Shown here piece by piece: positions 1 through 35,389 of a stretch of DNA of 35,389 nt. Position 1 is the first letter of the stretch, and each line of letters begins with the position of its first letter. The stretch is from Actinomycetes bacterium (GTDB taxonomy: Bacteria; Actinomycetota; Acidimicrobiia; Acidimicrobiales; Palsa-688). Location of the stretch: the NCBI GenBank assembly GCA_021838445.1, contig JAKCDU010000040.1, forward strand, positions 1 to 35,389, written 5' to 3'. The translations under genes and the position numbers were made by a program. A model generated the notes under the pieces. The model worked only from the letters and a program-made list of their open reading frames with translations, made no database searches and had not been told where the DNA came from.

Positions 1-75
1 TGGTGCGCCCCCTGGGATTCGAACCCAGAACCTGCGGATTAAGAGTCCGTTGCTCTGCCGTTGAGCTAGAGGCGC
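1..75 (-). tRNA. tRNA-Lys (anticodon CTT)
   Basis: Read on the minus strand, the sequence folds as a tRNA: acceptor GCGCCTC pairs with GGGGCGC, the D-stem is GCTC/GAGC, the anticodon loop is CTCTTAA (anticodon CTT), the T-arm contains GGTTCGAATCC-type sequence, and CCA is encoded at positions 3-1. The 5' end is at 75, so its promoter must lie in about 76-130, which argues against very early starts for the divergent gene. Confidence 0.95.
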
Positions 76-222
76 GTGAGGATGAGAGTCAGTAACGATA
101 CCTCAACCTCCGGCCCCGGTCAGATCGAGTCGGCGACGCATTGCGACCCGTTGGTGCGCGCCCTCGGGGACCGACGGCGCGCTCGGGGAGCCGCCGAAAG
201 CCTCCCGGGTAGCCTGGCCGCC

Positions 223-2379
223 ATGGCGAGGCTGGGGTCTGCTCTGAGCCAGGCGGTGAGGACCGCGCTGCGTCTCGACCGGACCAAGATCGCCCTCGGC
301 GTCGGGTTGCGGGTGGCCATCGGCGTCGGGCTGTGCCTGGTCGTGGGGCGATTGAGCGGCCACACCGTGGCCGGCGTCACGGCGACCATTGGGGCGCTCA
401 GCGCAGGCATGGCGTCCCACCAGGGGACGTATCGCAGCCGGGCGGCGATCGTGCTGGCCGCGGCGGCGTCGATGGGGGCGTGCGCCACCGTCGGGGGGGC
501 CGTCGGCCAGCTCTTCGGCCCCGACGTGGCGGTGACCGCCCTCGTGTCGTTCGGCGCCGGCCTGCTGATATCCCTCGGCAACGCCGGGCTGGTGGTCGGC
601 CTGCAGGCTGTCGTAGGGCTGGTGGTGTTCAGTCAGTTCCACCTCTCATGGGCGGTCTCACTGCGCAACGGCGGGCTGGTGCTGCTCGGCGGTGCGGTCC
701 AGGCCCTGCTGGTGGTGGTCGTGTGGCCTCTTCGCCGCTTTCCGGCCGAGCGGCGGGCCCTCTCGGACGCCTACGGGGTGCTGGCCGGATACTCCCGGGC
801 GCTGGCCGCCGACGCCGGCGCCCTCCTCGAGCCCGGATCGCTCGACGGTCTCGACGCCCTGTGGCGAGACGCCCAGCCCTTCGGCGGTGACGACCTGGCC
901 GCCCACCGGGCGTTGGCCGCCCAGACGGACCGCCTGCGCCTGGAGCTGGTGGCCCTGGCCCGGGCCCGGGTCCGGCTCGCCGTCACCGGGGAAGCGGTCG
1001 CGGCCCGGGCCGTCGACGAGGTCTTCGAGCGCTCGGCGGCGGTGCTCGACGAGGTCGCCGCCGCGGTGGCCGACGGCCGGGCGCCGGCCGGCTGGCAGGA
1101 GCAGCGACTGAGGTTCCGCTCCGCTCAGGAGACCCTGCAGGAGGCCGCAGCGGCCCGCCCCACGGACTCGGGTGCCGCCGCCCTCGACGTCGAGCGGCGG
1201 GTGGAAGCCCTTGCCGGTCAGCTCAGAGCGGTTCTGCGCACCGCCGCCGTACCAGCCGGCTTCGAGGCCGTCGATCTCGACGAGTTGATGAGGAGCGGGG
1301 GCATCGCCCCGGCCCGGCGCTCAGGCGCCACGTGGGTGCGCGAGCAGGGGGCCACGCTGCGATCCAACCTCACTTTGTCCTCCCAGGCCTGCCGCCACGC
1401 CCTGCGCATGGCCGTGGCCATGGCCGCCGGGGTGGCCATCTCCCACATCTTCACCTACGGCCACCGTTACTGGCTACCCATGACGGTGCTCCTCGTGTTG
1501 CGCCCCGATTTCGCTTCGACCGTGACCCGCGGCCTGTCGAGGGTCATCGGCACGCTCATCGGGGCGGGGGCGGTCACCGCTCTGCTGGCCGAGCTTCGCC
1601 CCGGTCCCGACTGGCTGATCGCCCTGGTCGTGGCCCTGTGCTTCCCGGCGGCGGCGCTGCTCCTGGCCAACTACGCCATCTTCAGCGTCTGCATCGCCTC
1701 CCTGGTGGTCACCATGCTGGCCTTCCTCGGCGCTCCCGAACTGGCCACCGCCGGGGACCGGACCTTCTACACCCTCGCCGGGGCGGCGGTGGCCCTGATC
1801 GCCTACGCGGCGTGGCCCACCTGGGAGTCCACCTCGCTGCCCGACACCCTCGCCGGCCTGGCCGAGACCGAGGGGCGCTACGCCGCGGGAGTGCTCCGAG
1901 CCTGGGCCGAACCGTCGACGGCCGACCGGGCGGGGTTGCAGAAGGCCCGCCTCGATGCCCGCCTGGCCCGCAGCAACGCCGAAGCGGCCGTCACCCGGTG
2001 GTTGAGCGAGCCCGACACCGCCCACCGCCTGCCGCGCGAAACGGTTCTCGGTTTCATGGCCTCGGTGCGAGCCTGCGTACAGGCCCTGCTCGCCCTCCAC
2101 GCCGAGCTGCCCGAGGCCGGTCCCGGTCAGCCCGAGGTTGGGCGGCTGGCGAGCGAGGTGGAGCAGGCGTTCTCCCTCGTCGCCGGGCATCTCAGGGGAT
2201 CGGCCCCGGTCAGCGAGCTGCCCCGCCTGCGTCGCCGGCAACTCGCGCTGGCCGCCCGGCTCGAGGCCGGTTCGGACGGCCCCCGCGGGGACCCGGGGGC
2301 GGTGGTCCTGGCCGGCGAGACCGATCTGCTGGTCGATTCCGTCGACGCCCTCGGGCACCTGGTGGGCCTGGTGAGCTGA
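223..2379 (+). CDS. FUSC-family (aromatic acid exporter-like) membrane protein
   Basis: The protein is about 718 residues and has the duplicated architecture of the FUSC/ArAE/YccS family: a cluster of hydrophobic segments at about residues 22-170, a charged helical cytoplasmic stretch, and a second membrane cluster at about 388-530 that contains the family-like YWLPMTVLLVLRPDF segment and a glycine-rich helix, then a cytoplasmic tail. Such proteins are inner-membrane exporters, in some cases of aromatic carboxylates; the substrate here is unknown. The frame is open from GTG 76 and ATG 82, but those starts abut the divergent tRNA-Lys and would overlap its promoter. The family homology begins near ATG 223, which I prefer, although no strong Shine-Dalgarno sequence precedes any of the three. 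Confidence 0.85.
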   Translation: MARLGSALSQAVRTALRLDRTKIALGVGLRVAIGVGLCLVVGRLSGHTVAGVTATIGALSAGMASHQGTYRSRAAIVLAAAASMGACATVGGAVGQLFGPDVAVTALVSFGAGLLISLGNAGLVVGLQAVVGLVVFSQFHLSWAVSLRNGGLVLLGGAVQALLVVVVWPLRRFPAERRALSDAYGVLAGYSRALAADAGALLEPGSLDGLDALWRDAQPFGGDDLAAHRALAAQTDRLRLELVALARARVRLAVTGEAVAARAVDEVFERSAAVLDEVAAAVADGRAPAGWQEQRLRFRSAQETLQEAAAARPTDSGAAALDVERRVEALAGQLRAVLRTAAVPAGFEAVDLDELMRSGGIAPARRSGATWVREQGATLRSNLTLSSQACRHALRMAVAMAAGVAISHIFTYGHRYWLPMTVLLVLRPDFASTVTRGLSRVIGTLIGAGAVTALLAELRPGPDWLIALVVALCFPAAALLLANYAIFSVCIASLVVTMLAFLGAPELATAGDRTFYTLAGAAVALIAYAAWPTWESTSLPDTLAGLAETEGRYAAGVLRAWAEPSTADRAGLQKARLDARLARSNAEAAVTRWLSEPDTAHRLPRETVLGFMASVRACVQALLALHAELPEAGPGQPEVGRLASEVEQAFSLVAGHLRGSAPVSELPRLRRRQLALAARLEAGSDGPRGDPGAVVLAGETDLLVDSVDALGHLVGLVS

Positions 2380-2510
2380 GGTCGGCCACCTCACGGCCAA
2401 GGCCCCGGCCGAGCGGTGGCCCGGGGATGTACCCCGTCGCCGACCGGCTGGGCGCGGGCCCAGGGATCGACGCCCCGCCGGCGCGAGACGACGCCCGGCG
2501 CGGGTCTTGG

Positions 2511-2588
2511 TGGGGTGACCGAGGGGACTCGAACCCCCGACCTCCAGGGCCACAACCTGGCGCTCTAACCGACTGAGCTACGGCCACC
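2511..2588 (-). tRNA. tRNA-His (anticodon GTG)
   Basis: On the minus strand the acceptor GTGGCCG pairs with CGGTCAC, and the extra G at position -1 (2588) faces a C discriminator, the hallmark of tRNA-His. The anticodon stem-loop is CCAGG-TTGTGGC-CCTGG, giving GTG. CCA is encoded at 2513-2511. Confidence 0.96.
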
Positions 2589-2657
2589 AAGGAAGAAGAC
2601 AGTGTGCCACAACGGGAGCGGGGCATAACGAGCATCGTTTTGCGGTTAATTGGATCT

Positions 2658-3590
2658 GTGGGCAAAGCGGCATCCGAAGCCGATCAGGACCTGGTCCGGT
2701 TGTACCTCGACGGGATCGGCCGTTACCCGTTGCTGCGCCCCGAGGAGGAGGTCGAGTTGGCCCGGGCCGTCGAGGACGGCCGGGAGGCGGCGGCCCGCCT
2801 GGAAGCCGAGGCGGACCGCCTGGAAGCGGCCGAGGCCGCCCGCCTGCGGCGCCGGGTGAGAGCCGGGGAGCGGGCCTTCGAGCGCTTCGTCAACTCCAAT
2901 CTGCGCCTGGTCGTCTCCATCGCCAAGCGCTACCAGGGCGACCTGCCCATGCTCGACCTCATCCAGGAGGGCAACATCGGGCTGATCCACGCCGTGGAGA
3001 AGTTCGACTGGCGTCGGGGCTACAAGTTCTCCACCTACGCCACGTGGTGGATCCGCCAGGCCATCGGTCGCGGCATAGATAACACGGCCCGGACGGTGCG
3101 CCTCCCCATCCACACCGGTGACCAGATGCGCCGGGTGATGCGCTCCCGCAGCGCCCTCGAGGGGCGCCTGGGCCGTAGCCCGACGGCGGCCGAGCTGGCC
3201 GAGGACGCCGGGCTGCGGGAGTCGGACGTGGAAGCGGTGCTCAAGCTGGTCATGGAGCCGGTCAGCCTGGCCACCCCTATCGGTTCCGACGGCGAGACCG
3301 AGCTGGCCGACGTGATGGCCGACGACTCGAGCCCGTCACCGTTCGAGTCGGTCGCCCAGGGGATGCTCAGCGGTGAGATCGACAAGCTGATGTCCCGCCT
3401 CGGTGAGCGGGAGCGGCGCATCCTCAGCCTGCGGTTCGGGCTGGACCGGGGGGAGCCCCGCACCCTGGACGAGGTCGGCTTGGAGATGCACCTGACCCGG
3501 GAGAGGATCCGCCAGATCGAGCGGGCGGCGCTGGCCAAGCTCCGCTCCCCGGCGAGCATGGAGATGGCTCGGGACCTCATGGCGTCCTGA
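2658..3590 (+). CDS. RNA polymerase sigma-70 family factor (RpoD/HrdB-like, group 1 or 2)
   Basis: A protein of 310 residues that directs RNA polymerase to promoters. Visible parts in order: a region 1.2 helix ([16 protein letters not shown]) at the N-terminus; region 2 from about residue 74, with the [10 protein letters not shown] and [10 protein letters not shown] motifs and the -10-binding segment [13 protein letters not shown]; region 3; and region 4 from about residue 249, with the helix-turn-helix [14 protein letters not shown]. It is shorter than a primary RpoD because the long acidic N-terminus is missing. I chose GTG 2658 because a TTAATT box ends exactly 7 nt upstream, as in leaderless actinobacterial transcripts. 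GTG 2604 is in frame but sits in the promoter zone of the divergent tRNA-His. The 3' end overlaps the convergent gene by 14 nt. Confidence 0.93.
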
Positions 3591-4314
3591 GCGGTCCGAG
3601 CCCCAGATCGAGATCGAGGACGGCCAGGGCCTCCTCCACCGAGGACTTGTCGTGGGCCAGTCCCTCCACCACCCGGCCGTCGGCTTCGTGGCGGGTGCGC
3701 TGGTGGTAGTGGCCGTGCACCACCAACGGGGGCTCGGTGCGCGACACCGCCTGATCGAGCAGGTCGCGCACCCGCCGGGCGTCGGCGATGATGTCCTCGG
3801 GTAGCGGGAGGCGCCGGTAGGACGGGGTCACGGTCGTCGGGGCGGCGTGGGTGACCAGCACATCGAGCGGTACGTCCCCGAGGCGGTCCACGTCGGCTTG
3901 GGTGGTGGCTTCCTGCGGCCACCAGTTGACGCCCCGTTTGCGCAGGAAACGGTCGATGCTGACCGCTCCCCCCAGCGCGCCGAAGCGCACCCCCTGCCAC
4001 TCCCACCGGGCCCCCCTCGTCGCCCACAGGACCCGGTCGCGCATGGCGACCAACCCGGCCTTCCCCCCGGCCTCGTGCCGCCACCGGTCGAGGGCGTCGT
4101 GGTTCTCGTGGTTGCCGTCGATCCACACCACGCTGACGCCGGCGGTGGAGGCGTGTCGGTCGACGTGGTCCAACCAGGCGTCCTCCCGACCCGGCCACAA
4201 CCCGAAGTCGCCCAGCTGCAGGACCACCTGGCAGCCGGCCCGCGCCGCGGTCTCGAGGCTGATCGCGGCCCACTCCCGGTTGCCGTGCCAGTCGCCGGCC
4301 AGCAGGATCCGCAC
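3577..4314 (-). CDS. Calcineurin-like metallophosphoesterase
   Basis: A 245-residue protein with the full set of metallophosphoesterase motifs in order: GDWHGN near residue 7, GDFG near 38, GNHEN near 68, a THAAP histidine, and GHYHQRT near the C-terminal third. These residues bind two metal ions and cleave phosphomonoesters or diesters; the substrate cannot be read from sequence. There is no signal peptide, so it is probably cytosolic. It lies just downstream of arginine deiminase on the same strand (6-nt gap), suggesting co-transcription, and its last 14 nt overlap the convergent sigma-factor gene. Confidence 0.9.
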
Positions 4315-4320
4315 CGCTGA

Positions 4321-5655
4321 TCAGACCGGCTGCCGGTTGACGGGGCAGGTCAGACAGCGCGGCCCGCCCCGGCCCCGCCCGAGCTCGCTGCTCGGCACTG
4401 TGAGCACGTCTACGCCGGCCGCGCTGAGCAGTTCGTTGGTGGCCACGTTGCGGTCGTAGGCGAGGACCACTCCGGGCGCCAAGGCCAGCACATTGTTGGC
4501 GTCGCTCCACTGCTCCCGTTGCTGGTCGAGACGGTCCCCTCCGGTGGGCAGGAACCGGACGCCCCCGAGGCCGAGGGCCCCAGCCAGCGCCGACGCCAAA
4601 TCCGGCTCCTCCCGCACCGCCAGGCCCGACGGCGCGGGTCGGAGCCGGAAGGCCCGCACGGAGGCGATGACCGGCGGGTAGACGGTGAAGACGTCGTGGT
4701 CCACCATGGTCATGACGGTGTCGAGGTGGATCACGGCCCGCTCGTGGGGTAGCTCCACGGCGACCACCTCCCGGATGGGAGGACTGGCCCGACCGCCTCG
4801 GTCGTCGGCGAACATGGCCCGGGCCAGTCGCTCCACTGCGGCCGGATAGGTGCGGGCGCCGATGCCCACCAGCAGGACCCCTGGGCCGGCCACCAGGACG
4901 TCGCCGCCTTCGAGCGGCCCATCCGGGCTCCCGGACGGTCCCGGCGCCGCCGTCGCCGCCAGGTCCGTACCGCCGGGCGCCGGCTCGCTGATCCCTGCCG
5001 GTGCCGCCCCTCCCGTCGCGTCGCCGTCGGGGTCGACGCTGGCCGCCGGGCGCTCGAGGCGGGCGTTGAAGCGGGGATGGAAGCGGTAGACGATGTCCAT
5101 GTGTGCCGCCTCTCGCTGGCGGGCGGGGGCCGCCATGGTGGCGACGACCACCCGGTCGCGGATCCACATCGAGCTGTCGCGCATGAACAGGTGGTTGGGG
5201 AGGGGAGCCAGCACGAAGTCGCCGGGACGGCTGAGACGGCCGGTGAGGCTGGAGTCGGAGATCCCCGCCAGCTGGTCCATGGCGACGCCGCCTATCAGGG
5301 CGTCGAGCAGGTCCGGGTCGCTCAGCGACTCGAGGTGCCCGGCGAGGGCGTCGGCCGCGCCCTGCCCCAGGCCCGGTTGGGAGCAGGCGGCTACGATGAG
5401 CTCCTTGCGGGCCGCCGGCACGGCCATCACCGTGGCCAGGAGGTCGGTCAGGTAGAGGACTTCCACCTGGCGGCCCCGCAAGGCCGCCACTAGGGCGTCG
5501 TGCTCGGCGGTGGCGCCCTCGGGCCAGGGGATCTCGTCGAAGAGCATCTCGTCTTTGTTGTCCGGGGTGAGCCTCCCGAGCTCCCGACCCGGGCGGTGGA
5601 CGATGACCGTGTCCAGGCGGCCTACCTCGGAGTGGATGCCGACCGGCGCGGTCAT
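4321..5655 (-). CDS. arcA: Arginine deiminase
   Basis: A 444-residue enzyme converting arginine to citrulline and ammonia, the first step of the arginine deiminase pathway. Family marks: the N-terminal SEVGRLDTVIVHRPGREL segment, FMRDSSMWI, LEGGDVLV, VIHLDTVMTM with the catalytic His, and the C-terminal GGPRCLTCP with the nucleophile Cys at residue 434. Canonical enzymes are about 400-420 residues. The excess is a Pro/Gly/Ala-rich insertion just before LEGGDV. The start ATG 5655 is fixed by the family N-terminus. No ornithine carbamoyltransferase or carbamate kinase gene is in the window. A G-rich tandem repeat lies about 95-175 nt upstream. Confidence 0.94.
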   Translation of the reverse strand: MTAPVGIHSEVGRLDTVIVHRPGRELGRLTPDNKDEMLFDEIPWPEGATAEHDALVAALRGRQVEVLYLTDLLATVMAVPAARKELIVAACSQPGLGQGAADALAGHLESLSDPDLLDALIGGVAMDQLAGISDSSLTGRLSRPGDFVLAPLPNHLFMRDSSMWIRDRVVVATMAAPARQREAAHMDIVYRFHPRFNARLERPAASVDPDGDATGGAAPAGISEPAPGGTDLAATAAPGPSGSPDGPLEGGDVLVAGPGVLLVGIGARTYPAAVERLARAMFADDRGGRASPPIREVVAVELPHERAVIHLDTVMTMVDHDVFTVYPPVIASVRAFRLRPAPSGLAVREEPDLASALAGALGLGGVRFLPTGGDRLDQQREQWSDANNVLALAPGVVLAYDRNVATNELLSAAGVDVLTVPSSELGRGRGGPRCLTCPVNRQPV

Positions 5656-5750
5656 GGGCGCATGTCTACCCAATCGGCGAGGCGGCCGAAGCCGGCAGTC
5701 CCTGAGGCCGGCGGTTCTCGCCTCTGTCGCCCGGCGGCTCCCGGCCGGGA

Positions 5751-5829
5751 GGGCGACGGGCGGTTGGGGCGACGGGCGGTTGGGGCGAGGGTTGGTTGGG
5801 GCGAGGGTTGGGGCGACGGGCGGGCGGGG
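5751..5829 (+). repeat. G-rich tandem repeat (GGGCGA-based units)
   Basis: Five consecutive units beginning GGGCGA start at 5751, 5767, 5783, 5799 and 5811. The first two 16-nt units (GGGCGACGGGCGGTTG) are identical. The plus strand has at least ten GGG runs in 79 nt, enough to form G-quadruplexes. The repeat lies upstream of the arginine deiminase start and downstream of the MATE remnant stop. Confidence 0.8.
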
Positions 5830-5831
5830 CC

Positions 5832-6545
5832 TCATGACCGCCGATGGGGGCGCGAACTGCCGGTGACGACCCAACTCGGGCCGACGGTGCGAGCTGCCAT
5901 TCCTACCAGCCGGGCCAGTATGAAGCCGGTCAGCCCGGCCCGCACCCCGACGATCCCCCAGTGCCAGTGGAGGGCCGCCAAACTCACCGGGACGAACACC
6001 CCGACGGCGCTGGCCAAGGTGAGGCTGCGCATGAACGCCACGTCCCCGGCGGCGCAGAGGAACGCGGCCTGGAATCCCACTTCTCTCAGCAGCAGGTCCC
6101 GGCCCACCAGCAATTGGGCCCGCACCCTCGCCCAAGTCGGCCGCCATCCGCGCCGCTCGGCGTGCAGCGCCACGACGAAGAGGGCGCCCCCTCCGGCCTG
6201 GGCGACGAGGTTGGCGACCGCCGAGCCGACCAGGCCGAGACCCATGGGGTAGACCAGGAGAGGCGAGGCCACGGCCGACACGGCGTTGGCTGCGACCACG
6301 ATTCGTACCGGGCGACGGGTGTCCTGGACGCCCCGCATCCACCCGTTACCGGCCAGGACCACCAAGATGCCCGGCAGTCCGAGCACCGCCACCCGGAACC
6401 AGGTCAGCCCCGAACGGTAGGCGGCCTGGTTGGAGCCGGCCAGGAGGTGCAGGAGGGGAGCGCCGAGGAGCTCCCCCACGGCGGCGGCCGACGAAAGCCG
6501 AAGCAGCCAGGCGGTAGAAGGTTTGGTCGGGACCTCGAGTGGGCG
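5832..6545 (-). pseudogene. Remnant of a DinF-type MATE efflux transporter
   Basis: The reading frame carries pieces of a DinF-like MATE transporter: the conserved GLPGILVVLAGNGWMRGVQDTRRP segment in part (the RGxQDTRxP signature is clear), the following PLLVYPMGLGLVGSAVANLVAQ helices, RDLLLREVGFQAAFL, and then abruptly a C-terminal-type helix ending FILARLVGMAART. A whole family member is about 440 residues. Here the first roughly 90 residues are missing, and about 140 residues between the RDLLLR helix and the last helices are gone. The frame is continuous with the upstream exporter, whose stop codon at 6546 marks its 5' limit. The most upstream usable start is GTG 6479. This is a deletion product, probably non-functional. 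Confidence 0.72.
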
Positions 6546-7292
6546 TCACCGGTAAGTGCTCAGTCCCAGCTGGAGGGCCAGCCCCAGGCCGGCGACGCAT
6601 ATCAACACCCGGATCGGCGTGGCCGGGACCCGCCGGACGATCGCCGGGCCCAGGCGCCCGCCGGCCAGGAATCCCACGGCGAGGGGCAGCACAGCGGCCC
6701 AACGGACCGGCCCGAACAAGGCGAAGCCGACCGCGGCCACCCCGTTGGCCAGTCCGAGCAGGAGGTTCTTCATGGCGTTGCTGCGAGGAAGCGGCTCCCC
6801 GGTGCTGAAGAGGAGCACGGCCAGCATGATGACCCCGCCGGCCGCCCCGAAGTAGCCGCCGTAGAGCGACACCGCGAACACCGCCGCCGTCAGTTCCCAG
6901 CGCGGTTTTCGGTGGCCGGAGGGCCCCACGTGGCGGCGCCGGGGGATGAGGATGGCCAGCGACCCGAGACCGATGAGGACCGGGACGACATGCTCGAAGA
7001 TACGGCCCGGCGTGACCAGCAGGAGGGCCGCACCCAGCACACCCCCGACCCCAGCCGCGCCGGCCAGTCCCCGAGCCAGGGCTTTCTGGCCGGCCAGTTC
7101 CGGCCGGGACCCCCAGACCGATCCGACGCTGCTGAACAGCAGCGCCACGGTGTTGGAGACGTTGGCGCTGATCGGGCTGAGCCCGACGCCGAGGAGGGCC
7201 GGGTAGCTGACCAGCGAGGCCAGCCCGGCCACGCTGCCGGTCAGACCACCGCCGAAGCCGGCCAGCAACAGCCACAGGTAGCGCACCGGCAC
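6546..7292 (-). CDS. TauE/SafE-family (TSUP) anion exporter
   Basis: A 248-residue membrane protein with seven to eight hydrophobic helices and the TauE/SafE pattern: an N-terminal GGGLTGSVAGLASLVSYPAL loop, the SPISANVSNTVAL motif, and its half-repeat GGYFGAAGGVIMLAVLL followed by NAMKNLLLGLAN. The family exports small sulfur-containing or organic anions such as sulfite or sulfoacetate; the substrate is not determinable here. GTG 7292 gives the expected short N-terminus; GTG 7286 is an alternative. The divergent gene begins about 200 nt away. The downstream MATE remnant starts directly after its stop codon in the same frame. Confidence 0.87.
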   Translation of the reverse strand: MPVRYLWLLLAGFGGGLTGSVAGLASLVSYPALLGVGLSPISANVSNTVALLFSSVGSVWGSRPELAGQKALARGLAGAAGVGGVLGAALLLVTPGRIFEHVVPVLIGLGSLAILIPRRRHVGPSGHRKPRWELTAAVFAVSLYGGYFGAAGGVIMLAVLLFSTGEPLPRSNAMKNLLLGLANGVAAVGFALFGPVRWAAVLPLAVGFLAGGRLGPAIVRRVPATPIRVLICVAGLGLALQLGLSTYR

Positions 7293-7496
7293 GGAGCGGG
7301 ATGCTACGGGCTGGGCGTCGAGGTCGACTCCAGGCGAGACCCGGCGGCTGCTCCGGGGCGCCGGTCGGCGGAGACTTCCGGGCGTCAACCGGTGGCGGAT
7401 CCCAGGCCCTACCCGGCGGCGACTCCTACCCGGCGGCGACCGGGGGGTGGGACAGATCGCAGTCGGCCGCCCGGCCCGGTAGCTTGCAGGGTGCCG

Positions 7497-8438
7497 ATGT
7501 CGATGCCCGACCGCCACCGCCGCACCGATCTTCCTGCCTCGGTCACCATCTACGAGGTGGGGGCCCGCGACGGCCTGCAGAACGAGGCTACCGTCGTGCC
7601 CGTCGAGGTAAAGGCCGAGTTCATCCGCCGACTGGCCGGAGCGGGCCTTTCGACCATCGAGGCGACGAGCTTCGTTTCGCCGAAATGGGTCCCTCAGCTG
7701 GCCGACGCCGACGATCTGATGGCTCGTCTCGACTCCGTCCATGACCTGCGGCTGCCGGTGCTGGTGCCCAACCTGGCCGGTCTGGAGCGGGCCCTGGCCG
7801 CGGGGGTCAGGGAGATCGCGGTGTTCGCCGCCGCCACCGAGACCTTCTCCCGGCGCAACCTGAACCGGAGCCTCGACGAGGCCCTCGACATGTTCGCCCC
7901 GGTGGTGGTCGAGGCGACCCGCGCCGGGTTGTGGGTACGGGGGTACGTGTCGATGTGTTTCGGGGATCCATGGGAGGGCCGGGTCCCCGTGCAGCAGGTC
8001 GTCGGGGTGTCCCGGCGCCTCTTGGAAATGGGATGTTCGGAGCTCTCTCTGGGTGACACCACCGGAGTCGGCACGCCCGGTCATGTCCACGCTCTCATCG
8101 GCGGTCTGGTGGCGGCGGGGATCGGTCTGAAGCAGTTGGCGGTGCACTTCCACGACACCTACGGTCAGGCCCTGGCCAACACCCTGGCCGCGCTCGAGGT
8201 AGGGGTGAGCACCGTCGACGCGTCGGCGGGCGGTCTGGGTGGCTGTCCGTTCGCCCGCAGTGCCACCGGCAACCTGGCCACCGAGGATCTGGTCTGGATG
8301 CTCAACGGATTGGGCATAGAGACCGGTGTGGACCTGAGGCAACTGGTTGACACCAGCCTGTGGATGGCCGCACACCTGGGGAGGCCCAGCCCCTCGCGGG
8401 TCGTGACCGCCCTCGCCGCGGCCCGGGCTGCAGGCTGA
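7497..8438 (+). CDS. Hydroxymethylglutaryl-CoA lyase family protein
   Basis: A 313-residue (beta/alpha)8 enzyme of the DRE-TIM metallolyase family that cleaves HMG-CoA to acetoacetate and acetyl-CoA, the last step of leucine breakdown. Key residues visible: the EVGARDGLQNE motif with the metal-binding Asp near the N-terminus, ATSFVSPKWVPQ, the HFHD pair of metal-binding histidines, and the GGLGGCPFA signature with the catalytic Cys. Three in-frame starts sit close together (GTG 7491, ATG 7497, ATG 7503). A GCAGG stretch suits ATG 7497, whereas a TAGCTT box at 7480-7485 would suit a leaderless start at GTG 7491. Relatives acting on other 3-hydroxyacyl-CoAs cannot be excluded. Confidence 0.91.
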   Translation: MSMPDRHRRTDLPASVTIYEVGARDGLQNEATVVPVEVKAEFIRRLAGAGLSTIEATSFVSPKWVPQLADADDLMARLDSVHDLRLPVLVPNLAGLERALAAGVREIAVFAAATETFSRRNLNRSLDEALDMFAPVVVEATRAGLWVRGYVSMCFGDPWEGRVPVQQVVGVSRRLLEMGCSELSLGDTTGVGTPGHVHALIGGLVAAGIGLKQLAVHFHDTYGQALANTLAALEVGVSTVDASAGGLGGCPFARSATGNLATEDLVWMLNGLGIETGVDLRQLVDTSLWMAAHLGRPSPSRVVTALAAARAAG

Positions 8439-8443
8439 CACCT

Positions 8444-8842
8444 GTGGCTCGTACCTTCCGATTCGCGCTGGACCGCCGGTTCCTGCCTCTGCTCCTGCCT
8501 TTCGGTTTCCGACCCCGTCGAGACGCGGTGGTCATCGGCGATGATGGCGTGTTCACCGCCACCTTCGGGTTCTTCACCCTCCGCACCGACCGGGCGAACA
8601 TCTCTGGTGCCCACGTGACCCGCGGCTACCGCTGGTGGACCGCGGTCGGCGCCCGCCGGTCCTTCGTCGACGACGGCTTGACCTTCGGCACCAACCGCGA
8701 CGCCGGCGTCTGCGTGCACTTCAAGGAGCCGGTGCGGTCGGCGCTCAGCTTCGCCGGCCGGGGCCACTCGGCTCTGACCGTCACCGTCGAGGACCTCGAC
8801 GGGCTGGTCGCCGAGCTCGGCCCGGCGCCCGAAGCGAGCTGA
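8444..8842 (+). CDS. Small conserved actinobacterial protein, possibly PH-like fold
   Basis: A 132-residue protein of unknown function starting at GTG 8444, only 5 nt after the HMG-CoA-lyase stop, so probably co-transcribed with it. It is rich in alternating hydrophobic residues and aromatics (FGFFTLRTDRANISGAHV, RGYRWWTAVG), as expected for a small all-beta domain, and ends in a short helix (VEDLDGLVAEL). I see no signal peptide, no membrane helix and no catalytic motif. Resemblance to bacterial PH-like proteins is only an impression from the strand pattern. Confidence 0.75.
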   Translation: MARTFRFALDRRFLPLLLPFGFRPRRDAVVIGDDGVFTATFGFFTLRTDRANISGAHVTRGYRWWTAVGARRSFVDDGLTFGTNRDAGVCVHFKEPVRSALSFAGRGHSALTVTVEDLDGLVAELGPAPEAS

Positions 8843-8951
8843 CCGACGCCTCCCGCCGGCGGCTGTGGCGCGCCGGGAGAGCCGTCCCGGTCTACGGTAG
8901 GACCGTCCCTCGACGCTCCCTGCCGGAGCGGTCCCGACCAGGAGGTGTTCT

Positions 8952-9389
8952 CTGCCCGAAGACCGGCGCGTAGTGGTCGGTGTGGACGGGTCCGGTCATG
9001 GCGACGCGGCCCTGCTGTGGGCGGCCCACGAGGCGGCTCGGCGCGGGGCCAGGTTGGAGGTCGTGCACGCGGCTTTTCTCCGTCACGAGGCCGTCGAGCT
9101 GTTCGCTCCCGGCCTGGCCGATGAGGAGGAATCCCTGCTCGAGCGGGACGTGGCGAGGGCCCGTCAGGCCGAGCCCGGGCTCGAGGTGGAGGGCCGGCTC
9201 GAGGAACCGCCGGCCGCTGACGCCCTCATCCGGGCGGGGCAGGGAGCCGAGATGCTGGTGGTCGGCTCGCGCGGTCTGGGCGCGCTGCAGAGCCTGACCC
9301 TCGGTTCGGTGAGCCGGGAATGCGTGACGCGGGCCCACTGTCCCGTCGTGGTGATCCAGGCCGAGGCCAGGCCTGCGCAGGCGGACTGA
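8952..9389 (+). CDS. Universal stress protein (UspA family), apparent CTG start
   Basis: A 145-residue UspA-fold protein. The first strand VVVGVDGSGHGDAAL and the C-terminal ATP-binding GSRGLGALQSLTLGSVS (the G-2x-G-9x-G-S pattern) place it in the ATP-binding branch. GTG 8973 would cut into the first beta strand. The only codon at the right distance from the strong GGAGG at 8941-8945 is CTG 8952, giving (M)PEDRRVVVGVDGS, the usual family N-terminus. It lies 25 nt before the P-type ATPase gene and may be co-transcribed with it. Confidence 0.88.
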   Translation: MPEDRRVVVGVDGSGHGDAALLWAAHEAARRGARLEVVHAAFLRHEAVELFAPGLADEEESLLERDVARARQAEPGLEVEGRLEEPPAADALIRAGQGAEMLVVGSRGLGALQSLTLGSVSRECVTRAHCPVVVIQAEARPAQAD

Positions 9390-9414
9390 TCGGCCAGCCG
9401 GCGATGACCCGGCG

Positions 9415-11805
9415 ATGACCCCGGAGGCTTCTGTCGTCCCCCCTGACGCCCCCGGCCTGAGCCCCGAATGGGCCGCCAACGGACTCCGCGGCGACGAGGT
9501 CGCCGACCGGGTACGCCAGGGGCGGTCCAACCGCCTGGAGACACCCGACACCCAATCGTGGCTGCAGATACTGCGTCGCAACGCCGTCACCCGCCTCAAC
9601 TTCCTGCTGCTGGCGCTGGGGTGCGCCACCCTCGCCACCGGGTCCGGGCCCGACGCCACGTTCCTCGCCGTGGCGGTCATCAACAGTGTGGTGGGCGCCG
9701 CCCAAGAGGCCCGGGCCAAACGGACCCTCGACCGCTTGGCGGTCATCAACGCGCCGCGGGCCCGCGTGGTTCGCGACGGCACGATCCAGGAGATACCCCC
9801 CGACGACGTGGTCGTCGACGACCTGCTCGAGTTGCGACCCGGTGACCAGAGTGTCGCCGACGCCGTGGTGGTGGCCATGGCGGCCGAGATGGACGAGTCC
9901 CTCGCCACGGGTGAGTCCGAGCCGGTGGCCAAGGAGGCCGGTGACCGCATCCTGTCAGGCTCGTGGGTCGTGGCCGGCAGCGTCAGGGCCCGAGCCACAG
10001 GTGTAGGGGCGGCGTCGTTCGCCAACCGCTTGGCCGAGGAGGCCCGTCGGTTCAGCCTGGCCAGCTCCGAACTGGTGCGCGGCATCAACGACCTACTGCG
10101 CTGGCTCTCGTGGGTGATGGTCGTCGTGGGACCCGTCCTGGTCGTGCGTGAACTGCAGACCGAACCGTGGCGGGTGGCCATCCGCCTGGCCGTCGCCGGA
10201 CTGGTCGGGATGGTGCCAGAAGGACTGGTCCTGCTCACCACCTTGGCCTTCCTGGCGGCCGCGGTGCGCCTGAGCCGCCGCCAGGTGCTCATACAAGAGA
10301 TGCCGGCCGTGGAGACCCTGGCGCGTGTCGACTCGCTGTGCGTGGACAAGACCGGAACGCTGACCGAAGCTGGGATCGCCTTCAGCCGAATGCAGGTCGG
10401 GGCGGCCCCCGAAGCGGAGGTGTCGGGCGCATTGGCCGGTCTGGCCCGGGCACCCGGAGCCAACGCCACCATGGCTGCTCTGGCGGCGGGGCTCGACGCC
10501 AGCGAGCCGTGGGTGGCGACCCGGAGGGTGCCGTTCAGCTCGGCGCGCAAGTGGAGCGCCGCGGAGTTCCCCGGGCGCGGAACGTGGGTGCTGGGCGCGC
10601 CCGAGATGGTCACCGCCGGCGATCCCGCCGGACTTCTGCCCGTCGCCACTCAGTGGGCGGCGCAAGGAGCGAGGGTGCTGATCGTGGCGACCAGCGACCA
10701 CCCCCTCGACGGCACGGACCTCCCCGAGGGGTTGACGGCGGTGGCGGTGGTGGAGCTCCGGGAAAAAGTACGGGACCAGGTCGCCGGAACCCTCGCCTTC
10801 TTCGCCCGCCAGGGCGTGGTGGTGCGCGTCGTCTCCGGTGACCATCCGGTAACGGTGCGCGCCGTGGCCGAGCGGGTGGGCCTGGATGGCGCCGACCGGG
10901 CCGTCGACGCCCGGGGACTGCCCGACGACGACACTGATCTGGCCCGGGTGGTGGAGGCCAACCGGGTATTCGGCCGGGTGACACCTGAGCAGAAACGGTC
11001 GCTGGTCGCCGCCTTGCACCGTGACGGTCACACCGTGGCCATGACCGGGGATGGCGTCAACGACGCCCTGGCGCTGAAGGAGGCGGACCTCGGTATCGCC
11101 ATGGGATCGGGCTCCGCGGTGGCCCGCAACGTGGCCCAGGTGGTGATCCTCGACGACGACTTCGACGTGCTGCCGTCAGTGGTCGCCGAGGGTCGGCGGG
11201 TGCTGGCCAACATCGAGATGATCGCGGTGTTGTTCCTGGTGAAGAACGTCTACTCGCTGGTCATCTCCGTGGTGGTGTCGGTCACGGGGTGGCCCTACCC
11301 CTTCCTGCCCAGGCATCTGACCCTCATCAGCGCCGTGGGGATCGGCATCCCGGGCTTCTTCCTGGCCCTCGCCCCGAACGAACGTATCTTCCGACCCGGG
11401 TTCCTGCGCCGGGCCCTCACCCGTTCGGTCCTGGCCGGCTCGTTGACTGCTCTCAGCGTGATCCTGACCTACGCCGTGGCGAGGGCGGAGGGTCTGTCGG
11501 GCGACGCCTCGCGCACCGCGGCCATCATCGTGACCATCGTGGTGACCCTGTGGGTCCTCGTCATGGTGGCCCGCCCCCTCACCTACCGGCGGGTCGCCCT
11601 CGTGGCGGCCATGGGTCTGATCTTCCTCGGCGCCTACTTCGCTCCCGGGGTGAGCTCCTTCTTCTCCCTGCAGCACCGCCCGAGCGCCGCAGCGACGGCC
11701 GAGGCGCTGGCCTTCGGGGCGGCTGCGGTGGTACTCATCGAGGCGGTGTCGCGCACCGCAGTGTTCCAACGGATGGCCGGTCCGGGGGGCGACCGGCGGG
11801 CCTGA
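9415..11805 (+). CDS. ctpE: Cation-translocating P-type ATPase, CtpE-like
   Basis: A 796-residue P-type ATPase, nearly the same length as mycobacterial CtpE (a Ca2+ uptake ATPase). Motifs in order: TGES in the actuator domain (about residue 164), the transmembrane MVPEGLVLLT segment, the phosphorylation site DKTGTLT (about 313), the hinge TGDGVND (about 544), and a hydrophobic C-terminal half with several helices. No heavy-metal-binding N-terminal domain or CPC motif is present, so a Ca2+/Mg2+-type substrate is more likely than copper or zinc. The MVPEGL signature resembles the CtpE subgroup; the assignment to Ca2+ is inference. An 11-nt direct repeat (CGGCGATGACC twice) covers the start and creates a second ATG at 9404 in another frame. 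Confidence 0.9.
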   Translation: MTPEASVVPPDAPGLSPEWAANGLRGDEVADRVRQGRSNRLETPDTQSWLQILRRNAVTRLNFLLLALGCATLATGSGPDATFLAVAVINSVVGAAQEARAKRTLDRLAVINAPRARVVRDGTIQEIPPDDVVVDDLLELRPGDQSVADAVVVAMAAEMDESLATGESEPVAKEAGDRILSGSWVVAGSVRARATGVGAASFANRLAEEARRFSLASSELVRGINDLLRWLSWVMVVVGPVLVVRELQTEPWRVAIRLAVAGLVGMVPEGLVLLTTLAFLAAAVRLSRRQVLIQEMPAVETLARVDSLCVDKTGTLTEAGIAFSRMQVGAAPEAEVSGALAGLARAPGANATMAALAAGLDASEPWVATRRVPFSSARKWSAAEFPGRGTWVLGAPEMVTAGDPAGLLPVATQWAAQGARVLIVATSDHPLDGTDLPEGLTAVAVVELREKVRDQVAGTLAFFARQGVVVRVVSGDHPVTVRAVAERVGLDGADRAVDARGLPDDDTDLARVVEANRVFGRVTPEQKRSLVAALHRDGHTVAMTGDGVNDALALKEADLGIAMGSGSAVARNVAQVVILDDDFDVLPSVVAEGRRVLANIEMIAVLFLVKNVYSLVISVVVSVTGWPYPFLPRHLTLISAVGIGIPGFFLALAPNERIFRPGFLRRALTRSVLAGSLTALSVILTYAVARAEGLSGDASRTAAIIVTIVVTLWVLVMVARPLTYRRVALVAAMGLIFLGAYFAPGVSSFFSLQHRPSAAATAEALAFGAAAVVLIEAVSRTAVFQRMAGPGGDRRA

Positions 11806-11849
11806 GTGGTCGCCGAGCGCCGGATGTCCGCCGACAGCGGGCCTGCGCT

Positions 11850-11881
11850 GGGTCTCAGGCGTTCAGGGTCTCAGGCGTTCT
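11850..11881. repeat. 16-bp tandem duplication at the 3' end of the VOC gene
   Basis: Two adjacent copies of GGGTCTCAGGCGTTC plus one base (11850-11865 and 11866-11881) differ at one position. The second copy supplies the stop codon and last codons of the minus-strand VOC gene. Confidence 0.85.
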
Positions 11882-12302
11882 GGTCGCGGACCGACCCACC
11901 GGCGCCTCCGGGGGTGGCCGGAACGTCACGCTGGAGGAGCTCCACGAGGTAGCCGTCGGGGTCCTCGATGTAGGCCATGAGCACCGGCCAGCGTTCCAGG
12001 CGCTCCGGGGCCATGTGGGAACGGTATCCGGCGGCCACGGCCCGGTCGTGGAGACCCTGGCAGTCGTCGGTGTAGACGTAGAGCTTCCACACCGAGGTTC
12101 CCGGCTGTACCGCGTCGGGCTTGGAGCGGTCGTGGGCCAACTGGATCCAGCCACCCCGGTCGGGGTTCTCGATCATGGCCTCTTCGATGTCGTCGGTGAT
12201 CTGGGTGCGGCTCGTGCAGGTGAGCCCCAGGGTCTCGTAGAAGCGGATGGTGGCGTCGATGTCACTGACGTAGATGCAGAACTGACGGAACCACGAGGTC
12301 AT
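11871..12302 (-). CDS. VOC (glyoxalase/bleomycin-resistance) family protein
   Basis: A 143-residue protein with the paired beta-alpha-beta-beta-beta modules of the vicinal oxygen chelate fold: FCIYVSDIDATIRFYETLGL at the start and MAYIEDPDGYLVELLQ near the end, where Glu is a typical metal ligand. In length and layout it resembles lactoylglutathione lyase-like proteins, but the substrate is unknown. The start ATG 12302 is preceded by a GAGGGG stretch. It is divergent from the short-chain dehydrogenase gene across a 341-nt intergenic region. Confidence 0.87.
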   Translation of the reverse strand: MTSWFRQFCIYVSDIDATIRFYETLGLTCTSRTQITDDIEEAMIENPDRGGWIQLAHDRSKPDAVQPGTSVWKLYVYTDDCQGLHDRAVAAGYRSHMAPERLERWPVLMAYIEDPDGYLVELLQRDVPATPGGAGGSVRDQNA

Positions 12303-12643
12303 GCCGGAATCCCCTCGTTCACCCCTGGCACGATGGTGTTGCGGTCGGACCCCGTCATCGACGGTGCCTGCGTCTCATCCCCCATGGAAACCCCCCGGTC
12401 GGCGGCACGATACAACGGGCCGCTTCCCACGGTATACACGGGAATCGGCGACGTCAAACAGGCCGGGTTCCCCATAGGAAAGCGGCCAACCGGTCGAACG
12501 TCTTGCCTGATCCAAGACGAATGAATCCCAGAATGGGACCACTATTTACCGCCAATGACGACATGACGGGTCGGGCGGGAGTGTTTGACAGTTCCTTCGG
12601 CTGACGATACGGTCCGGCGACGACGACACTTCGGGGGTGGAGG
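12303..12643. other. 341-nt divergent intergenic region
   Basis: There is no gene between the VOC gene (minus) and the dehydrogenase (plus). It holds the dehydrogenase promoter (12585-12613) and its GGTGGAGG ribosome-binding stretch immediately before ATG 12644. A stretch at about 12480-12560 is visibly less GC-rich than its surroundings, as expected for a control region. I see no RNA gene or riboswitch. Confidence 0.6.
12585..12613 (+). promoter_or_regulatory. Sigma-70-type promoter of the dehydrogenase gene
   Basis: A perfect -35 hexamer TTGACA (12585-12590) and a -10 hexamer TACGGT (12608-12613) are separated by exactly 17 nt, placing the transcript start near 12620, about 24 nt before ATG 12644. 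Confidence 0.75.
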
Positions 12644-13528
12644 ATGCAGACACTGGCCGGCAAGGTCGCGGTGGTGACCGGCGGCGGTGGAGGGATCGGC
12701 AGGGCCTTGGCCCGTCGGTTGGGTCAGGAAGGCATGAAGGTGGTCCTGGCCGACTACGACACCGATCTCCTGGCCGCCGCTGAGCAGGAAATGACCGATG
12801 CATCGCTGGAGGTGCTGGTCGTTCCCGTGGACGTGACCAAGCGGACGTCGGTGGACGCGTTGAGAGACGCCACACTCGAACGTTTCGGTGAGGTCCACCT
12901 GCTGTGCAACAACGCCGGGATCGCCAATCAGGGGTCGGGACCCATTTGGGATCTCGAGGATGCTGATTGGCGATGGTCGCTCGACGTACACCTGCTCGGT
13001 GTCGCCCACGGGTGCGAGGTCTTCGTCCCGGTGATGATGGCCCAAGATCAGGAAGCCCATATAGTCAACACGTCCTCAGGTAACGGCGGCCTGTATCCCA
13101 TTCCCACCACACCGACATACGCCGTCGCCAAGGCCGCCATGACCACCTACTCCGAATGCCTGTGGGGCCAGTTACGAGCGGCGGGAGCGAAGATCGGGGT
13201 CTCGGTCCTCTTCCCCACCGGCTACTCGCCGGGCCTGCTGAACACCGGGATCTGGAATCAGCGCGAGCGCCCCGCCGAGTACGCCGGAAGCGAGCCTCGC
13301 CCACTGCGACGCGGTCTCGAAATCTTCTTGGAGAAGGCCAAGGAGGAGGGCCGGGAGGTCCAGTTCACCCCGCTCGAGGAGGTAGCCGACCAGGTGGTGG
13401 TGGGAGTGACCACCGACCAGTTCTGGTTGCACGTCCCTTCCGAGGCCTCCGACCAGAAGCTCCGCGACCGCCTAGAGTCGATCATCGAGAGGCGCCCGCC
13501 GCTGTACCTGACCACGCCGTCGCTCTAG
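12644..13528 (+). CDS. Short-chain dehydrogenase/reductase (SDR) family oxidoreductase
   Basis: A 294-residue classical SDR. The Rossmann nucleotide-binding motif TGGGGGIG is at residues 11-18, an Asp follows the second strand (DYDTD), which usually indicates NAD(H) preference, NNAG is near residue 90, and the catalytic Ser, Tyr and Lys appear as NTSS and YAVAK. A long C-terminal part after the catalytic core may shape the substrate pocket. The substrate is unknown. The start ATG 12644 follows a purine-rich ribosome-binding site directly, and a near-consensus promoter lies just upstream. Confidence 0.9.
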   Translation: MQTLAGKVAVVTGGGGGIGRALARRLGQEGMKVVLADYDTDLLAAAEQEMTDASLEVLVVPVDVTKRTSVDALRDATLERFGEVHLLCNNAGIANQGSGPIWDLEDADWRWSLDVHLLGVAHGCEVFVPVMMAQDQEAHIVNTSSGNGGLYPIPTTPTYAVAKAAMTTYSECLWGQLRAAGAKIGVSVLFPTGYSPGLLNTGIWNQRERPAEYAGSEPRPLRRGLEIFLEKAKEEGREVQFTPLEEVADQVVVGVTTDQFWLHVPSEASDQKLRDRLESIIERRPPLYLTTPSL

Positions 13529-13584
13529 GCTGCCGCCCCTTGATGCATGGGGTACCGGCCGACCAGAGCATCTGGGCCGAGCCG

Positions 13585-15472
13585 CTAGATTGATTGTCGA
13601 GGCGCGCCCGGCCTCGCCTTGCCGTGATCGGTCGCCGGAACCCCGCAGCGCCCGAGTGCATGTGTCATCCAGCCCCTGTAGCTCAGTCGGATAGAGCGGC
13701 TGCCTTCTAAGCAGCGGGTCGCAGGTTCGAGTCCTGCCGGGGGCGCCAAGCAGTCCTCCGCACTTTCGCGTGCGGCGGGCTGTGCTCTCTCGCTATCTGG
13801 GTCGTACAGGGTGACTTCGACATCGAGGGCGTTTTCGTCCGGCTGGAAGACGACATCGAGCTGGAGCGCGTCGAAGAGCACTCGCAGTTGGCGCTGGGGC
13901 GCCGCTTCTGGCGAGCTGGCCAGGAGTGGCAGCCGGTCGAGCAATGGGGCGACGTCGGCCAAGGTGGGCGGTGCTGCCGCCGATGCTCGGGCTGCTGCTG
14001 CGAGGCGCTTGCGACAGTCGGCTATGGCGGTTTCCGGTTCATCAACCCGCTGGTTGACCCGGCGTCTGAGGGTGGGTGTCACGTCGTCGGCTTCGAGGTT
14101 GACCAGTTGTCGGTGAGCCGCCGTTCGAGGTCGGCGATCTCGGCCTCGACCTCCTGGGCGTGCGCCGCTTCCGGTGCGGCATGGTCGGGTTCGGCGCCTA
14201 GGGGGAGGCAGTCCCGCCAGCAGTCGGTGCGCTCCGGGCCGAAGAGTGCGGTGGCAAGGAAGGGCAGCAATGCGCCAGATAGGCGCTCCTCGTTGAGGTA
14301 CACATGGGGCGGGTGTCCGGCCGGGATGTTCTTCGAACGCTGGTGGGTGGGCTGGCACGAGTAGTAGGTGGAGTTGCGGCGTTGATTGCCCCACATCCGC
14401 AGCCCGCAGAGCCCGCAGCGGAGGAGCCCTCGGTAGAGGTAGTCACGCCGGGCGGTCGGCCGTGCTGTCGTGGCCGGGACGCCGCGACGCGAGCGCTGGT
14501 TGGCCAGGGCGCGGGATTGCACGGCGTTGTGCTCCTCGCGGCTGACGATGGCCGGGCGCGCCGGTTCTTCCGACCAGATCCAGGCATCGGGAGGATTGGT
14601 CCGGTTGTGTCCCTTCTTTCGGGCCCGGCGGTTCCACACCTGGTAGCCGGTGTACTTCGGGTTACGTAGGACTTCCCACACGCTCGATCGGCTCCATGCG
14701 CCGCGGGCGGTCGTCGGGTTGGCGGGAACCGGTGGTGGGTAGCGGTAGGGATCGGCGTTGAGGCGATCGCGGATCTGCAGCTAGCCCATGCCGCCGCCGA
14801 GGTACCAGTCGTAGATGGCCCGCACCACCGGAGCGCGTACCGGATCGAGCTCCAACGTGCGCTTGGCGGCCCCGCGGCTCGCCTTGTGCGGGTTGGGGTG
14901 GTCGTGGGTGACAACGCGGTAGCCGAAGAGGGCGACTCCGCCGGTGTGCCAGCCTTGGCGGGTCGAGGTCTCCTGGCCTTGGCGGGATTTGACCATCAGC
15001 TCGTGGTGGTAGCCGCGGGCGATGCCGATGTTCACGTGGCGCAGCACGATGGTGCCGAAGGACTCCTCCAGTGGCTCGTCCGCCGCGCACAGGCGAACGC
15101 CGGCCTGGCGCAGCTCGTCTTCGACCCGGAAGGCGACCGAGGAGCTGCGCGACAGGCGGGAGATCGATTCGACGATCACCCGGTCGAAGCGGGCAGGGTG
15201 CTTGGCTGCGTCGGCCAGGAGGTCCTGGAGCCCGCCGGCCCGTGGGATCGGGATATCGAATCCTTTCAGGCCCCCCGATCCCCTGGTGGCGTAGGACCGA
15301 GTGCCCGACTCGATGTCGTGGTAGTGGGCGACGATGCGACCGCCCGTATCGGCCACCTGGCGCTCGGCGTTGGCCAGCTGGCGAGGAAAGGAGAGTGTGG
15401 GGTCCTGCTCGTCTTCGTCGATACCCTCCCGTACCAGGCGTAGCGGGATGATGGGCCGGTGAGCGTGGTCAT
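13585..15472 (-). pseudogene. Large serine recombinase, broken by two frameshifts and an amber codon
   Basis: Homology runs from ATG 15472 toward tRNA-Arg. The N-terminal catalytic motif YGRVST (Ser nucleophile) is present, then the frame shifts by one base near 15417 to EDEQDPTLSFPRQL. The resolvase domain continues (SISRLSRSS), followed by a recombinase domain interrupted by TAG at 14783-14781 (after LGGGMG, before LQIRDRLN). The same frame then gives VLRNPKYTGYQVWNRR and a zinc-ribbon CGLCGLRMWG. Near 14110 a second one-base deletion moves the coiled-coil tail to another frame (RQLVNLEADD), which stays open through tRNA-Arg to 13585. Intact relatives are about 500-600 residues. ATGA overlaps couple it to the upstream 71-residue gene. 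It is either a decayed gene or affected by sequencing errors. Confidence 0.85.
13672..13748 (+). tRNA. tRNA-Arg (anticodon TCT)
   Basis: The acceptor GCCCCTG pairs with CGGGGGC, the D-arm is GCTC/GAGC, the anticodon stem-loop is GCTGC-CTTCTAA-GCAGC with anticodon TCT, the T-arm is GCAGG-TTCGAGT-CCTGC, and CCA is encoded at 13746-13748. The serine recombinase remnant begins immediately downstream on the other strand, so this gene marks one edge of the accessory island. Confidence 0.96.
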
Positions 15473-15684
15473 GGCGAGACCTCCTCTCCCTGTCCTACCT
15501 CGACCTTGCCGAGCGAAGCGAGCAGGGCCGCGAGGGCCCGGCCCTGGGTGGCGGCCAGGGCCCGACCGCGCTCCCCGCCGGCCGTGTGGATGTGACCGCG
15601 GACGGCCGGATCGTTGCCGTCGGGAGCGGGCTCGGACCGGCGACGGGCGGCGGAGTCGGTGGTGGCAGGCGGGTGACGCGTCAT
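15469..15684 (-). CDS. 71-residue protein coupled to the recombinase
   Basis: A short gene held between two ATGA overlaps: its ATG (15684-15682) overlaps the stop of the conjugation-ATPase-like gene, and its stop overlaps the ATG (15472) of the recombinase. That arrangement is the main reason to believe it. The product has a disordered, charged N-terminal half and a helical C-terminal half rich in Ala and Leu (RALAATQGRALAALLASLGK). I do not recognise the family; a recombinase accessory role is only suggested by position. Confidence 0.6.
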   Translation of the reverse strand: MTRHPPATTDSAARRRSEPAPDGNDPAVRGHIHTAGGERGRALAATQGRALAALLASLGKVEVGQGEEVSP

Positions 15685-16313
15685 CGGGTGGTTCGCGCAG
15701 CTAAGGCCCCGAGCTGAGCCACGCGCCGTCTGGGGAACTCCTCGCCGATCCGCAGCCAGGTGGCGTCGGCCGGGTTGTCCGTCGCAGAGACTGCCGTCGC
15801 CGCAGGGACGGCCGTGTCCCTCAGCGCCTGGCGCAGCCCCGGTTCTCGCCCGGGCTGGGCCAGCCAGAACAGCACCGGCCGGGCGACGGCGTGGGTGGAC
15901 ACCGCCGGGGGCACCCAGAAGAGCAGCCCGATACCGTCGGGAGAGGATGTCACCTCGAAGCCCACCGGCTGGGGGCGGGCAAGCAGGCGGTGACGGGCGG
16001 CCAGGACAGGATGGAGATTGCGCCAAAAGGCGGCGGCGGCCTTGGGGTCGACGGTGGGCGGAACCTCGACGTCGACGACCTGGCCGTTCGAGGTGGAGCG
16101 GAGGCGGGCGACGACCAGAACGACCGCCACCAAGGTGACAAGGAGCGCCGGGCCCACCGCGGATCTGGCCGCGAGGGGAAGAGCGGAGTGGGCGATGCGG
16201 ACCAACCGGTGGGCGATGTGACTCCAGTCGACGTCCGGGTGGGCCAGGAAGTGCGACAGGGGACCGTCAGGGACAGTCGGCGGCGTGATGGTGGTGGTCG
16301 TGGTGGGCGGCAA
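15681..16313 (-). CDS. Truncated conjugation-ATPase-like membrane protein (TTG start)
   Basis: A 210-residue protein beginning at TTG 16313, with a textbook AAAGGAGG 6 nt upstream (16327-16320). After a Thr-rich leader and an HFLAHPDVDWSHIAHRL segment comes one membrane helix (ALLVTLVAVVLVVARL), then a domain with PTVDPKAAAAFWRNLHPVL and GFEVTSSPDGIGLLFWVP. That is the N-terminal layout of the large TraG/VirB4-like ATPases in actinobacterial conjugative elements. The nucleotide-binding domain that should follow is missing, and the gene ends about 200 residues in with an ATGA overlap to the next gene. The family assignment rests on recalled layout, not a search. Confidence 0.65.
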   Translation of the reverse strand: MPPTTTTTITPPTVPDGPLSHFLAHPDVDWSHIAHRLVRIAHSALPLAARSAVGPALLVTLVAVVLVVARLRSTSNGQVVDVEVPPTVDPKAAAAFWRNLHPVLAARHRLLARPQPVGFEVTSSPDGIGLLFWVPPAVSTHAVARPVLFWLAQPGREPGLRQALRDTAVPAATAVSATDNPADATWLRIGEEFPRRRVAQLGALAARTTR

Positions 16314-16456
16314 GCGGGTCCTCCTTTGGTGCCGGGATGGCGGGAGGCCCGGGGTGAGCTGTCGAAAACCTCCCGATAAGAACAGCCCCCTCGCGACGTG
16401 AACATCGATAAAGCGTCCGGATTCGAGACATCTCACGCCGCTACGCTGGGGAATCG

Positions 16457-16813
16457 ATGCGTCGCTATTTGTCCGAGAAGGCCAAGGCGGAGGCCCTGCT
16501 GGCGGAGGGCCGGGCGATCGAGGCGGCCCTGGCATGGGGGCGTGCTGCCCGGTCGGCCCCTCATCGAGCGGCCCGCCTCGAACTGCTGTGCGCCATGCGC
16601 AGCAGCGCCGAGCTGGCACTCCACCAGGCCATCTACGAGGCCAACCAGGACGGCTGCTCATGGCGGATGCTCGGCCACTACACCGACATGTCGTGGCAGA
16701 CCCTGCACCGCCGCTACCGCGGCACACCCCTCCGCCTGCCCCCATCTCCCGGCGCCGACCCAGCCCGGGAGGAACGCCGCCAACGGAAACGCCCACGCAG
16801 GTCACCACGATGA
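16457..16813 (+). CDS. 118-residue protein with a helix-turn-helix-like segment
   Basis: A small, basic, helical protein. The middle part (SWRMLGHYTDMSWQTLHRRYRG) looks like a helix-turn-helix of the kind that follows helical repeats in small actinobacterial regulators; the tail is disordered and Arg/Pro-rich. It diverges from the TTG-started membrane protein and precedes hsdM by about 100 nt on the same strand, so it could regulate either. The start ATG 16457 is preceded by a TACGCT box 9 nt upstream and no clear ribosome-binding site. The function is unknown. Confidence 0.6.
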   Translation: MRRYLSEKAKAEALLAEGRAIEAALAWGRAARSAPHRAARLELLCAMRSSAELALHQAIYEANQDGCSWRMLGHYTDMSWQTLHRRYRGTPLRLPPSPGADPAREERRQRKRPRRSPR

Positions 16814-16915
16814 CCGTGGGGCGACGAGCGCCCGAGGTCGGTCCAGACGGCCAGAGCCGGGCGTCAGTAGCCTTGGGGGACCACAGAACCAGGTCAGAAC
16901 GGGAGCGGCGCCGGC

Positions 16916-18181
16916 ATGGCTGAGACCAGGATCAACAACCATGCCGCCTTCATCTGGGGCGTCGCCGACCTGCTCCGCGGCGACTACAAGCAATCCGAGT
17001 ACGGCAAGGTCATCCTCCCCCTGACCGTTCTGCGCCGCCTCGACTGTGTGCTGGAGCCGACCAAGCAGGCCGTGCTGACCCGGGCCGCCAAACTGCGCGG
17101 CCAAGTCGATAACGTCGACCCCGTGCTGTGCACGGTGGCCGGTCAGCACTTCTACAACGTCTCACCACTCGACTTCCCCCGGCTCCTCGACGACCCGGCC
17201 CAGGTAGCCGGCAACCTGCGGGGCTACATCGCCGGGTTCAGCCCTGGGGCCCGTGAGGTGCTCGACAAGTTCGACTTCGACACCCAGATCACCCGCCTGG
17301 CCCGAGCCGACCTGCTCTACCTGGTCGTCTCCCGCTTCGCCGAGGTGGACCTGCACCCCGACACCGTCTCGAACCTGGAGATGGGCTACCTCTACGAGGA
17401 GCTCGTCCGGCGGTTCTCCGAGCTGTCCAACGAGACCGCTGGCGAGCACTTCACCCCCCGAGAGGTCATCCGGCTCATGGTGAACCTCCTCTTCGCCCCC
17501 GACGACGACGTCCTCACCGACTCCGGCGTCATCAAGACCCTCTACGACCCGGCGTGCGGCACCGGCGGCACGCTCTCGGTCGCCGAGGACCACTTGCGCT
17601 CGTTGAACCCGAGCGCCCGCCTGGAGGTCTTCGGCCAGGAGCTCAACGACGAGACCTACGCCATCTGCCGCTCGGACATGATGCTCAAAGGCCAGGACGC
17701 CTCCCACATCGTGGCCGGCAACTCCTTAAACGAGGACGGCCACAACGGGGCGCGCTTCGACTATCTGCTCGCCAACCCACCGTTCGGTGTCGAGTGGAAG
17801 AAGGTCGAAGACACCATCCGCGCCGAACACGAGACCCGCGGCTTCGCCGGGCGCTTCGGGACCGGCCTACCGCGGATCAACGACGGCAGCCTGCTGTTCC
17901 TCCAGCACATGCTCTCCAAGATGAAGCCACCCAAAGAAGGCGGCAGCCGCGTCGCCATCGTCTTCAACGGATCGCCCCTCTTCTCCGGTGCCGCCGGATC
18001 CGGGGAGTCCGAGATACGCCGCTGGATCATCGAGAACGACTGGCTCGAAGCTGTCGTCGCCCTTCCCGACCAGCTCTTCTACAACACCGGGATCTCCACC
18101 TACCTCTGGGTGCTGACCAACCGCAAGCACCCGAACGCCAAGGCAGAGTCCGGCTCATCGACGCCCGCGACTACTGGGTGA
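16916..18181 (+). CDS. hsdM: Type I restriction-modification methylase subunit HsdM (frameshifted near its end)
   Basis: A protein of 421 residues as read. The N-terminal HsdM helical domain (FIWGVADLLRGDYKQSEYG) is followed by a complete N6-adenine methylase core: the SAM-binding motif DPACGTGG (about residue 205), the catalytic LANPPFG (about 285), and the GEHFTPREVIRLMV segment before them. Homology does not end at the stop at 18181. A single missing base in AAGGCAGAG near 18142 (AAG GGC AGA expected) moves the continuation VRLIDARDYWVKM into the next frame. No HsdS specificity subunit or HsdR motor subunit lies nearby, so methylation by this locus would need a partner elsewhere. Confidence 0.9.
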   Translation: MAETRINNHAAFIWGVADLLRGDYKQSEYGKVILPLTVLRRLDCVLEPTKQAVLTRAAKLRGQVDNVDPVLCTVAGQHFYNVSPLDFPRLLDDPAQVAGNLRGYIAGFSPGAREVLDKFDFDTQITRLARADLLYLVVSRFAEVDLHPDTVSNLEMGYLYEELVRRFSELSNETAGEHFTPREVIRLMVNLLFAPDDDVLTDSGVIKTLYDPACGTGGTLSVAEDHLRSLNPSARLEVFGQELNDETYAICRSDMMLKGQDASHIVAGNSLNEDGHNGARFDYLLANPPFGVEWKKVEDTIRAEHETRGFAGRFGTGLPRINDGSLLFLQHMLSKMKPPKEGGSRVAIVFNGSPLFSGAAGSGESEIRRWIIENDWLEAVVALPDQLFYNTGISTYLWVLTNRKHPNAKAESGSSTPATTG

Positions 18182-18183
18182 AG

Positions 18184-19230
18184 ATGCGCAAATCCCTCGG
18201 CGACAAGCCCAAAGAGATCAGCCCCGATCAGATCGCCGACATCACCCGCCTGTACGCCGACTTCGCCGAAGGCGAAAAGACGAAGATCCTCCCCAGCGAG
18301 TCGTTCGGCTTCCAACGCGTCACCGTCGAGCGGTCACTCCGACTGCATTGGGAGGTAGCTGCCGACACCGCCGAGCGGTTGGCGTCCATCAAACAGTGGG
18401 CCAAGCTTTCAGCCGAAGATCAGCAGGAAGTCGCGTCCCGCCTGGCCGGGCTCGTCGGCGTCGTGACCACCGAGCGACAGGCCATGGCCGCCAAGCTCGG
18501 GACCCTGCCGAAACCGATCGAGAAGCAGGTCTGGGACACGCTCGCCGTCGCCGACCCCGACGCCCCGGTCAGGTTCTCCCGAGTAGCCGTCATCGTTTCA
18601 GGGCCGACCGAACAAGGGGCGCTGCCGATCTGGTGCGCCAAGAGCAAGGCCGCGCAAGACCTTGGGACGCCGTCGGCAAGAGACATCGCCTTCTACAGCG
18701 GCGGAGGAGACAGCGGGTACCGCACGATCCTGTCGGTGTTGCACGAGTTCGGCGTTCCTTGGGTGCTCGTCTGTGACGGCAAGTCGTTCGACATCGAGAC
18801 CAACTGGAGCTTGCACGTCTTCCGCCAGATCGCCCAAGCCGGGATCGAGCTCCCCGGTTTGAAAGGGTTCATTGATCGGGCGGGCCACGGGGGGAAGGAA
18901 CAACGGCTCATGACCCAGGCGCTCTGGGACGAGCAGGTGGCCCTCGGTGTGTGCCACGGCGTCTTCACCCTGACCACGTCGTGGACCGGCAGCGGGGAGG
19001 CCGTCGAATCCTTCATCGAAGGGGCAGCTCCCGGCAAACTGGCCGAGGCGAAGGCTGAGGTTGGCGACAGCAAGATCCGAAAGGGCAGGTGGGTCGCGCA
19101 GCAAACCGACTGTCCGTCGGAGGCCGACGATCTCTACCGCCAGATCATCACGGTCCTCGACCGACGACTCAAAGACGCCCCGACCTCAGCCGAGAGCCCG
19201 TCACAGGCCGACGGTACGGTCGGGCCATGA
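18184..19230 (+). CDS. HsdM C-terminal part fused to an OLD-type TOPRIM domain
   Basis: The first roughly 120 residues (KSLGDKPKEISPDQIADITRLY, SFGFQRVTVERSLRLHWEV) are the C-terminal segment of HsdM, separated from its methylase core by the frameshift near 18142. After VADPDAPV the homology changes abruptly: AVIVSGPTEQGALPIW, FYSGGGDSGYRTIL and FGVPWVLVCDGKSFD match the TOPRIM nuclease domain of OLD-family proteins. The second acidic position of the DxD motif is Lys here (DGK), which may impair metal binding. No OLD ATPase domain is present. A deletion joining two neighbouring defence genes explains this best. The stop overlaps the next gene's ATG (ATGA, 19227-19230). ATG 18184 is a formal start; GTG 18178 is an alternative. 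Confidence 0.75.
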   Translation: MRKSLGDKPKEISPDQIADITRLYADFAEGEKTKILPSESFGFQRVTVERSLRLHWEVAADTAERLASIKQWAKLSAEDQQEVASRLAGLVGVVTTERQAMAAKLGTLPKPIEKQVWDTLAVADPDAPVRFSRVAVIVSGPTEQGALPIWCAKSKAAQDLGTPSARDIAFYSGGGDSGYRTILSVLHEFGVPWVLVCDGKSFDIETNWSLHVFRQIAQAGIELPGLKGFIDRAGHGGKEQRLMTQALWDEQVALGVCHGVFTLTTSWTGSGEAVESFIEGAAPGKLAEAKAEVGDSKIRKGRWVAQQTDCPSEADDLYRQIITVLDRRLKDAPTSAESPSQADGTVGP

Positions 19231-20381
19231 CCGCCTCGGTACGCGCCCCGGTGAGCCCTCACGTGCTCGCGTGGGCCCGCGAGCGTTCCGGTCTCGGCGT
19301 CGAGGAACTGGAGACCCGGTTCCCGAAGCTCGCCGAGTGGGAGAGCGGTGAGCGGACACCGACGCTGAAGCAGCTCGAAGACTTCGCCCGAGCGACCCGC
19401 ACCCCCGTCGGCTTCCTGTTCCTTCCCGAGCCGCCCGAGGAGCAGGTACCGATCCCCGATTACCGCACCATGGGCGACGTCGGGGTGCGCCGCCCCAGCC
19501 CGGACCTGCTCGACACCATCTTCGCCTGCCAGCAGCGACAGGAGTGGTACCGGGACTTCGCGCAGGTAACCAGAGAGGACCCCGTCGCCTTCCTCGGCTC
19601 CCTGACGACGTCCGTGCCGATCGTGGAGGCCGCCGAGCAGATCAGGGCCACCCTGCGATTCGACCTCGGTGAGCGAGGTCGCACCTGGACGGACGCGCTG
19701 CGAACCCTCGTCGACCATGCCGAGGAGCTCGGGGTGCTCGTCATGGTCAGCGGAGTCGTGGGCGCCAACACCCACCGCAAGCTCGACCCTGAAGAGTTCC
19801 GAGGCTTCTCCCTGGTCGACCGGCTCGCGCCGCTGGTCTTCGTGAACGGCGCGGATACCAAGGCCGCCCAGATCTTCACGCTCGCCCACGAACTGGCCCA
19901 CCTCTTCCTGGGCGAGACCGCGCTCGACAACGCCGACCTCGGGGAGGCTCCGGCCAACCCGGTCGAACGCTGGTGCAACCGCGTCGCCGCCGAGATGCTG
20001 GTCCCTCTTGCCGCCCTAGGCGCCGAACTGAGCCCGGATGCCCAGATCGCCGATGAGCTGGAGTCGCTCGCCCGCAAATTCAAGGTGAGCACCCTCGTGG
20101 TCCTCAGACGCGTCCACGACGCCGGCCGTCTCGGCTGGGAGGAGTACCAGACGGCCTACCGGGCCGAGCTGGCCCGGATCCTGGAGATCCTCGGCGAGCG
20201 ATCAGGGTCCGGCGGCAACTTCTTCAACACCCAACCGGCGCGGGTGAGCAAGCGGTTTGCCCGAGCGGTCATCGTCAGCACACTCGAAGGTCAGACGCTG
20301 CATCGCGACGCCTTTCAGATGTTGGGGTTCCGGAAGTTCTCGACCTTCGAGGAGCTGGTCAGCAGACTCGGGGTCGGCTGA
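19227..20381 (+). CDS. XRE-family HTH plus ImmA/IrrE metallopeptidase-like protein
   Basis: A 384-residue protein. An N-terminal XRE-type helix-turn-helix (about residues 10-60: LAWARERSGLGVEELE, WESGERTPTLKQLEDFA) precedes an ImmA/IrrE zinc peptidase domain with the HELAH motif near residue 220 (AHELAHLFLGE). Such proteins act as antitoxins or derepressors beside DUF4411 PIN toxins. The coupling here is tight: ATGA overlap with the upstream TOPRIM gene and a one-base overlap (TGATG) with the downstream PIN gene. It probably binds its partner or the operon promoter; a peptidase target is not predictable. Confidence 0.88.
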   Translation: MTASVRAPVSPHVLAWARERSGLGVEELETRFPKLAEWESGERTPTLKQLEDFARATRTPVGFLFLPEPPEEQVPIPDYRTMGDVGVRRPSPDLLDTIFACQQRQEWYRDFAQVTREDPVAFLGSLTTSVPIVEAAEQIRATLRFDLGERGRTWTDALRTLVDHAEELGVLVMVSGVVGANTHRKLDPEEFRGFSLVDRLAPLVFVNGADTKAAQIFTLAHELAHLFLGETALDNADLGEAPANPVERWCNRVAAEMLVPLAALGAELSPDAQIADELESLARKFKVSTLVVLRRVHDAGRLGWEEYQTAYRAELARILEILGERSGSGGNFFNTQPARVSKRFARAVIVSTLEGQTLHRDAFQMLGFRKFSTFEELVSRLGVG

Positions 20382-20869
20382 TGGCCTACCTGCTCGACAC
20401 GAACGTCTTCATCGAGGCCAAGAACCGCCACTACGGCTTCGACTTCTGCCCCGGGTTCTGGGACTGGATCGACCAGGCCCACCAAGACGGCACCGTCTTC
20501 AGCATCGACAAGGTCGCAAGCGAGCTCGGCGCCGTCGACGACGACCTCGCCACCTGGGCCAGCCAGCGACCCGACACCTTCTTCCTCGAAGCCGACGCCG
20601 CCTTGGTGCCAAGCCTGCAGGCCACCAGCACCTGGGCCAACGGAGCTGGGTACGAGCCAGCCGCGGTGGCCACCTTCCTACAGGACGCCGACTACTACCT
20701 CGTGGCGCACGCCCATGCCCACCACCACGTGGTCGTCACCCACGAGGTCGTCGCCCACTCCACCAAGAAGATCAAGATCCCCAACGCCTGCCTGGGTGTC
20801 GGAGCCCGATACGTCACGCCCTTCGAGATGCTCCGGGTCGAACGAGCCCGGTTCGTCATCGCCAGCTGA
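20381..20869 (+). CDS. DUF4411 PIN-domain toxin-like protein
   Basis: A 162-residue protein of the DUF4411/PIN type. It starts with LLDTNVFIEAKNRHYGFDFCPGFWDW; the first Asp is the usual PIN metal ligand, and further acidic and polar positions follow in ADYYLVAHAHAHHHVVVTHE. PIN proteins are Mg2+-dependent ribonucleases. The start codon shares a base with the ImmA/IrrE stop, the normal order of this toxin-antitoxin-like pair. It is the last gene of the coupled hsdM-TOPRIM-ImmA-PIN run; the next gene is convergent. Confidence 0.88.
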   Translation: MAYLLDTNVFIEAKNRHYGFDFCPGFWDWIDQAHQDGTVFSIDKVASELGAVDDDLATWASQRPDTFFLEADAALVPSLQATSTWANGAGYEPAAVATFLQDADYYLVAHAHAHHHVVVTHEVVAHSTKKIKIPNACLGVGARYVTPFEMLRVERARFVIAS

Positions 20870-20928
20870 AGTGGGCGAGCGGGCCGTGGGGGATGCAGCC
20901 GCCACTCCGACGATCCTCTCCGACTACC

Positions 20929-22284
20929 TCACCCCAGCCGAGCCTTGTCGAGGACGGCGATGAACGTCGGCCGCCGCCGGTGTGTCTCCCGCAACGCCGC
21001 CAGGTGCGCGGCGAACTCACCCCGGCGGTCCGCCGCTCGCGCCGCCTGAGCCGCTTTCTTCAGGATCGCCACCGCTCGCACGTAGGCCGCCTTTCCGGTC
21101 GTCTCGAGCTGGAGGTCGGCCAGGCGCAGGTACACGTCGAGCGCTTCGCCCGGCGCAGACACTTCACGGGCCTCGGCCAGGCGTACCCACCGCTGCGGTC
21201 CCGGATCCCAGTCGGGATGGGCTCCGGGCACCTGCCAGGCAGCCTCGGGCTCGCCGTCGGCGAGCAGCACGTCGACCAGGCCACCGAGGTCGTGCTCCGC
21301 CAGCACCGCCCGGGCCGCTGGGCGCTCGGCCGGCCACACCCCACCGGCCTCGGCCGCAGCGCGCAGGAGGCCGTAGGTCGACGACGAGGGCATCCTCTGG
21401 TGCTGCCCGCGGCGCAGCTGGAGCACCTCCTGGCCCTCTTCCCGGCGGGTGTGGACCCCGGCGGCGAGGTCGTAGAGCTGGGCCACCTGCCAGCCGCTCG
21501 TCTCGGCGATCCCCCGGGTGGCCCAGGACAGGACGTCGTCGTCGCGGCCCAGCTCTGCCATGGCCTCGGCGACCCTGATGAACTGGTACGGCCGACTCAG
21601 GTCACCGCCCAGTAGCCCGACGAGGGCCTCCGCGTCGCCGTCGAGGACGGCCAGACGCTCCTGGGCGTACGTGGCGGCGAACGAATCTCCAAAACCTGCT
21701 TCGACCCGCTGCTTCACCTCCCGGCGGTACGCCGCGAGCCCGAGCTCGCCCAAGGCGTCGGCGTAGCGGACCGGGTCCACCTCGAAGAAATCCTGGTCAT
21801 CGAAGCGGAACCGGACCATCCAGCGGGCCAGCTTGATCGGATCTGCGCTCCCGGCGTCGCACGCCCGGGCATGCAGGTCGAGCAGCTCACGCGCCAGGTC
21901 GCCGATCAGCCCGTCGGAGTCGTCCACCTTGTGGATCACCTTCACGACGTGGCCGATCGCCCGCTCGACCAGCAGCACCAGCTCGGCCGTGGGCGACGAG
22001 TCGACTGCCTCACCGATCGCCTCCACGACGGGCCTTGCCTGCTTCGCCCAGCCGCCGCTCTCCCGGTAGCCGAGGTACCGGGTCGTCCGCAGCCCGCGGT
22101 CGATCTCCGCTTTCAGCTGGGAGAGATCCCCCGACCCCCGGGTCGCCGCCAGGCGGACTGCCCGAGCGACGTCTTCGTGGCGCTCGGAGGCTTTGCCGAC
22201 GATCACCCGCAGGTCTTCGGGGTCGAGCTTCTCGATCAGCGCCTCGACGTCGTCAGGCCCGGGGCGGGGAACGCGCGGACTCAT
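20929..22284 (-). CDS. DUF6880-like protein of unknown function
   Basis: A 451-residue, mostly helical cytosolic protein. The start ATG 22284 gives MSPRVPRPGPDDVEALIEKLDPEDLR, and the conserved core contains RHEDVARAVRLAATRGSGDL, VVKVIHKVDDSDGLIGDLARELL and WMVRFRFDDQDFFEVDPVRY. The rest looks like helical repeats of the TPR/HEAT kind. I recall this core as DUF6880, often linked to SWIM zinc-finger proteins, but no SWIM CxC...CxH pattern is present. It ends 59 nt from the convergent PIN gene, and the next gene upstream on its strand ends 267 nt away. Confidence 0.75.
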   Translation of the reverse strand: MSPRVPRPGPDDVEALIEKLDPEDLRVIVGKASERHEDVARAVRLAATRGSGDLSQLKAEIDRGLRTTRYLGYRESGGWAKQARPVVEAIGEAVDSSPTAELVLLVERAIGHVVKVIHKVDDSDGLIGDLARELLDLHARACDAGSADPIKLARWMVRFRFDDQDFFEVDPVRYADALGELGLAAYRREVKQRVEAGFGDSFAATYAQERLAVLDGDAEALVGLLGGDLSRPYQFIRVAEAMAELGRDDDVLSWATRGIAETSGWQVAQLYDLAAGVHTRREEGQEVLQLRRGQHQRMPSSSTYGLLRAAAEAGGVWPAERPAARAVLAEHDLGGLVDVLLADGEPEAAWQVPGAHPDWDPGPQRWVRLAEAREVSAPGEALDVYLRLADLQLETTGKAAYVRAVAILKKAAQAARAADRRGEFAAHLAALRETHRRRPTFIAVLDKARLG

Positions 22285-22350
22285 GGCGAATGCTCGCTGC
22301 TCATCGCCTCGCGACGGTAGCCGCCACCGCCATGGCTGCCCCGCCGCGGT

Positions 22351-22429
22351 GATCAGGCCAGCTCCAGCCGCCGGCTCAGCAGTACCACCCGTCGGCTCAG
22401 CAGTACCACCCGCCGTAGGACTGGCCCGG
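22351..22429. repeat. Split repeat, copy A (partner at 25976-26043)
   Basis: Holds GATCAGG, then the 16-nt block CCAGCTCCAGCCGCCG (22358-22373), then AGGACTGGCCCGG (22417-22429). All three blocks recur in the same order at 25976-26043. The spacing between the last two blocks is 43 nt here and 22 nt there; the 21-nt difference is the extra copy of the tandem unit at 22372-22413. Confidence 0.75.
22372..22413. repeat. 21-bp tandem duplication
   Basis: Two adjacent copies of CGGCTCAGCAGTACCACCCG plus one base (22372-22392, 22393-22413) differ only at the last base. They lie in the 267-nt stretch upstream of the DUF6880-like gene, which otherwise shows no gene. Confidence 0.9.
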
Positions 22430-22551
22430 TTCCTGCCGTCGGACCAGATGAGTACTGGGACGACGAACGCCCTACTCAGCGGGGTCATTCAGTGACGTTG
22501 ACGCTCGTTCGCAGTGCTGCTGGCAGGGGTGCCGAACCTGCGACAGTCAGT

Positions 22552-23898
22552 TCAGCCGTCACCCACCCGTTGGCGCGGACCGGCGGCCCGCGAGCGGAGG
22601 TACGCGAGCACCATGCGCTCGCCGTCGGAAGTCAGGGCGATCGTGTGTGGGGTGAGCTCTCGAGCGGTGCCGTACTCCCACGTCGCCTCGACCTCGTCGA
22701 TGGCGTCGAACAGTCGCCACCAGCGAAGTGGGCGATATACGGCTGAAGAGACATGGTTCACGGTGATCGGACCGCCGCCCGTCGACCAGCCCTGGGCAAT
22801 GAGGATCGGGGTGACATCGGCTTCGAGCTCGCGTTGCTCGACCCGTCCCTGAAGGAGGCGGAGTCCGACCACCTCCGTGACGGCACGGGTGAAGTCATCG
22901 CCGTCTTCGGTCTCGGTGGCGACCTGTCCCCACAGCTGCTCAGGGGAGGCGAGGAGCTCGGCTCCTCGGGTCGTGACGTGCAGCCGCCGGCCGCGCCGTC
23001 TGAGCAGGCGCAGTCGGTTGGCGGCGTCGCGCAGCGTGGAGAGCTGGTGGACGTCGGCCTCCGAGCGCGGCGGTTTCTCCCAGTCCCACCAGCCGAAGCG
23101 TTCGACTGCCGCCAGCACGGTCGCCCTGGCGAGGTAGTTGCTCTGGGTCAGCTCCGTGCCATCGGGCGCCACGGCGAGCTCCAGCAGCCAGCGCATCGGC
23201 GCCACCGCATCGCCCGTGTCGGGCGGCGGTTCGATCGGATGCAACAGACGGTTTGCCACCCCCGATCGCCACTCCTGGTGCACGGGGTGGCGGGCGGCGT
23301 CGATCCATGTCCCGATGCGCTCGGTGGTGACCAGGCCGGCGAGGGTCTGCCCAGGCGGCAGGTCGAGCGGCCGGCTGAGCACCGCGTCGGTGATCGCGGA
23401 GGCCTTGGCCTGCCAGCGTAGAGCACCTGGCACCAGGGTCCCAGCGGCGACGGCGTCGCCCAGCGCACGCTCGACCGCGTCCAGGGCACGCGCCTCGTCC
23501 ACCCCCATGACCGACCCCCACGCGAGCAGCGCCGTGTCCGGTGGCTCGACGCCCGACTTGGCGTGTGCGGAACGGAAAGCGGCCGCTCCCTCCTTGCGGC
23601 CATGAGCCCAGGCGGCGAGTACCGTCCGCGTCGCCGGGGACCTGGCCACGTCGGCCAGGCGCGGCAGACCGAGCTCGTCGAGGAGCGCCGCGGCAGCCTC
23701 GACCAGCCCCTGCCACTCGTCGTCCGGGTAGTCGCGGGGCATGTACCACCAGAGGTAGTGCTGGAGCGCAGCCTGGTGGATCATCGCGATGCCTTCCCCG
23801 GCCGTGAGCCCGCCGGCCACCGCCTGGGCCGCCATGGTGAGGTCGGGGCGGCGGGCTTCGACCCGGCGCACGGCGCGGTCGACCTCCTCGCCGCTCAC
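22552..23898 (-). CDS. 448-residue protein of unknown function, last gene of a coupled trio
   Basis: I do not recognise the family. The N-terminal third is helical, with AMIHQAALQHYLWWYMPRDY and AHGRKEGAAAFRSAHAKSG. The C-terminal half includes WWDWEKPPRSEADVHQLSTLRDAANRLRLL, followed by a basic beta-hairpin-like LLRRRGRRLHVTTRGAELL (a possible winged-helix) and WSTGGGPITVNHVSSAVYRPLRWWRLF. No membrane segment or catalytic motif stands out. The start GTG 23898 overlaps the stop of the upstream gene in a GTGA, strong support for that start and for coupled translation. Confidence 0.75.
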   Translation of the reverse strand: MSGEEVDRAVRRVEARRPDLTMAAQAVAGGLTAGEGIAMIHQAALQHYLWWYMPRDYPDDEWQGLVEAAAALLDELGLPRLADVARSPATRTVLAAWAHGRKEGAAAFRSAHAKSGVEPPDTALLAWGSVMGVDEARALDAVERALGDAVAAGTLVPGALRWQAKASAITDAVLSRPLDLPPGQTLAGLVTTERIGTWIDAARHPVHQEWRSGVANRLLHPIEPPPDTGDAVAPMRWLLELAVAPDGTELTQSNYLARATVLAAVERFGWWDWEKPPRSEADVHQLSTLRDAANRLRLLRRRGRRLHVTTRGAELLASPEQLWGQVATETEDGDDFTRAVTEVVGLRLLQGRVEQRELEADVTPILIAQGWSTGGGPITVNHVSSAVYRPLRWWRLFDAIDEVEATWEYGTARELTPHTIALTSDGERMVLAYLRSRAAGPRQRVGDG

Positions 23899-24698
23899 GG
23901 GTGACCGCCGGGGCTTTCGACGACGCGAAGCGTCGGCCGAGGGTCGTGTCCCTCGTCGTCGATGTCGGCCCCGGTGAGCGCCAGGCAGCGCTGGCGCAGG
24001 TGGCGTTGATGGAAGCCGGGGCGGTCGGCGGCCCGGAAGACCTCGACGGCGAGCTCTCGACGTCCCGAGCGCAGCGCGGACTCGGCCATCGCCTCGATGG
24101 GCATCCAGTGGTCGCTACCGAGCCGGGCGGCGGCCTCGACGTACCGGCTGAAACGCCGCCCGCCGACGGCGAGCCATGCGAGCTGTTGGAGGAGCCCCTC
24201 GATCAGCTCTGCGTGGCCGGCGGGCACCCCCCGCCAGGGGAGGGTCTCCGCCTGGTAGTCGAGGGCGCAGTCCTCGAACACGGCGAGGTCGCACACGTCG
24301 GCCCAGTAGTCCTCGGCCGCGAGCCCGGTCGCCTGCCAGTCGATGCCCAGATAGGTGTGCCACGCGTCTCGTCGCAGCTGCCCGACGTTGCCGTGCGAGT
24401 CGTCGGCTCGGTCGGCCAGCACTTCCGGCGTGGCGAGATCCGCTGCGCTGAAACCGGCTGCTTCGAGCCGGGACCGCAAATCGGCCAGGTGGCTGAGCTT
24501 CGATTCCGCACCCTGCCGGCCGACGTGGCTCCGACGCTGGGCCACGAATCGCGCTTCGAGATCGTCGAAGCTGCCTTCGTGGTCGGAGACGGCGACGGCA
24601 GCGAACCACAGGTCCCAGTGGCTCCAGGGACGGCCCGCCACGTCCGACCACGGCTCCGGGCCGAACATGGGGGGCTTCCGAGGCGTGCCGGTGGTCAC
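23895..24698 (-). CDS. 267-residue protein of unknown function, middle gene of the trio
   Basis: An unrecognised soluble protein rich in Trp and acidic residues (PWSHWDLWFAAVAVSDHEG, WHTYLGIDWQATGLAAEDYWADV), with a helical C-terminal half (AMAESALRSGRRELAVEVFRAA) that resembles a single TPR-like unit. GTG 24698 overlaps the preceding stop as GTGA, and its own stop overlaps GTG 23898 of the next gene. ATG 24668 is an alternative start. The frame stays open upstream into the AbiEii remnant, but that is coincidental read-through across the small gene. Confidence 0.72.
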   Translation of the reverse strand: MTTGTPRKPPMFGPEPWSDVAGRPWSHWDLWFAAVAVSDHEGSFDDLEARFVAQRRSHVGRQGAESKLSHLADLRSRLEAAGFSAADLATPEVLADRADDSHGNVGQLRRDAWHTYLGIDWQATGLAAEDYWADVCDLAVFEDCALDYQAETLPWRGVPAGHAELIEGLLQQLAWLAVGGRRFSRYVEAAARLGSDHWMPIEAMAESALRSGRRELAVEVFRAADRPGFHQRHLRQRCLALTGADIDDEGHDPRPTLRVVESPGGHP

Positions 24699-24997
24699 GA
24701 CCCTTGGCCCGTGCGCTCGGCGCGCAAGCCCGAATCGTCGCCGAGATGGAAGAAGACGTGGCCCCGCAACGACCCGTCCTCTTCGATCACCGCCCACCCG
24801 CGTCCAGTGGCGGGATCGCCCTCGTCGTCGAAGCCCTCCCACGAGAGCTCCACGCCGGGACACCCGTCGCGGGGTGCGTCTCGCCAGTCGAGACCACCTT
24901 GGACGGCGATGAACCCGAGACTGCCCATGTGGCCGGCCCCGAAGTCGATAAACGCAGGGGCAACCAGGTCCACGTCCTCCTGGGCCCACAGGTCCAT
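24695..24997 (-). CDS. 100-residue conserved-looking protein, first gene of the trio, possibly truncated
   Basis: A small acidic protein starting MDLWAQEDVDLVAPAFIDFG, with a C-terminal pattern GFDDEGDPATGRGWAVIEEDGSLRG followed by HVFFHLGDDSG. That tail reminds me of small actinobacterial hypothetical proteins in which it forms the last beta strands. GTG 25003 is an in-frame alternative start. It begins exactly where recognisable AbiEii sequence stops, so its 5' part may have been lost in the same deletion. The stop overlaps GTG 24698 of the next gene. Confidence 0.6.
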   Translation of the reverse strand: MDLWAQEDVDLVAPAFIDFGAGHMGSLGFIAVQGGLDWRDAPRDGCPGVELSWEGFDDEGDPATGRGWAVIEEDGSLRGHVFFHLGDDSGLRAERTGQGS

Positions 24998-25004
24998 CTC
25001 CACG

Positions 25005-25325
25005 ATCCTCGAACACCACGCCGTCGTCGAGGCGAAGCGCCGCGACTTCGCAGATGACCGCTCGGATGATCTCCGCGTCGTCGTCGAGCGCTCGGGCCTG
25101 CAGATCGATATCGCGGGTCGGGCGGCGTTCACCGAAGGCAGCCAGGAGCACCCCGCCTTTCAAAACGAGCTGGTCAGCGAAACGGGACTCGGCCAGGCGA
25201 GCGAGGAACGACTCGAGGACGTAGAGCTGCAGGCGCTCGTCAACCGGGCGGCGATCGCCGCGAGCCTTGGTCCGCAGGTCGAGGTAGGCCTGACCCGCCC
25301 GGGTGGCCCGAGTAGGAGCGGTCAT
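25005..25325 (-). pseudogene. AbiEii toxin, N-terminal remnant
   Basis: About 105 residues of an AbiEii-type nucleotidyltransferase toxin remain: LQLYVLESFLARLAESRFADQLVLKGG followed by AFGERRPTRDIDLQA, including the GG and DxD (DID) of the nucleotidyltransferase motif. Homology ends after DDGVVFED near 25005-25010, where sequence of another gene begins. Complete AbiEii proteins are about 280-320 residues, so the C-terminal catalytic and binding parts are absent. The ATG 25325 overlaps the AbiEi stop (ATGA), the normal coupling of the pair. Confidence 0.8.
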
Positions 25326-25918
25326 AAGAGGACTTCCAGCGCCTGGCGCAGCGCGGGCTCGGCCCGGGGGAACTCCCGGGCGAGCTCGATCAGTTGAGCA
25401 GGACTCCGGCCTGGGCGGTTGAGCCAGCGTCGTAGTGCCTCCCATGCGATCTCGCTCCCCTCGAGGTGACGGAGGCGGACGACGTCGATGAGGGACCGCT
25501 CGGCTGAGTACAGGCCGATGGGCCGGCGGGCCCCGACCTCGAGGTCCTCGCGTCCCAGGTTGAAGGTGCGGGGGTCGAACTGGTGGATGCGGGACGGCGC
25601 CTTCAGGGACGGTCGAGTGCTTCCCCGGGGGATGGCGATGTCGATGGCGGTGGGGATGGCGTCGATCAGGCCGTGGCGCGCGAGCGCGGTCTCCAGGCAC
25701 AGCGTGGCGTGCGGGACCCGCTCCGCGATCTCGATCAGGTCAGAGTCGGCGGGTGGGGCATCGGCCCAGCGGTAGACGCCGCCACCGAGCGCGAGGATCT
25801 TCCCGCTGTCGCGCAGGGTGTACAGCCGCCTGTCGCCGACGCCGGCCTCCTTGGCTTCGCCGTAGGTGAACGTGTCACCTAGCTGCTCTCGGAGATCCGA
25901 GGCTCCGGCTGTTCTCAT
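25322..25918 (-). CDS. AbiEi-type antitoxin with winged-helix domain
   Basis: A 198-residue protein of the AbiEi family: an N-terminal winged-helix DNA-binding domain (TYGEAKEAGVGDRRLYTLRDSGKILALGGGVYRW), then the antitoxin domain with ETALARHGLIDAIPTAIDIAIPRG and the characteristic GLYSAERSLIDVVRLRHLEG. It neutralises the AbiEii toxin and represses its own promoter by binding inverted repeats; a perfect 14-bp inverted repeat lies 2 nt upstream of its ATG. As the toxin gene is truncated, it may now be an orphan regulator. Confidence 0.88.
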   Translation of the reverse strand: MRTAGASDLREQLGDTFTYGEAKEAGVGDRRLYTLRDSGKILALGGGVYRWADAPPADSDLIEIAERVPHATLCLETALARHGLIDAIPTAIDIAIPRGSTRPSLKAPSRIHQFDPRTFNLGREDLEVGARRPIGLYSAERSLIDVVRLRHLEGSEIAWEALRRWLNRPGRSPAQLIELAREFPRAEPALRQALEVLL

Positions 25919-25919
25919 G

Positions 25920-25966
25920 GAAGGAAATCATACCCACATCAATGGCATATGAGTATGATTTCCTTC
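25920..25966 (-). promoter_or_regulatory. AbiEi operator: perfect 14-bp inverted repeat over a leaderless-type promoter
   Basis: Arms GAAGGAAATCATAC (25920-25933) and GTATGATTTCCTTC (25953-25966) are perfect complements around a 19-nt spacer. On the minus strand the gene-proximal arm contains a TATGAT -10 box ending 8 nt before the ATG, with no Shine-Dalgarno sequence, and the distal arm overlaps the -35 area. This suits autorepression by AbiEi. Confidence 0.85.
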
Positions 25967-25975
25967 ACCCCACCC

Positions 25976-26043
25976 GATCAGGTCGCGTCACACCAGCTCC
26001 AGCCGCCGCCCCACCCGCGCCACCGGTTGGAGGACTGGCCCGG
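25976..26043. repeat. Split repeat, copy B (partner at 22351-22429)
   Basis: Contains GATCAGG (25976-25982), CCAGCTCCAGCCGCCG (25993-26008) and AGGACTGGCCCGG (26031-26043) in the same order as copy A, with unrelated bases between. Like copy A it lies upstream of a minus-strand gene (AbiEi). Confidence 0.75.
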
Positions 26044-26099
26044 CTCCCCCCGGGGGCGCTCCCAGGAGCTCTGCGCATATCCCCTGCCGAGGGGGGCGC

Positions 26100-26690
26100 T
26101 CAGGCGAGCGCCCCCGACGAAGCGGTCCGGAGGTGCCGGAGCCGGGCCAGGACGGCCGCGGCCGTGGCCAGCATCACCCCTCCGTACAACTCCAACGCCC
26201 GGTCGCCCACGACCCACCCGTACGCCCCCCACGAGCCGGCGTCGACCACGGCCAGCCACCACGTCCAGCGCGACAACCCGACCGGCCGGGTGCTGGTGTA
26301 GGCCGAGTAGACAGCCGGTCCGCAGCAGACCAGCACACCGGCGGCGAGAGCCACCGTGAGGATGCCGGCCACGGCGCTCAGGGCGATGGCGGCGAACCAC
26401 AGGCCGGCCAGAGCCAGGTCGGCCCGTCGAGCAGCCCTCCGCAGGAGAAGTACCGTCCACGTCGAGGTGGCCAGGGCCGGGATCGATACCAGCCACACCG
26501 CGGGCAGGTGTCGATCCAACCCGTAGGTCAGCCACGCCAGGTCGGCGATGCCGGCGTTCATGGCCGCCAGGGCCGACACCCCGGCCATATGGCCCGTGCG
26601 CAGCGTCCGAAGCGGCTGCGGAAGGAGCCGCACCAGGAACGCTCCTGAGGCCGCCACGGCCAGGGCGGTGGCGCCGCTGAAGCCGGACAC
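26100..26690 (-). CDS. PQ-loop / SWEET-like membrane protein
   Basis: A 196-residue membrane protein with about six or seven helices. The first PQ-loop motif is RLLPQPLRTLRTGHMAGVSA, followed by AWLTYGLDRHLPAVWLVSIP. A second copy-like region near the C-terminus reads GPAVYSAYTSTRPVGLSRWTWW then SWGAYGWVVGD, the paired layout of SWEET/MtN3-type transporters. Relatives move sugars or amino acids by facilitated diffusion; the substrate is unknown. GTG 26690 lies 5 nt after the enoyl-CoA hydratase stop, so the genes are probably co-transcribed. Confidence 0.78.
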   Translation of the reverse strand: MSGFSGATALAVAASGAFLVRLLPQPLRTLRTGHMAGVSALAAMNAGIADLAWLTYGLDRHLPAVWLVSIPALATSTWTVLLLRRAARRADLALAGLWFAAIALSAVAGILTVALAAGVLVCCGPAVYSAYTSTRPVGLSRWTWWLAVVDAGSWGAYGWVVGDRALELYGGVMLATAAAVLARLRHLRTASSGALA

Positions 26691-26695
26691 GGCTG

Positions 26696-27448
26696 TCAGA
26701 CGGCCCAGCGAGGAGGGCGCTTCTCGCGGAACGCGGCTATGCCTTCGGCACCGGTCTCGGTGCCGAAGAAAGCGGCCGATATCCCTGCGGCGTAACCCAG
26801 CCCGGATGCCACATCCATGCTCGGGACCTGCCTCATCAGCTCTCGCGTGGCCTCGAGGGCTCCCGGCTCGCATGTCCGGAACAGATCCAGGAGGCCGTCG
26901 AGGGCCGGCTCCAACTCCCCGTCGGCGACGACCGAGCCGACCAAGCCGCAGCGCATCGCCGTCTCGGGGTCGAACGTCTCACCGGTGAGCAGGTAGCGCG
27001 ACGCCGCCGAGGGATTCATCTTGCGCAGGCACAATACCGATATGAGGGCCGGCACCAAGCCGAGGCGGACCTCCGAGAAGCAGAAGGTCGCGGTCTCGAC
27101 GCTCACCGCCACGTCGGCGGCCGCCAGCAGCCCGAAACCGCCGGCCCGGACGTGTCCGTTGACGGCGACCACCACCGGCTTGGGGTGCTCCCACAGGGCC
27201 AGCAGCAGTTCCCCGAAGGAACCGGGCCCGTCTTGCACGGGCGGGTCGCTCAGGTCGGCTCCGGCGCAGAAGGTGTTGCCCGTGGCGGTGATGGCCACCG
27301 CCCGGACTGTCGGATCGGCCGCCACATCGGCGAGATGACCGATCATCTCCGCCACCAGTCGCCGCGACAGGGCGTTGCGGTTGGCCGGGGAGTCCAGGGT
27401 GAGGACCGCAGATCCGCGCCGGTCGGCGCGTCGGACCAAGTCGGTCAC
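26696..27448 (-). CDS. Enoyl-CoA hydratase/isomerase family protein
   Basis: A 250-residue crotonase-fold protein. The substrate-binding NRNALSRRLVAEM segment, the oxyanion-hole sequence TFCAGADLSD and the second oxyanion/active-site stretch NGHVRAGGFGLLAAADVAVS are present. At the usual catalytic-Glu region it reads FCFSEVRLGLVPALIS, so the Glu of SEVRLG is retained, while the second Glu of classical hydratases is not obvious; isomerase or another CoA chemistry is possible. GTG 27448 is the start. It is the middle gene of a three-gene operon with gaps of 10 and 5 nt. Confidence 0.88.
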   Translation of the reverse strand: MTDLVRRADRRGSAVLTLDSPANRNALSRRLVAEMIGHLADVAADPTVRAVAITATGNTFCAGADLSDPPVQDGPGSFGELLLALWEHPKPVVVAVNGHVRAGGFGLLAAADVAVSVETATFCFSEVRLGLVPALISVLCLRKMNPSAASRYLLTGETFDPETAMRCGLVGSVVADGELEPALDGLLDLFRTCEPGALEATRELMRQVPSMDVASGLGYAAGISAAFFGTETGAEGIAAFREKRPPRWAV

Positions 27449-27458
27449 CGGGCGGGAC

Positions 27459-27869
27459 TCAGAACTCGGGGGAGAGGGGGCGTTCCACCGCGCCGGTGAC
27501 CATCTCGTGCAGTTCGAAGGGGGTGCACGGTGGGGCGGTGATCCCGGCGAGCAGGTTGAGCTCGAGGGGTATGAGCGAACGGCGCTGGAGTCTGATCAGC
27601 GAATGCTCATCCCAGGTCAGGAGGAGCAGGTCCGAAGCGAGCCGGGCGACCGTGCCCGACCAACCGGCCGGCTCCGGTGGGGAGGCCGGGTAGGCTAGGC
27701 GCACGAGGTCAGCGCGCGAGGCGTGGCCGAGCAGGGCGATCAGCGTCCAGGCCGGGAGCCGTTCGCGGCGGGAGATGTAGCTCTCGAGGGTGCGGCCTTG
27801 GAGGATTCGCTCCGCCTCGCCGACGATTCCGCGGGCGCCTCGGTACTGACGACCCTTCCCCCAACGCAT
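27459..27869 (-). CDS. 136-residue hypothetical protein
   Basis: A soluble protein I do not recognise. It has a basic N-terminus (MRWGKGRQYRGARG), a helix with ILQGRTLESYISRRERLPAW, and a hydrophobic middle (TLIALLGHASRADLVRLAY, LASDLLLLTWDEHSLIRLQ), then LIPLELNLLAG. ATG 27869 is my choice; the frame is open further upstream to TTG 27908. It ends 10 nt before the enoyl-CoA hydratase start, the first gene of that operon. Confidence 0.6.
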   Translation of the reverse strand: MRWGKGRQYRGARGIVGEAERILQGRTLESYISRRERLPAWTLIALLGHASRADLVRLAYPASPPEPAGWSGTVARLASDLLLLTWDEHSLIRLQRRSLIPLELNLLAGITAPPCTPFELHEMVTGAVERPLSPEF

Positions 27870-27994
27870 CAGGCGGCCATTCCTGTCTCCTAGTACGGCT
27901 CGTCCCAACCCTTCCGGAGTGGGCCTGTCGGTGCTGCCCCCGAATCCTTCAACAGCGGCCCTGAGCGTAGCAGTCGATCCCGGCGGCGATGAGC

Positions 27995-28029
27995 GAGGCC
28001 CCCTGCCCCTGACCGGGCCAGGGGGCCTC
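27995..28029. promoter_or_regulatory. 11-bp perfect stem-loop in a divergent promoter region
   Basis: GAGGCCCCCTG (27995-28005) pairs perfectly with CAGGGGGCCTC (28019-28029) around a 13-nt loop. It lies between two divergent genes, so it cannot terminate either, and no T-run follows. The acyl-CoA dehydrogenase promoter (TACCTT at 28047-28052) would start transcription downstream of it. It could be a protein-binding site or terminate antisense transcripts. Confidence 0.6.
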
Positions 28030-28060
28030 GGCGCCGGGCGGGGAACTACCTTGGACGGTC

Positions 28061-29209
28061 ATGATCCGGACTCTCTTCGATGCCGACCACGAGGCCCTGC
28101 GGGCCAGTTTCCGGTCGTGGCTGGACAAGGAGGTGGTACCGCACCTCGAGGAGTGGGACGGCGCGGGGATCGTGCCCCGCCAGGTGTTCGCCGAAGCCGG
28201 CCGGCACGGGTTCCTCGGCATGGCCATACCGGAGGAGTACGGGGGCGGTGGCCAGCCCGACTTCCGCTACAACCTGGTCATAGGAGAGGAGGTCCAGGCG
28301 GCCGGAGCCGGCGCCGCGGGACTGGGTCTGACGCTGCACAACGACATCTGCCTGCCCTATTTCCTGCGCTACTGCAACGAGGAGCAGCGCCGACGGTGGC
28401 TGCCCGGGTTGGCTTCGGGAGGACTGATCACCGCCATAGCCATGACCGAGCCGGGAATCGGTTCCGATCTGGCTTCCATGTCCACCACCGCCCGGCGCGA
28501 CGGGGATTCCTACGTGGTCAACGGATCGAAGACGTTCATCACCAACGGGATCAACGCCGATCTGGTCATCACCGCAGTGAAGACCGACCCGACCCAGAGG
28601 CACAAGGGCATGTCGCTGCTGGTGCTGGAGCGGGGCATGGCCGGCTTCGAGCGGGGGCGCAACCTGGACAAGATCGGCCAGCACGCCCAGGACACCGCCG
28701 AGTTGTTCTTCACCGATGTGGTCGTTCCCGCCGCCAACCTGCTGGGCGAGGAGGGCCAGGGCTTCGCTCAGCTCGTGGCCAACCTGCCTCAGGAGCGCTT
28801 GTCCATCGCCGCCGCCGGGGTGGCCGCGGCCCGGGCCGCCCTCGGCTGGACCCTGGGGTACGTTAAGGAGCGGATGGCCTTCGGTCAGGCCATCGGCTCG
28901 TTCCAGAACAGCCGGTTCGTGCTGGCCGAGGTGGCCACCGAGGTGGAGGTCGGCCAGGCCTTCGTCGATCGTTGCGTCACCGCCCTGAACGAGGGAGACC
29001 TCACCGTCGAGGAGGCGGCGATGGCCAAATGGTGGTGCACCGAACTGCAGAAGCGGGCCGTGGACCGGTGCCTGCAGCTGTTCGGCGGGTACGGCTACAT
29101 GACCGAGTACCCCATCGCCCGGGCCTACCTCGACGCCCGCATAACCACCATCTACGGCGGCACCACCGAGATCATGAAGGAGATCGTCGGTCGCTCCCTG
29201 GGCCTTTGA
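28061..29209 (+). CDS. Acyl-CoA dehydrogenase
   Basis: A 382-residue FAD-dependent acyl-CoA dehydrogenase. Family marks: the AIPEEYGGGG segment, the AMTEPGIGSDLASM flavin/substrate-binding motif near residues 127-140, VNGSKTFITNG, and the C-terminal LFGGYGYMTEYPIARAYLDARI followed by IYGGTTEIMKEIVGR. The residue that is the catalytic Glu in medium-chain enzymes is Gly here (IYGGT). The base is probably Glu245 in LPQERL, as in long-chain acyl-CoA and isovaleryl-CoA dehydrogenases. A role in fatty or branched acyl-CoA oxidation beside the nearby hydratase is likely. The last 38 nt overlap the convergent Kelch gene. Confidence 0.93.
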   Translation: MIRTLFDADHEALRASFRSWLDKEVVPHLEEWDGAGIVPRQVFAEAGRHGFLGMAIPEEYGGGGQPDFRYNLVIGEEVQAAGAGAAGLGLTLHNDICLPYFLRYCNEEQRRRWLPGLASGGLITAIAMTEPGIGSDLASMSTTARRDGDSYVVNGSKTFITNGINADLVITAVKTDPTQRHKGMSLLVLERGMAGFERGRNLDKIGQHAQDTAELFFTDVVVPAANLLGEEGQGFAQLVANLPQERLSIAAAGVAAARAALGWTLGYVKERMAFGQAIGSFQNSRFVLAEVATEVEVGQAFVDRCVTALNEGDLTVEEAAMAKWWCTELQKRAVDRCLQLFGGYGYMTEYPIARAYLDARITTIYGGTTEIMKEIVGRSLGL

Positions 29210-31013
29210 GCCCGGGAAGCCCGGCCGGTCGCCGCCGGCGCGCCCCCACCGCGGCCATGGCCAGGTAGGTCGCGGCCGGGATGCCGACGGCCAGGCCGAC
29301 CATGGCCAGCCTGGTGGACAAGGGGGCGGCCCGGGGGCCCCGGCCGAGCACCCTCACGGTCGTCTGGGCGTCCATGAGCCGCCCCGAAGCGGCCATGCCT
29401 TCGGCCACGAAGCGGTGCTCGCCAACCGCGGCCCAACCCGGGACGGTCACGAGCACCCGGAAAGTGCCGTTCCGCCCGGCGGTGACCTGACCCAGCCGGT
29501 CGGGGGTCGAGTGGAAGGAGAGGGTGATGATGGCGCCCGGGGCGAACCCGCTCCCGCTCAGCCATACGGGGCCGGCCGGGCGCAACCGGGCCCCGGAGGC
29601 CAGCAGCTCGACGGGGGGGGAGCCGGCGACGGGGACCGGCGGCCCGGTGGTGGTCGCCGGAGTCGAACCGGACCCGCCCGCCACCGCAGAGCTGCCGGGT
29701 CGGGCTCCGATCGTGGTGGACACCGCCGGCGGGCCGCCCGGCGGCACCGTGGCCGGGGTGGGGGCTACGCCGGTCGCAGTGGTGGACGGCGAGTCGCTAC
29801 TGCCCGCAAGAGCGAGCAGGCCGGTGTCGTCCAGGGCCTCGCCGTGGCTGTCGCGGCCTCCGTAGACGACCAGATCGGAGGTGGCTGAGTCGTAGGCCGC
29901 AGCGGCGCTCTGGCGGGCCGGCGGATTACCCGAGACGCTCAGCTCGGACCAGCTTCCGCCCGACCACAGCCAGGCGTCGGACATGGTGCCCGACGATCCG
30001 AGGCCGCCCATGAGCACCGGCGCGCCGCCCACCGCGTCGTAGGCGCCGGCCGCGTCGACCCGACCCGGTGGGGACTTGGCCGGGTGGGCCTCGGCCCAAC
30101 GCGAACCGTTCCAGACCCAGGTGTCGGCCAGGACGGCCGGCGGCGACCCCTGTGTGGTGGCCTGACCGCCGAACAGCACAGCCGTGGCGTCGCTGCTGTC
30201 GGTGACGAGCAGGGCGTCCGAGCGCGCCGGTGGTCCCTCGGTGGCGGAGGGCACCCAACCGGTAGCGGTCCAGAGCCAGGTATCGGACAGGTCCGTCCCG
30301 GCGGTGGCCGCGGTGGCGCTGGTGGCCTGGGACGCCAGGACCTGGTTGGAGCGGCGCGCGGCGGAGCTCGGATCGGCGCCGGGGGAAGCGGGGGGGGCCG
30401 ACGGGGCCGGCTGGTCGGGTGCGTGGGTGGTGGTCGAGGTGGTGGTCGTGGTGGAGGGGGCCGTCGTGGTCGAGGTGTCGGGGGGCGGCGGGTTGCCGAT
30501 CCCGCCGAAGAGCACCAGTTGGCCGTGACCGTCGTAGGCCATGGCCGCGGCCTGGCGGGCCGGCGGCGCGGCCGCGGTCGCGACTATCTGGTACCACCAG
30601 GCCCCGTTCCACGCCCAGGTATCCGACAGCAGGTTCCCGTTCTGGTCCTTCCCCCCGAAGAGGATCAGCTGGTGGAGCACCGGGTCGAAAGCCATGACTG
30701 CGGCTTGCCGGGCCGGCGGTTCGGGGGTGGAAGGTGCTGTCCAGGAGTGCCCGTCCCACAACCAGGTCGTGTCGTTGAGCGCCCCGCTGGCGGTGACCCC
30801 GCCGAAGAGCACGACCGTCGACGAGTCGGCGTCGTAGGCGGCTGAGGCGTACTCGAGGGCGGGTGGCGACGCCGGGGTGGGAGCCGTCGACCACGACCAG
30901 GGAGTGGAGGCCGTCGCGGTGCCCGACGCGGCGAAGCCAGAGCCGATGAGCAGCGCCGCCGTGGCGCCGAGCAGGCCCAGGAGCCTGGTCGGGAGATGTG
31001 GCTGGAGGTACAT
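29172..31013 (-). CDS. Exported Kelch-repeat protein with C-terminal membrane anchor
   Basis: A 613-residue secreted protein. The N-terminal signal peptide has a hydrophobic core (LLGLLGATAALLIGSGFAASG) and a likely AxA cleavage site. Six Kelch-type blades can be counted from their beta-strand cores VVLFGGV, LILFGGK, LVLFGGI, AVLFGGQ, PVLMGGL and LVVYGGR, most preceded by PPAR and followed by DTWLW. Ser/Thr/Pro-rich linkers (a poly-Thr stretch around residues 185-200) split the propeller and follow it. Then comes an Ig-like VWLSGSGFAPGAIITLSF domain and a last membrane helix (LAMVGLAVGIPAATYLAMA) with a basic tail. It is probably a cell-surface protein; the ligand is unknown. Its 3' end overlaps the acyl-CoA dehydrogenase gene by 38 nt. 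Confidence 0.87.
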   Translation of the reverse strand: MYLQPHLPTRLLGLLGATAALLIGSGFAASGTATASTPWSWSTAPTPASPPALEYASAAYDADSSTVVLFGGVTASGALNDTTWLWDGHSWTAPSTPEPPARQAAVMAFDPVLHQLILFGGKDQNGNLLSDTWAWNGAWWYQIVATAAAPPARQAAAMAYDGHGQLVLFGGIGNPPPPDTSTTTAPSTTTTTSTTTHAPDQPAPSAPPASPGADPSSAARRSNQVLASQATSATAATAGTDLSDTWLWTATGWVPSATEGPPARSDALLVTDSSDATAVLFGGQATTQGSPPAVLADTWVWNGSRWAEAHPAKSPPGRVDAAGAYDAVGGAPVLMGGLGSSGTMSDAWLWSGGSWSELSVSGNPPARQSAAAAYDSATSDLVVYGGRDSHGEALDDTGLLALAGSSDSPSTTATGVAPTPATVPPGGPPAVSTTIGARPGSSAVAGGSGSTPATTTGPPVPVAGSPPVELLASGARLRPAGPVWLSGSGFAPGAIITLSFHSTPDRLGQVTAGRNGTFRVLVTVPGWAAVGEHRFVAEGMAASGRLMDAQTTVRVLGRGPRAAPLSTRLAMVGLAVGIPAATYLAMAAVGARRRRPAGLPGLKGPGSDRRSPS

Positions 31014-31043
31014 CGTGGGGTCGCGGCCCTCCGACGAGGACCG

Positions 31044-31117
31044 TGGAGCGGGCGACGGGAGTCGAACCCGCGTAACCAGCTTGGAAGGCTGGCGCTCTAC
31101 CGTTGAGCTACGCCCGC
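31044..31117 (-). tRNA. tRNA-Gly (anticodon TCC)
   Basis: On the minus strand the acceptor GCGGGCG pairs with CGCCCGC, the anticodon stem-loop is CCAGC-CTTCCAA-GCTGG with anticodon TCC, the T-loop is GTTCGAC-type, and CCA is encoded at 31046-31044. Confidence 0.96.
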
Positions 31118-31209
31118 AGCGTGAGTTGATCCTAGCGGTGCGGCGGCCTCCCGTCTGGTCGGAGGACCCGACGGGAGAAGAGCCGGTTGGAGATCGTCAG
31201 GCGGTTTGG

Positions 31210-31258
31210 TCCGTCGGGGAGGGGGGATTCGAACCCCCGACCTCCTGCTCCCAAAGCA
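31210..31258 (-). repeat. Left attachment repeat: displaced 3' part of tRNA-Pro (49 bp)
   Basis: The 49 nt are identical to 34602-34650 and end at both sides where the copies diverge. They hold the anticodon stem-loop through the 3' end of tRNA-Pro(TGG) plus 4 nt beyond it. The 5' half of the tRNA is missing here, so this is not a functional tRNA but the displaced end left by integration. Confidence 0.93.
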
Positions 31259-31372
31259 CCCCAAGTTCGTGAGGTCTGGCGAAGTCTGGAGCGTTACCGC
31301 AGGTCAGAGCGGGTGCCCGAAACTACATCGTTGTGTCTAGTTGGGGGCTGAGAGGGTGGGTCGGCAGAGTTT

Positions 31373-31392
31373 CGTTGACAAACCCGTTGACA
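31373..31392 (+). repeat. CGTTGACA direct repeats, left end (candidate integrase arm sites)
   Basis: CGTTGACA occurs at 31373-31380 and 31385-31392, 12 nt apart, about 115-135 nt inside the left attachment repeat. The same octamer pair lies near the right end. Confidence 0.65.
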
Positions 31393-31396
31393 CGGG

Positions 31397-32155
31397 TCAG
31401 TCTCGGCCGGCAGCCGGTTCACGGGCCGCGATGAGTTCGAGGAGTCCCTCGATACGCTCCAGCCGTTCCTCTACCGCTACCAAGCGGACGGTCGCCACGT
31501 CTTGCTTCTCGTCCACGAAGAAGCTGGCGATGGTCGCCGTGAGAGTGCCTATGAGCCCTATGCCGACGAGCATGAGCACGACCGCGATCCCTCTGCCGCC
31601 AGCGGTGACGGGATAGCGGTCGCCGTAGCCGACCGTTGTCACAGTTACTACCGCCCACCACAGGGCGTTGGCGTAACCGTGAATGTTGGAGCCTTTGGCG
31701 TGGCCCTCGAGTGCCAGTTCGAGACCGGAGGCGGCCATCACGATGAAGAACGCCGCGAGGAGCACAAAGTGCAGGCCCCGGTGCGTCAGTAGCGCCCGGA
31801 GGCGAGCCAGGCCCGAGGCCAGAACAATCGCAGCCCGGCCCAGGCGGAGCACGCGCAGCAGCCTGACGACCCGTAGCGGGCGGAGGAACGGTACGGCTAC
31901 GATCACCAAGTCGACGGGGTGGCGCCGGACGAAGGACCACCGCTGAGGAGCTAGGTAGACCTTGACGACGTACTCGACGGCGAAGAGGGCCCAGACGGTG
32001 TAGTCGACGCCACTGAACGCAGAGGCAGTTTCGCCGTGCAGGGTCACGACCAAGGGGATGATCAGGACCGGCAGCCACAGGATGGTCAGGACGGCCATCG
32101 GTGCCTCGACGGTGTCGGAGAACCGGTTGAAGGCTCGGTCGCTTCGTTCCGGCAT
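31397..32155 (-). CDS. Voltage-gated potassium channel family protein
   Basis: A 252-residue six-helix ion channel subunit. The S4 voltage sensor has Arg at every third position (R92, R95, R98, R101, R104, R107). The pore loop carries the K+ selectivity filter TTVGYGD (residues 173-179) between S5 (FVLLAAFFIVMAASGLEL) and S6 (GIAVVLMLVGIGLIGTLTATIASFF). A C-terminal helix (VRLVAVEERLERIEGLLELI) looks like a tetramerising coiled coil. It should assemble as a tetramer in the cytoplasmic membrane. It is the cargo-like gene of the tRNA-Pro element, downstream of two small genes on the same strand. Confidence 0.92.
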   Translation of the reverse strand: MPERSDRAFNRFSDTVEAPMAVLTILWLPVLIIPLVVTLHGETASAFSGVDYTVWALFAVEYVVKVYLAPQRWSFVRRHPVDLVIVAVPFLRPLRVVRLLRVLRLGRAAIVLASGLARLRALLTHRGLHFVLLAAFFIVMAASGLELALEGHAKGSNIHGYANALWWAVVTVTTVGYGDRYPVTAGGRGIAVVLMLVGIGLIGTLTATIASFFVDEKQDVATVRLVAVEERLERIEGLLELIAAREPAAGRD

Positions 32156-32176
32156 GGCGAGGCTCTGAGGGCTTGC

Positions 32177-32350
32177 CTAGAGCCCGAACTTCTTGAACAA
32201 CCGCCGCGTCTCCCTGCCCTCGCTCTTGTAAACGGCGCGCCGAACCTGTCGCTTGGCGAGCGCGGCAGGGCCCTTGGATGCGGCTCTGGCGGTCGCCGAA
32301 GCCCTAGCGGCCTTGTAGAGCATGTTGGTCAGGCTGGACTTACGGGCCAT
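32177..32350 (-). CDS. 57-residue highly basic protein
   Basis: A small gene whose ATG (32350-32348) shares one base with the TAA of the RHH-like gene (TAATG), and whose TAG ends at 32177. The product is very basic (MARKSSLTNMLYKAARASA, then KRQVRRAVYKSEGRETRR, ending LFKKFGL) and helical, suggesting nucleic-acid or membrane-surface binding. I do not recognise the family. The coupling and high Lys/Arg content support that it is real. Confidence 0.65.
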   Translation of the reverse strand: MARKSSLTNMLYKAARASATARAASKGPAALAKRQVRRAVYKSEGRETRRLFKKFGL

Positions 32351-32514
32351 TACTCCTCGTCTTTCTCGACTGCGGCGGCGATGGCCTGCTCGATGTAGGC
32401 CCTGAGAGTGACTCCACGGTACGCGGCTTGCGCCTTGGCCCGGCGGTGCAAGTCGTCGTCTATCTCGTAGTGGATACGGGCCACGGCCCTTGACGGTAGT
32501 TGGCGTTCGCTCAT
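32350..32514 (-). CDS. RHH/Arc-like small DNA-binding protein
   Basis: A 54-residue protein: a short beta strand (AVARIHYEIDDDLHRR) followed by two helices (AKAQAAYRGVTLRAYIEQAI), the ribbon-helix-helix pattern of Arc/CopG-type repressors and antitoxins. A GAGG ribosome-binding site precedes ATG 32514 by 4 nt. A perfect palindrome at 32532-32555, just upstream, is a likely binding site, so it probably controls its own operon and the divergent gene. Confidence 0.75.
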   Translation of the reverse strand: MSERQLPSRAVARIHYEIDDDLHRRAKAQAAYRGVTLRAYIEQAIAAAVEKDEE

Positions 32515-32531
32515 GCTTCCTCTATTGCTTA

Positions 32532-32555
32532 GTGGACTAAATGCCATTAGTCCAC
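32532..32555. promoter_or_regulatory. Palindromic operator between divergent element genes
   Basis: GTGGACTAA (32532-32540) and TTAGTCCAC (32547-32555) are perfect 9-bp complements around the spacer ATGCCA. The site is 17 nt upstream of the RHH-like gene and 59 nt upstream of the plus-strand gene at 32615, suitable for dimer-of-dimer binding by an RHH repressor. Confidence 0.7.
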
Positions 32556-32614
32556 GTCCCGAGGTACCAGGGCGGGAGCTACAGGGGCACCCAACCGGGA
32601 GCAAGGAGCAGAAG

Positions 32615-32887
32615 ATGACCACGACCACGCAACCGGCTGTGCCGAGCGCCGAGGACCGAGAGAACGCCCTAGTCCTTCTGGCATACGACCCCGACGAGTA
32701 CGGCCGCCTGCACGAGAAGATCGGCGACGACGCTCTCGCGTTCATCCTGCACTCGATCAGCGTCGAAATCCTGCGGCTGCGGACCGCCGCGGACACCCTC
32801 GTCTACGTCGGCGGGAGCTCTCGTTCAGCCTCCTGCCTTGTTCGGCTTCGACGGTGGCGACGAACCGGGCGCCGCGGAGGTCGGTGA
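32615..32887 (+). CDS. Small element protein with a rearranged C-terminus
   Basis: A frame of 90 residues from ATG 32615, with GGAG about 8 nt upstream. Residues 1-67 look like real coding sequence (PSAEDRENALVLLAYDPDEY, IGDDALAFILHSISVEILRL). From about residue 68 (near 32816) the reading enters the antisense of the primase fragment and becomes Arg-rich noise, so the original C-terminus was probably lost at a deletion junction. The function is unknown. Confidence 0.5.
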   Translation: MTTTTQPAVPSAEDRENALVLLAYDPDEYGRLHEKIGDDALAFILHSISVEILRLRTAADTLVYVGGSSRSASCLVRLRRWRRTGRRGGR

Positions 32888-33202
32888 GGCCGGTGGGGTG
32901 CTGTTCGTGGGCGGCAGCGGTGAGGATGGTCGGGTCGAGTTGGAGGCCGTAGTCGCCGAAGACGGCTCGGAGCACGTTGAGAAAGGTGGTCTTGCCGTTG
33001 GCGCCGTGGCCGTGACAGAAGACGAGGATGTGCTCGTGGACGTGGCCGGTGAGGCTGTAACCGGCGGCCCGCCGGACGAACCCGATGAGCTCGTCGTCGC
33101 CGAACACGTCGGCGAGGAAACGGTCCCAGGTGGGGCAGGCGGCGTCGGGGTCGTACACGACCGGGGCCAACTTGGTGAGCATGTCGGCCTTGCGGTGCGG
33201 CG
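32816..33202 (-). pseudogene. D5-type phage/plasmid primase-helicase fragment
   Basis: About 125 residues of the D5/DUF5906-type primase helicase domain: DMLTKLAPVVYDPDAACPTW, the AAGYSLTGHVHEHILV segment, a Walker A motif GANGKTTF (around residue 60 from ATG 33182), DLRGARFVATVEAEQGRRL, then an abrupt end near 32820. On the 5' side homologous sequence extends only to about 33200, where integrase sequence of the opposite strand begins. Full proteins are usually 400-800 residues, so both ends are lost and replication function is unlikely. Confidence 0.8.
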
Positions 33203-33247
33203 AAGACCGCCGAGGGTCTGCGGCCCGCGACCATCTCTCTCTACAAG

Positions 33248-34114
33248 ATGGCTATCAACGCCTGGATCGTGCCGAATGTCGGCGCGGTGGAGGCCCGGTC
33301 GTTGAGGCCGGCCCGGGTGGGGGAGCTGGTCGCTGAGCTCCGGGTCGGCGGGAGCACCCAGGGGAGGGGTCCGCTGTCGGCCCGGTCGGCGCAGGTCGCC
33401 GTGCAGATACTCAAGGCCGCCACTCGCTGGGCGAACGCCACCGGCCTCCTTCAGGTCGATCCCCTCGTCGGCTTCAAGCGGCCCAGGGCCCAGTCGAAGA
33501 CGATGGAATACTGGGAGGCGCACGAGGCCCGGCAGTTCCTCGCCCACACCGCAGACGACCGACTGGCAGCCATCTGGGCTTTGTTCTCGGCCAGGGGGCC
33601 GCGGCGGGGGGAGGTGTGCGGGTTGCAGTGGTCCGACGTCGACTTCGACGCAGGGAAGATCAGGATCCGCCGGACCAGGGTCCTGATCGACGGGAACGCG
33701 GCGGAGTCCACCCCGAAAACGGACAGGGGCCGGCGCACGATCTCCATCGACCCGATGCTCGTAGCGCTCCTGCGGTCCCACAAGGCGAAGCTGGCGGCCG
33801 AGAGGCTTCGGGCGGGGGAGGCGTACGAGGACGGCGACTGGCTGGTCTGTGACGAGCTGGGCCGGCCGTGGTACCCGGACTCGGTCACCGAGAGGTTCGA
33901 CACGCTGGTCAAGCAGTCGGGGCTGAGAAGGATCAGGCTTCACGACTGCCGGCACACGGCGGCGACCCTGCTCCTCGGGAACGGAGTCCCGGTCCACGAG
34001 GTGGCGGCGATGCTCGGGCACGACCCGGCCGAGACGCTGCGAACGTACAGCCACTCCATCCCCGGCCACGCCGAAGAGGCGGGCGCTGCCCTGTCCGCTG
34101 CGCTGCTCGGGTAG
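33248..34114 (+). CDS. Tyrosine-type site-specific integrase, N-terminally truncated
   Basis: A protein of 288 residues from ATG 33248. The core-binding domain lacks its first part: the in-frame sequence LRPATISLYK just upstream of the ATG still matches family sequence, but a TGA at 33176 and the junction with the primase remove the arm-binding domain. The catalytic domain is complete: Arg in the RRGEV motif, HDCRH (His-x-x-Arg-His box), LGH and the nucleophile Tyr in TYSHS. Typical actinobacterial relatives are about 380-400 residues. It should recombine attachment sites in tRNA-Pro, but loss of the arm-binding domain probably prevents normal activity. Confidence 0.87.
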   Translation: MAINAWIVPNVGAVEARSLRPARVGELVAELRVGGSTQGRGPLSARSAQVAVQILKAATRWANATGLLQVDPLVGFKRPRAQSKTMEYWEAHEARQFLAHTADDRLAAIWALFSARGPRRGEVCGLQWSDVDFDAGKIRIRRTRVLIDGNAAESTPKTDRGRRTISIDPMLVALLRSHKAKLAAERLRAGEAYEDGDWLVCDELGRPWYPDSVTERFDTLVKQSGLRRIRLHDCRHTAATLLLGNGVPVHEVAAMLGHDPAETLRTYSHSIPGHAEEAGAALSAALLG

Positions 34115-34125
34115 GAGGCCCCCTC

Positions 34126-34518
34126 GTGAAACACTCGACTGGGCACGTCCTCATGGCGCTGATATCGGTGCTCGCTGTCGCCGCCATCTGGCGTGACATC
34201 GCCACCTGCCATCCCACCCCGCGCACTCCGCCCGTCCGGGCGCAGTATCCGCTCTTCACGACCGCCAGATGCAACGCGGCGACCGTGTTCACGTGGCTGG
34301 ACGAACCGGCACCAGGAGGCGGGTATCAGCCGATCCTGTGCGGTGGTGCTCCACCGTCGGATACCGGCAACTGGGGTGCGAACCTGCCGGCACCGGGCGC
34401 CACGTCCGCAGCTGCACCGGCTGTCGTGCGGTCGGCGCCGGCCGCTATCGGCTGCCCGGCCGACTTCTGCAACCCCTCCAACCCCAACCCGGCGGTACCG
34501 GTGACCCGCTCCGGTTGA
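34126..34518 (+). CDS. Small membrane-anchored or exported Cys-containing protein
   Basis: A 130-residue protein starting at GTG 34126, 7 nt after a TAGGAGG ribosome-binding site and 11 nt after the integrase stop, so probably co-transcribed with it. One N-terminal hydrophobic helix (VLMALISVLAVAAIW) is followed by an extracytoplasmic part with five Cys (CHP, ARCN, ILCGG, GCPADFC), Pro/Ala-rich linkers and a polar tail. I do not recognise a family. Confidence 0.6.
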   Translation: MKHSTGHVLMALISVLAVAAIWRDIATCHPTPRTPPVRAQYPLFTTARCNAATVFTWLDEPAPGGGYQPILCGGAPPSDTGNWGANLPAPGATSAAAPAVVRSAPAAIGCPADFCNPSNPNPAVPVTRSG

Positions 34519-34550
34519 CTTACAAAGATGTTCGTTGACATCCGTTGACA
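34513..34550 (+). repeat. GTTGAC repeats, right end (candidate integrase arm sites)
   Basis: CGTTGACA occurs at 34533-34540 and 34543-34550, with a partial copy GTTGACT near 34514. They lie about 50 nt inside the right attachment repeat and match the octamers at 31373-31392. Confidence 0.65.
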
Positions 34551-34560
34551 AAGAACGACC

Positions 34561-34587
34561 GAAGGCCCCTCGGGTGGAGGGGCCTTC
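34561..34587 (+). terminator. Strong hairpin, terminator-like, at the right end of the element
   Basis: GAAGGCCCCT (34561-34570) pairs perfectly with AGGGGCCTTC (34578-34587) around a 7-nt loop. It follows the last plus-strand element gene by 42 nt and stands 14 nt before the attachment repeat. There is no T-run, as is common in GC-rich actinobacteria. Confidence 0.65.
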
Positions 34588-34601
34588 ACCCTGCGGTTAT
34601 C

Positions 34602-34650
34602 TCCGTCGGGGAGGGGGGATTCGAACCCCCGACCTCCTGCTCCCAAAGCA
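34602..34650 (-). repeat. Right attachment repeat within tRNA-Pro (49 bp)
   Basis: Identical to 31210-31258. On the minus strand the identity starts in the anticodon stem and runs to 4 nt beyond the tRNA 3' end, consistent with strand exchange near the anticodon loop. Confidence 0.93.
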
Positions 34651-34677
34651 GGTGCGCTACCGCTGCGCCACTCCCCG
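34606..34677 (-). tRNA. tRNA-Pro (anticodon TGG)
   Basis: On the minus strand the acceptor CGGGGAG pairs with CTCCCCG, the anticodon stem-loop is CCTGC-TTTGGGA-GCAGG with anticodon TGG, the discriminator is A, and no CCA is encoded. Its 3' 45 nt are supplied by the integrated element, its 5' 27 nt by the chromosome. Confidence 0.95.
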
Positions 34678-34770
34678 GGCTGAGCCTGAATGCTAACGGC
34701 CCGGGGCGACCGCCCGTCGCCTGTCGTTCGTCGCCCATCTCCGTCGTCTGGGGCCGGGGCCGCTAACCTC

Positions 34771-34806
34771 GATTATTGGTGCGCCCACGATTATTAGTGC
34801 GCCCAG
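34771..34806 (+). repeat. 18-bp tandem duplication at the putative intron 5' junction
   Basis: GATTATTGGTGCGCCCAC (34771-34788) is followed directly by GATTATTAGTGCGCCCAG (34789-34806), 16 of 18 positions identical. Each copy holds a GTGCGCCCA, the putative intron start sequence. Confidence 0.8.
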
Positions 34807-35389
34807 CAAGTTGGATGTGATGCTTGCAGGTTGATCTGGCAGCGGGAAGCTCGTCGTCGCTTGCCGGTGGGAGTCCGGCCCGGGTAGCTGCCAGGATGCC
34901 CGGTAGCAGGCTGGCGGTTTCAGGGGGAAACGCCTGGCGTCGAAGCCCAGCGTCGAATGCTCTTTTTGGGGGGGAGAGACTGAGCGGTCCGTAGCATGAA
35001 GTGAAGCCTGCGGCGTCGCGAGAGGTCGATCTCACCGAAACTCTTCGAGCGCGCCTAGGCGTCGATCAGTTCAGAAAGCCGGCGCCTGTGCAACGCCCTC
35101 GGATCGGTTGCTGGCAGAAACACGCGTCCGCGCGATCTACGCCGGTCCGGAGGAGTTCAGCAACCCGGGTCCAATCGCCAGGCCGAAGGTTCGATCGTTC
35201 TCGCCCGCCGTCGACTTAGAGCGGTATGGGCGGTTGGTAAAGGTTGAGGGGTATTTGTCCGCCAAAGGACGTCCACTGGTCCCTTTCGGAGAACCAGCGG
35301 TAACCGGCGAAGGGCACTCGTGGTGTCCGAGGGGGTAGAAACCGGGTCGGATCGGCGGATCCGACCCCGAAGGCACTCGGTTGGCCCGC
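34797..35389 (+). mobile_element. Putative group II intron, 5' ribozyme part (runs off the window)
   Basis: The sequence from 34797 begins GTGCGCCCAG, matching the GUGYG 5' consensus of bacterial group II introns. It continues with domain-I-like sequence: GGTGGGAGTCC at about 34866, GGTAGCAGGCTGGCGG, GAAGTGAAGCCTGCGGCG and many short stems, including GGGTCGGATC/GATCCGACCC (35344-35353/35358-35367). In the 710 nt after tRNA-Pro I see no convincing coding frame on either strand. The reverse transcriptase and domains V-VI would lie beyond position 35389. The call is from remembered intron sequences, not a covariance search. Confidence 0.5.

Follow-up and report, generated by a model that had tools for sequence, protein, structure and literature searches.

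A 3.4-kb region of the 35,389-nt stretch of DNA analysed here (the window) is probably what deletions have left of a larger, phage- or phage-satellite-like element that integrated at tRNA-Pro, and has retained intact a probable cargo operon with a voltage-gated K+ (Kv) channel. As such it would offer a clean case, controlled by an empty site, in which the surrounding mobility genes decay whilst a voltage-gated K+ channel is kept complete. K+ channels were known before as occasional phage passengers, and the element adds a further example.

Table 1. Features of the tRNA-Pro insertion (window positions).
Feature	Position	Strand	Evidence
Displaced 49-bp copy of the tRNA-Pro 3' end, outer attachment site	31210..31258	-	Perfect repeat; flank continuous with the G001 empty site
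Insertion interior, absent from congener G001	31259..34601	.	Empty-site alignment; channel without match in G001
Voltage-gated K+ channel, 252 aa, S1-S6, TVGYGD filter, C-terminal helix	31397..32155	-	Pfam, PHROG 7872, PDB, AlphaFold, Foldseek
p57, 57-aa basic protein, predicted helical hairpin	32177..32350	-	74% relative in G002:C500; lone chromosomal homologues; model
54-aa ribbon-helix-helix (RHH) regulator	32350..32514	-	HicB/Arc-like matches; sequence
Orphan ORF, 5' part, apparently cut at scar to primase	32513..32815	+	No Pfam/PHROG match
Perfect 9-bp inverted repeat GTGGACTAA-N6-TTAGTCCAC, candidate operator of RHH operon	32532..32555	.	Sequence
Phage D5-type primase, internal fragment	32817..33182	-	phrog_6088 and D5_N matches; residues 1-122 of ORF
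Tyrosine integrase without N-terminal (arm-binding) region, catalytic motifs kept	33191..34114	+	Phage_integrase; alignment with six relatives
130-aa orphan ORF, hydrophobic N-terminus	34126..34518	+	No Pfam or PHROG match
Inner 49-bp repeat, 3' part of intact tRNA-Pro	34602..34650	-	Repeat search and ARAGORN
Intact tRNA-Pro(TGG)	34605..34677	-	ARAGORN

Insertion into tRNA-Pro and the empty site in a congener

The perfect 49-bp repeat of the tRNA-Pro(TGG) 3' end around 3.39 kb, which the sequence-only reading had described, was reproduced by repeat search and ARAGORN (Table 1). The two copies are exact, lie at a spacing of 3392 and bound a 3,392-bp insertion; the right-hand copy forms the 3' portion of an intact tRNA gene, since ARAGORN places tRNA-Pro(TGG) across it. 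A 48-mer of the repeat has just two copies in its own genome of 3.99 Mb. In the congener G001, a single contig (C43) corresponds to both flanks: L038:1-5163 aligns to window positions 26117-31258 at 93%, including a tRNA-Gly, and L038:5115-5265 aligns to 34602-34759 at 88%, around one tRNA-Pro. Because this neighbourhood passes uninterrupted through the single tRNA-Pro into the right flank, it represents an empty site. The region thus has the tRNA 3'-end direct repeat at both ends and the empty site in a relative by which a tRNA-integrated element is recognised, and the proposed integration into tRNA-Pro is supported by the very comparison suggested for it, with synteny kept on both sides. The channel has no match in G001 at E 0.001; with the site empty and the channel absent there, the view of the channel as element cargo gains support, and its conservation in the chromosome of this element-free relative, which would have counted against that view, is not seen.

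Of the 32 family genomes surveyed, 19 had a recognisable tRNA-Pro 3' end. Among the 18 others with the site recognised none has a duplicated 3' end, the window's genome alone having an insertion between copies, so that no relative in this set carries both copies without an insertion, the arrangement that would have spoken against integration; neither do these genomes contain the further tRNA-Pro insertions of the same kind that the sequence-only reading had proposed to look for. On the same survey, tRNA-Pro was rejected as an insertion hotspot of the family. The tRNA-Pro of another congener, G002 (contig C128), is unoccupied.

Truncated mobility genes and a related island

The integrase gene noted from the sequence is present and matches Phage_integrase, but is 5'-truncated: in alignment it is short of about 70-75 N-terminal residues that are present in all six of its best relatives (374-427 aa). 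The ORF as listed starts at 33248 and encodes 288 aa, or about 307 aa if extended back to the scar near 33191, and retains its catalytic residues and motifs, R, K, HxxR, H and Y (R in GPRRGEV, K in PKTDRG, HDCRH, GHD and TYSH). With its N-terminal region missing, the protein is not a complete site-specific recombinase, a property that bears on autonomous mobility and not on the status of the region as a remnant. Truncated integrases can sometimes still act, or receive help in trans.

A primase fragment had also been reported, and can be refined as an internal one: residues 1-122 of a 141-aa ORF match phrog_6088 positions 455-577 of 772, the remainder of the ORF not being primase, and the fragment is 44-45% identical to a 742-aa frame in G001:C53. 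The integrase reading frame opens where the homology of the divergent, antisense primase stops. Taken with the fragmentary state of the primase, this therefore identifies at least two visible scars, near 32816 and 33190; the listed orphan ORF 32513-32887 continues antisense across the former into primase sequence. The small size stressed in the sequence-only reading is accordingly real, at 3.4 kb, but it results from deletions, as the truncated integrase and primase show, and does not denote a minimal element.

All six integrase relatives have a tRNA gene no more than 2.5 kb away. The nearest full-length integrase (59%) belongs to an intact island of about 11.9 kb in the tRNA-Phe gene of G023, a genome of the same family as that of the window (L177:881-12794, contig G023:C140), where 45 bp of the tRNA 3' end are repeated. 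This island encodes an integrase, a repressor-like HTH protein, an excisionase (Xis)-like protein and a terminase large subunit; none of the proteins scanned was recognised as a tail or portal protein, and by this gene content the island is phage-satellite-like. It shares with the window element the closest integrase, a tRNA 3'-end att repeat and convergent integrase and tRNA genes, but differs in its size, its full-length integrase, its repressor, Xis-like and terminase genes, and the absence of a channel. No intact parental element of the window insertion was found; we infer that the window element derives from a larger element comparable to the G023 island.

The sequence and the empty site show that the element, which would then have been larger and phage- or phage-satellite-like, entered the 3' half of tRNA-Pro(TGG) by means of its tyrosine integrase, its own copy restoring the tRNA gene. 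Later deletions, visible in the truncated genes, took the integrase N-terminus and most of the primase, and through them self-excision was probably lost; the element is probably immobile.

The probable RHH-p57-channel operon

These deletions left intact a probable cargo operon, in the order RHH regulator, p57, voltage-gated K+ channel. Both the 57-residue basic protein and the RHH-like regulator of the earlier reading exist as ORFs, the regulator with HicB/Arc-like matches and p57 with no match in Pfam or PHROG. The RHH stop overlaps the p57 start (TAATG), and the channel start lies 21 nt downstream of p57. The candidate operator palindrome stands 17 nt before the RHH start and is unique in its own genome at up to 2 mismatches; because the 35-kb window has perfect 9-bp inverted repeats at close spacing in five places, the argument lies in its position and not in its existence. 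The RHH protein probably represses its own operon at this site.

The channel had been described as complete, with R-x-x-R spacing in S4 and a TVGYGD filter, and this was borne out. Pfam gives Ion_trans_2 (4.6e-17) and Ion_trans (5e-16), phrog_7872 matches at 1.3e-37, and S4 carries six arginines at every third residue (R92, R95, R98, R101, R104, R107), which together with the K+ selectivity filter constitute the sequence hallmarks of a prokaryotic Kv channel. A PDB sequence search matched KcsA (4e-19, pore), KvLm and Kv channels, and Foldseek likewise led from the AlphaFold model (mean pLDDT 84.9, pTM 0.49) to Kv channels, the domain arrangement in this monomer model being unreliable (TM-scores about 0.4). 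We therefore regard the protein as a canonical six-helix prokaryotic Kv channel, its function being assigned from its family. KvAP, KvLm and KcsA resemble it in pore homology (KcsA, KvLm) and Kv fold, but are chromosomal and have had their currents measured, whereas the window channel is known from sequence and model. Kv channels of this type are opened by depolarisation and bring the membrane toward the K+ equilibrium potential. Judged by its family, the window channel would form a membrane tetramer, open on depolarisation and pass K+, and this flow would return the membrane potential toward the K+ equilibrium potential; as lysogenic-conversion cargo it could alter the electrical or K+ state of the host.

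The closest relative of the channel (66%) is encoded on contig C500 of G002 (L040), together with a serine integrase, the large subunit of a terminase and a phage major head protein. Here too p57 (74%) is followed by the channel, the order being the same and the spacing similar, and comparison of the two channel genes gave dN of about 0.28 and dS of about 1.4 (Nei-Gojobori type count), as expected under purifying selection on the protein. Unlike the window element, C500 has the serine integrase, terminase and major head genes and no tRNA, and the RHH gene was not found on this contig, beside p57 or elsewhere. Among 298 genomes of the order, 15 contain p57 relatives as lone genes. With RHH absent from C500 and p57 relatives standing alone, the RHH-p57-channel set is therefore not a conserved module. 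The gene order proposed for search elsewhere was thus recovered in part, as p57-channel on one phage-like contig, but with the RHH gene not shared and p57 mostly alone; the pair has two instances, one in each of two unrelated phage-like elements from the same genus, with possible effects on membrane potential and phage resistance.

The chromosomal p57 homologues (L131-L164) form a conserved basic family of 55-60 residues with the pattern LYRxAR...GPxAYAKRxxRRxVY. As p57 has no match in INPHARED or IMG/VR and is mainly a lone chromosomal gene, its interpretation as a phage protein was rejected. On C500, the gene at L040 6-838, which we take to be nucS-like, adjoins the channel-bearing phage-like genes, and a partial second copy of its start lies at the contig end; this duplicated start is possibly an integration boundary.

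Alternative readings and K+ channels elsewhere

A second assembled copy of the element bears on its authenticity. Contig C273 of G002 (JAKBAX010000393.1) contains the entire interior and the right flank, differing at 3 of 4,026 bp (99.9% to the window). It most likely comes from the window's species and was misbinned, because its host flank is also like that of the window's genome (G000); for the same reason, and with the tRNA-Pro of G002 itself unoccupied, independent transfer of the element into G002 was rejected. An assembly or binning artefact that joined unrelated contigs would find some encouragement in the draft state of both the G000 and G002 assemblies and in the probable misbinning of C273, but is exceedingly improbable: the concordance of two assembled contigs through element and right flank argues against misassembly, and the left flank is syntenic with G001. 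We also think it quite unlikely that the region is a functional minimal satellite, for which the short integrase would be enough and the primase fragment without relevance. Its intact catalytic motifs and perfect att repeats would agree with this, but all six integrase relatives have the additional N-terminal domain, the integrase frame opens at a scar adjoining antisense primase, and no second such insertion appeared in the family survey. Nor does the region resemble a PICI-like phage satellite, just a primase fragment being left and no packaging gene being found among the element ORFs scanned against PHROG. A shrunken remnant of a larger element thus continues to be the reading that we prefer.

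Other readings concern the cargo. RHH and p57 could be a toxin-antitoxin-like pair that retains the element, with the channel as a bystander, and the resemblance of RHH to HicB, ParD and FitA antitoxins, the overlapping stop and start, and the palindrome upstream are all in keeping with such a pair. However, where an RHH antitoxin would have an adjacent conserved toxin, the pair is not conserved on G002:C500, p57 accompanying the channel there without an RHH gene, and p57 relatives are lone chromosomal genes, which makes this reading very unlikely. It is doubtful, too, that p57 and the Kv channel constitute a two-gene module disseminated by the lineage's phage-like elements, in which p57 would control the channel and thereby set the host membrane potential, for example against superinfection. 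A more specific defence role, also unlikely, would have the channel (with p57) act as a superinfection-exclusion or abortive-infection module, phage attack shifting the potential, the channel opening and ion flux halting the phage in the manner of RexB or Sbash gp31, for both of which a depolarising pore has been proposed (PMC6426596). The phage-like setting in two elements favours this, as do the prophage-encoded RexAB, Sbash gp30/31 and CarolAnn gp43/44, in which a membrane ion channel is paired with a cytosolic protein (PMC6426596, PMC7542560), a partnership that p57 could fill. Yet these systems, likened to the present one for their arrangement, have channels of four predicted membrane helices and RexA or DUF4747-type partners, whereas a Kv-type channel and a protein without family match are found here; the channel, p57 and RHH have no match among the known defence families of PADLOC, and p57 mostly occurs without the channel. 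Moreover, depolarisation of the RexB/Sbash type is opposite to expectation for a K+-selective voltage-gated channel, which is not the obvious component for the membrane-depolarising module that the sequence-only reading had entertained; such a role is not supported.

The same reading had called ion channels unusual cargo for so small an element. As cargo they are indeed uncommon, but were already known in phages. Kv-like channels that also match phrog_7872 occur in four IMG/VR contigs (L046-L049), 33-39% identical to the window channel, with tail or tail-spike genes nearby in three and the channel between two integrase-like genes in one; an alignment-based IMG/VR scan returned no relatives. 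INPHARED phages gave distant (<60%) matches only, in Listeria, Lactobacillus, Enterococcus and Vibrio phage records, and a list of putative auxiliary genes from desert-soil viruses includes potassium channels (PMC8269230). The literature searched yielded no functional study of a bacteriophage-borne K+ channel. Tailed-phage channels (PHROG 7872, 14690 and 15627; L046-L049) share with the window channel the TVGYGD Kv type and a phage or provirus location, but the latter differs from the IMG/VR examples in being preceded by an RHH gene and p57 and in lying within a shrunken tRNA element.

Channel homologues at 30-45% identity have mostly ordinary chromosomal settings, a tyrosine integrase being recognised in the flank examined at 3 of 80 genome loci. 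Because so few loci lie near a recognised integrase, the channel is possibly a host-derived gene captured by the element; a general linkage between Kv channels and integrases was rejected on the same count. In G013:C85 (L043:8837-12095), an integrase and tmRNA flank a 61% homologue with a reading frame that starts near S4, an arrangement that suggests another mobile, possibly truncated copy. At a contig end of Streptococcus mitis SK564 (L105:208-2507), a Kv homologue (32%) is located about 500 bp from a tyrosine integrase.
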